Assembly: GCA_025024175.1 (NCBI GenBank) | Contig: QCXZ01000003.1 | Coordinates: 42,928,257-42,992,256 of the forward strand | Source: Rhyzopertha dominica | Taxonomy: Eukaryota; Arthropoda; Insecta; Coleoptera; Bostrichidae | Direction: 5' to 3' | Length of the DNA stretch: 64,000 nucleotides | Shown: piece by piece, positions 1 through 64,000 of the stretch | Layout of the letters: each line of letters opens with the position of its first letter | Position numbering within the stretch: position 1 is the stretch's first letter | The notes under the pieces: generated by a model | Told to the model about the DNA's origin: nothing | The model's input: the letters and a program-made list of their open reading frames with translations, nothing else | Database searches by the model: none | Program-made: the position numbers and the translations under genes

Positions 1-782
1 CAATCTCATTTTTTGGATACCTGATATTGATGCAGTGTCAATGGTATTTCGCACTAATTTATGATAGTCAAAAGATTGTGGTCTGCTTTTCTAAATTAAA
101 ATAAATGTAATTTAATAGTATTGAAAACAATAACTTAAGTGCAAAAATTATGTAAACTTGTCAGATACTAAAGCGGATTAAATCTATGTACTCGTATTTA
201 GAGTACGTAGTACTCGCATATTACTCGTATATGACGAAAATGATACTATTTATTAGATCCTGATTAAGACTACGTAGAGTCAGGTAATAACTTCTCTGCA
301 AATATAATTTCAAATGCTTCAAGTTAAACGAGATATCTACAGCTCATTTTGCAAAAAATACGTTTAGACGGTTTGGTTATAGCAAAAATTGTTATTTTAC
401 ATTTCCCGAAGTTATTTTTACTTGTACAGAGAATTGACTGCAGTTATTTACTAATATAAGCATTACGTATCGATCGAAAAGAAGTTGAATACTATGAAGA
501 TCGTAAACTGTAAATTTACTGCTATGAATATCGTGATTTTGTATCTCATCGTATTTTAGACAACGGTGATATAGCCGATGAAACTAGTCCAGTCATACCA
601 GACCAAATTGATGTAAAATCTATAAAGCAGACTTATACAATTTTTATTTCAAAATAATGTTTGAAATAAATAAAACAAGTTATAGCTACGTGTTGTTTTC
701 ATTCTTGTTAGAAATATACTCGTACGTACACACTTTCTTATACCTCAGTCTGATAAAAATGGCTTTACTAAGCATAACTCTA

Positions 783-1523
783 TTATTTATTTCCACATCC
801 CACGGATGGAAAGTATTGTAGCGCTAAAAAAAATTCAAAATTTCTATTTGCTCAATCGCTTAAAGTGCTCGGGAATGTCCAAAAACAAAATTTGAGCAAA
901 ACATTTCTTGTCTGTGTGGCTGTCGGTCTGTGAGTGGAAGCGATAACTTCCGAAAGACATAATAATATATGAACTTGAAATTTGGCATACCATATTAATC
1001 TCAACTACCCAAAGCGACCTATTGTTATTAGGGTAAGTAGGTTATAGGGAAGGAGGTGAAATGTGGGGGTGTAACTACCCTTTTAGCGAATTTTTGTTTG
1101 TTTTTCCTTTTAGTATGTGATTAATAGTATCAGTGTGAGTATTATTCGTCCCTCCAAATTTTCGGTGCAGCAAACTGTTTAGAAGATATTAGCATAAAAA
1201 CATCACAAAAAAAACGGTTTTTCATGAATGTCTCCGAAAATACTTAATATATTCAAAAAGTGAAAATACTATCAGGTAGGATATAAATATTCTCACATTA
1301 AAAACAATCCATAATTTTGACATTTTCGAAATATTTCTACAAAATTAAGAAAAACAAAATTAAAATGAAGTTTATATTTCTATTCGAAAAGCACTCTTGA
1401 TTTTTTTTGTTAAGTTAATAATGTTCGAGTCATTTAAAAAAATAGGATTTAAAAATTAATGGATTTTTGATAATATCACGAGAATCGTTTGTCGTAGAAA
1501 AAAATGTGTAGAGAGAAAAAATG
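783..1523 (+). repeat. Dispersed repeat, copy 1 (inverted copy at 19296-19915)
   Basis: This stretch shares an ordered series of blocks with the reverse complement of 19296-19915. The blocks are the opening 'TTCCAC.TCC' segment, a 'TTTGCTCAAT' block, CAAAATTTGAGCAAAA, TTTTAGTATGTGATTA, GCAAACTGTTTAGAAGAT, AATATATTCAAAAA, and an end block with GTGTAGAGAGAAAAA. No ORF is present. The family is unclassified, and no terminal repeats were identified. Confidence 0.7.
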
Positions 1524-2929
1524 CGCAAAAAATATATTAAAAATTTGTGAAATTTGTTATTATGATTACCTCTTTTTGTAAGTTTACAGAAGCAGATGCT
1601 GCGCTTCCATTGGTATTTGTTACAGGCATCTAAAAGTTACATAGTCATAAGTATTTAGTCATGTTATCTATACCAGGTGTTCATTAATTATATGCTAATA
1701 TTATAGTGTCAAAATTTCAAAAAAAAGGATCCCCTTTCATCACTAAAACCGTTGTTGGATATAATACTCGACAACGTTAAAACTTTGATACCGCACCAAA
1801 TATTTCTATGAATTCTATGAAATTATTATTAGTTAACTAATTAATAACTCAAATTACACTAGTATATAATTCATAATTATTTAACAAAAATTAAATATTA
1901 CGTATTATTTATTTTACAAGTAAGAACATTAATCATTAAAATCGAAATGGTTATACTATTTATTTGTGAAATAAAATGAAAACAAATGTAGAGAACATTT
2001 TCTAAATCAATTTTACTTTTGAGAAAAATTGTAAAGTACTATTTTTTAAAGCATAGGGTGCGCGTCCCTTACTCGTATCATGGTAGGTAGACGTGAAAAA
2101 GAAATTGATTAGGTATTTCAAAAAAATACACGGAAAACGTATTTCAAAGCTCATAGAAAGATCTAGTGCGGTATCAAAATTAGAGCAAAAATTTTACACA
2201 CCCTGCAGCTTAAAAGTTCACGTTACCTTATTTCCGCGTTTTAAATTTCCAACGTTGGCATATTTCTTCCAGTTATGCCGTTGGGAAGTCGTTCTTTCTA
2301 ATAATTTGCCTTCCCTTTTACCCATTTTAAAGAACACCTGGAAACTTAAACTCCGCACGACAACGTAGATGTACTTATTTAGGAAATACACACATATGTT
2401 GTATGTACATGTGCCATGTGCCGCGCGTATTTAATACGAGCCGTACTACCACGACAATGGGAGGAGCATCTGGCGAAGTTCATGTAGCAACCGGTTGGTG
2501 GCACCACGAGCCACGCGCATTTATTACAATTGCAGATCCTTCGCTGTGCCATTATTTAACAATAACTGAGTAACAAAAACTCATTCTCTTTTTTAGCTGC
2601 GTTTGAAAATGGTCAAATGCCATTTAGCTCGGGCCAAATTTTTATATCTATTTTCGTTTACAAGTAAAAAAATATGAAAGTTTACTAATTTTTTAACACT
2701 TTACATGGCTGTATTTTTGTCGTATTTATCAATAAAGAAAAACTGCCCGAGTAGAATTCAGTTTAGACCTTGCTTATTCTGGCTGTCTTTAGAAATCTAA
2801 TCTGCGAACACTGTATCGCGAGTTATAATGGCACCGGGAAACCTCTATATGCGTTATAAATTTTAAGGGTCTGAGGACTCTTAAGGAAGTGACCTGTAGC
2901 CTGACACATTGGCATGTCTATTTTATGCG

Positions 2930-3010
2930 GTACGTAGCCATGCAGTCTACACCAAACCTAAACAGCACTGACGAGCTTTAAAAAAGCGAAACGATTCCGT
3001 CTAGAGTTGA
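2930..3010 (+). ncRNA. Hammerhead-ribozyme-like repeat, copy 1
   Basis: The core CTGACGA starts at 2968. Stem II is GCTTT/AAAGC (2975-2979 with 2983-2987), followed by GAAA at 2988-2991. A three-pair stem III, ACG/CGT, has an ATTC loop, then GTC at 2999-3001 as the predicted cleavage triplet. All invariant core bases are present. Stem I pairing is poor in this copy. A related unit with the same layout and shared upstream bases (CCTAAAC) lies at 26530-26605. Whether it is transcribed or active is unknown. Confidence 0.5.
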
Positions 3011-4956
3011 TTATGACGAAGAGCGACATAAGCATACATTTTACGTACTGATTATAATTATTTAAAGAAAACGTGTGATTATTAACATGTTTGTTTTACA
3101 CACTTTAACAGTTTTTATTGTATAGTTGCCTGAATACTATTGATACAACGACTTATATGATAAAAAATGTATTACAAATAAAGCAACACTTTTACTGCAA
3201 GGACCGACTGAAAAGGTCGGTACTTTAATATCCTGAATCCTGTAAAGAATTATAATCATTCATTGGCTTTGGAGTTTTTATGGTACTCCTACTCGCATTA
3301 TAATATGTTATACCTACCTTTGTGTTTTATACATATAAAAGAGTCAGATATAAATAATTACACAGGTGTACATTACATTCGAGCAACTTCAATTTCCGCA
3401 ACGCTAACTTTACTTTATGATTTATTATTTTGTGTGGATTGATCTTTTTAAAGTCTATTAATTGTTCCCAACCGTGCCTCCACTAGCTTCTGTGATAAGA
3501 TTTATGACTTTTTTATATTGCCGTTACTAAATTTAAAGTGAATCGTGGTCAAAATTTTCATATCCTTTGATTCGCTTGTGAAATCAATAATTTGCTTCTT
3601 TTTTTCAAAATGTTTACCTGCCATATGATCCTTCAGATTTCCCAATCAATGAATCTTCTACGAAACAGAATATCTAAAGTCGACATTCCCTCCGCTATAG
3701 TAAAACGACTCCTTTATGATAGATGAAATTCCGAAATTTATTGTCAAAAATTGTGCTGCTCCATTTGCTTCTCTTCTTTAGATTATTTTCAACTTAACTC
3801 TTAATACGTCTATTTTCCTGGCATCTGGAAAACTACTTCCATTTGCTCTGTCTTTTAAAGAAGGAGATTGACGTTATCAGTTATTGCCCAATAACATTAT
3901 ATCTTGCTGTTTTAAGAGAGTTCCCATTTTAGTCAATCCTTCATAAACATTTATTTGTTCAGACTAAAAACTTTCAAATATAGTTTGCTTCACTCAGTTT
4001 ACAGCTAGGGCCTTGGCCAAGATATTGCAGGTCCACACAATTTGACACTGTCAATCACTATATTCTATTAAATAAGTTTACAGCACTTGCATAATCATCG
4101 TAGCTAAATAATAAACATCAACTCGTCTGCTGTCGCAACTCCAAATCTACCACATCTATTGCGATCTCTATTGTGACCAGAATAGGCGCGTTATTTTTTA
4201 ATTGTTGTTTATCAATGATGTTGTTATGCTTTAAAGTTTAAAGTGTCAAAAACCATAGCTCTGAAGATCCGAAACTGTTAGAGGTGTTTTTAAACAACTT
4301 AGGTTTCATATACAGAAATTACCGTAATTTTAGAAATATTAAATCCTTACAATTTTTATATTACTGTCCAATAAGACCTAAACTAGAGTTTTTTTTGTCT
4401 GATTTGTTAGCCTAGTTACAACACTTATACAGATTTGATTAGCCTATTCAGAGGTGCTTTCTGGGACTTTTAGCTTTTTCCTGGGACGGTATGTATCCTG
4501 AAAGAGGTTATGATTAAACTTTGTTCCTCCGTACCGCTGTTTTCAGTGTCAAACTTTTCACGGAAGCTTTCGTATAATCCACTGGACTGATCGGATATTC
4601 TATCCAATTTAAATTCATGATGTGCAACAATTTTAACTTAACATCTGTTTATTGCGGTATTCGTTTCGAAAGCATATCACTCAACTTTAGATACAACCAT
4701 TGCAAATTTTTTCCTGATTCATTTTATTAGGTGTATGTATTTGGTTTGCCGTGTTACTATGTGTTTCCTATAATTGGGGGTGTATTCTGTTGGGAATAAA
4801 ATTATTATAACCTTGGACATGTTTTTAACCATTGCCTAATGCCTTCAGTATATCAGTTCAGAATCATATTTGACATCATATACGAGGGTGAATGCTTTCA
4901 GCGTCCATAATATAAGATATTTTCTCGGAAAGATCGCTTTCTCTTGAAAACACTGA

Positions 4957-5166
4957 CAAAAAGTTATTAGTCTGACGTTTCGATTACACCTGTAATCTTT
5001 GTCAAAGGCGAAGAACCTCAAAATTTGCATGACACAAGTTCAAATCCTTGATGATTTGTTTATTTACTAAAAAAATTTTGTTTGAACTTGAGTCAGGCAA
5101 ATTTTGAGGTTTTTCGTCTTTGACAAAGATTACAGGTGTAATCGAAATGTCAGAGCAATAATTTTT
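4957..5166. repeat. Imperfect inverted repeat with about 88-bp arms (Penelope-like 3'-end motif)
   Basis: The left arm at about 4957-5044 and the right arm at about 5080-5166 are reverse complements with a few mismatches, separated by about 35 bp. Each arm contains a smaller hairpin (GATTAC/GTAATC) followed by GAAACGTC or GAAATGTC. This arrangement resembles the short-stem-III hammerhead motifs reported from Penelope-like elements, although the CUGANGA box is degenerate here. A short minus ORF at 4845-5030 is only read-through of this repeat. Confidence 0.6.
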
Positions 5167-5419
5167 GCAATTAGAATTGCTATTGCCACGTATTCATCAA
5201 CAAGGCCGCAACACTTATAGAGGCAATCTATAATAGTTAGGCAGCAGTATAACAAGTATTTTTACTAGAGAAGGTTTCTAGTAACGATTGTATAAAATAA
5301 AATCAGGAAGTTTAGTACATAAAGCTATAAAGTATTGCAAGTTTCATTTATATGAAAGCTGTTAAAGTACAAAAATACCCAGATCTGATATTTTCTACGA
5401 GGTAAAAGTAAATACTTAC

Positions 5420-5659
5420 AAACACACTGCGGAACATCACCACTCCACTGCCCACTGTCTTCACAAGTACTCAGGGGTTCTCCAATTACTTTATAACCTC
5501 TTTCACAGCGATATTTCGCCAACGCTCCAATTTTATAAGAAGTTGCACCTACATTAGTTGACTCGGCAGTCCTTATAAGTGTTCTACCATACATTCTGTC
5601 ATTACCCGTGACCGACAGAATGCTATGTTCAGCTAGTACCGGTTCTGGACACCTAATTT
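5420..5659 (-). CDS. fw: fw exon: CCP/sushi module 8 (last exon found)
   Basis: This exon encodes residues 705-784. It opens with EIRCPEPVL and has a long insert (about 20 residues, including NDRMYGRTL and RTAESTNVG) before AKYRCERGYKVIG. It then reads STCEDSGQWSG and ends VPQCV. The insert makes this module longer than the usual 60 residues. The donor is GTTT|GTAAGT in phase 1, so coding continues to lower coordinates. No matching acceptor with CCP or transmembrane coding was seen in 1-5419. Confidence 0.9.
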
Positions 5660-8600
5660 CTGAAAAAGAATGCGTATCTAAACTGAACTGGAATCTTTCT
5701 ACTTCAAATAATGTTCGAATGTAGGTATTCAGTTTCCATAATCCTAATCTTTTAAGCTATGTATATTTGTTGTAAGGACAATTAAATATATACCTTCGCA
5801 TTTTGGCGATACATCACTCCATTGTTTGTTTTCCTGACAAACTCGTTTTTGCGGACCATTCAGCTTGTAATTTTTCACGCAGCTATAAACTAGCTCACTT
5901 CCCAAGTACGTCGTTTCATTCAAATATACTATATTTCCGTAAAGCAGAGGTGGAACTTTTCCACAATCAATATCTGAAAAATTACAGATCAAATTACATT
6001 CGCAGGTAAGGACTTCTATAAAATAAATAGCTTTGTATACAATTAGTTACTTACATTCGCACGTCGGTGTTGATCCCGACCATTCTCCTTCTTGAGTACA
6101 AATATGGTTGGATTCTCCTCTGAGTATGTACCCCACCTCACAATGGTATTCTATGGTGGAATGGACATTAAAATCGTAACCAACGACGTAACTTCCTGTA
6201 GGAACTTCTGGTTCTTCGCAAGTGATCACTAAAATCGTTAAATAATTGTTACTCATTCACTATCATCTGTTTTGATTAATAGAATTGAGAGAATTACGAA
6301 ACCATTCTAGGAGAAGAATAGAAATAAATTTATGAAATTCATTATGTATACGCGACCCCTTAATTCGAAGGGTTGTTTACTTCTGGTAGTTGTCGCACTT
6401 TTTACAGGTAATCATGGTAGTGACAGTTTAACTGCAGTGCTTTCTACACATGGCATAAATACGCATTTTCGACAATTCTATTGAATTTCTAAAATACTTC
6501 AGGATCTGTTTAGGATGTGCAATTTCAGATATTTTCCTTCTTTCAGATGACAAAACTATATTGATTTCATTTAACCTAAAAACTGTCGAAAAATTTTATC
6601 GCCGCTTTTCAGTTTTCTATTAATGAATATGTCTTTTCTGCTTTTAAATAGTTTATGTAACGCTCTTCTATTTCTCGTTTCATTATTTGTGAGTATCGCA
6701 TTATCATGTTTTTCTTCTAACAAAAGCATTAAATTGCTTTTAACTGATTCATTTTGCGTAGCAACACGCAGAGGTTGACACAACGTTTTAACAAAAGTTA
6801 TACCTAGCTGACTGTTTACAGCCAGCGGCATGTGAGGAAACTACTTGGCGACAACCGCCAAACATATCCGAAAACGACAGCCTTCAACCGCGTAAGCTAA
6901 ACCATGCCACTCCACTTCTAGTATGTTTTGTAAACTAATTTTGGCATTTTTCATTAGGATGGAAATATATCTCTTTAAAAAAGTAACCCAAAAAGTGACA
7001 AGGAACCGTTACTATGACCAGTCTGCAATTTCCACTACCTGCTCCTAATTGCGATGCTTGTTTTCGTTCTCAGCAGTGTTGAAACTTTAAATATAGCCAA
7101 AACTGGGTGGCAATACAATATTAACTCGCTTTCCTGTCTGTATGTTTGATATTTTCTGATAATCCTAATAATTAAAACAACTAATTATTATGTAAGAAAC
7201 AAAAATCTAAATGTATTGTCGACGGCTGTAACACGATGGTTATTGCTAATGGGGCGATCAGTACTTGGATGAATGACCGCTTTCGAACTCCTCTTGTGGT
7301 TGACGTGATTTTTTCATTTGGTAAATTTATATTATTGATAAGTAGGTATAGAACAATTTTTAGATTTAGGTACGATCAGGTAAGGAAAAATTGAAATAAA
7401 CACGAAGTTTGCCATCGTGTCATTAAGATTTTTTTAAAAAACTAAGAATCATAAAGTTATTTAAATAAAAAAACGTTTTTTAAAATTTTATCACGTTTTA
7501 AAATGGACTAAAAAGTATAAAAGTATCGCGATTTATACTCCATATAGTTTCCTAACCCTATACAGCTTGTGAAAAGTGATTGAGAGTTTTTAATTTCTAT
7601 GAATATATCTGTAAGATTTAAAACCCTAATGTCGGGCGTATACAATAAACAATTGATGCATGAATATGTGCAGCACGTTTCTAATTTTAAATCTCATAAG
7701 TATTTTCATAGTTATTTAAAAATTCAAAATCACTAATTTTCAGGACAATCTGTATGGAGCTAGGAAACAGTTATTTATTGTATAAATGTTTCAAATAGCA
7801 TTATATCCACGTAAGAATGTTTAGACGCGAGAGCGAAGCTTGAGCGTTTAATTTTCTTAATTGAATAAAATGCGACTGAAAAACAAATGGACGTTATGTT
7901 CATAATCACAGGGATTTAGAACCAAAATCAACGGAATTTTATCTGATTTCACCAAAAAATAATTTGACATTTCGCTGTGACACGGCTGCCATCCCAAAAG
8001 TTATAGAAATTAACCATGATACTAAGGCTAGTATCATGGAAATTAACTAAAGAAGAAATATCGGGAGGTGTTGAATTGTTGCTATTTATCCATATATGTA
8101 TTGATTTTCGATTGTTTATTAACTCCATTTGCAAAAATTTGTGTAATTGGTAAGAAATGGAAAGTGTTCCTGGGATAATTCTGAAGGAAGCTGCAGAAGC
8201 AACCCTACAATTATTGCCTGCGAAGTCCAAGGAACATTATGAAAAAGTACTTTCTGAATGTAACGAATTGAATGAAAAACGGGGTGTATATGTCATAAAT
8301 GACTGTTACCTTACTTACTGTTACCATATTTCTTAAATTTGAAGAAGTATGCAATTTCATCCATGTGGTCCAAGTACTCGATGCTGTAAGTAAGCTTACT
8401 GCCTACCGAAGAGTGTGTCGAGAGGTTACAAAGTTAAGAAAGCTGCAGTATTGGAAAAAGCGCATGTGGAAGAATTTTTGCGAAGGGCTTGCGATAAAGA
8501 ATATTTTATGATCAAGGTAAGATCTCATAACTTTCTAGATTTTATAGATAATAAATTTTGAAATATTTTAGGTTGCACTAATAATAGGAGTGTCTGGTGC

Positions 8601-11600
8601 CTGTCGTTGCTGCGAATTAACGAATTTGAAATTTAGTAATGTAGAAGACAGGGGCGCGTATCTGCTAGTATCGATACCAGATACCAAAAATTCACAATAA
8701 TAAAACAAGGATTCTCTATCAGTGCTATGGAGACATGTAGAAAATACATGTCCTTACGTCCAAAAAATTTATCCAACGACAGATTCTTTTTACGATACCA
8801 CCAGTTGGAATCAACACTCTGTCGAAAGTGCAGAAATGCAGAAGCTTATAGCGGCCATTGTATTAGGCGGACCTCAACAACTTTACTGGCTAATAAAGGT
8901 GCTGACCTCATAACAATTAAACGACATGGTGGGTGGAGAAGCTGCACTTATAGCAGAAAGCTATATCGAGGATTTCATTTCTAATAAGCTGGACATTGCA
9001 AGGAAAGTCCAAGATACTGCTGGTACTAGTCACTTCTTGCAAGAAGAGACATCTTCAGATTTAACAAAGATGACAGCTCTAAAAACTTAATGTTAATGGC
9101 AAAAAAGTAAAATTTGATAACATAAATAACTAAATGTTAATTAATAAATAAAATGTGATTAATTTAAGATTATATCTTTCTTTATCTAGTGGTATAAAGT
9201 AATTTCATTATTCCACTAGTGAATAAAATGGTACTTTATACGGTTCTTAAGTGTGGATAAAACTTCAATTATAAAGTGATTATGTATAAAATTATTTTAT
9301 ACCTGTTAGTCTATTTTAAAACAATTACATATTTCTTTATTTACACATTGCTTAACTCCTAACCCTCAATACTACAATTGAAATCTAAAGAATCGCTTTT
9401 GACCTAATATTATATATAGATAGTTGTTATAGTACTTTCATTACGATTACGAGTACCTACAGTAGGTGAGTCTATACGTCTGTACGACCTATTTTATTGT
9501 GTGGATACTTACATTCACAAGACGGTGCATCTGCTGACCATTTCCCTTCTTTGGTACATTTTTGCACTTCCTGCCCATCCAACCAGTAATCGGCTCCACA
9601 CGAGTATTCCACCTCGCTATCCACCGCAGTAGTTCCATTGACCAAAGTATATTTTCCGTTGTCTATATTGGGAGGGGCTCCACAATCTACGTATTTGCAC
9701 GTAGCTGGTTTTCCGGACCACTCTCCTCCTAACCCACAGGAGAGAACGGCTTGACCGAACAGGATGTACCCAGGCTGGCAGGTGTAAGTAGCTGTGTCTC
9801 CTGCCCTACGTCCGGAGGTGGATACCATTCCTCCGTGGATTGAGGGTGGTTCTGGGCACCAGTCGAAAAGACATTGAGGTGGAGAGTCACTCCACAGGCC
9901 ATCTCCACCACAGGTCCTGCTTTCATGGCCGATGAGGGTGTAGTTCTCGTGACACGTGTAAATGGCTTTGGCGCCGAAGGTGGTGCGCTTGTTTTTGAGC
10001 TCAACAGAGCCGTGGTCCAAAGCAGGAAGTTTACCACAGTCAACGTCTAAAAGTAAGTTATAATGTTAAATAGAATAGGGAGGAAAAGAAGTTGCTTAGA
10101 TAGCACCAATAGTGCAAACAGTGGAAGAAAACTTTGATTTAGCCAGTTACACATATATCCAAAATTCTATCAAACTGACACACGTATTTGAAAACTGATT
10201 TCCACTTACTGAAATATGTAGATGAAAAATGCGACACAATTTTCCGGTAAACATTTGTATTCACTTTATTCTAGTTTGCATCATAATTTTTCTTGCAGTA
10301 TATTTTGCTTATTTATGGGTTATATACACACATAGGTGTCTCAGTTAAAAGTAGAATAAAAAACTTTTATTTTTGTTTATCCGCGACGCCTGTATCTTGA
10401 AAACAACAGCTTTTAGATATATTGCAGTTTTACAGTCACCTTACTTATAAATTGTATAGCATTGTTATTTTTTGAGATTTTCCTAATTTTTCTTGGAAAT
10501 GATCTACTTCAAACGTTATAAAAGGTCAGTAGTAGAAAACTAAATAGGTAATATTTTTTTCGGCCTTGAAGGGTAAAAAGTAAAGTTATCTTTCTTCCAT
10601 ACATGCAATTTCTAAATAAATTAAATTTTTTGAGACAACAGCAGCAATAGGAAAAAATAATGAGAGTCATTGAGAAACGAAACAGATGAGTCTTAAATAC
10701 ACATATGACCTTGTTTCTGTCATAAAAGTTGAAGAGTTAAAATTAAACATTTTCTTTTTCCCGTGGCTTTTTCTAAGTGAAATAGACTTATTTTGACACA
10801 CATGCAACATTACTTAAAAAAATAATAAGAAACCTATATGAGACAAATATTATATACATCTCCAATACATACCTATATATGTACGCCTTTAATTCGGTAA
10901 TAGTGTATTATGTTTTTTTTTAGGTAATGGATAGCGCTGCCTAGATGTGCAGGGTGTTTCAAAATTCGACCTCATCAAATTTGGNGCGTGTTCTGAAGTG
11001 AAATTATGACATAAAGTTTATATAAACATAAGTTCCTAAATGCTTCTTTTTGATAAGCAGGGCATTGAAAGAGCAAAATAAATTCATTTAAAAAAGAACT
11101 GTTTTTCAAACTTATTTGGCATCTAAAGTAGGGGTAGCGTTGTGGGGAGGGAGACAGCAAGGCTTTTCTTGAAAAAATGTGCACAGAAAGGGAACTCTTA
11201 TTGCAAGTCTTGAGGCCCAGCCGTTTTCGAGAAAAACGAGAAATTGTGTTTTCAAATACGTCAAAACAAACCGGTTATAAAATTGTGTTTTCCATCAAAA
11301 CTGAAGTTTTTTTTAGTTCACAATGTAAGAGATTATTATGAATTACCACCATAGTGTAAGTAATCTCTGTTTGTTATTTAATAAATCTCAAGCCTCCTAG
11401 GTTTTATGTTGTAATGCAATGCAGAACGGAATTTCTTAATTTAAGCGATAAGGGAAGTAAGTACTTTTTTTGTATATTTTTATTGATCTTATCAGTATAC
11501 AATAGAGTTTAAAAATTTTAAATATAGGTACTATTTTCATTATAAATAACATCCTACGCCTCTCTCAACACCGTCTCTGTTGGTAGATGTAGGGAAGCAA

Positions 11601-14600
11601 GGCTTATGGCTAATAGTACGAAAACATTAATTTTTTACAGGCTTACTTTAACACATTTGGAAACAAAGTCGCACGATTTTCTCGAAAACGTCTCGCCGCT
11701 AGGACTAGCAATAAGAATACATTTTGTTTGTTCACCTTTATTGCTTTTTCTTAGTTCCATATTTACTATTTAAAATTTTTTATTTAAAAAAAATCATTTG
11801 AAAAAAAACGAATCATTTTCAGACCCATGTTTCTCTATATATATATTTTTATAATTTTTATTCAGGAACGTGCATCACAATTTATGACACTGAGTTTTGA
11901 AACACCCTGTATTTATAATATTTCAATTATGACGGTATTCAGGCAAGTTTTAATGAAAAACTGTTCGGGATTTGAGGATCACGGCCGGTTGCACAAATGT
12001 GGATCATTGAAGAAAGTTTGTCCCGCGATCGTTGCCTAGCAACACCATTAATCCTGTGTTCTGATTGGTGTTGCTATAGCAACGACTGCTGGTTCAACTC
12101 GGTTTAAATTTGATCCAGGCTTGAGCAACCATAGAAAAGAAAAAGTTAATAATAATGTAAAATGTATTTATCGCATTACTGACGTTTCAGAGAAAAGGCC
12201 ATTTTCAAAGAAGTCAATACAAGGACTATTACATCCTGCATTATCATTGTAACGGGTATTCATTTAAAAAGGCATTAAATTGCTAACAATCTTACATAAC
12301 GTTTTAACGTTTAACCACATATCAAAAGAAATTGCAGTATTGAACTCCTCTACATTAGACAGCGTACGATGGCTCATTTAAAAGCTTACGTTCAGCAAAT
12401 AGACATTTCGAAGTCTTTTGCCCACTGAAAACGGTCTTAATGAAAAGAATTTTTTAAAACTCAAATTGTCAACTCATATCATTTTGCGCGCCGTGCTCGC
12501 TAACAAACTAAAAGCGACTTCATGATTTTTTTAACTGGACAAATGATTCGCAAATCGAAAAATCGAAAGTTGCCCTCGCTTTCCACCTACCTGGTTTATT
12601 GATGCGACGGTCACCTGGAGGCATTGGAGGCTTCGGTCAGGGCACACACAAGTCGATGAATGAATGTGTTTCTATTTGTGCGATTTTGACAAAAATGCGC
12701 GGTACATGACCGGAAAAGCGTGAGGTGGGCAGCTAGGGCAACCAACCCGCGACATTTAAGCACCACGAAATTAAGAGTGAAGAATAAACACACTTGTTAC
12801 GTTATACAATTTATCAGTTAATCCACATTTTTATGTTACTTCGAATTTTTGTATTATACTTATTGAAATGTTTCCACTATATAGCAAATACCGCTTACGT
12901 TTCAAGATTTACAGTAAGCATTAGTGAAATTTTACTTACATTTACAGGATGGAGCGCTTCCAGACCAGAATCCTTCTTTGCCACATGTCCTGTTTGCATC
13001 ACCCACTAGCATATGACCTTCTGGGCATGTATACTGTATTACAGCTCCTACATTGTAATTTGACCCTTTGATTGTAGTGTTGAGGTGTTTGTCTGGGCTT
13101 CCACAGGATGATGGTGCTATAAAGATAGAATCCTAGAGGTGATCATATAATATCCACAAAAATGGATTAAATGCTTTATATTGTATAATTTACTATAATT
13201 AGTGAGGTGAGTTGTTTTTTTAATCTTTTCTAGAAATAAACGTAGTGAATGCATTTTAAATTTAAAAGTTTGTTACGTAACATATTGCTACATTCACCAT
13301 TCTTTTCAATTCAATCACAATAGCACTGATCGTTAGGCAGTCAACAATTTTGTTGAAATTTGCTAGTAACATATTTAGTCACTATTCTTTCAGTTATTTT
13401 GTTATGAAAGGTTCTAATTGGTGACAACTCTAATTATCGCCTGAGTATGTGAAACTGGCCCATAATCCCATTATACCCTACAGATTCCAACACAACGAAA
13501 TCATTATTTACCCGCTTCTACAGTTCCCAATTTAAAGAGCATCCAAACCATCCAAATTGCTTTCATCATACTGAGCACTTAGATAACACCGGTTTGCTGG
13601 CACCCACGTTATGCAACATGGTAGCACTAAAAGCAGTTATTAGAAACGAAAGTAAATGGTAAACTGAATTCAAATCGAGAGCATGAACTTTTGCAAGGTA
13701 GCCGGAACATAGACCACGCCCAGACATGTTTTGATTATGTTTCCCATTGATACGACGACCTCGAGGTGAACTTTAAAATGCTTCCGAAACAATGAGGAAC
13801 AGGTGGCTCGTTAGCAAAGAAGTGTGTTACTGCCGCTGTAAAGAGTTAATGAGGAGAAATGAGGAGCTGTTATGGTAACTTTCGATAATGGTGGACAACA
13901 TGAAAGTAATATGGCGCTTGCACAGTTTTATATGTGAGCGATATGTTAATGGGTTTTTTGACATATCCATAATAACTGACACACGCTGCTGTCAGTTACC
14001 TTGATTATGGGTGTAGGTATATGCTCAGGTAGATCGATCTAAACGGAAATGTCTCTTATTGTGATAATGTATAGATATTTACACAACTTTTTATGTAAAT
14101 GACAGTTGTCCAACCTTGCAACTTTTTAGTATACATTGTATCCTATTAGCTGCGATTTTGTTGAATTCCACAATAATTACATTATAGTATTTGGCTCATT
14201 TTCCAATATTAACGCAATTATTGCGATTATGTATACAAGTACGCAAAAGTAAACAGTTCAGGTGAAAATTGAAAGTATAAGGAAAGTAAAACTCCTATTA
14301 AAATACGATCTTGTTATTATACATATTATACATCAGTACATATCCACTATGGAATGTAATGGATAAGTCATTGTCATCTAGATGAATAAAAAATTGACCC
14401 TGAAATAAAAGTTGATCAAAAATAAAGTTATAAAACTTCTACTAAACCGCACAGATTATTCTTACTACCTGTAGTCAAAATTCCAGGTAATTACGCGAAA
14501 AATTTGGGGTTGCCGAAGTACTTTAATAATTACTTTAATCTTTCTTAGAAAATGTACGATACATAAACAAATACCTACACAAACATTTGAATAATCCTTA

Positions 14601-17600
14601 TAAAGATTATCCATTTACTATGTACCTGTAAACCACTGCAGCTACTATGTAGGTACCTAACTGTAGCAAGAATTTCAGGAGTAGCGTGTGCGAAGCGATT
14701 TTTGTTGTTGTTAAAATGACTGTGTTGGACGGAAAAGTCGTGGCTTGGCAATTCCTTTATAAACTACGAAAAATAAAATTTGAGACCCATAATTACTGTG
14801 AAATTTTATGTAAAACTTAGTGCCAAGGCATTCGGCGTTTCCGAAAAGACTATTCGGATGACGAATAGCCAACATCTTTTTAAAAAATAGAAAAAACAAA
14901 AAAACCGCCTTGCTTACCAATTTTCAAGCTTGATATTTATTAGACAATGAATCTATGAACTGCATAAAGTCAATTTGCCAGTTACAAAAAACTCTTTAAA
15001 ACTTCATTAGGAAGCAAGATTTCTTTCGGCAGCCGTGTATCGAGTTTGAAGAACCTGGTAAAATTTTTAGATTTCATATGTAAGGAAACGATGGTTTCTT
15101 TGTAAAAATCCTGATATTATGAAAAGAATATCATTTTATGAATATTTAGAACGCTAAAAGCAAACACCAAGTAGTATATACAACTTTTGTTTTCACAAAA
15201 CTTTGATGATTTTTGAAAAGGGGGATATACCTAAATATACAAGATGCGCAAGATAACTCAGTACTTCCTTGCAGATCGTCAAATATTGGTGATATAAAAG
15301 ATACATAATTTTACAGGCAGGAGGGTAAGGCTAATTGTGAATGATGATGACAATGTGAACGCCACGCTGTTTAAAGAATGAGTTTCCGAAAAATTGTTAC
15401 CACTAATGGAAGGACTGACTTTTATGGAAAAAATACTTCTTCAAATTGTCTGAAATAAAAAGATAATACAGGAGAAAATTGAGCAAATCCACACAAGAAA
15501 AAAAGATATGTTGGTAATAGATGAACTATGCAGCATTCATGGTCATTTAGTTATACGTAGATCACCTTGCTTACCGTTGTCAATGTAGGTAGGTAATACA
15601 ACTGAACATGTATGGGCAATTGCCAAAAAATTACCTACTATGCCCGCAACATTGGGCAAAATTGGCATGTTGGCGAGACAGCGAATGAAATGCGGAACAA
15701 AGCTATGTGAAACTGTGAAAAACTAATAGATAAGGACTTCAACAAATACGTTTTGTTTTTATTTACACAAAATCAGATTATTGTTAATGTAGGGGACGTC
15801 TTCTGTTTTAATAATTTGTTTTCTAAAACAATAATGATACTTAGTAAAATAATCATATGTTTCTATTTATTTTAATATCAAGTCTTAACAATTTTGTTTG
15901 AGGATCCCTGGTTTTTGGGTTGTCATTCCTTTCCTTTTGTCCATATGACGGAAAGTGTCTTTATATCCAACAGTTGAACAGTACGGATNAAGATACTTTA
16001 CCACTACTTTAACTAGCATCTACCGTACTCTTTCTTTTATGTGTTAATTGAGTGAAAACGAAAATTATAGGGACGCACTAAGCGCAGTTTACAATTACAA
16101 CACCTTGGATACGGAACCCTATATAAACACCATTCCAACAAGGTAATATAATTTTCAATGCCATCATTTATTTGAATGTTTTTAATAAAGGGCATTTTTT
16201 AGATGATTAGACCAGTTCTTAGTATATAATTTTGAAAAATACGTCTTACACGAATTGATGATTATTAGGAGTATTTAGTATTATAATATATTCGTATTCT
16301 CGATTTTAAATTGGTTTTAACTAAAATAATACATAGTAACCATGACGATGCGCAAAGTAAGGTAGATTATTTGTATATTTTAACTAATAGAAATATCGAG
16401 AATAGAAACCAAGGTGGTACAAACCAATCCTAAAAATCCTAAAACCATTGTGCTCATTATCTACCTTTCCAATTAAAATAACATTACTTGCAAACCTATT
16501 TTTAGAGCTATCAGCTATAGAAACATTATAGCAAATAAATAATTGCGGTTACGTTTAATTACAACATTCGGAGCAATAAATTAAATGTCACTACTTACAG
16601 TGTTGACAAATCCAGTGCAAATAATCCAAATTGCATCCTACATCATTCCAAAGCCATCCTCTGCCTCCGTCAAGTACTGCGCAATTTTGCTCCCCGTTAT
16701 AATTGTTCGGCTGATCCTTACCCCAAGCCGGCCTCGAGACTAGTTCACCTGAACGAAAGAAAATGTGTGTCATTGAAGTGCGGAGTCAAACCTTTTAAGG
16801 CTGGAGATTAAATAAATCCATATTAGAAGTGAACAAGACTGAAAAGGTCACTCAATATTGACGTCTCGTTCATTAAAAATATTTTGATTAAATCATATAA
16901 ACTTGTGCTTGTTATTTCCTTATAGTAGGCACCGTAGTTGATGCTGCTGTTTTTTTTAATTGTAATTCTTTATTCACTTGTCGTTCATACAATTTTATGT
17001 TAATTAAATTACTTTGGGATAAAAGTATATTTTGGTTCAAATATGGAGTAGGTAGTATTTAAAAAAACGCAATACATGGTGCATAATTCTAGATATTTAC
17101 CCTAATTCATTTTAAATGTTCTTAATATACATACTTCTATAATATCGAAAATGTTTCAACAATATTTACTTGCAAAATACACCGTCATGATACAGTTTTA
17201 GAAAAGCAAGTAAACATAAGATAATGATTTATAAATAAAAATTTTAAAAAACCTTTTTCTAATTTATTTTGCAACTTCTTTATTTTTAATTAAATCACCT
17301 TTTCTGAACACCTTACGTGCATATATTTCGATGAAATATCCTATCAGATCGAAAATTGGTGTTTGTCAGAAACTATACTTATTTAGAAGCAACAACAAAT
17401 TAACAGCCTCGTTGATTATTAAACTGCTAGAAATGATAGAAATTAACTATTTAAATTTGGGATGAATGAATTAATAATAATCAAATGGTAATTGACTACA
17501 TCGAATGTTCTATATTTAATTCAACGACACTTTGAGAAGATATTGTAAAATGAAAATGATTGTAGTCTAATCGAAGGAACATTTCTTAAAAAACCGTTCT

Positions 17601-20600
17601 TTTATTATTTTGAGTTCTTAATGGAGCCATTATGAAACGCAAATGAATTTCGTACGAGTCATTATGAAATGGATTTTTTTTATTTTCTACTGTTAGTATC
17701 ACTAAAAACCTTCGCGGAAGCATTAAACAACCTGCAACTCATAACGTCGTGACTGTCATGGGTCTTGTTAAAATTGACATTTAGTCAACTTAGGCTTGGT
17801 AGGTTAAAATTCCCATTTTTTTAAATTTTCATTAAATCACACATTTTCTAGTGTAGAAAACGGAAATCACGCAAAATAGAAAAAATTGTAGTAAAAGCCC
17901 GGTTTCTTAAGAGGGGCGTTTACCTAGAGCGAATCGGGTCATTTTAAGCACCTACCGTTTTACATTTTACCGAGTTATTCGAAACTTTTTCGAAGTGAAA
18001 TTTCGACACGGCAATGACAAAAGAGTTCGAGTTTTTTCTGAATTTGGTACGGTAATGTAAATATTTGTTGTTATATTTTGCTTAAAAATGCGTATTTTTG
18101 GCGAGTTATATCTCGAAAACTAAGGCACATAAACGAAAAATTCGAACTCCACGTTGTAGCTAGATATTTCTTTGTACACTACCAAAAACATGAGCACGAT
18201 AAATAAGTAAAAACACTCAAAAAATCTAAAACCGCAAACCCTTTCGCACGAGTCCGTCAAGAGAGCGGAATGCGAATGTCCATCCCCACCAGATCCGTCG
18301 CGTGGTATTCAGAGATCAGTGAGGCTAAGATGCAAACCTGTCGGGAATGATCGTGCGGTATACGATTTATTCCGATAAGACCGGATTTTTAAGCTTTTAT
18401 GTCTAAATACACGTGACAAGTTTAATGTTAAAAGCTCTTTCACATTAATTTACTGTCTGCCGAAGCAATGGGGAGGCGGAATGAAAATTATTATAAAAGT
18501 TCCTCCAAAAATCATAGTCGACATGCAGTTAGAATGAAATGTTATATAGTTCATATTTACAGAAATAAATGGGTTATTCCATATTTTGAATAACCTGGTA
18601 TAATATCATAGTAAGTTACTAATATCATGCTTACTTTTTTATGCACACGCTACAGTCAGCAATTTTTCGAATATTATAGTTTAGCCCGTCTGATCTTTGC
18701 GTAATTTCATCCTATCGAGTACCCTCTTACGTCCCATGTCCCGCTGGTAACATGGGTTGCATAGTTTACATTTTGCCCGATCGCTCCAAGTAAATGCCCC
18801 TCTTGGCTCTGTCGTACGGATCCAAAGTTTACAAAAAGAGCCGAAGGCAAAATGGTGCCTTATGAAACTAGTTTTACTTCCACAAACGGATGGCAAGTAC
18901 TGTATCGCGTACACCTTTATTTATATTTAGGCAATGTTTTAGGGCCAAATTGCAAAACATTATGTATAAAACATTATATTATATACATATATATTGTTTA
19001 AATGCTAAGAGATAAGATTTTGCTTAAGTTATTAAGCTATAGTGAACCATTTTGTTAAAATAATGCCAATAAAAAATAATATTTTGCTCGAAGTAAACAA
19101 TGGCTTGCCAAAATTGCATATTATATTGTAAGTACACATCCAACCCGTATAGGTTGGTCTTCAGAATTGTCTTAGCCAAATATAAAAAAAACGCTGCAAA
19201 TTGAATCAATACTTCCACATCCAATCGTCAAAATGACATTTACGTTTTTATTTTATATAGGTACTATACGATTAGTAATCATGTTTTGAGTATTTTTTCT
19301 CTCTACACATTTTTTCTAAGACAAACAGTCCTCGTGATATTAGCAAAAATATATAAATTTTAAAATCGTTTTTTTTCTAAATAACTCAAAAATGAATCTT
19401 AACAAAAAAATTACAAGAATACTTTCTGTACAGAAATTTGATTTTCTACATAATACCAAAATTTAAAAAAATCGTACGAGCAGGGTCCAAAATAGGTTTT
19501 TTGGAAATATTTCGAAAATGTCAAAATTTTGAATAAATTGTTTAAGACACTTTTCGTGAGAAATTTTATTTCCTATCTGATGGTATTTTCATTTTTTGAA
19601 CATATTAAATATATTCGGAGATATTTAGGAAAAACGGTTTTTTTTTCGTGACGCTTTTTTGCTAATATCTTCTAAACAGTTTGCTGCACCAAAAATTTAT
19701 AAGAGCGAATAATATTCGCAGTTATACTACTAATCACATACTAAAACGAAAAAAAAATAAAAATTTGCGATACATAGACACACAGACAATAAACTTTTTT
19801 GCTCAAATTTTGTTTTTTTGCGTTTTCGACCTTTTAAAGCGAATGAGCAAATAAAAATTTATGAAAATTTTTTTCGCGATACAAAACTTCCCATTTGTTG
19901 GACGTGGAAGTAAAAATTAACAAAATTATAAAATCATAACGGCCAGCCGTAACTGAAAACATGTTCAACAGTAATGTACATGAATAAATATCACAGAAGT
20001 AGTTTTTTTCTCCCAATACATAGTTGGTTATTAATAAACCCTGCTGTGTATATTGTCATTTTTGGAAATCCGGCTCTAACAAGTTGACCTACGCAATTGC
20101 GAAACTTGACAATAGGTAGATTAGACAAGTACCATTTGCAGGTCCAAGCTGTTCCAGCCTGTTCAGAAACGCAATCTAACAAAAGCTGAAAGGGTCAAAG
20201 CCACCGGCGGAAAACCAATGAATTCCCTGTTGCCTAATTCAGCACGATATGTCCATCTTTGATTTAATGCCTATAATTAGTGTTTGGCATTTCTAAATTG
20301 CGGGAAAAATGTATAATCTACACTCTATTATGAAATACCTAGGCATTAAAAGAACGGAAATACCTGTCACTAAGCAATCTAATGAGACTAAATTGTAGGG
20401 TATTATATAGTTGAAATTAACAGCTGGACCATTTCACAATCATTCGATTTGTGTATAAAAATGTTAAGCAAATTGGTTTAAATTGTTTGTATTAGGCCTT
20501 TTCAAAATTCTTATGGCAATATTGCGATTTTTCCAAACTAAAGATCATTACAGTTGATTCATCATGAAGAAAATACTTTAGGATAAATACTAGAAACGTA

Positions 20601-23600
20601 ACATTTTCTCTGTCCCGAAATAAGTATGAAATTTCTAGGCTTAATAGATCTTAATTTTATTTCGAAATTTCATTAACAATTGTTTATAACAATAACATGT
20701 AAGAAAATAGCATTTGTTGATATCAAAGTTACGCAAGATTTTGGATGGAAATTTTAAAAAGTCAATCCTAGTTTACTATTTCAGGTGTCTCGAACTGTGA
20801 ATGTTTCCTGCAAATATCCTGTAGGTACGTTCACTCAAATGAACTTTGTGAACCAAAAATCGAACGAAATCATTACTTTGAGGAATAGGAAGTCGATAAG
20901 ATGAAAAATCTTGAAAGTGAAAAAGTAGTCCAGAAGAGTAGTAAAAATACAGACAAGGAAGCCACAAAAACACAGCTACAACGGCGCAATAGTTTTCAAC
21001 TACTTGCGCCTACAGTCGGCATTAAAAAAGTACCGTCCATGGAAAAGTAAAGCTGGGCTGATTAGGCTCATTACACATTCAAACCATTCCTATGGGATGG
21101 AACAAAATTGTGAAATCGTATCTTGTTATTTCTTGGACCGAAATATGCAGGTTTTATTAATTTAAGACATATCAAGTTCTTGCTATCCATATCATCCAAA
21201 CCAGGTATTATTTTAAGACAGATTGGTTATTAGCCATTTGCAAAACAAGGAGCATTCAAATAAAAGCGGTATACACAAAAATAATTTCATCTGTGAACGA
21301 AGTCCAATAAAAAAACTATGACGGAGGATAAGTTTCAGCTAGAATAATTATTTTTTGGTTTCAACCAAATAATGAATTTTGATGATAACGAAGCAGACTT
21401 CGACGGACCAAACAGCTCTACAATAAAAATGTATGAATGATTCACGATAAAGTCTATAAAGCCTTCCAGTATCAGTATATATAGCGAAAGTCATTGGCAG
21501 CAACGGATGAATTACTCTACGTAAGAAAATCAAATTCAGCTTCAATGTACATGACATGAAGCTTGTCTAAGAGAAGCTTGAATTAGTGGAGAAGCCATTC
21601 TTGAGGAACAGATTCTATGCTTCTAAAGCATGTTTTTGTCTCGAAACATATACTTGTTTTGTATAGGACAGTTCTGTAGAAGATTAGTTGTAATATTTTA
21701 AGGACCGAGTAAACTTATGAATTTTAAGCTAATACCCATAAAAACATCTTACCGTTCACCCATTTCCAAGTTCTCGCCGTCAAACCAGGCTCTTTTTGAA
21801 CACCGATCCACACCAGTTGCGTCTTCAAGCTGGCCTTGCGCCTTTCCAGTTCGGCGTAGAGAAAAGCTGTCGCTCCAGGTGACATTGCATGCACGAGGTC
21901 CCCTGAGTGACTCTGACAATAGGATCTGGCCTCTGCGAAGGAACCACCGCGTCCTACGCCGAATTCATAGCATGTCCGGGCGAAGGCAGCGAGTTGTGCG
22001 TCCTCAGGAGCGTTTCTAGGAGCGCAACGATCAACGGAAAACTCTGAAATCAAGAATATATTTGATTTAGTATTAAAATAAACAATACCATGTGATTGAG
22101 GTAATTTCCAATTATATTAAATACTAGCTGTTGCCCGTCAAACAAATGCTAGATATCAAATCGAGGTATAATTTCTAACCAGATGTTGTGCATATTTCAA
22201 CTTTTAACTAAAAGCTTAAATATTTAAATATTAGGTATTTTGAACACGATGAGAAGCCCATACTCATCCTCTTTTCATCACATAAGGGTTGGCATTTCAA
22301 AAAAAAAGTGAACAATACATATCATGTGTACATATGTGTTACTTTCTCACCAAAGATCTGAATATTTTTTTCATGTTTACTTATTATTATTACTTTGAAA
22401 ATAACGGAAATTACATACGAATTTTTATCCCCATTTTCATACCTTTAGGAGTGGAATTTCCAAAGCAGTTAAAAGGGGTAAATTAATTTATAAATAATAG
22501 CCTAGTTGTAAATTCATACTAATTACTTCGAAAAAAACCGCTGAAACGCGTACGTACTGCTTTCTAATCAAAAGCACAAACAATAGCGATTCATGCCTTT
22601 AACTTCAATTAATATAAAAATGACAGGAGTTCTGTGTAGACTTTCATCCCTCACTTCACCCCCTTAAGGGTGGAATTTTCAAAAATGATGGAACAGGTGT
22701 TTATTGTTTTTTAATTCAAAGCCTAAACAATAACGTTTCATGTGTTCAACTTCCAAAATGACAGAACTCTCACACAAACCGTTACCCCATATTCCACCCC
22801 TTAAAAAATACGCTGCAGCACGTATTAGTTAATTTCTAATCAAAAGCCTAAAGTCTTCTAACTTCAAAAATGACGGATTTTCATACAAACTTTCATCCTA
22901 TATTTCACCCTCTTAAGTGTAGAATTTTTAAAAATCCTTCTTGTAATCAAAAACCCAAATAATAAAGTTTCATGCTTTTAACTTCAATAATTAGCTTCAG
23001 AAAGGGCAACTCCCATTCAAACTTTCACCTCAATTACAGCCGCTTAAGGGTAGAATTAAAAAAAGATAACGCTTGTATATTTTTTTCTAATCCAAATCGT
23101 AAATAATAACTTCAAAGATGACAGCACTCCCATACAAACTTTTATCCCCTCTTTCACCCCTCTAAAGGTGGAATTTTCAAACACGCTAGAACATGTATTT
23201 AGCTTCAAAAATGACGGACTTTTATCCCCTATTTCACCCCTTAGGAGTAGAATATCAAAAAACCCTGTGTTTAGGCTATGATTAGGCGATAATGCGAATC
23301 AATCTGTCTGTCAGTCAGTCAGTCGGCATGTTATTTCATAAATATAAGATTATATCGCAGAGATGCTCAAAATGATATATCACTTAAACTGGACCGCTAA
23401 CATCCAGAAGAAAAGGTAAACCTAAAAAATAACATTAATTTCGATGGAGAATGAGTATGATAGCAGATATAATAGTACATTGTACTGTACTGGTGGATTG
23501 CTGATTATCCGTTTCACTTAACTGCACAGCTATACAAAAATGCAATTAATTAATAATCTTAAATTCAATTTCTTATTTTGTAGTGGATATTAAAGGAGAA

Positions 23601-26600
23601 AGGAGTAGGTACTCCTTTTGAAATAATACAGAATAATGATGAAGTATACTATAAATTCACGTTCTCTCCTTACGTTAATTTTATGAACATCGGTTATACA
23701 CTCAGTTTTATTTTAAAATGCAAGCAAGTAAACCAATTCTGAAAATTTTATGAAAGTGACTCCCATAATAACGTATATTTTACCACTAAATTATCACATG
23801 AAACACAATGCAACATAATTTAAACAAAAAGGTTAGACAATTGTGCTTTAATTTGGTGGCTAGACTCCAAATGCAAAAGTTTATTATATGTTACAAGTGG
23901 GTCGTGTGGCCAATGAAATTAAAATGAAGCATAATCGAAGCACTAAAGATAAGTAGGCAATTGTGTTTTAATTTTGTGGTCAACTTCCAAATATGAAACT
24001 GTGTATTTTATCAAAAAGGGTTCATATGGTTAATTTAACACATGAAGCACAATCGAAGCACTAAATATTGGTAGAAAGATTGACACTTGTGCTTCACGTC
24101 TGTGGCTAGACCTAATAACCATAAAGCACTAAAGGCTGGTGCTAACAGAGATGTTAAATTTGGAAATTGGTGGCGGTCACAGTTTGAAAACAATAGATGT
24201 GACTGGATTTGTATGAATCACAATGAAGCACAAGGGAAGAACTAAGCTAGGGTGAGGTAAAATAATTCGTGTTTATGTCGGTAGCAAAAATTCTGGGACC
24301 TATACTGGCGTTGTATGATCTATCACTGGTGTGGTAGCTCCGAATTTGGTTATTAGACGACCAATTGTGGACTCTCCACAATGGTCGTGGACACCGTAAA
24401 TTGGAAGAAACCCACGTAAATTTACTGATCGTGATTCAAAGGAATTCAATGCGCATTTGAATTGTGTAGCGTTTTATGGTTAAATGTCAAGACTATATGG
24501 TTGACTGTACTTTCTATTAGCATGTCAGCTGGTTATTACTCTCCGTTTGACAAAGCGCTGTTCTTGATATTGAAAACTCTACATATATTATCTTCAGTAA
24601 CAAAAACAAAATTTCCTTAACAGCTTCCAGTCGATTACTAGTATAGTTCTGCATGAGATCTGCTTTTTTCTTCTAGAAACAAGTAAGTGGTAGTTTTTTT
24701 AACTGTGATTAAAAACGCCTAACTATATTGTGAGGAACTGTTACAGATCACGCTGTATATGGTATAAAGTGAATGGATACTATAGATAGTATTCAATGGG
24801 TTTAATGGATATTAAAAACTCATTTTTGAATATTTACCTATATGTACAAAATTAAACACCATTTTAACCCAAACTTTTAAAAATACCAAACACCGTCATT
24901 TTTGAATTACTTTATGACAATAAATGCAACCACATTCTTTGCAAACAAATAATATTTTCTTTTTCTGCCGATACCTGCACCCGAACTTTTAACTTCGCAA
25001 TAACCTTATTTAATAATTCATTGGCTAAGAGAAATCTTCAGTAGTCCAAATTCAAATACTATAAGCTGACAAGTGATTGAACTCCTACGTCTTGCTCAAG
25101 TGCTGCAAGTTACCTAACATTTCCTTCTTGCGTTTTTGCTCTTCCATCGCTTTCGAATGCCTAAACAACCTTTGGCAATACACTGAATTGCTCACGAGTC
25201 TAATTTTTGCAGTGCCATAACAACGTATTATTGCGGTGAAATGATCTCAATCGACGGACAAACAGGGCAGTCGCGTGGATTTCAAATTAGTAGGCAGCAA
25301 AATGCAAATCTAAATGACTGTTGGAACGTTGTTACGTTGACCCCGGGTTGTTATTTTGCTGTATTAGTGNGGGGGAGTGGTGTTTCAGATCATTCNACCG
25401 CTCTCTGTTTCCCCTAAAGGTTATTTTCAACGTTGTGAAATGGAATCTGAAAGAGCGGTGCGCGTTCGAATGGAATCGCGCTGGGTTGCATTTCTGTCGG
25501 TTTCGAAATAGTTTTCGAACAATTGCAGCTGCCAATCTATATTTGTCGATATCAAGATGAAATAGATACTGTGATTCTTACGGAAAATGAGGATTACTCT
25601 AGAAATGTAAGGTTGACTAGAAAATAATATATTTTTACGAAACCTTCGTTTTAAATATCCTCAGTATTATTGCTCATTTCGTGTAGGAAACCGAATTTGG
25701 TGATTTCTGCCTGCTGCATTTGCAGCAATTAACCATATGTCGAAACATATATCTTTTTGTATTATTACAACCGTTAATTGGCGAAATAGTGGTCATAACT
25801 TAAAATTCTGACTAGGTACAGTTTTCTTATTTTAAATACCTACTTGTTGTTCCGTACTGGTAAATCGATATCTTAATGCGACCAATGAAGTCAGCTTTGC
25901 TTGGAAAGTACTTGGAACAATAATAAGTAGGTAGTATTCGATATGAAAATATGAGTAGGCAATGGCAAGTAAAAAGTACTTGCAAAGTAACCCGCAATGT
26001 GCAGCAGTCTTTAAACGAAATAAAAGTTGTGCAGCTTCGCATATTTGTAACGTTGGCACTTACTAAAAGTGTGACATATTTGCCTTCATTTAAAACCATG
26101 TCGATTTATACAAATAGCGATAAACCAAAATCTTGAAATCCTGATGTTCAATTGTTTGAGAAGTTGTTGGAGTTGGAAGTAATTTCGTTTACGCAGTGAC
26201 ATAGTAATCGTGTGACATATCGCTGGATTGGCATGAAAAGAGGAATCAGATACATTTATTTTGTTTCATCTCAAACAAGCCATGTCCATAGAAATTACTA
26301 TAATCATTTATTTACAAGTTGCGTATATGTATCGCCTATATTTCAACGTAACAAAATGAAGTATAGTTATCGTAGATAATCACGTTATAACAAACGTTTG
26401 AATGAAAATTTTAGGTGACAATGCCATCTATCACAAAAATCTGAGATGCTGACATAGCTAATGGACTCAGATTAACAATCTCACTATTAGCTTTGCTATA
26501 CCTATAAGCAAAACTAGTTCTGTACCCTGGTGTGCATGGCCGCACTAGACCTAAACTGCAGCGACGAGTTTTTTTAGAAAAACGAAACTGTTCCGTCTGT

Positions 26601-29600
26601 TAATTTTGTTAATTGTTTTTAATACTCATATAACCAATATTTTTAACAATGTTAGGTAGTTCAACAACAATTTTTAAGTTTCCATCTAAAATTTGTATAG
26701 ATATAAGATTCGTAAGAAATCTACACTTTATCCATTCCTGTAATTTTTTTATCAAATGGTGAATGCAAAGGCAATACCTCTATTTACACTGCATAAAAAG
26801 CTATACGCCTAGTAAATACGTTAAAATAAACTAGTCCTTATTCACTCTGTGTTTGATTCAAACGGAGAACGACAAAACGTAATCTAGTGCAAATAACGAG
26901 TTAAATGGATGATAATTCAGTGGTGCTTTCATAAGAAATGTTCGTCTTACAAGCACTTATAGTTTTCCCATGCAAACAACTAATTAATGGACGTAATTGC
27001 ACAGCTTACTACTTATCTAAAAAATAAAGATTGCTCTTGTAAATTAGGAAAACGCAAAGATATCTTTTAAACAAAGATATTTTACACGATCAATTATTAT
27101 TTTCGGGAAAAATATCTGCAAGAAGGTACGGGCAAAAAGCAAGCTGTCAAATACCGTGCTGTCAGTAAAAATTAAAAAAAAACATCGATGTCAGTACCTG
27201 GCGATTAGAAATTTGTGGATTATAATAACTGCACATGATCCAAACAAGGTTTTTAATAAAAAAAAGGCAGCATTTTGAACATTCTAAAGGAGAACAGAAT
27301 TTACTTTCATATGAAAGGCTGAGTCCATGTTGCAACAGGACAAACTGCTGTACCATGAAACCAGCATTATCGATGGTATGTGGTGCAACAGTTGAAGTGT
27401 TTATTTTCGAAATATTATGTGCCCTGCATTTGAGAAGAAGTGTGATTTATTCGATAATTTTAATCGTATTGAAAATCAAAGTTGTGCTTTGTGTTAATGA
27501 TCACTTTTGTTTATAGGGCCTGTTGAAAACATGATAATTCCTGGGTATGCACAAAAAGTACGCATTTATTCTTGTCCTATTAAACTTAAATCTATAGTTT
27601 TTGAAAATTCCGAACTATAAATACGTATTCAATAAATACATTATACCACAAAACACCAGCAGGTGTATGTAATAGCACACTGGCGATATAACTAATGATA
27701 AAGAGTGTTTTATAGTCTATAAGGCAAGCTTTTTAGCCCTTCAGTAAATTCCTATCTCAATCTTTATATTTTGATCCGAAACGGTTTTGTAGCCTTTGTA
27801 TACAAAAAAGTTTAAAAGTTTTAGTGATTGCAAGTTTCTTAATAGGTACCCTATCATTCGTCAGTCCCCCTATCTCTTAGTACTGTTATGCCATAGCGGG
27901 TATATATGTCCTAGGCATATTGCAAAAGCAGGCGTTTCATGAAACGCCTAGACTTTTCGAAATTGACTAAATGTAAAATGAAGCAATAAGCAGCATGATT
28001 TGACGTTGCGCCTGATACATTTAAGCGTTTTCTCATACGCCCAGGCGTTTTCAAAAAGCGTATGCGAATTTCGGCGTATTTTAAAACAATGCTACTCTCA
28101 AGCACTGTTTTACAATGAGCCGACTTTAATCAGGCGTTTTATAAAACAAGCGCAAACATAATTCTGACAATTTATCGAAAATTTATCTGTTGACGTATTT
28201 ATTTCAACACACGAAAATACATTATGTGAATGCAAAACAGGAAATAGACGTTTCCAAAAAAATGGCGTCATTCTGATAATGAAAAATTTGGGTATCTGTT
28301 TAGGTACCTACCTATATTTAAACACAATAAAAATACATACACAGGTACTTATATGTAAAAAGAGAAAATATTTTCCTAAACAAACGCAAAATTTTATTCT
28401 TAAAAACGCGATCAAAAATTTAGGAAGCCGTTTACATAAGTTTCCATTTAAACATACGATATAAACACGTAAGTATAAAACAGAATATAAACTATCTATG
28501 TCTCAAAAACATGCAAAACGTAAGGATGAGAACTTCTTGAAGATTTAATACTTGGCTGTCAACATTTTCTGGGGTAAACATAGTCACAGTTGAAAGCGGT
28601 ACGTCATTAATTTCAGTAAAATCAGGTACATCGAGTTCTTCATTCTCTGGTGGAATGACGTTTGTGTCTATAGCATTATGTGGTGCGCCAATTACTTTTT
28701 CTAAATCTTCTTCTGTAATCATATCTTTAATAGAATCTTTCGGCAACGGAGAATAGCATTGTTTTAAAATATGCCGAAACACGCATAAGCGTTTTGTAAA
28801 ACGCCTAGACGTATGGCAAAACGCCTAAATGTATCAGGCACAACGTCAAATCATGCTGCTTATTGCTTCATTTTACATTTAGCCCAGTCATTTTCGAAGA
28901 GCCTAGGAATTTCATAAAACGCCTACTTTTGCAATATGCCTACGACATTACATTCCATGTGTGTATAATATTAAAGTAGACATAGGAATTTTTATTAATT
29001 AATATATAAAGTCAAGTCTGTTACAAAATTAACGTCTGTGCTTTTAAGAGAAAAATCTCGTCTTCCGCAAAAAAAATTATCATTTTATAAAATGGAACGG
29101 TTATTAATGACGAGACAAATAGCAGAGAATGACAATCTTTGTAGATTAGATTAGATTTCTACAATATCTTTTTTTTAATTACTGATTGGTAACACAAAAA
29201 ACTAATATCATATATTGCTCAATAAGCTTCTATGGTTATGATTGAGTTTAAGATAACAGGAATTTATTTTTAGACGGAAATTTAAATCAAACTTATAGTT
29301 TAATACTTATTAAACGCTTAAAAGATAATAACAGCCTAACACAATTTTTTTCTGTGAAGCTTGACGTTTCCTGTATTATACTTTTTAACAATGTATCTTC
29401 AAATCAGAACCTAACCTAACCTTATGTTTGACGCAAACATAAGCTTTAACGAAATTACTTGGTTATAACACGAACAGTACCAATATATACAGATATTTCA
29501 TGTTTCCACCACGGATTTTTTAAATAATATATTCTATATAAAACGCTGGTACTCTTTAACAATATATATCTCCAATTTATTAAAAAAAATAAAGCCGTGG

Positions 29601-32600
29601 GAAATATTTATAATATAAATTTTGTGAAATATTAATTGAATTTAGATTTACGAATGTAGGAAACTATTAGTCAATAGATCCGTTGGCAGCGCACCATTTG
29701 ACTTGCATTACATGTATGCATGCATGCATACATCGACTGGTAGTGTAGTGATTAATGTAAATGCCACTGTACTCTGACAGGTTACCTATTCATCTTAAGA
29801 TATAGTAGCTTATTACAATGTTCTGTAGGCAATAATTTGATTTTCTTTACTTCTGTGTATGTATAAACGGGAATATTTATCTTCTTTGTAGCTTCATCTG
29901 TTTACTAATAGTTGTCAATAAATGTCAGTCAAGAAAAAATATGGAGTTATTTTTTTAAACTTTGAATATTCTTTTAATTACTGATGTTATGCCTTTTCGT
30001 AAGTAAGGATTCAACGAAAATGAATGGAGACAATTTCTTAGTATAATAAAATTAGAATAGTCTTGCGTTAGCTTGTATTCCTAAGAATTTATAAATACAT
30101 TTGTAAATTAATCCAGCACGCTAGCATTCATACAGTAAAAAGTATAAGTGGCTGCCCGACCCAGCGAATTTATTAGTGTAAAATTTAGTGGTTTTGCAAC
30201 TACTTATGCCTGCAAAAATTATGTATTTTTAATAAGATTACACTTCTAAATCGAAGGAACTTTCTTACATAGCACAAGGTTCAAATTCTTGGCTTTAGAC
30301 GTGGCAAATAAACATAAATAAAAAATTTCCTGTGATGTTTCAGTTTTCCTTAATTAATTTTGCCTTTTGTCTTTCAATATTTCAACACCACATAATTCAA
30401 AAATTTTGTTTTTGTTTAAAAGGATCATTTCTGCCTTCCCGTTTATTTGCACACTTCTGCACCTGATATTATCAACCCCGAAAACAATTAACTTCACACC
30501 GCCACATAGTAAGCAAAAATTAGCTGAAGACAGTATTAGTACACTTTACGTCAAACAAACAAGCAAGCATTTAGAATTTGAGTAGAATTTTTTAAAGTCA
30601 ATTAATTACAGAAATAACTATAGTACATTGTTGTTAACAAGTGCTTTCCGTTCGCATATTAAACGATCCAGATAGGTACGCTTATTTTTTTTAATCAGTC
30701 ATATTTATATTTACATGTTTTTATTAACTGTATTCTAAAGCCATGGTATTGTACTGCAATTAAGCGGATTTCAGGATGAAGCTGTTTAGTATGCGACCTT
30801 CAGCTATCTGTAAATACTGTATATCGCATTGTCTTGATCGCGTTATGCAAAAGAGATTGTCATTAGATACTGTAAGAGCTCGCGCATAAAACAGCTTGCT
30901 AAACAAAGTATCATAAATCTAACTTAATATCATATATATCCACTTATTCCGACACTAACGATGTTGCAAGAGAACTACATTCTTCCGGCCAACTTCTCAG
31001 CGTTTTTAGCTATATTTATCCAGTTTTGGGGTTCTTTTTTCACCAGGTAGTAATTGCCTCTGCGTTTTAGAAGCCCAAGTTTAAGACTCACGTTGAGCAC
31101 TTTTGGCAGATCGGGAACAATGTCGAAATAGCTGCCTGCTAATTTTTTGTAGATTTGACGTTTAATGTCGCTGGTGTTCGCAATTCCTTCTTTCTTCAGA
31201 ATGTTGACCACTATAGCTGTGTTTTTTACGATGGAAGCTGCGTTTTTTATGTAAGACATCTTGAATGACACTTGACAAATTTTGAACTGAGGTAATGTCA
31301 TTATCACCCATTGTTTTTTTAATTTATTAACTCGAAACAAATATTGTCTTTACTATTTTACACAATTTTTTTATTTATATTCAAAGAGAAGACAAAAGGT
31401 CGTATTTTAAAGAACATAGTTTGGTCTAATAATTCACACTAAAACAAAATTTTATTAGCATATACCATACTTACCATCAGTGGTAAAAACTTCTACTTCA
31501 CACAGGGATAACGACCCTTCTACTCCCACAAGCTGTAGAAATACGTATTGTCCAATTAAAGGTCTGGCGCAGGTGAAAGTTTTTGTGACGCCTTCGTCTA
31601 TAAAGAAAAAGACAATGAATTCACACGCTATGAAAATTGAATTATTAGTTGTGTCTGCAACACATTCCAGAACTGGAAAATGTTAAATACGGAATTTGCA
31701 TATTATTGAATTGATATTGTGATTGTTTTCATTGAAAATTTCTCTACACTCTTATCATTAGCTGTTATGAGATACATGCAACAATGTCTGACTGGAAGTT
31801 CTGTAAATTTGTTAGAGAAATCTGAAATTATTACAATAACATCAATAATAAAAAAAATACTTTCGCAAACTGAATAATTGTTCTTCATACTATTCCATTG
31901 ATGACAAAAAAGGAGCGTGGGTCCGTAGAAAATATTCTTGCAATAAGACTTGATGCTGAAATCCCTACCCTCTCTGGCTTTAAGAACTTGTTACCATGGA
32001 GCACGTTAAGACTTCTACTGGATTATTTTCTATATATTTCGTATTACCGCGGTTTTACGCTGATGATAAGCACTCTAGCTCTGAAGCGTTTTCATGTTAG
32101 AAGCCTCATAACTTATCCGATTTTAGTTTACCAAACGCAGTAATGTAGACAATACAAATAAAAGTGGCTTACAAACAAAATATAACATGACTCTTCTTGC
32201 TATTATTTAAAATTTTCGATAAGTAACAGTAGGGCGATCTTGGATTTTGAAGAAAACAGGTATCGCTTGTTTGTAATGACGTTATGCGCTTTCTATCTGC
32301 ACCTTTTGATCAGTTTCAAACAGTTAAACACGCACTGTAGGTGTCGAGTAATTACTATTTTGCCTAAAATGTATGTAGTTAACAACTGTGATGCACATTG
32401 TTAAACTTTATACACAGCTAATACGAATTTGCACCGATAAAAATCTTTATTGTATAAAATGCTAATACGAGGCCGTATTAGCTGTATCTAATATGTTTAA
32501 GCTGGAGCTTGCATATGAGCTTTTAGACAATATTATAGACCCTATATACAAATAAACGCGCAGGCGTATTATTCTGTTTTTCTTTGCAACCGTTAAATCC

Positions 32601-35600
32601 ACAGATTCGTGGTTTTAGGTGTGTATAGCCTACATTTTCCCTTTTAGAATGAAGCAGTATGGTTGAGGTGGATGTGAGCATTGGACTGCTATCTGGATGA
32701 AAACTTGCAATAAAGAACTCCCAAGTGTTGCAATTGCCGAAACTGTCTTGCCATGAAGAAATCGAAAATCGACGTTTCGAGAAGTTCATAGAAAATTCAG
32801 TAAAATTCATAGCAGGGGGAAGTAGAATGTTTGACTTTTCGAGAATGTTGTAGATTATTCTGGAATATTCAATAGAAGACGAGGAAATCATCATGTGGGG
32901 CAGTTTGCTAGAACTTAAAGATGGTTCTATTAGGTCGGAGAACGATTTAGAAATTTTGATCGAAGATTACAGAACCAATGGAAAAATCGACGTTTCTAGA
33001 AGGTCATAGAAGGTTGTGGAAAATTCATCAGCAGACTAAAGAAACTGTGAGTGTGGTATATTGTCGAAGTTGTCGAAAATCGACGTATCGAGAACGAACA
33101 TTCATTGGAAGACCAAAGAACACCCATTGTAGAAGCTGTCTCACGGTGGAGATGTCAAAAATCGACGTTTCGAGCAGGTCACAAAACATTCTAGAATATT
33201 CAATAAAAGACGAAAGAATTCCCAGGTGTGGCACATTGTTGTAGCCGTCTAGCGGCGGAGATGGCGAAAATCGACGTTTCGAGAAGGTCATAGAAGAACA
33301 TTTTATATAACATTCAATAAAAGACGAAATAATTCCCAGGTGTGGCACATTGTTGTAACCGCCTCGCGGTGAAAATGTCGAAAATCGATGTTTCAAAAAG
33401 GCCATAGAACATTCTAGGACATTTGATAAAAGACGAAATAACTCCCAAGAGTGGCACATTGTCCAAACCATCTCGCGGTTGAGACGTTGAAAGGTCATTT
33501 TAAGGTTACCGCGATGTATACATAATATACAGCTTTATGAAGTCGTCAACAATTGCATAGAAGGTTCAACAGTCTTACATATTCTAATTGACCGAGCGAA
33601 GCGAGTCTACACCAGCTAGTCAGAAATAATTTACATCAAGCAACCTTTTGACAGGTTTGAAAACAAGTAGTCGGTATCTGGAAGGCAGTTAATTTTTCAG
33701 ACTGCTATAGATAAATTAAAATTCTCTGTTAAAGTTTGTGTATGTACTTTGCAAAACTTACCTATAGTTCCTGGAAACCATGCACATAACGGATTTCTTT
33801 GCAAATCGGAACTGCTATTTCCTACTCGAATTTCCAAATCCTGTAAGGGTTGATGTCCACAGCACCCCCTCGTCGTAACCCTAACCACTTTAACGGCGTA
33901 CGGTTTCAGTAAATCTACCTGCCACCAAGGGCTTGCTTCTTTTTGTGTCTCGGAACATCTTCTTCCGTCATGTTCAGTGCTTTTTTCGCCATCATTAGCG
34001 TTTCCTGCCCCGCCACCTCTAACTGCAGTTGATTGATTGGCAGGTTTTCTGCGACAAATAGTAATAAATTAATTAAAAATCCTAAAATGACGCAGGTCAA
34101 AATTTATGAAGAAGAAGATTGTTAAATATAAATGATTCATACAACGCGGGCGTCGTTTATTTCTGAATTTTCGTGCCGCCTTTTCGTAACTGCTGCCAAG
34201 CTACAACAAGCACAGCGGTAGTACTGAAGGTTGCAGATCAAGTTACAGTCACGAAATTGATGGCTGTGGAAGCTTTGTGCAGTGCAGCTAACACTACTAC
34301 AACTTGGTTTGTGAATTTTACCATTGCGGCAGGCTAAAAACATCTTTCAGTCCATCATAGTAAAATTATTTAACAGGCTTACTGTAGCCACAACCTCACA
34401 GATACGATACATAACCTAAAAGTTATACGAAACCGTATCACCCCACACCCCGAAATGTGAGCTTTCTGCAACCTTAAATTGATTATTTCACAAAATACTA
34501 CAGAATATGTCAAAAATACACACTCCCACACGTTTTCTCATATTAAAATATATCAAATAATTCGGCAATCGACAGATGACAAGTACACGTCAAGGCAATA
34601 TCTCCTGAGAGGCGGTAAATTGATTTAATCGATAATTTTCATAAACGCCCTGGATGTATGAATCCAAGAGCGGATCCAGGGGGGGGGGTCATGGGGGGTC
34701 ATGACCCCCCCCCTGGGCTTGCGCTGGGTATAGTTCGACCACTAATAATTTATCTAATGTAATTGATATATTTTATAAAATAATTACTTTCTATAATGGC
34801 GAGCGCATACATGCACGAAGAGCAGGCACTATTAACTGTTTTCAATAAAAAAAAACGTCGCAATTTGATTGGATGTCAACCCTTAGTATCTTACCTGTGA
34901 CGATTTAATTTTATTATCATTGATTGTTTTCACCATTACTCAACGAATTAATTTCTTTAATGAGATAAAAACAACACGTGATAATTTCATTTGTGCATTC
35001 AATGAATTCCTGAGTTTTTGAACTGGACTGCGTATTCAGAGAAACATAGCGACTGAAGTGGATTGAAGTTACAATTCGTTTCTCGAGAAGATAAAAAACG
35101 AAAAATTAATTTTGCTATTTGATTAAAATTATTTCAACTTATAACAATAAAATACTATTTCTTTTTCAATTAGATGTTTTTAATAAATTGTCGCCCGTCC
35201 TGACTAGGTGACCCCCTGACCCCCTGATCTGAAAGCTGGATCCGCCCTTGTATGAATCATTATAGAAATCCTGCATAAATAGGTATATACAAACTATTTT
35301 ATCAAGTACCTTGGAAACATTATTCCCCATAAATATCGCGCCAATAAGAAAAATTTTGGTATACAGTAAAAATAAAACATTTTGTGCTCGGAAAATTCGT
35401 ATCGGTCGTATCACATCGCTATACAACAGATTTTGAGCAAGTCTTTATTTATTCGCACATGATGTTTCTAATAAAATGTTGTTTTCCGGGCTGGTTCCCA
35501 CGTTGGTTATTAGACCTTGACGTTTCGACACTCATGTCGGTGTCTTCCTCAGAAGTAGCTCTGAAACTGTTTCAGAGCTACTTCTGAGGAAGACACCGAC

Positions 35601-36751
35601 ATGAGTGTCGAAACGTCAAGGTCTAATAACCAACGTGGGAACCAGCCCGGAAAACAACATGTCATCGACAACAACCACGGAAGCCTTCAAACCAAAAAGA
35701 TGTTTCTAATACTTTCATCTGACGTTATTAGCGAAAAATTGTGTTTAGCTTGGAAGAAGAACGGTTTAATTTAACACAGAAAACCTTTACTTGCAAGTTA
35801 TCTGAAATTCAAGGTATGTCCCATCGTAAACTCTGAAAATGAAACGATCTAGGAAGGACAGTTTTCTAGATTCGCAACAAACTTTTCTGGATTCATGGCA
35901 AAACTAGGTAGTTCTTCAATACAGGATGGTGCTATTACGAGACAGCAATATTGTTCAATAGTTATGTTACCAGGAAATAAATTGTCTTGCATAAACGACT
36001 CTCCACGGCTGTACCTATTAGCAGATCGTGAACAGTTGAGTAGGGCTTGTATAAAATGTATTCAACAATGTTTTTGAAAATATATAATGATAATCTTTAT
36101 ACAATCGAGGAAGAAGTGGCTACTTATCAGTTACACATAGTGTTCCATGTTTACGTGAACAGTGTAGTATCTATTGCAGGAAAACTAAATGTAGAGTTGT
36201 ATAAATAATAGTAAGGTAATGCAACCCAAACATAATATCGTTGTGAGGAAATTGTAACTTAGTTTTCGGGTGAGGTTGTAAAAATATTGAACTATGTGTT
36301 TCATTGCTCATACTTAAAAATTTTCTAGGGAACTTGATACCACACATAAACATATCTAAAAACTCTTCAGTTTTAATATGTTCAACTACTTTTAAGAAAT
36401 TTTACAAAACACAATTCCACGTAATGTTCATACTAATATATAAAGGCTTAGGTACAATAGTGATATAATATTAATGTAACTGCAATTAATTTATTAGGCG
36501 TCGACCTGTAAATGAAACACTTTCTGTTTTGTATTTTAATATTATTGTGTTTTACCTGAACGCAATATTTGTTCCGCAGAACGGCAGCTCCCCTATCCAT
36601 TGTCCAGTAGGAGAGCAAGAGATCTGGGTATCACCAAAGGTCTCATAACCTTCATCGCAAATGTAGGTAGCAGTTGTACCTGGTGCTAAGGTGGAAGAAC
36701 TCAAGGTCACCCTAGCATTCACTGGTACTGCCGGATGACCACATCGTATTT
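5420..36751 (-). CDS. fw: furrowed-like selectin-type receptor (CCP-FTP-CTLD-CCP x7), partial at both ends, 10 exons
   Basis: Ten minus-strand exons (36556-36751, 33762-34048, 31475-31597, 21753-22043, 16599-16748, 12940-13116, 9513-10046, 6055-6228, 5794-5973, 5420-5659) sum to 2352 nt, or 784 codons, with GT..AG borders and continuous reading phase throughout. Domain order along the partial protein is CCP (residues 4-59), FTP/fucolectin (about 60-202), C-type lectin (about 203-349), then seven CCPs (354-784). This order matches the insect furrowed family, a selectin-like transmembrane protein that in Drosophila affects eye and bristle development and planar cell polarity. Every CCP has the C..C..C-W-C pattern. 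No signal peptide, transmembrane segment or stop codon is present, because the first and last exons were not found. The last exon ends mid-codon at a good donor, so the coding sequence continues to lower coordinates. The gene identity is inferred from architecture, not from an alignment. Confidence 0.88.
5794..5973 (-). CDS. fw: fw exon: CCP/sushi module 7
   Basis: This exon encodes residues 645-704. It has IDCGKVPPLLYGN, LVYSCVKNYKLNG, RVCQENKQWSD and SPKCE. A NET sequon is visible. The acceptor is TTTTTCAG and the donor GAAG|GTATAT, which is weaker than the other GTAAG donors in this gene but still a legitimate GT site and phase 1. Confidence 0.9.
6055..6228 (-). CDS. fw: fw exon: CCP/sushi module 6
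   Basis: This exon encodes residues 587-644. It starts with the split codon (T|TG) and ITCEEPEVPTG, continues through STIEYHCEVGYILRG and ICTQEGEWSGSTPTCE, and ends at GAAT|GTAAGT. The acceptor is GATTTTAG. It is separated by only 81 bp from the next exon, the shortest intron in the gene. Confidence 0.92.
8014..8039. repeat. Perfect 11-bp inverted repeat with 4-bp loop upstream of the Crypton remnant
   Basis: CCATGATACTA at 8014-8024 and its exact reverse complement at 8029-8039 flank the loop AGGC. It lies 118 bp upstream of the recombinase ATG. The role is unknown. Confidence 0.7.
8157..9090 (+). pseudogene. Degenerate Crypton-type tyrosine recombinase gene, with a retained intron
   Basis: Fragments in consecutive order match the insect Crypton-like tyrosine recombinase pattern. 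An N-terminal part starts at ATG 8157 (LLPAKSKEHYEKVLSECNEL). The linker follows (LTAYR..., then KKAAVLEKAHVEEFLRRAC). After a GT..AG intron at about 8517-8573 comes GVSGACRCCEL, the first catalytic Arg block. Then come LRPKN, the GHCIRRTSTTLLANKGAD block with the H-x-x-R pair, HGGW, and ESYIEDFISNKLDIA with the expected nucleophile Tyr. The ORF is broken by a stop after KNSQ near 8698 and by frameshifts near 8420 and 8945, so it is not functional as it stands. It lies in the fw intron between the exons at 9513 and 6228, opposite in orientation to the host gene. Confidence 0.75.
9513..10046 (-). CDS. fw: fw exon: CCP/sushi modules 3, 4 and 5 fused in one exon
   Basis: This is the longest exon (534 nt, residues 409-586) and carries three complete CCPs. 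Module 3 runs from VDCGKLP to SPPQC, module 4 from DWCPEPP to KPATC, and module 5 from VDCGAPP to DAPSCE. Each has GxWS before the final Cys. Module 4 contains HGGMVSTSGRRAGDTATYTC. Sequons NYT and NGT are present. Borders are TTTTAG|AC and GAAT|GTAAGT. Because three modules share one exon, introns between them were probably lost or never present, whereas the neighbouring modules are one per exon. An alternative minus frame (9729-10043) is a shadow. Confidence 0.94.
10950..11909. mobile_element. Non-autonomous foldback/MITE-like element with CAGGGTGTTTC ends
   Basis: The left end CAGGGTGTTTCAAAA (from 10950) and right end TTTTGAAACACCCTG (to 11909) are inverted. Homology of the arms continues inward: CTTATTGCAAGTCTT with CGTTTTCGAGAAAA on the left matches the complement of TTTTCTCGAAAACG with AGCAATAAGAATAC on the right. 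The total is 960 bp with no transposase. Such ends are common in Tc1/mariner-like families, but no clear TA duplication is visible. One N is present at 10985. It lies in the intron between the 12940 and 10046 exons. Confidence 0.6.
11987..12130. mobile_element. Short MITE-like palindromic element with GGTTGC ends
   Basis: Left GGTTGCACAA...GTTGCCTAGCAACACCA and right complement GGTTGCTCAA...GTTGCTATAGCAACACCA form an imperfect inverted repeat over the whole 144 bp. It is GC-richer than its surroundings, and no ORF is present. Confidence 0.6.
12169..12220 (-). repeat. Penelope-like 3'-end motif, degenerate
   Basis: Read on the minus strand, CTTTGAAAATGGCC...TGAAACGTCAG resembles the conserved 3' segment of Penelope-like elements, which carry a hammerhead core. 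The CUGANGA box is not intact. This is a fragment only, with no RT nearby. Confidence 0.35.
12940..13116 (-). CDS. fw: fw exon: CCP/sushi module 2, directly after the C-type lectin domain
   Basis: This exon encodes residues 350-408. The split codon gives Ser, so the lectin end reads CQH-SPSSCGSPD. The module shows VIQYTCPEGHMLVG, then RTCG, and FWSGSAPSC at the end, the normal CCP cysteine and Trp pattern. Two N-glycosylation sequons (NTT, NRT) are visible. The acceptor follows CTTTATAG and the donor is AAAT|GTAAGT. One exon equals one 1-1-phase CCP module. Confidence 0.92.
13117..16598 (-). other. fw intron with a decayed DDE transposase fragment
   Basis: This intron separates the lectin domain from CCP 2. 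It holds a degenerate transposase at about 15400-15735. Nothing else coding was seen. An ORF at 14711-14920 has low-complexity Phe-rich content and no recognisable family. Confidence 0.5.
15400..15735 (+). pseudogene. IS630/Tc1-type DDE transposase fragment
   Basis: Broken frames give KIIQEKIEQIHTRKKDM, then IDELCSIHGHLVIRRSPCLP, then TEHVWAIAKKLP and LARQRMKCGTKLCETV. This resembles the C-terminal part of the insect DDE_3 transposases (pattern 'ELA..HGH.V.RLPPYH..LNPIE..W...K'). Stops and frameshifts make it non-functional. The same family is represented at 46440-46880. Confidence 0.5.
16599..16748 (-). CDS. fw: fw exon: C-terminal part of the C-type lectin domain with the Ca2+/sugar-binding motifs
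   Basis: This exon encodes residues 300-349. It contains the long-loop motif Q312-P313-N314, the E319..N321-C322 segment, the W333-N334-D335 motif of the second Ca2+-ligand cluster, C338, and the closing HWICQH with C347. In the CTLD family, EPN usually marks mannose-type and QPD galactose-type sites. QPN is intermediate, so Ca2+ binding is plausible but sugar specificity cannot be called. The acceptor is TTCAG and the donor CACT|GTAAGT, both phase 1. Confidence 0.92.
16749..21752 (-). other. fw intron inside the C-type lectin domain
   Basis: This 5-kb intron is AT-rich. Apart from the dispersed repeat at 19296-19915 and a short hairpin near 18570 (GGTTATTC...GAATAACC), I see no gene. Minus ORFs at 18681-18914, 19991-20182 and 20776-20973 have no recognisable family. 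Confidence 0.5.
19296..19915 (-). repeat. Dispersed repeat, copy 2 (inverted relative to 783-1523)
   Basis: This is the minus-strand copy of the repeat at 783-1523, in the fw intron upstream of the 16599-16748 exon. It carries the complement of the same blocks, for example ATCTTCTAAACAGTTTGC and TAATCACATACTAAAA. It is somewhat shorter than copy 1. No coding potential was seen. Confidence 0.7.
21753..22043 (-). CDS. fw: fw exon: N-terminal two thirds of the C-type lectin domain
   Basis: This exon encodes residues 203-299. It opens with EFSVDRCAPRNAP and a TCYEF start strand. The helical SFAEARSYCQSHSGDLVHA segment corresponds to the conserved 'W/F..A...C...G..L' pattern of CTLDs. It then has VWIGVQ (the WIG motif) and RTWKWVNG at the donor. 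Borders are CAG|AG.. and AACG|GTAAGA, both phase 1. The local GC content is clearly above the surrounding intron. An ORF on the other strand over the same bases (21717-22019) is an antisense shadow. Confidence 0.93.
22130..23330. repeat. Diverged minisatellite, about 125-150-bp units
   Basis: Recurring blocks 'TTCACCCCTTAAGGGTGGAATTTTC', in split variants, appear near 22260, 22660, 22790, 22905, 23030, 23150 and 23232. They alternate with 'CTTCAAAAATGACGGA' and 'TTTCTAATCAAAAGCC' variants. The array opens with ACTAGCTGTTGCCCG, a motif frequent at the start of such insect repeats, and ends in a CAGTCAGT run near 23315. The ORF at 22289-22486 is incidental. Confidence 0.7.
23790..24135. repeat. 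Second minisatellite, about 120-bp unit, roughly three copies
   Basis: Units start with CAATTGTG(C/T)TTTAATTT near 23838 and 23958 and a diverged CACTTGTGCTTCA near 24085. Each also contains GTGGCTAGAC or GTGGTCAAC, and 'AATCGAAGCACTAAA'. The period is about 120-125 bp. Confidence 0.65.
26530..26605 (+). ncRNA. Hammerhead-ribozyme-like repeat, copy 2 (core mutated)
   Basis: This unit shares CCTAAAC, CGACGAG, GAAAC and TTCCGTCT with the copy at 2930-3010. Stem II is strong (GTTTTT with AAAAAC, 26568-26573 and 26578-26583) and differs in sequence from copy 1 while keeping its shape. GAAA lies at 26584-26587 and GTC at 26595-26597. The first two core bases read GC in place of CT, so self-cleavage is probably lost. 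Confidence 0.45.
27906..28948. mobile_element. 1.04-kb element with about 150-170-bp imperfect terminal inverted repeats
   Basis: The left arm (from ATGTCCTAGGCATATTGC) and the complement of the right arm (from ATGTCGTAGGCATATTGC) align over roughly 150-170 bp, including ATGAAGCAATAAGCAGCATG. Both arms contain several short GGCGTTTT/AAAACGCC hairpin repeats. A minus-strand 96-codon ORF (28492-28782) lies inside. It is acidic (ITEEDLEKVIG, PPENEELDVPDF) and unrecognised. TA-rich flanks would allow a TA target duplication, but this is not certain. It sits in the 9.4-kb fw intron. The superfamily cannot be assigned. Confidence 0.65.
30975..31259 (-). CDS. Intronless 94-codon ORF nested in an fw intron; unknown protein, possibly winged-helix-like
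   Basis: A basic 94-residue ORF starts at the ATG at 31259 (context CAAG-ATG-TC). An upstream in-frame ATG at 31340 would add 27 less protein-like residues. The sequence looks like a real small protein: it is Lys-rich, with alternating helices, and contains SIVKNTAIVVNILKKEG, then NTSDIKRQIYKKL, then a VLNVSLKLGLLKRRGNYYLV segment. The last segment resembles the recognition helix and wing of H15/winged-helix folds. It ends with an NIAKNAEKLAGRM tail. I do not recognise the family and assign no function. It lies on the same strand as fw, 215 bp below the end of the 31475-31597 exon. Its base composition is less AT-rich than its flanks. It may be a nested gene or a retrocopy. Confidence 0.45.
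   Translation of the reverse strand: MSYIKNAASIVKNTAIVVNILKKEGIANTSDIKRQIYKKLAGSYFDIVPDLPKVLNVSLKLGLLKRRGNYYLVKKEPQNWINIAKNAEKLAGRM
31475..31597 (-). CDS. fw: fw exon: C-terminal part of the FTP/fucolectin domain
   Basis: This 123-nt exon encodes residues 162-202. The first codon is split (G|AC, Asp). The exon carries TFTCARPLIGQYVFLQL and ends with LSLCEVEVFTTD, the canonical last strand of FTP and F5/8-type domains (Cys-Glu-Val-Glu-Val). The acceptor follows a CTTTATAG site and the donor is GATG|GTAAGT. The first G of the next codon is carried over to give Glu. The exon is too short to be found by ORF length alone and is supported by the motif and by phase agreement on both sides. The next intron, 9.4 kb, is the longest in the window. 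Confidence 0.9.
32740..33500. repeat. Tandem repeat array (about 110-bp unit) with heat-shock-element-like motifs
   Basis: The block AAATCGACGTTTCGAG, with variants, recurs near 32765, 32983, 33075, 33156, 33265 and 33378. It is followed by 'AAGGTCATAGAA', 'ATTCAATAAAAGACGA', 'CCCAGGTGTGGCACATTG' and 'CTCGCGGTGGAGATG'. The spacing is 81-113 bp, except for one 218-bp step. Perfect TTCnnGAAnnTTC triplets occur at 32858-32870 and 33189-33201, and GAAnnTTC at 33407-33414. The minus ORFs 32523-32894 and 33028-33498 are translations of this array, not genes. Confidence 0.75.
33762..34048 (-). CDS. fw: fw exon: N-terminal two thirds of the FTP/fucolectin (F5/8 type C-like) domain
   Basis: This exon encodes residues 66-161. 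Recognisable FTP (fucolectin-tachylectin-4-pentraxin) features are KPANQST near the start, the HDGRRCSET segment with C97, PWWQVDLL with W107-W108, and a VTTRGCCGHQ stretch with the paired cysteines usual in this family, followed by LEIRVGNSS. The acceptor is a TTTGTCGCAG-type site and the donor is ATAG|GTAAG. An overlapping frame that starts at an internal ATG (34100-33915) is open by chance and lacks all of these motifs. The family binds fucose-containing glycans in some members. Ligand binding here is inference. Confidence 0.9.
34665..35250. mobile_element. Non-autonomous hAT element (MITE) with 8-bp target duplication
   Basis: The ends are CAAGAGCGGATCCAG (left) and the complement CAAGGGCGGATCCAG (right), of the hAT CA..GGCGG type. 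The exact 8-bp direct repeat TATGAATC flanks it at 34657-34664 and 35251-35258. The 586-bp interior has no ORF. A G/C homopolymer hairpin with GGGTCATG and CATGACCCC lies near 34680-34710. It is in the intron between the first CCP exon and the FTP exon. Confidence 0.85.
35474..35698. mobile_element. 225-bp insertion, mostly a perfect palindrome (Penelope-like 3' ends head to head), 13-bp target duplication
   Basis: Positions 35476-35567 and 35569-35660 are exact reverse complements (92-bp arms around a single T). Each arm, read outward from the centre, contains CTGAGGA, a GACAC...GTGTC stem and GAAACGTC. This is a hammerhead core with the minimal stem III known from Penelope-like elements. 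A 38-bp tail follows on the right. The direct repeat GATGTTTCTAATA occurs at 35461-35473 and 35699-35711, flanking the unit exactly. The overlapping ORF at 35384-35587 is a shadow. Confidence 0.85.
36556..36751 (-). CDS. fw: fw exon: first CCP/sushi module, N-terminal to the fucolectin domain
   Basis: This exon encodes residues 1-65 of the partial protein. The CCP module has C4, C32, C46, W52 and C59, with a typical YICDEGYE stretch and a GQWIG motif before the last Cys. A polypyrimidine/AG acceptor precedes the exon, which starts in phase 1. The donor follows TTC AG, giving the only phase-2 junction in the chain. The partial codon AG joins the A that opens the next exon to make Arg, so the sequence reads CGTNIAF-R-KPANQS, which is the expected start of an FTP domain. 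This is the most 5' exon found. The signal-peptide exon must lie above 36751, and no convincing candidate was seen. Confidence 0.88.
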
Positions 36752-39700
36752 CTGAAAAAAAAAAGGAATGGTAAGAAAATATAACAAGTGTGTTGAACAA
36801 CTGCTGCAGTAGGATTTAGTCTTTGGTGTTTTAATTCTAAACTTGACCATTTAATATTAAGGTCGCTCTATCCATTTATATGAAACAATAACAGTTCACC
36901 TTGAAAGGCACACGACTATTATACCAGCCCAAGCAGGTTAATGGTGTCGCTACAATATTTCTTGTTGGTAATTTCTTAATCTGTTATACTTATATGCGCG
37001 TATGCAAATGTGGCTAATGTTCCGTGTCACTCCCAGGTTGCATTTCTCACTATTGATATAATACAACATATTCGCTGATCACAGTAACGGTACCCATATT
37101 GGTACTGGAAAGAACAATCATCCTTTATTTACAGTTTGAATGCAATTGATTGGAGACGAATAAAAAATATTTAAATCAGCTTGCAAGCAGTATTGTTCAT
37201 AATTTACATTTTTATAATTTATTTTTCATGCATGCATAATACATTCCAGAGGAAATATAATCATATAGATATACATTGCGTGGATCGTTAGGTAGGACAT
37301 TTCATGTTTAGCATTGTGGTGCTGCATTAATTTATTTAGAATGCCATTGTAGTATGCAGTAAGAAATAATTTTCCAGTGCAAGAAGAAAATATCCACGTC
37401 TAAATGAGAAATTCATCAATTCCGGTTTGCATATCATCGGTCTTAGGTAATTATATTGCATCGTTGTAGGGTAAACAATAAATTAATGTATTTCAATATA
37501 CCTATGTATTCGTTCGAAAAATAGTATATTTCTATAAAATCAAATACGACACTAAAGTAAAGCTTTAACTTATACATCAAATTATGCGTTCAGGATGACT
37601 CACAGTTCATGTTGACAAGCTGTACTTTATTTATGTAATGGAAGTCGATCTAAACGTTTTAAATAAAAACGCTTTTTGTACATTTTTAGCACAAATTATA
37701 GTTTATTAACCAAACTGGTGAAAAGATTTCTACCTCCACCATTGCGGTAGGCTTGTCGTATGGTGGTTAAAAATTTCTGTTGAGAAAATACCAAGTACAA
37801 AAAAGGTAATTATAACGTATTTAAGTTGATAATGATTAGTACTGTATCCGCCTAAATAGCTTTTCAATTACAACATTTTTTGTGAACATTTTCTAAGAAG
37901 ATAGAATAATGGGTATAGTAAGCTATTATATAGTATATATATAGTAGCAATAATTAATACATTATAATGATTCCATTAGCCGAGTATTTTAAATAATTCG
38001 TATTTGCTTTTTTCAATATTTTAGTTTTTATTATTATATTTTATATTACTCACTTATTAAACAAGCATTCACATTTTACTGCAGAACTTTTCTTATTGTT
38101 CTCTGGATAAAATAATAACTGAGGCATAAATCGAAAGTTCTGCTTTTGACTAAGGGTTCATTACATCGTTATCAGACACGAGTAGAAGGATGGCATATTC
38201 CATCTCAATGGTTGACGACCATTTTTTACACATTAGGAATACCGTGTAAAAATCAGAATTAAATACAATACAATAAAATAATACAACACAACACACTTCA
38301 ACGTACTTGACTGTGGTGACAAATCAAAATTACTTTGCACAATTTGGGCTTTATGTATATGGATGTAGGCTCTTCAAGCTGTGAATCAGAAGTAAATTGA
38401 AAAAAACTATAGACTTTAGACTTGTAACTGACTGCAAAATGTTTCATTGCCTTAGGTTGTTTCCCTCAAGACAGCGAACAATAATTTCCTTAAATTTTCA
38501 TGTTCGACACTGTGTAGCATCATCCAAACTAACAACTATCCTCTTCGTTTTGAAAACAAGTATACATAAGGTGGATTATCTTCTTACGTGTTATAAAATA
38601 TAACATTATGCACAAATGGTATGGACACTCTCACACTCATATGCTGAATGAAGTAGATTTGAAATCATTGTTATGCTTTAATTGTCTGTCGTTTCACTGT
38701 AAATGCAACAGAACCTTCAAATATGTTTAGTTATTTACATTTAGTTTATCTAAAAATCAGTTTAGTCACTTAAAACCTGAAGCGGTGAAACCAATCGTTT
38801 TAGATTTATTTAAATTTAAATAAATGTAACAATAAAAAAGTAATTATAATATTTGGAATGAAACCTACATCAAACCAATGCAATTAAAATCGTCCAGTTA
38901 TTTTTAAGCAGCTCGCTAACTGCGTGGAACGCAGAAAATTCAGTGATCGAAAAATAGTAAGAGAAAATGGACGAAGACGGATTTATTTCAAGTTCAATTA
39001 AAAAGTGAATTGTGTGCCGAGTACCGAGTAATAATAATGTGTAAAACAAATATATATTATGATATGGTGGCAAACAACAGAAAATACTTTGAGCGATAAT
39101 TGGGTGCTTAACTTATACCTAGTTAGTTACTTCTGACAAAAATTGTAGTGAACATGCAATTATTTCGTGGTGCGGGTATACCGTCAATGTAAGGAAAGGT
39201 AAATTTCAATTGTAAACAGGTATAGAACGCATTCGAATATGTTAGAAAGTGAACTGGGAAGTTGCGTAATAAGACTGTTATGGTAATTTAATTTTTGTAG
39301 AAGTATTCGTTAAAAACATTAATTGTGTGAAAATATGCATACGACCAAAAAGTGTTGATTCCTAAATACATATATTAACTTATTAATTTAAAGTAGTTCC
39401 CATAAATATTATAATTAAGCGTTTCTCGAGTTACCCCGTTATTCACTTGGTCCAAATGGGGTTTGAATTAAACATTCCAAACTTATATAAGCCAACACAC
39501 TTTTCGCCTTTGTTTCAAATGTTCTTGTTAAACAGTTATCACGATTATGCTGTGATACCTATTATAACATTTAAATTTCGCCTCGTTATAAGGTCTAAGA
39601 ATATCTTTCCGCGTAAATAATCCTTTAATCACATCATGCCTAGAGATCGTGACTCCTATTTAGGACAAGCAAATTGAGATGCAATTGTCGTCCACGTAAT

Positions 39701-40380
39701 CCTTTAACGGTATACCGTGTGTTTTTTTTGAATTGCTATACAAGACCGAACAGTAGCGATAAGTGGTGTTTGACATGCTCCAGTTAACCGTATGCTTTGT
39801 CTTTGTGTCGGCTTCGACATCATGGCTGTAGTTACGTGGCAGTGTCCTGCTATCAAAAACTTTAACGTTAGTCAGGTACCAAATTGTCTGAAATATTTTA
39901 ACTTACACTTTGTTGTCAAATCATTGTTGATAAGGATGTCAGAATTTGAAACAAAAATAATATTGTAGATTACACAAATTAAATAACCAGATTCAAGTTT
40001 CAGTATTCAACCTGGTGGTTTACCTAGTATTTAATAATTATAAATATCTTCATACTTCTATTGTATACAGACCTTCATAATCTGATATGAGAGAGGAGAA
40101 GAAAATATAAGAAATGTAATATAAGCATCGGTATTTATTTAATTTATCATTTATATAGTTCAATAGTGTATATTAGTTTGTTTCTTTTTTATTTTGCTAT
40201 GGATTCAAGCGTACTTGTCCACATTTATTCGTAACGTTGTAGCGGAAATGTAATTTTTCTGGTATATTTCGGTTGGTGTGACTTTTATCGCAAAAATAGC
40301 TTTATCATGAAATGTTTCAAACTAAATTATGTAGAAGTTAAAATAATTGTTAGTTTAATCAACCCGTACCCAATCATGAT
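36752..40380. other. No recognisable feature; presumed upstream fw intron
   Basis: This is AT-rich sequence without a convincing exon, transposon or RNA gene. The fw signal-peptide exon was sought here on the minus strand and not found. ORFs at 38397-38603 and 38870-39073 look random. Confidence 0.4.
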
Positions 40381-41005
40381 TTTTCAAAGTGAAGGGTACT
40401 CCGCAAAAAGAATGTTTTACCTTTGTTTCTTATGAGGACCATCCCACAAATCGCTTAGTTGTAATCTCAAAATCTCAAAGTCGTAAAAGCTTTTTTAATT
40501 CAACCCTATCATCTCTAAAAAATAAAACCATTTTCAAAAGCACTTCTTTGCTATCTACGTATCATTTGCTAGATCGTGGGTTTGACTTTGGCGGTTGTCA
40601 ACCCGACAGTGAAAACAAAAATAAAAACTTTTACAACATCACTGATTTCAAGCCACTGTAGCCAAGTTTTCAATAAAATTGCAGAATATATTATTTGTCG
40701 TTATTAACGTACGCAGGGTTGATAGCGTAGGTATTCATACAATTATTTCAATTAATTTTCGCAACTCTATGANTTGGTTAGCCGGGCATTCCCCAAAATG
40801 TTGTTGTTAGTTCTATTGCTGTTGTTAGCTCTGCCACCTTCGCCGTTTCGGGCTAGATCTGGCTTTTTAGTGGTAGAACTCGTTTTTCACTGCTTCAGTC
40901 CCAAAAAGGACAATCTAACCCTAATTAACGAGCTTGCATCTGTTAAAGCTAGAATGAAGAGATTTTTCTGCTTCGATATACGTCTCTCGTTTGTAGTTTA
41001 ATAAA

Positions 41006-42480
41006 AATGTCGTACCTAAAATACATAAAGGTGATTGTCCTATTAGACCTGTTGTTTGTTATATAAAACCTCCAAATTATAAATTAATCCTACGTGAAGT
41101 TTTAAATTTTGACAACTCTTTTCCTATTAAGAATAGAGTAGACTTGACCGATAAACTTAAAATTTTTAAAATACCATCTGATTCTTTCCTTGTTTTCTTT
41201 GGCGTGAACGATTTATTTCTATCGATTCCTTCACATGACTGTAAATATTTTAAATAACCTACTACTTCAAAATTTTAATTTATCATTATTACATATAAAT
41301 AATTTGGCATCATTAACAAAATTTACATTAGATCAAAATTTTTTTCTGTTTCAATAATAAATATTTTATATAAAAGTCAGGTTTAGCTCAGTTCTTCCCT
41401 TAGTCCACTTTTAGCGGGAATTTTCATGAATATTTTAGAAATATTAAAAAATACTGTCTTCTCAACTCATGTTATTTTTTGGTACCGTTATGTAGATGAT
41501 GTTTTATATCTTTCCCCTGGAAATCAACAAAATTTAAATAATTTTCAAACATTTATAAATTCGTTATATAATTCTATATATTTTGGTTATGAAACAGAGG
41601 TTAACAATAAAATTTCCTTTTTAGATTTATTAATTCTTTTCCTAACCTTTCTTTTGAAATTTTCAGTAAACCAACTTGTATGTACAGACGAGCAGACGAC
41701 ATTATCCCTTATTCTTCTGTGCACCCTCATACCATAAATTAGCCGTCTCTCATTCTCTTTTTCACGAAGTTTTTAAAACTCCTCTTTCTTCATAATAACG
41801 GTTTTCCAAATTACTTAACAGAAAAATTGTGCTATAAATACCTGACGACATTAAATTTTTCTTTTAACACCATCACATGTGATAAAAATGTTAAAATTTG
41901 GGATCCCCTTACCTTTCTAAATTATTTTCATCTAATGACATAAATATTGCGTTTTCTACTGTAGGCAGTGTCTGCTCCCTTTTTGTCCACAATAAAAATA
42001 AAATTTCAGTTTTAAATCATTTAGGTGTATATAGCTTTGCATGTAATGACTATAATTGAGTTTATATTAGACAAACGGGAAAATCATTTCTTGTTAGAGG
42101 AAATAAACATCTATAACAATTTAATAAGTATAAAGATAGAGACATTGTAACTTCAAATTCTTCGTTGGCGGATCATTTATTATCATTTAAACATACTTCC
42201 ACTTTGGACAAAGACAAAGTTACAATTTATGTGAAAAATAATCAAAAAGTTTTAGAGAAGTACAAAATTTTAAATGACCAAAATTTTTTATTTGAAAGTT
42301 AATTTTTATGTTGCAGGTTTGAAAGTTGTTTTCCATTTTTATTCAGGATTGCTTGTTTAGATTTTTAGATTCATTTTATTAATTTGACAACGTCATAATA
42401 TTTTATTTTCAAATTTGGTAACTGACGATGGCTTATGAGCCTAAAGCGCTTTACTTGTTAATAAATATCGTGGATTAAAC
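41006..42480 (+). mobile_element. Degenerate Penelope-like retroelement with RT and GIY-YIG endonuclease remnants
   Basis: In order on the plus strand are several diagnostic blocks. VVPKIHKGDCPIRPVV (from 41009) is the Penelope-type RT0/RT1 block. NDLFLSIPSHD corresponds to RT 'DV.SLFTNIP'. LSPLLAGIFMN leads into FWYRYVDDVLYL (41426 onward), the catalytic Y-x-DD box. NNKISFLDLLIL follows. A GIY-YIG segment reads GVYSFACNDYN, a stop, then VYIRQTGKSFLVRGNKHL, and the last frame ends at 42302. The 3' region near 42424 reads CTGACGATGGCTTATGAGCC then TAAAGCGC, a hammerhead core with GAAA changed to TAAA. At least three frames and internal stops show it is dead. The 5' limit is uncertain: ORFs at 40389-40661 and 40774-41001 may or may not belong to it. 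Confidence 0.8.
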
Positions 42481-42489
42481 TTGATGAGG

Positions 42490-45400
42490 CTTATTTAACA
42501 AGAATAAATTCAAGAAATTCACATAGAGCATGGTATGACATATGGATCAGTTTTCAACGTTATTTATTGATTTTCACATCTTTTGTTTTTGGTATATCAC
42601 CACAATTTTCGCACCACATGCCACCCATGCTAGCTACGCCACTGGACAAAATTAACTTTTGGCCTATGCAAAAGCCGACGCATGGCTGGCAAATGCTATA
42701 TAGAACGAACGAAAAAAAAAGGTGCTGTTGAAAACGGTTTACGTTTCTTTGGAGGTAATAGGGTTGAATTGAAAAAGTTTTTACATATTTTGGATTAGCT
42801 GCCTAACTATACCACGTAATTTTTTTTCGTGTGATGGTTATACGCTTAGGAGATTTTTAAGACGGGCGACCGTTGTAATCTAAGCAGGCGCAAAAATATT
42901 CAAACGCCGCGCCGGCGAAAAATTAATTTTATTACACATACGGATAGGTATTAGGTTTTTTTAATTAACATTATTGTCTTTGAACAAGAAATAAAAAACA
43001 AAACTCTTCATCAATCGGTATGGTTTCATTTCAAACGAAAACAGAAATACATTTTATAATAAAGCAATTTTATTTATTAAATAAATAAATATTTTGGAAA
43101 AAATACTTTCCTGGGATTATAATAATCAGGTTAATCCAACAATTTCTGCCTCCGCCCATGTTCGGTTTCTAACGTAAGACGGTAGTCGGGCTCATACGCC
43201 AACGGTATCTTAATTTTTTAATTTGAAGTGTGATATTGGAGCAGTAGGTGCATGATATACTTAATAATAACGGACTAGGGAAATATTATAGATCCGGTTT
43301 AACAAGATTGCGCTTTTGTTTGTAGTGGGTAGTTGGTAGGATGCATTATTTGTTTTTTACCGTTTTAATCATGCGGCTAGGCAAGCAGTCGTATAATTAG
43401 ATCTGATTCAGGCATAACGAGTACTCGACGAGTGAAAGAGTATTGTCTGCATTAATGCACATTAGCATAATGCATACTGTTGTCTTAACTGTTACTATTT
43501 CNACTACAATTTATTGGTTTTTCTAACTGGATAGGAAGTGAAATAAATAACATCTGCCCTGGTGGGATCGCGCTAAGAGTATTTGCTGTCACTTTCACAT
43601 TGCATATGGAATAATGACTAATTATTATTGGCGAAAATCCTTTTTTTACTAATTGTAGAACATATATTTAAACTCTTAAATCTGTATACGTACAAGTATC
43701 AAGTGAAGCACCAGAACATACAACCACAAAGACCATAAACACTAACATTAATTCTTAGATTTTTATTGAAGTGGTTATAATGTGATAATGGTAAAAATTG
43801 TACCGTTATTGACCGTTTATCTTTGATGTTAATTAAACCCAAGATAATGGTAAAGTTTGTACTCCAAAGAAAAAAAAAGTAATTTGAACTAAAATTATTC
43901 CTCGACTTTTTCTTCTACTTCCGCCACTTGATAAATGAAAGGAGCAATATAAATAAATGCAGAACACGATTACTTCTGGTCTGCTTGTTTATACACATGC
44001 CACGAAGCGAATTATAAGTAATGCTAATTCTAAAAACTGAAAGAGGGCAAAATCTTAATTCATTAAACGTCTGGTCCAAGCTACCACCTTTTTATGATTC
44101 CTTAGCTATTTGCTTAAATAATTGTTGTACTATGTTATATCTTAAATATATTCCATTTAGATAGCTAATCAAAATTGACTTAACGNTAATATTTCATTTA
44201 TTACAGNATTATACACAGTGCTAGTCTAAAATCTCCGTTCCTCCATTTAACTTTTGAATGCATTCATTTAGAACGTTTTGATAAAATCCGGGTGAAATGG
44301 CTAAAAAGTTACCTCATTTTCAAAATGGCGCCACAGTCAATACGAACTTGNAAATTGTGGATAGCAAGGGGATCATGTTACATCTTACTGGGGAGNCGCT
44401 TATNTACGTAATCACGTTTATTTAATTGAAATCAGTTAATCCATTCTGAAGTTATGATGATGGTTTCAATCTGAAAACGCTCCAGTGTCGCATTTGTTGA
44501 AGCTGAATTTGTTCAATTTCAAGTTAAAGAATGACCCATACTAAAGTCANAAATGAAATAAATTGCCTATGAAAATTAGCTATATTACTTTATTTGCNAT
44601 TTTATCTATAAAGTCGAGAAATTTNTTAAGTTATGTTCTACACCCTGTCGTACATCAAATGTTTACATATTCAGAATGTAAGTCGTACTTATATATATGT
44701 ATGTAAATCAAAGTCCATATATTGAAGTAATTAACCAACCCAAATTCCTAAAATTTTAAACGCTGTATGTCAAGGAAAAATAAACAACATATTTCCTAGT
44801 TTGGCACACAATTAATTCTTTAAGATGACAGAAGAAAATGTTTTCGAAGTATTTCATTTAAAATACAGGAATAGGTCTATAGACAATTATTATGGAGTAG
44901 CAGAACTGTGTATTAATAAATACTTATTTTAATACCTTGTATAACGAGTTTTTCACATTTTGTAGGTATTCTGTATAACAAATTTCCGAACTAGATTCCT
45001 AACTAGTTTACTAAATGACTACATTCTCCCAGTAATAATATTTTGAATTATCTTTTTTTTTAAAGAGAGAAGAACTGGAGCTTAAGCAATACCTACTTTC
45101 ACAATATATGCAAAAAGAGTTCTTAATGCCGCGAAGATGAATTTTTACGGAGATTGTAGGCAGGTGTGTTCTACATAATGAAAATTGTGTTATGGAAAGT
45201 AGTTATCTGTAGACATAGGCAGATTACTGTTATATACATAATTTGATGTATTCTGTTTCCCCAGTTGTCAATCTCCCATCTTCTTGAATTCCTGATAGCT
45301 CATCTCTGAATTGTAATATAATCGCGCATAAACGGAAAATAATTACTGTATAATCCGATAACTACGAGTTGCGACCTTCGCCACAGAGGTCAATCTCTTG

Positions 45401-46420
45401 GCTTGCATACCCAAAAAGCCCAGCTACATGCATATTTCAAACTTCTCACGACCGAAAATGTTTCTTACAGAAATTAATTCTTTTGTTAGGTGGCATTGAA
45501 GGTAGAATATGATCTGTGTCTAGCGCATATAGCTGACCTTGTTTTTTCTCCAGGAAAACAATTTAAACAAATCTTTCTATCCATGACTAAGTATGAGCCA
45601 TACCATAATTTATTTTATGTACCGATATGTGATCTGAACCTATGTAGCGCAACGACAGGTGGTAATTACTTTTACTGCTATATGTAGGATGGGTACTGCT
45701 AAACTTCAGTGCTAATGAAGAGATACTGTACTTGGAGTTGGCAGGTTAGGTAATAATATGCTTGCTCTATTTTATGATTAGTCGAAAAGGTTACTCTAAC
45801 GAAGCCTACATCCACTTTGCATCTTTAGAGGTGTCGCAGCATTTTATCGCGTATATTTGATGCCATCGCGGCGCTGCGAGGTTAGAAAGATCTTAATAGC
45901 CAACTAAACTAGTGATTTATGTCTAAGTAAAGTTTACCCAAAAATATACCATACCTATTTACGATCTTTTACAGTTTTGATTATTTAATAAGTTTAGTGC
46001 CTCCCCATTGTAAAACCGTAACCATCATTGTCTTCGGCAAGTTTAAAGTTGGTCAAACCACTGAACAAAGCCGAGGAAAAGTTATTGAATTACGTCTACC
46101 AATTAATTATTTTTATTGGTTTACTCGTTATTTGTAAGTTTTCGCAGACATTAATTTTGCTGATATTCCTTGGATGTTAGCTCTGATGGCTACCAACACT
46201 TTATAAAATAGTTTACCTGGCAAACTAAAAATAAAAAAATAAAATGAGATGCAGATAATAAGCCAATTTAAAAGAAATATTTAGGTAGTCGTAAATATAT
46301 AAGCAAATAAACAGCTGTGTTCCTGGTACTCTCCAAAACGTCCCAATATGNGCCATTAAGTATCTAGAGGATACCTGGCTCAGGACACCGTAAAAAAAAA
46401 TGGACGGGCAGAAGTAATAA
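42490..46420. other. No gene; hAT-type terminal motif at 42630-42649, several N positions
   Basis: Near 42649 the complement strand reads CAGTGGCGTAGCTAGCATGG, a typical hAT end, but no partner end was found. Single Ns cluster at 43502-44624. The rest is AT-rich with no feature I can support. Confidence 0.35.
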
Positions 46421-46439
46421 AACCTCTACGGATGCATCA

Positions 46440-46880
46440 CTGTCGCAGGGCAAGTCTGGTTAGTTAAATGATGCTTTGCTGCTTTCTGATGCAAAGGATG
46501 TAAAAGAAGCAAAAGTGGTTTACCACGAAAATATGTCAGCACACATATTTGAATACTGGTTTTCAGACAAATTGTTTCCTAATGTACCAAAAAATATAGT
46601 AATCGTGAAGAACAATGCAAGCTATCATTTGCTAGATCTATAAAAGAAGAAAATTGAGAGCTTTTGTATGCAAGTAACTTCTTTTTTTTGTGAAAGATAA
46701 AAAAACAGTTGTTGGAAGTTTTAAAAACATAAACCTTTGCAAAAAATAAAAAATCGACAAGATAGCCAAGGAACATGGATTTAAAGTTGCTCGTCTTCCC
46801 CCTTATCACTGATGCTATTTTAATAGGTTCTAGTTGATATGAGGAAGTAAAGGAATAACGCCTCTCCGAAATTTAATAGT
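46440..46880 (+). pseudogene. IS630/Tc1-type DDE transposase remnant
   Basis: Translated blocks read YHENMSAHIFEYWFSDKLF, then PNVPKNIVIVKNNASYH (the second catalytic Asp region, with D changed to N or K), and later IAKEHGFKVARLPPYH followed by FNRF, where the family has LNPIE. The order and spacing fit insect DDE_3 transposases, but stops and frameshifts interrupt it. It belongs to the same family as the fragment at 15400-15735. One N lies just upstream at 46351. Confidence 0.6.
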
Positions 46881-46949
46881 GGCACAATTAAACTTATTAA
46901 GGAGGAAGTTAGGAACATAGAACATGTTATTCGCGATGATATGTATAGA

Positions 46950-47230
46950 ACTAGATTGGTCACAGCAGAAGTGTCCACGTCGCGACCCGACCCTGGGAGA
47001 GCTACTTGTAGTCCTGCTGATTCTGCTACCACCAAGCCATACAAGAACAAATAAGAAATAAGAATAGGAAACAAGAAGCGTAAAACCTTAAGACCACGTC
47101 TGACCAACATCTGTATAAAATAATGTGTGGATCTGCCAGGCCGAATGTACTGGCTGATTTATGCAGATTGAATGAGTGTCACGTCCTATGCCTACACGAA
47201 ATATATCGAGGGTCAGATAATAATAGATCG
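46950..47230 (+). pseudogene. Possible non-LTR retrotransposon endonuclease fragment
   Basis: RPNVLADLCRLNECHVLCLHE followed by YRGSDNN resembles the start of an AP-endonuclease domain of LINEs (pattern 'L..L..E..CDILCLQET..G'). The frame continues into unrelated sequence to 47398. A hydrophobic minus ORF over the same bases (46820-47110) is not supported. Confidence 0.3.
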
Positions 47231-47399
47231 GAAATTAAAAGCGGCGAAAATGATATTTTCTACAGCCTCCTATTCATCGTTGGCGAATTAAAGTCTACAT
47301 TTAAATCCCTGAAACCTAGAAAAAATAGAACAGATCCTGCCCTGTTTGTATACTGTGTAGGTCATTCAGATGTGTGTGAATCAGACACGATTAAATAAA

Positions 47400-50300
47400 T
47401 AACCTGATTTAATTATTCGTGATGACGAATCCAGTGAAGAAAATGACGCTTATGTTAATAGTCATAAGTTTAAGTTTTTTATTTATTTGTATTAGAAACA
47501 GTTATTAATTAATGTATGGAGGTAATTTTGAATTTTAATTAATTTCTGCATTTAATATTTCAATAAATTAAAATTGAGCACTCAAGATATAAAAATGCAT
47601 AATAGTTACATATGAGTAACGTTTTCTAAATATAATTGAATTATTATTACTTTCTCGTAAATATAAGAAAATTGTTTTTAATTTAAATTAATTTATGCGT
47701 TAAAGAACTCTCAGTAAATATAAATTCAGCTTAGTGAAGTTATAAAAATACATAATATACAAGCAAATTACGAATCTGGATAATTTAAAATTTAAAATTA
47801 CTGAAAAGAAATCCTGAATCTGCATTGACAGCATCTCTTTGGGACTAATTATTGTGGGCTGGAATTCGAGTTTGTGCTATTCGATCTTCATAAAAATGTA
47901 AATGTATCTTAAATATCGGATTAAGGTATATTTTGGGGTAAACTTTACCAACATATTAAAATAATGCGTAAAAAGGTAAAAAAAAATATGAAATAACATA
48001 ACAAATCTGGCCACCCAGAGGCTGCAATTTTGAAAATACTTTCGGCAAGGATTTTTGTACTTTTTCTTTGGAACATTAACATGGAATCACGATGGTTCAA
48101 GTGAAAATAAAAATGTAAATAGCTATCATTGCGGTTAGCAGATTAGGCGGCCTATTATATGCAAAGTTAAACATCACGTTAAATAGAATGTAGATTGCAA
48201 TTTTGAATGATATCTTTTACAAGTATGGTAATTTTTAGTATGTATATATATTTTTATAAAGGACGCTTTTGATTAAAAAAATGACAATTTTCAATCATTT
48301 TTTTTCGATTTGAAAGGCGATGATTTTGACAAACCAACTATTTTAATGCCACCGTTACAAGAGATTCAATTATGTTTAAACTTTGGTTTTGAGTGAACAA
48401 GATCTATTTTGATCTAAAGTAATTTAATGTGAGCGTAGACTAAAACCAGCTCACCTTTCTTTTTTCACTGCTATTGGAATAACAAAATTGTTACTTCTCA
48501 TAATTAATTTTACGACCTAAAATTACTGATAGTATAAGTAGGCAATCTCAAAACAGACTTTTCATGATAGTAAGTAAAACAACGCATCAGAAAATATTGT
48601 TTTAGATGAGCAGCTCCAGTTATATGATCTATGANATCTTCGTTAAATAACACACAACAATCGTAGCAGCTCGAATTGAGAAACAGCCCATCAACTCAAA
48701 ATTCTCTGAAAATGTCGGTAACGTATATTATTGGAATAATTTCCAATTTTAGTTTCACTGCCAGACCTTGGGGTACAAAATATCTAAATCTTGAGTCGGT
48801 TTTGCGATAAAATGCTACAATTCTACGAAAAGGTCTTTGATCTTGGTACCTACACAAAACAAGTTTTAAAGCTAATGACGCCATTCGTCCGAAAATAGAA
48901 TAAATGCCTACTACCTACTTAAAACTTACAATATTCTTCTTATGCTTGTAAGATTTTGTGAAATAGAAAAGCATTGGTGGAAGTATATTGTTAATGTTAT
49001 GTAGACATGATACCTAATGAGATTTTTCATCTACAGCAGAGCTACCATAGTCAATCAAAAGGTACTCGCATAGTCGTAACAAAGATTTGAGCAGACAATA
49101 AGTCAATCAAAACGTTGTGTACTTATGTAAATAGTTACATTAATGACCTGTACCAAGTTAACAACCGTAAACGCCACGGAATCTCTTTTTATGGCGAAAG
49201 TGTTTCGAGACAGTGGCGTAGAAAAAATATTTCCAAGTGTTTACTTCTATGTATACAATGACACCGAATGGTATTCTTATGTTTAATAGAAACTCGAAGG
49301 TCCAAAAAAGGCGTATCATGTATTTTATAGGATTAATATACGTAACAAATCCGAATAATTCTACGTAAGTTTTCTCACAGATTTCTTTTTATGTTAATCG
49401 AGAAAGTCGGCGTCGGCAAATGTGATTTAGATACAAATCTGCATTATGATCATGTTCACTTTGTNAACAGTCCCTTAGTTCCAGATAAAGAAACTAGTTC
49501 ACATAAATATATANTGGGGAACGTGAAGTTGTGTTACAAAATTAATTAAGACATAATGGACATTTTCCAAAATACAAGTGACAGTAGGGAAAGTGATCAG
49601 GATAGGACAAAGCAGATAAAAACGAAAATGCCAAAACTGGAAATGACAAGTATGTAGCGGGATCGAGCAGTAAATTAGCTGAATATTTTGAAATACTTAG
49701 TGAACAGTTGTCTGCTGCTTGCAAATTATGCAAACTTAGCAAGAAGAAATCCATCATAATCCGTTATTCTCTTTATCCATTTAAATTAATCCCTCTTTCA
49801 TTAACAAAATGTAAGACCGCAAAAAACTGTGTGCAAGAACAACGGCCAACTTGTTTTGACTCTTCATATGACACAAGTTAAGAAAAAATAAAGTAGACTG
49901 ACATGATGCGTCAATCTGACCCGAAACGGGTTCATTTTTTGAGTAAATAACTAAAGTAAAGTTGCACACATTATTCGAATGAAATACAGATTTATTCGTT
50001 TCGCTGTTTCTTTTACTGTTATGAATATTTGTGCCATTTATTATTCCATTTAAATATCTATTTCTTGTTTTGTAACGCCACTGGTCAAACCGTCAAACGA
50101 TTCAAGCTGTATTAGAAATTTTCCAACATTTTATCGTATGGTGGCGCAACGGACGCCTGTTCGAAGATATTCACATCGTTAAGAATGAAACAATGCGGGT
50201 TCGCACAATACAAAAATAAATTAGGAAACTGCGTGTTTAGGAGTTGTCAAGATAAATAACAGCTTGTCTTCTTGCCGCGGAGGATATATGCGCTCTGATG

Positions 50301-51900
50301 GCCTACATTTTTCGAACGGTTACCTACTACTGAAGATCCTTGATGCAACGGTCAGCTCTTAAAAAAACGGCTAGATTATTGCGTTATCGTCATGCTGGCT
50401 TGTTTATATAGCCGTAGCATTCAAATTACATGATTTATATAGTTTCGTCAAAATTTCGTAGACTTGTTTTATGATATAAAGAAAGACTTTCAAGAATTTT
50501 TTAAGTTTACTGGCCTCTTACCATTTTATTATGACCTAGAAACAGGTTAAAGCAATATGTTTCTTTATAGGTTGAACATTTTTGTTTAAAATTATAAGTT
50601 CAAAAAACAATTGAGTAGTTGCACGATATTCCCGTACGGCCTTAAATGCATAACATGTACTTCCATAAATATTTTATTTAATGTAATTACGGAAAAAGGC
50701 AGTTTAGGCATTATTTTCAAAACAAAACAAAATCAGCCTTTTGAGGTTGCGCAGTCATGCTAAGTCATTTAGCATTATGTATCAATTCCCACAATGGTAT
50801 TTCAGGGTTAGTATCGATTATAATCAGTCCTAACAGTTTCAGAATTAAACGCCCTGTAAAATAAATGCAAAAGGGGTAGTCTGATGCTAAGAAAGATGTA
50901 AATTGTAAAGATTCGGCAACTGTTAGAAATCAGACGTTGTATGCGTTTATGGGTAAGATCTGTTTTCGATTTATGTATGACTTGACTTTTAAATGAACAG
51001 TATATCTACTTAATAAATACGAAAGTTTAAGTATTCATGGCAGTAGTAGTGCTATGTGTAAAACTTTGTAGTGGAGGTGATTTTTTGTATATGACAAACT
51101 TCCAATTATAAACGTATACTATCACTTGAATTTAAAATTTTTATTACCATCTAGCCAAGCATCGCATGCTACATTACNTATAGCTTCTTGTGTTTATTTA
51201 ACTTTCTCCTATGTTTTATAGTTATATTATTTTAAGCTTTTAATAAAAGTCGAACACAAGAAATGGTTGCGTTTATCAGTTAATTGCCTACGAATGCGTC
51301 AATTAACGTAGTACGATGCAATTCAGGAAATACATTCGGCTACCAATGGAAATCCATAAAGCATGTCTTTTCATGTTGATCCCGTTGAACCGAACTAAAC
51401 TGAAAAAGGATATCGGTTTGTTCTGGTTCGATACATAATAAAACATTCGCGTAATCATGATCTTACTTTCCACTCTCAACTTAGTTGCTGTATTCATTGC
51501 ATCATTTATAATCGGCAACACACTTACATTTTTAATGCAAATAATAGTATTGAAATAATCATGAAAACTGAAACGAAAACCGTAAAAAAGACTGTTGTTT
51601 TTGTCGAAACGAAGACCGGGTATACTTTTTTTGTACATAAAACTGAACCGAAAGGAAAAAATAAGTTCGAAGGTTTGCTCTGTAGAGTGATGGTGTACCA
51701 AAGGTATGGTCTTTTGTTCAAACACAGTAGACATTCTTAGCTGCTTTAACCCCTACAATAATATAGCTAGAGCATCAGGTGCAATTTCATTTTAATGCTA
51801 ATGAGAAAAAGACACAAATGAAGTTTCAAAGAGGCGTACTTATGCTCCAACTGAGGCATTTTTAGAAAACATTGGCTTTCTTTCAAATACCTTTATATAT
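47400..51900. other. No recognisable feature
   Basis: This is AT-rich sequence with scattered N. A 143-codon minus ORF at 51303-51734 (Phe- and Ser-rich, no known motif) is the longest open frame here. Its composition does not argue for a gene. Confidence 0.4.
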
Positions 51901-51905
51901 CAAGA

Positions 51906-51955
51906 TCTGATCTGACCTAACCTGACCTGACCTAACCTGATCTGACTGACCTGAC
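51906..51955. repeat. Short interstitial telomere-like pentamer array (TTAGG/TCAGG variants)
   Basis: On the minus strand the core reads TCAGA-TCAGG-TTAGG-TCAGG then TCAGG-TTAGG-TCAGA in an unbroken 5-bp register, with more degenerate units on its side. TTAGG is the general insect telomere unit and TCAGG is known from beetles. Only about 7-10 units are present. Confidence 0.6.
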
Positions 51956-51959
51956 ACAT

Positions 51960-54900
51960 AGGCAGTGTTGCACCTAAAATGGATCTTCAAATCAGCTGAA
52001 AGTCAAGCTGCGTTGGAGGCGATGAATTTACATCTTACAAGGAAGAGATCTGTTGTTACTCAGTTACTAAAAGTAATCCACAGGTAGCGCGGTTAAATCA
52101 TATTTCAGTCGCAACAGATTTGACATTAACTTTTTTGCAGCGGTTTTAGGAATTCAGATATAGCAAAAAGAGGATAGCTTTACTTAAAAATCTCTCAATA
52201 TTACAGTAGCAAAATATTTGATTTCATTCTTCAGTAGCAGTGACATGTAATAATTGCCGGCCTTAAGGAAGAAGAATTGTGGACTTCTAAGTTTGAACAA
52301 CTGGGGTTGTGCGTAACATAAAAACAACACACATGACCGAAACTTAGGCTGTTATTCACATTAAATAATAAAAATGTATTATCAATAAATAAAATTAAAA
52401 ATATTACAGTGTAGCAACTGACCACCTTCTACCGCAAGAATAGTGCCGATGATCAGGCACAATATTTGAAACATTTTGAATATTCCACTGCTGAAGCATA
52501 AATTCTAGTGTCAACGAAGTGTGGCATACTGGAGTGTAATAATAGTAACATACGATGACAATTCCTTGCCCTGGTCTTGTCTTTCCACTTTCAAAACACA
52601 CCGGCGTGAAATGAGTTTACACGCTTTCAAACTTCAGGCCAACGCACAGCTCAAATTAAAATAGCTCTTTTAAATGAATCTGACGGCAACTGATGCATGC
52701 CGGACACATAATGGCCACTTCCGCAGAAAGAAAAAAAAATAAAAAACGGAACTGCTTGCAGTCAAACTTCGATGTGGTCGGGCGTATAAAATGTTATTAT
52801 ATTTAACATTTTCGTGAAGTGGAAACCCACAAGGTGATCTGGTTAGCCTTTTATAAGTAGAGGTCACGTTCTCCGCCAATTACTTTCTACTATGAGAATT
52901 ACACACCTACGGAACAAGTGTACCTGTTTCCAACTAAGAAAAAGGAACGCCACAAGACTGGCATTTCAATGAAGTTTAATTTTACTTGTCTAATTATTAC
53001 GATTCGATTACTTCACAGTAAAAAATTATGATCAAGACATTTCGACTATTACATAAAGATTATACAAGCTCTGGTTTGTTCATAGGGTAAAGAATGGACC
53101 TTACAGACATGAGCTTTCAGATACAGGTGAATCTAGATAATATTAGTGAAACTAAAATTCAGTATTGGAATTAAAATCTGCATAAGNTTCTGTTTTCTGC
53201 TGTGTGCAACAATAAGTGTCACTGCTGTGAATTATAAATTGAAATTAGGTAGGTAATTAAAGAATTTCCATCATAAAAATAAAAGTTTCTTATATCGTGC
53301 GATTATTTAAGCGTACGAAACGACTGTACATTGAGAACAGTTCACGCTATTGCTGCGAAGAAAACGTATTTTAGTTAAAATGTACGAAATATATTCACTA
53401 CAAATATTTTTAAGTTGCTACACGCAAATAACTCAAAAATTTGCCTATGAAATTTAAGTGGGATATAGACACTTATGAAATCTGTATTTAACTATCTACA
53501 AGTTTTGTTTGAATATTTCTCTCAAGTGCCATTGTGACGATACTGCAAAGCTATAAGATAGCCTCGAAACTTTAAAACCTTATTCAAATTTAACGAACTA
53601 GAACTCAGTCTAGAGAGATTCTATAAGAGATTAAGGTATATCTTTAACTGCTCCAAAATTGGTTTCTTTAGATAACAGTATAGGGTCTCTCATGCCTGGA
53701 CTTCTCGAAGGAATTAAAAGGACTGCTTATTATAAGAAAAGCAGCGATGAAAATCCTAGGCTGACAACATTGTTTGTTTTGGAATTATTACCAGAATTAA
53801 ATACAAACACATGTAATATAACAAATGTAATATTTCCCTCGAATTTTGGGAAAAATAAATAGGTAAGGCGGCTAAAATAGTACCTACACATTACACATAA
53901 CCCAGCGACAGTAATTTGATTTATTCAATAATTGTTAATTTTTTACACAACTTAATGAATATAATAATAAACATACCTTATATCTCTTTGTTGTTACTTA
54001 CGGTTACTGACAACGTGCGTTCTAGCATCAAATTTTTAAAGTATTCATTAAATCATCTCTCTGGTTGTAATCTTCATTAATATTTATTGACATATTTGCC
54101 CTTGATTGGACCTTAAATTCATAACGTAGGCCCAAAGAGCGAATGCGGCAAATGTATTTTATTTCTGTGTTTAGTCTAAGCACCTGGCTGATTTGACAAA
54201 AGAAATAATTATAATACTGTATAAAAATGGCTCTTACAAATGAAGGTACTACATACGATATCTTAGAGGTTTATTTTCAGTGTTAGAGTATCTAGTTTAT
54301 ACTACTCGTCATCCAGTTGTGTTGGCTTACAGATATATTGAACCGTGTATGAATATAAGAAAAGTTCGCAGAGTTAGCACACTCCAAAGGATTCTTACAA
54401 ACCCTCATACTACGATAAATACTGTTGATAGCTTTACTATTATCTGTATTATAATATTACGTATTGTCAATACAAATATTGACATCATTCAGAATGGCAC
54501 TTTAACATTTTCTAAATATTGTAAGAGGTAAAACTCGAATGCCCAGTGGAATGAGATTCATGATTTGGCATATATTACAGCTAAAGCCGCTCAGGAATAG
54601 AGCAGTATGATAATGTGACACTGTTTAGATATTGCTTGCGTCTAATATTCAAGTTGTGTACATACATTCGTGCGAAAGTGAATTTTGTAGTATAGGTACT
54701 GGTGTGTTTTATACTGTAATATTTTGTGAAACATACATGCTCGCTAAGAAAAATGTTGTGCTTAACCAGAAGTCAGTTCATCCCCGAATATTTTCGCCTA
54801 ATGCTGGACAAAACATTAACACGAACTTTGTAGGCGTTGAAATCTGTTCCTATTGTTCATAAACCATGTTTTAAATGTGATACCACTAGAGGTTCAATTC

Positions 54901-55085
54901 TAGAATTCTACAAGTCTTTACGTCTATATTTTTATATTGGTATAAGTTCGGGAATCTAGTCTACATTACCTTACTCACACAGGATTCAAATTTTAAATTA
55001 GTATAAAGACTTAATCCTAGTCTTTGTGCTGACTACACACATGGAATGGGTTTATTATTTACGTATAGTTTTGTCAGTTCTCTGT
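51960..55085. other. No recognisable feature
   Basis: Short ORFs (for example 53659-53862, which begins just after a CTTTAG acceptor-like site, and 54280-54531) have no family match that I can recognise. No repeats stand out. Confidence 0.35.
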
Positions 55086-55089
55086 AACT

Positions 55090-55736
55090 CTTTCTGCTTT
55101 GGGTGTGGCTAAACAGCATCACCACGGACTTGCTGGAGATTATAGTATTTTTTAAAGAATTTAACCGCAGCACTAAGATCCTGTTTCATCACCACTTTTG
55201 CGTGTTCTAAAAGAAATAAAGCTCGACATCTTCTATATAGTATACGATTTTACAATGGATCACTGCCTTTTGCAATGACCAAATATATTTAGTGAAAAAT
55301 ACGGTGTCTAATGTGGAGCCGCGCGGAACCTCAGCTATAACTGGCAATGGTTGTGACATACATATTTTACAATTTACTAGATTGTAACCTGTTAAGATAA
55401 GCAAGGCTGATGTGTCTACTCTAAGAAATGCAAAGTAGCCACGAGCAGTTCATGGCTGACAGGCTATAACATGATCAAACGCGCTAGGAAATTGAAGAGC
55501 ACTAATGTAATCTTTTTCTGTAACTGCCGAAAACGATGTTGCACAATCATACACTTTGCGAAATCCATACTGGATTGATATCTTGATGACAGGATATTTT
55601 TTTTATTCATGCAAGCGTAGAGCTGCTTGTATACTGTCATCTCCAGCAATTTTGAAAGCAGTTGTAATGTACTAATTGGACCAAATTTTTCAAATTTAAT
55701 AGCATAGGATACTTTAGGTATATATAGACTACACAA
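55090..55736 (-). pseudogene. Non-LTR retrotransposon reverse transcriptase fragment
   Basis: The upper part (55464-55736) reads FGPISTLQLLSKLLEMTVYK, then QLYACMNKKNILSSRYQSS, then LVLFNFLARL, corresponding to LINE RT blocks 'YRPIS.L....K..E......L' and 'L..LDFS.AFD'. The lower part (55207-55404) reads LPVIAEVPRGSTLDTVFFTKYI followed later by YYIEDVELYFF, where the YADD box has become YIED. Frames are separated and the catalytic box is lost, so it is inactive. Confidence 0.7.
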
Positions 55737-56079
55737 ATTCGATCTATAATGAAAACATAGTTGAATACTTACAAAAATATTTGGAGTAAAAGTTGTATAA
55801 AATTAATTTCATACTTATAAAATAAATGCGTTTGTTAGTTTTACCTAGATTTGGTTTAAGTAGCACCATTACGGAGTTATTTCACATTTTTTTTTGCAAA
55901 ATTTGACGTTTAGAGTGTTTGCAGCCATTTTCAAGTTTTGAAGCAAAAGCATTGAGAGCTACATTTCATGAGAATACTTTTGTATAAGAAGACGCAACTG
56001 TCATTATTACACAACTGAGAATCCTCATTTGATAAGGCCATTGGACTATTGGACCATCAACATACGTAGTCTTTGAATG

Positions 56080-57173
56080 TACATACATGGTGGCATAGTT
56101 GGGCAACACATAATTGGATCCTTTTTTCAGTGTAGATGTCAAAAAATTTACAGTTTCTGCACTACGATTTAACAGAAAAGTTTGAAAATGTGCGATTTAC
56201 TGCGAGACAGCACATGTAGTACCAACATTACCGGAGAGATGTAAGGGAATACTTGAATGCAGAATTTCTAAACAAGTTGATTGGAATGGGGAGATGCTAC
56301 ACTATACCCAGCGCCATCTCCAGTTTTAACAATTTTGATTTCTTCTTGTGCGGCCACGTTAAGAGCAATTCGTTTATAAAGAACCGCCTGCTACTCGGGA
56401 GGATATGAGAGAAGAAATTCGTCATGCTTTTCATAGTGTACTCTAGTCAGTTTTGAGTTTCGTATTAAACCTAGGAATCTTGTTCACTAAGCTGCTACCA
56501 AGGCTACTAGTGTGACTGCTGCCAAGTTAAAAGTAAGTAATATCGGAAAATCCTAATTTCGAAAGGAACGGCATTTCTGCAACACGACAAAAGAAAATTT
56601 GTCAAACGTCACAAACTAATTTCCAATAAACGCAAATTTCTCAGAAACCATTAGTGGCAGATACCAATAACTTGATATCGGCAGAAAGTAGATTTGATGC
56701 TACGATGGATGGTACGAGAAAAAAATAATTTGAATTAGTAAATATTGGCATTTATAAATGTCATGAGATTTCAGTGGAATGTACCCGTATAGCATCTAAG
56801 CATAAAAATAGATTATTCTTTTCAGAAGCAAATTGCGGAAATCGCATCCCTCTCAGTGCTTCTGTTTCGAAGATTTTCAAAATGATACCAAACACAGCAA
56901 CATCAAATTTTGCACAGAATGTGAAATAATTCTTGAGTGTTGCTACTTAGACCAAATGAAATATTAACAAACTGGTATTTAATTTCAGTGCAAAATTTAA
57001 AAATGCAATAAGCATAGTATTCTATTTTTTAAATTACCATCTTTGAAAACATTTTCTTTTTATAAAGTACTTAATTTTGTACAATTTTCCATTTTAAATA
57101 TTTTTGTTTAGAATCAACTAGTTATACCTTACGTTACAGACCGATTTCCGCTTAGTGACTCACCCTGCATATG
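56080..57173 (+). pseudogene. Mariner/IS630-type transposase remnant with 3' terminal motif
   Basis: Broken frames give GGIVGQHIIGSFFQ, then VRQHM-YQHYRRDVREYLNAEF with a stop inside, then FDFFLCGHVKSN, and KEPPATREDMREEIRHAF. This is the common insect family with 'VRQ.MWFQHDGAP', 'SPDLTPLDFFLWGH.K' and 'PPAT.EDM'. The right boundary probably lies at TGACTCACCCTGCAT near 57172, an end motif of this family. The left boundary was not found. Many stops make it inactive. Confidence 0.6.
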
Positions 57174-60100
57174 TAACTACTTGCAAACAGCATAACAATA
57201 TCATTATCGGATTAATATTATCATTACCAGCAGCAATGGACTCGAAGTAAGAATTTTTAGTGGGTAAATAATAGGGTTGAATCCTTTATATAGAAAAGAT
57301 GTAGGATATATTACAATTATTCAACTAATTTTAATAAAGTGGCCCTTACAGTTTTAATAAAAGGATTTTTTTCGTGAAGGCATTGTTAATGTTTTAACGC
57401 CACTGATCGGATCTACAGAAAAATATCAAGGTAGATAAGTTCATATCCACTCGCGGTTCAATCGGAACATGAGCTATACCTAAAAGTATACGAATTTATA
57501 TAAGTTTGTTTCAACAGTTTGCGAGATACAGACCGCAATATCATGCTGGATATCCGGTATAGAAACATCTTATGTAATTAAATGGTATTTTATACTTATA
57601 AAATGTCTCTTTGCAATATATTTCATATAAAGCAATAACATTTCTAATTTGTCAAACAGCGTGTTACAAATTATAACTACAATCCATCCCACAAAGCGAC
57701 TAGAATGCGGGCAACTCTCCCAAAGGAACCAAACAATGACCAATAAAAACCGCCAGTAGATACGTGTATTAACTAGAAAAAAGCCTTGTATCGGGCCTTT
57801 CTCCAAAGTACTTTCTCTCAATTTCATTGAAACTCAGCTCCGATCTGCATTCTATGCGACATTTTACTTTTGTCTGTCCGTGTAATCGCTCGCATACTTT
57901 TCACTTTTTCGTGCGAACTCTCCCATCGAGGGGCATCTAAATCATGCAGGCAATTACAACTAAAGACGTTTCATATCAAGGTCATCGAAAGCTACATCTT
58001 GGTTGTCAAATTAACAAAAGTTGGTCAGTTTCACTATTAGCACCACGAAACGTATCATATGCGCATCTGTTTATAATTTAATTAGGTGTTAGGCAACAGA
58101 AATAAATCTGCCTTCGTATGCATACCTGATAAGGTTTCGAAACCTTCCGGGATGTTTGAAAAAAATCACGCGAGTGTTTTGCGAAGTGAATGTGTGTAAC
58201 TTCTTGTCATAGGCTACAATGGCATGTAATCCTTAAGTGACAGGGATCCAAACAAAAAAGTTAATTGGATTCGAGCTGGTCTCAATTTGCCATTGATTGT
58301 GTTTTACTCACTGCAATTACTTCTAACAGGCGTTACAGTTCTCCTTTGCAAATGTCGGTTAAGCTTTTGAAGGTAGTAAACAACTAACAAAGCGCTCAGT
58401 GTTTTTCATCAGTATTTAGCGGAGAAATTTCACGAAAGTATGTTTATGTGTCTGTATATGATCTTAAATGTACCAGTTTTATTTCGTCATTCTTTACGTA
58501 GAATGAGTTTTAAAAAGATTAACTAACGATGTAAAATTGGTGACAAAGTGGTAGTGTCTTAATTATCTGCTCCCCAAAATAAAAATATAAAACCAGAATG
58601 GTGATTAATATTGAAAGTGTTCAGAGTATTAATCCATTCAATTGTACAGAAAACCATCGCAGCAACTGACAATCTAGAACATTAACTTTGAAGTAATGCC
58701 ACAATCCATACACTTAGGTATAATGTGGAATTGATAACCGTGTCTATGCTTACAGAAGATGCTCTAAATCTTGCTTATAATATGAAGTAAGCCCTTGTCA
58801 CTAGGAAATAAGGAGACGTAGGACACTACGAAGTATTACACACAGCAATTTTCAAATTTTTTATATAACAAACACACCACGTCTTGAGAAGTATGTAGAT
58901 AAGGAACAAAAAATGTTTAGAATATTTACGGTAAGTATATGTTACTTTAAAATAAACAGATCATAAGGTAGTTGATTTCACAAAAAGTGAAAAACGTACG
59001 AACTGAACTCTCTTTTGTTTTAAAGAAACAAAAATCCACGTTACTGCATGCTAATCTCTGAAGCGCTACTACCACACGTAGTAAATTTTAATAAATACTA
59101 CAAAGAGAATGTTTTTCCTTCTCGGTCAACTGAGCTTCTTTTTATCACTAATGACAGGTTACCTGCTAACTACATTGAGTAAAATGTATTTTTTAGCAGT
59201 CTGTTCAATTATATTCAAAATTTTATTATAACAGAATGTATGTTTTGGCGTTGTTTATTAATTTTAAATTCTCGAACATCAATGTGAAAGCTCTAGTTTC
59301 AACCTTGTCTGAAATACCCCATAAAGTTTGTGGAAGATACTTTTGTTGGCTTTCAACTGAACTTCCAAAGCTCAAGTTAAGATTTAGTTACCAAGAAACA
59401 GTGCGATTTTTCGGAGTATTTGTAAAGTAATGTATACCTTTTTTTAAATCAATGTTATTTTTCTAACTGCCAGATAAATAATGGTAATTATTTCGGTGTA
59501 GTCTCTAATGATATTATATTCCTATATTCAAAATACATCACCAAGATAAATTCTCAAAAAGGTCATATCTTAAAACCAATAGCAACATAAAGAAATTTCC
59601 TTCGTACTTTAATATTCTACGAGTGTAGCAAGTGCAAGTGTACAAAACATTGCAACAACAGCAAGTGTTGTTTGTAAAATTTCAATTACATATATAAAAT
59701 TAATTTATATTTTGCGCTAAGATGTACTCATGCAACTTAGAAGAGTAGCAAACTGCCTAAATTAGGTAACAGTAACAGTTTTCGTTAGTAAATCCTAAGT
59801 TTCGTCAAAACAAGTTTGACAGCAAAGTAGTCAATTCTTAATAGTCTAACCAGACTAATTTTATAATTTTATTAAGAGATATGATACTGTTCGTCACTCC
59901 CACTAGAGTACATATTATGAACATAAGAAGTGTAGTGAACTATGTTAACTACTGTTTTCAGAAAAGCAACATACTGTTTTTTTTAGCAGCATGACCCTTT
60001 TAAATTCGAATCCTTCATCGATCACAGTTATAAAATCTATCAGGGTTTAATAATAAGCTATCAACAATACAATACCAGATTAGACAACCTTGAATATTTG

Positions 60101-63100
60101 GAACAAGAATATACCTGACCTGTTTATGAGTTTTAAGTAAATTTTTGTGCTTTAAGTGTTGATTGCTGAGGTACCTAAAATAAATATGTGCCCTATATTA
60201 ATACTAAAAACAATATTTCGCAGAGACGGCCGCATAAAACGTCGACGTACTAATATTTAGGATACTACTGTTTATTATTTAATGAAGGGTACAATGAAAT
60301 ATACGCTATCATAGGACCTATTATATACATAATATGTATGATATCATATAGATATGCATTATTAGGGAATATTGGTATTTTTTTTGCCTAAAATGTCACA
60401 ATAGGTGTTTTTTGTTATCTTCTGTATATCTTTTATTTCGTCGGATTCAAGGTAAAGGAATGACTTTTGTTATAACATTTGCACAAATTAATAGATTTCG
60501 TTATCGGCGTTCTCATGTTGAAATAGTTATTACTGACAAAATACGGACATAAAATGAGTTTTTGGTGATGCAAGACAAGAAAACTACTTAATTTCACGGT
60601 TTGGATGTTACAGTATCGTAGCGACTGTTCGTTTAAACTCATTTTTCTCGAAAGTTGTGCGTTTTCAAAAAGTATAATACCTCTCACAGTTGGATGAAGA
60701 CGTAATATGCCATTTACGTCATATCGTTTTTTCACACAAAGAAAGGTGACATTATACGTCTTAACAAAAAAGACAGCTACTACTTTACTCATAGACTTTT
60801 CTGACGTTTAGAATGGCTACCTTGTTTTTTATAATTTGTATAGACATCTGTTTTTTAGCAGTATTACTTTCAAGATATTTATTGCAATTCTCAAAATACA
60901 TATTCATGCCTGACTTTGTTAAGGAATGAAATTAAGTAAAGTTCGTTTTATTTTGCTTTCAAAACTTTTTCAGTATATTTAACTTGTATAATTACATGTA
61001 TGGATGCGTCGTAAGATACCCCATATGAAATGGTAGGCCTTTGCAATTATAAAGGAAATACCTACATTAACTGATTTAAGGTCTGATAAAGCTTGTTCCG
61101 TAGGTATGTACCGATTGCATAAAAGAATGCTTTAGCATTCACGGTTAATGGCTGCATCATGCAAAAACACTCGAACTGCTCGTTTGTTGTGAAAGCAATT
61201 GCAGAATAATAACCGATTTCTCTAATGCTCAGTGAAACCGCGGTGCAATAGTAAATTACCGGGCTCGCTAATCCTGATCTTTAAAGATCAAATCGTCATT
61301 ATAACTAGCGCAATTGCACAAACAATTGCTTGGTATACGGCTAATTAATAAAACATCATCGTTCTTTGCCATCTAAGGTACTCATTTTAAAGCACAAGCA
61401 GCGCATACCGATTAGATCGTCAACTTTCTATTTTAATAACCACTAGCGGAAGAGGCGATTGAGTTGTCGAAATGGACAACAGTAAAGACTTTTGTAGACA
61501 CGGTTCCGGTGATGGAATTATTTAAGCTGAAATGACAGAGCATTATTATTTTGCCCTTCTGCTCATTTGCATTTTTAATCTGTTTAAAAATATAGCTATT
61601 TAAATTTTATTGATACTACAGTTTTGCTGTGTTAAGGCAGTGTTTTATAAAGTTTGTAGTTCTGTTTTTAAACTTATTTATAAATGTTTCATAACAACAA
61701 TGAAGAAATTGAGTTTTCTAAATCTGCAAGCTTTCTATCGAAACGATAGTTGCTTGCATAATAACAGATATCTCTCAGAATTTCGTGTAGAAACAGACAT
61801 CTTATAGTGGGCTTACTAATTCAGTACCTGAATAATTTTGGGAGATGATTCCGTATAAACCGTATACCGTATACAACAAGAATTAAAAAATTGAATAGAT
61901 ACGGTAGGTATGCCTCATTCATAAAATAAATGCAACGAAATCAGATACGTAGTATCCATTCCTCACAGTTTTCGTGTGTAATTTCAGGACGATAGTGATT
62001 ATCGTTAGCTTCGTGAAATTAAAAACTAATGTTAATTAAAGATTTATGAAGAAGTAATGGGTATAATAAATCATCTTCTAATAATTAAAAGAAAGTAGGC
62101 TTGCATATTGAAGGCTTGTAAATGCGTCTTGTTAGAGTCTTTCCTATTAATAAAATGCAACGTTTTTAAGTAATTTTACAAGCTTAGCATCACGAACGAC
62201 CCCACAACCTATTTAAGATTTCCGTAAAAGTAGCAAAGCAGTACCTATCACTAAATGAAACCTAAAAGAAATTTTTGACAAATATTAGGAAAGCAATTTA
62301 CATCCAAACAAATTTATAACGAACAAACAGTTCGTTAAAAATATTTATATTTTTGTAATGACACAACCCATATAATAATAAATGTGTTAGTCGCAATGTT
62401 TACCTACTTAGAAAAAAGTAAGAATGTATAGCTTATAATCATCAGGTTAAAGCACTTTTTCTTCTCTTATTACCAGCACTCAAATATACTAATATTATAA
62501 CAAATACTGACAACACTTCAAAGCGTTTGGTTTGAGCACTGGTACTAAACCAACCTTGTTTGAAGATGCTGTTGCTTTTTTTAAGCAAAAATTAATTTTT
62601 ACATGCCGATATTAGACGAACAAATATGCTCCTATCGCGGACGAAAGTGCGGCAATTTAGAGTTCAGGTTTTATAGATAATTACGTACTCACTAAGAGTA
62701 GATAATAGACAAGAAATGCAACAGACAGTTAATCAATATTAACTTGGTGCAGAATGAATTTTTTGCTTGTGGGAGCGAACTCTAAAATATTTTAATGTAA
62801 CTTCCTTTTATGTTTAAGGAGAAAAAATATTCGCAATAAGACAAATAAGGGCGTATTTAATCAAGGGAAAGAATAACTTACAAAAAAAGGGCATGTAGTG
62901 AGGTTTGTAAGTAAGTATCTCGGAAACAGATTAATGTACCTACCTATTAAAACAGGCATGATAGAAATTCTACAAGCCCTATATTAAAACAATAAAAATA
63001 TAATGATAATGCATAACTTAAGAGTCTGGATAGTTCCGGACAAACATTTGCAAGTGTTATTTGAAGTACCTACCTACTGATCAGTGCGAGATATCGGGCG

Positions 63101-64000
63101 AGACTATAAAAATAAACAGGAAAGTATTAAGAAGATCTTAGGCAACAACAGGATGAAAAGAGTGACACCGCAAGTACTACTATTTGTAGGCAATATGATA
63201 GTGAGGTCCACACCACGAAAAACTACAAAATAATTTATTAATACCAGAAAGGGAGTGAATGAAATTAATATTATGAAATAAATACAAGTAGATAATAAGA
63301 AAATCAGGAAAATATACAAAATATACAAAAAAATTTTAGTCGATGAAATCAATTTTTTAATAAAGATCGAATGAATCAATGAAACAAGCGTAAAAAAATT
63401 AAAGTAAAACGAATAATAGACGTATTGGGAGAGAAATAGTTGGGAAGGATACTATAGGTATAGAATACTCTTGCATAAAATGGAAAAAGACAGGATAGTA
63501 GAAAATATACCTCATAAATATTAAAATGGAGTAGATAAAGCGGAAAAATTAAATTAAGACCGCAAAAGATATGGCCAGACAGACTACAAAAATATATTAA
63601 TAAAATAATACTATGTTTTATAAAGAGTTCACGTGCAAGATATCAAATTTTCAAAAGGAAGGATAAGTATAGGTAAATAACCACAAACGAATAAAATGTA
63701 TTGAATAGAAGTCACTTTTCAAATCTTTTCTACGGCTGCAAATGTAGGTCAATGTATTATTATATAGCTCCGCACTGATGTGTTTTTGATATAAATATAT
63801 CTCGTTAAATGTAATTACTCTAAGTTCACTAGCGCTTTTTAGGGTCAGGGTTGGTGTCTTGATCTAACGTTGAAATCTCTACAGTCTGATCGCGTATTGC
63901 GATATGCGAGGTATGCAAGAATTCTAGATAACGATCTGGTCACTAGACTGAGTTTTAAAAATTCTATGAATCTTATTATTAAATCAGTTTTTCATTTGTA
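57174..64000. other. No recognisable gene
   Basis: Apart from short ORFs without family motifs (57570-57827 minus, 59236-59430 plus, 60433-60792 minus with 119 codons, 63104-63379 minus and hydrophobic), I see nothing supportable here. The stretch is AT-rich and may be upstream fw intron or intergenic. Confidence 0.35.

What the first reader, a model, noticed from the sequence alone, without database searches (positions are those of the whole stretch)
35461..35711. 225-bp insertion that is a 92-bp-arm perfect palindrome with opposing hammerhead motifs and a 13-bp target duplication
Seen directly: exact arms around a single base, exact flanking direct repeats, and the ordered hammerhead boxes CTGAGGA, stem II, GAAAC and GTC in each arm on opposite strands. 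Known: Penelope-like elements carry hammerhead cores with minimal stem III and often insert as complex or inverted copies. A perfect palindrome this long implies a very recent event or gene conversion, and it may be a minimal mobile ribozyme unit rather than a random truncation.
Basis: partly seen in the sequence, partly recalled or inferred. Interest (0 to 1): 0.75.

Follow-up and report, generated by a model that had tools for sequence, protein, structure and literature searches.

The report
Mirror-image Penelope retrotransposon footprint
A short, almost perfectly mirror-symmetric DNA insertion in an animal genome is most likely the aborted product of a Penelope-type jumping gene that copied the same short start of its RNA from both sides of the cut, so the many similar scars in this genome record how this poorly understood class of jumping genes inserts itself.

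Summary
In detail: 92-bp exact arms around one base, hammerhead-like boxes on both strands, an exact 13-bp target duplication. It is repeated: the 34-nt core occurs 1156 times exactly in this 479-Mb genome, and 61 near-perfect palindromic centres exist.

It is probably not a self-replicating palindromic ribozyme unit. It looks like a promoterless, ORF-less insertion of a Penelope-like element (PLE); longer copies encode its reverse transcriptase and GIY-YIG block. The arms run from two internal start sites (about +97, here +93; and about +127-130, the 'tail') to the predicted transcription start, which is the palindrome's centre. Of 96 arms sampled by their end on one contig, 42 stop at -3..+5, 20 read through and 34 stop inside the leader; 1 stops at +49..+53, the hammerhead site. 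Of 79 two-armed insertions, 78 have exactly one tailed and one tailless end; the exception also does if its outer arms are used. Direct joins carry microhomology.

Best mechanism: both target strands prime cDNA inside the leader, both cDNAs run off the RNA's 5' end, and their ends anneal. The parts are published; the combined reading seems new and is testable.

The parts
35461..35473 (.). left copy of the 13-bp target-site duplication
   Evidence: exact direct repeat
35474..35475 (.). two A's between the duplication and the left arm, not matched to the leader
   Evidence: sequence; left arm aligns to +93 only
35476..35568 (-). left arm: antisense copy of the leader from +93 to +1, without tail
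   Evidence: exact complement of the right arm; alignment to the leader reference (locus L001)
35568..35568 (.). palindrome centre, at the predicted transcription start
   Evidence: TATAAATA at -30 and TTCAGTTTC in longer copies
35569..35698 (+). right arm: sense copy of the leader from +2 to about +130, with tail
35519..35552 (-). hammerhead-like boxes, left arm
35584..35617 (+). hammerhead-like boxes, right arm (+17..+50)
35659..35661 (+). ATG at +92, apparent start of the element's ORF (reads MSSTTTTEAFKP to the end of the insert)
   Evidence: sequence; position; not shown to be used
35665..35698 (+). tail: extension between the two reverse-transcription start sites, present at one end only
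35699..35711 (.). right copy of the target-site duplication
   Evidence: exact direct repeat

Best explanation
It is a 'strong-stop' insertion of a Penelope-like retrotransposon. The element's protein cuts both target strands about 13 bp apart. Each exposed 3' end primes reverse transcription inside the 5' leader of the element's RNA, one at about +97 and the other at about +127-130 (which leaves the tail). Both cDNAs are antisense copies of the same leader and run off the RNA's 5' end at the transcription start. The two cDNA ends anneal by a few bases and are filled in, giving an inverted insertion whose centre is the transcription start. If one cDNA stops early the palindrome is lopsided; if the RNA reads through tandem units the insertion is longer and carries ORF sequence. 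Shown here: anatomy, one-tail pattern, end peak, shared variants, microhomology. Inferred: the transcription start itself, use of a single RNA for both arms, the cutting and annealing steps.
For: Arm ends peak at the predicted start: 42 of 96 at -3..+5 against 7.4 expected if the 76 ends between -9 and +73 were even. TATAAATA starts at -30, the preceding ORF's stop is at -11. 78 of 79 two-armed insertions have one tailed and one tailless end, and the outer arms of the remaining one, L103, do too. Direct repeats of 12-15 bp in 56 of 79. Direct joins of a start-reaching arm to a truncated arm: 15, mean overlap 2.8 nt against 0.74 in the null, 0 of 20000 resamples as large. Variants on both arms and within-copy likeness. 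Published in vitro: a PLE protein cuts and extends both strands, starts at two adjacent internal RNA sites that define the tail, and does not need hammerhead activity (PMC11167929).
Against: No RNA data: the transcription start is predicted from recalled promoter motifs. 34 of 96 arms stop inside the leader. The in vitro study saw no difference in start site between strands, so it does not predict one tail per insertion. 14 of 29 joins with one start-reaching arm carry inserts of 1-21 nt instead of a direct join. 23 of 79 insertions lack a 12-15 bp repeat by my simple search. Pfam did not call GIY-YIG on our pieces.
Confidence: 0.72

Rival explanations
1. Fold-back (self-priming): one template or cDNA folds on itself at the leader's end and is copied back, as proposed for junction palindromes in rotifer PLEs on an antisense template (PMC3846280).
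For: Junction palindromes are consistent with it and the authors preferred it. Some joins here carry short repeated or inverted pieces of the start region.
Against: Fold-back should give equal arms; 29 of 71 analysed insertions have one arm at the start and one truncated, and 10 have neither there. It does not predict that one end has the tail and the other stops near +97. A 1-nt hairpin loop is too tight for simple snap-back.
Confidence: 0.08
2. The palindromic unit itself replicates as a minimal mobile ribozyme element.
For: 61 near-perfect centres; 32 of the 50 listed share one 29-nt centre (counted by eye). Some lopsided junctions recur at different loci.
Against: No promoter in the unit; T57A on both arms in 7 copies and never on one; junctions differ; recurrent junctions and the central base occur in both polarities relative to the tail.
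Confidence: 0.08
3. The peak of arm ends is a reverse-transcription stop or RNA break, not the transcription start; the rest of the mechanism holds.
For: Not excluded without RNA data. A hairpin at +3..+22 is predicted.
Against: The enzyme would meet that hairpin at about +22, yet ends lie at its far side. The peak fits the TATA spacing. Hammerhead cleavage is not the break: 1 of 96 ends at +49..+53.
Confidence: 0.1
4. Assembly artefact.
For: Long palindromes are hard to assemble.
Against: 61 centres at separate places; of the 30 loci cut out, 26 show a direct repeat of 12 nt or more, two of these 30 being one duplicated locus; the tail is on one side only.
Confidence: 0.02

Closest known systems
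Poseidon PLE of Anolis carolinensis (PAc), PMC11167929 (parts 1 and 2 of 4 and term passages seen)
   Same: Two adjacent internal start sites that define the tail, both target strands extended, AC-rich start region, hammerhead motif in the leader, no need for hammerhead activity. An 836-aa Anolis carolinensis protein (not shown to be PAc) is 46% identical to the 481-aa stretch of L103.
   Different: There the start sites did not differ between strands; here each genomic insertion has one of each. Leader run-off at a transcription start and solo palindromes are not described in what I saw.
Penelope elements of the rotifer Adineta vaga, PMC3846280 (passages and Discussion seen)
   Same: Inverted pLTR, 31-bp tail at one inverted pLTR, TATA plus initiator, target duplications, palindromes at the inverted junction.
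   Different: Target duplications of 8-10 bp in the passages seen; palindromes put down to self-priming on an antisense template. Here arms are often unequal and end at the predicted start.
Metazoan retrozymes, PMC7229834 (passages seen)
   Same: Short, non-autonomous, hammerhead-bearing repeats.
   Different: Those are tandem direct repeats expressed as circular RNAs; this insertion is inverted with a tail at one end.
LINE-1 twin priming (recalled; only a search listing seen)
   Same: Two target ends prime on one RNA and give an inversion.
   Different: Starts at the poly(A) and an internal site, not at two fixed sites in a 5' leader.

Membership tests
Penelope-like element | PLE-type reverse transcriptase in longer copies | tested here: met
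   RVT_1 9.6e-12 on a 481-aa stretch of L103; 779 related proteins, 120 listed, insect and Anolis proteins among them. No tree was built.
Penelope-like element | GIY-YIG endonuclease | tested here: met
   Alignment shows GVYxIPC...YIG...GR...R..EH...SA.AEH shared with relatives, two of which (P0057, P0118) carry precomputed PF01541. Against: Pfam did not call it on our pieces, even at E<=10 for one of them.
Penelope-like element | inverted terminal copy, optional 30-40 bp tail, target duplication | tested here: met
Type I hammerhead ribozyme | conserved core boxes in order | tested here: met
   (with an extra A before stem II)
Type I hammerhead ribozyme | match to a hammerhead covariance model and fold | tested here: not met
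   no Rfam hammerhead match at E<=10; minimum-energy fold differs
Type I hammerhead ribozyme | self-cleavage | not testable with these tools
   arm ends show no cleavage-site peak, which tests template use, not catalysis
Retrozyme | tandem direct hammerhead repeats | tested here: not met
   the insert and the analysed copies are inverted (the script looked for inverted pairs only)
Retrozyme | circular RNA | not testable with these tools
   no RNA data
Foldback or MITE DNA transposon | symmetric inverted termini | tested here: not met
   one end has the tail, the other not, in 78 of 79 by script and in the last by its outer arms

The most novel reading that the evidence does not exclude
A general two-start rule for Penelope-like elements: a protein dimer on one RNA primes one target strand at the upstream start and the other at the tail start, so every insertion is inverted with exactly one tail; capped monomer RNA gives dead strong-stop palindromes, and only read-through RNA from tandem units gives active copies. 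This would explain the inverted pLTR, the tail, the tandem habit and the junction palindromes together.
Probability: 0.45. Interest if true: 0.75.

Novelty: new variant of a known kind. Interest (0 to 1): 0.6.

Why it matters
How Penelope-like elements insert is open: a 2013 paper proposed self-priming on an antisense template, and a 2024 in vitro study found internal starts on both strands without settling later steps. A genome rich in short footprints lets such models be compared by sequence and gives sharp predictions: the transcript starts at the palindrome centre, and each insertion has one tail. It also suggests a reason for the tandem habit of these elements: in this family the promoter of one unit lies in the last codons of the unit before it.

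Tried and rejected
Rfam miRNA matches on the palindrome (for example MIR6201, 65.2 bits against a gathering score of 69, E 1.5e-14) were set aside as hairpin resemblance; none reached its gathering score. A hammerhead-cut template was looked for and not seen. Whether the tailless cDNA reaches further: 28 insertions against 12, with 32 within 5 nt (p 0.017); weak, so not leaned on. A second PLE clade was started (150 of 3934 candidates scored; one 1.5-kb stretch, L151). That stretch looks inverted by eye but my scan found no palindrome with arms of 10 nt and a spacer up to 12, and I did not go on, so generality is untested. Solved structures gave only weak matches to bacterial reverse transcriptases (best E 1.6e-4).

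Sampling limits: L001-L030 were the best matches to the window unit; L031-L110 are the 80 contig-C1 sites with an exact 34-nt core; L111-L150 are further C1 sites with exact +74..+97. Older copies are under-represented. Dropped before counts: L027, L047 and L049 (same duplicated locus as L028), L063 (cut by the fetch), L108 and L078 (same places as L002 and L020). In one search, L108 and L078 were still in: 55 rows, 53 distinct, neither with a variant. In one search, L041, L044, L064, L073, L089, L098, L103 and L120 were left out (71 of 79 used); the same except L044 (72 of 79). One search counted 106 arms; one search leaves out loci beyond the listed places (96). Three of the first 100 places were not fetched and one lies in L049.

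Full report
The observation. The window holds a 225-bp insert at 35474-35698 between exact 13-bp repeats. Its arms, 35476-35567 and 35569-35660, are exact reverse complements around T35568; no other palindrome of this type in the window has arms above 14 nt. Hammerhead-like boxes lie at 35584-35617 (+) and 35519-35552 (-), with none in 100 shuffles.

It is repeated. In the window's own genome (479 Mb, 138 contigs) the 34-nt core occurs 1156 times exactly, 0 for the reversed control; +74..+97 occurs 1414 times; +3..+22 occurs 1334 times, and a pattern running 17 bases further upstream 203 times (a longer exact pattern also loses diverged copies). Palindromic centres with exact 13-nt flanks and a spacer of at most 12 nt number 61; of the 50 listed, 32 share the centre GAAAC[T/A]GTTTC (counted by eye). 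The similarity search scored 40 of 1071 candidates. Of the 30 loci cut out, 26 show a direct repeat of 12 nt or more around the insert, two of the 30 being one duplicated locus.

What the pieces are. Longer copies show what lies upstream of the palindrome centre: TATAAATA from -30, TTCAGTTTC around +1, and an ORF stop codon at -11, so the promoter lies inside the last codons of the preceding unit (the promoter motifs are recalled). I number from this predicted start. The boxes run +17..+50 with the recalled cleavage point after +50; an ATG lies at +92; tailless ends lie mostly at +97..+99 and tailed ends mostly at +127..+130. The window copy's tailless arm ends at +93. Longer copies encode a reverse transcriptase (RVT_1, 9.6e-12). 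The search found 779 related proteins, 120 listed, among them insect proteins and an 836-aa Anolis carolinensis protein at 46% identity. The GIY-YIG block is plain in an alignment, although Pfam did not call it on our pieces. The source is therefore a Penelope-like element, closest in kind to Penelope/Poseidon by resemblance; I built no tree.

Where arms end. I used the first 100 listed places of +74..+97, all on contig C1; 97 lie in fetched loci, one of them in a duplicate left out, so 96 arms were counted. 42 end at -3..+5, against 7.4 expected if the 76 ends between -9 and +73 were even; 20 run past -10; 34 end at +7..+73. One ends at +49..+53 and five at +46..+55, where hammerhead-cut RNA would stop. 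The usual template was thus not cut there. In vitro work on an Anolis PLE also found that ribozyme mutants did not change insertion (PMC11167929).

One tail per insertion. Of 79 two-armed insertions, 41 have the tail on the left only, 37 on the right only, and 1 scored as two tails. That one, L103, was scored on a nested 33-nt fragment; its outer arms end at +98 and +128. Direct repeats of 12-15 bp are found at 56 of 79. The in vitro study saw no difference in start site between strands, so this strict pairing goes beyond it.

How the arms are joined. Of 71 insertions analysed, 32 have both arms at the start, 29 have one there and one truncated, 10 have neither. The 32 are inflated by loci chosen for likeness to the window unit: from L031 on it is 7 of 50. 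Of the 29, 15 are direct joins with a mean overlap of 2.8 nt against 0.74 in the null (0 of 20000 resamples as large), and 14 carry inserts of 1-21 nt. Some joins recur at different loci (+11, +13, +17, +43), as expected where short matches favour annealing. The single T or A at the centre would follow if two ends ...CTG paired with one T-T mismatch; both polarities relative to the tail occur, 17 and 5 (a set biased by selection). That detail is inference.

One source per insertion. In 55 two-armed copies (53 distinct), 23 variants are on both arms and 134 on one. T57A is on both arms in 7 copies and never on one. Within a copy, arms differ at 1.78 of 73 sites, between copies at 2.48; none of 5000 re-pairings was as low (51 copies; the same holds for the 23 copies from L031 on). 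Both arms were thus copied from one RNA or one source locus and then decayed apart. The identical arms of the window copy mean a recent insertion.

Mechanism. Both target strands prime internally on the leader at two start sites; both cDNAs run to the RNA 5' end; the ends anneal and are filled in. The product has neither promoter nor ORF and should be dead on arrival. Full copies would need read-through RNA so that a downstream leader is used. L103, about one unit long, ends within its upstream leader at about +98; this is one case and unexplained.

Against what is known. PMC3846280 describes the inverted pLTR, the 31-bp tail, TATA plus initiator and junction palindromes in rotifers, and favours self-priming on an antisense template (passages and Discussion seen). 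PMC11167929 gives internal starts in vitro (parts 1 and 2 of 4 and passages seen). I saw no paper that joins these into leader run-off at the transcription start in searches of an open-licence library that lacks most subscription journals; novelty is therefore provisional. The main hammerhead-in-PLE paper is not held.

Limits. No RNA data, one genome, exact-match sampling, a predicted transcription start, and no result yet from a second PLE clade.

Noticed in passing
window 41387-41737 (+): Remnant of a second PLE clade's reverse transcriptase (RVT_1 2.9e-4, below the curated cut-off); relatives with open frames up to 874 aa lie elsewhere in this genome.
   Followed up: partly
window 8640-8984 (+): Tyrosine-recombinase-like fragment (Phage_integrase 5.4e-4, below the curated cut-off), possibly a Crypton or DIRS remnant.
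   Followed up: no
window 5325-34068 (-): Exons with Sushi, C-type lectin and F5/8 type C domains on the minus strand, resembling the insect gene furrowed (name recalled); the insert lies upstream of the F5/8 C exon.
   Followed up: no
window 32733-33492: About 109-bp imperfect tandem repeats holding ACGTTTCGA; one spot on the minus strand at 33031 has CTGATGA...GAAACGTC, no Rfam match.
   Followed up: no
window 27906-28099 / 28749-28948 and 4959-5044 / 5081-5166: Other inverted repeats: arms of about 190 bp in three pieces (87-91%) about 650 bp apart, and an 86-nt hairpin at 91%.
   Followed up: no
L103:2739-2771: A nearly unit-length PLE insertion whose long cDNA ends in the upstream leader at about +98, next to a start site; might hint at a block there or at a circular template.
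   Followed up: no
L028 and L027 (also L047, L049): Two copies of the palindrome 135 kb apart on C1 with the same flanks: a duplicated genomic segment.
   Followed up: no
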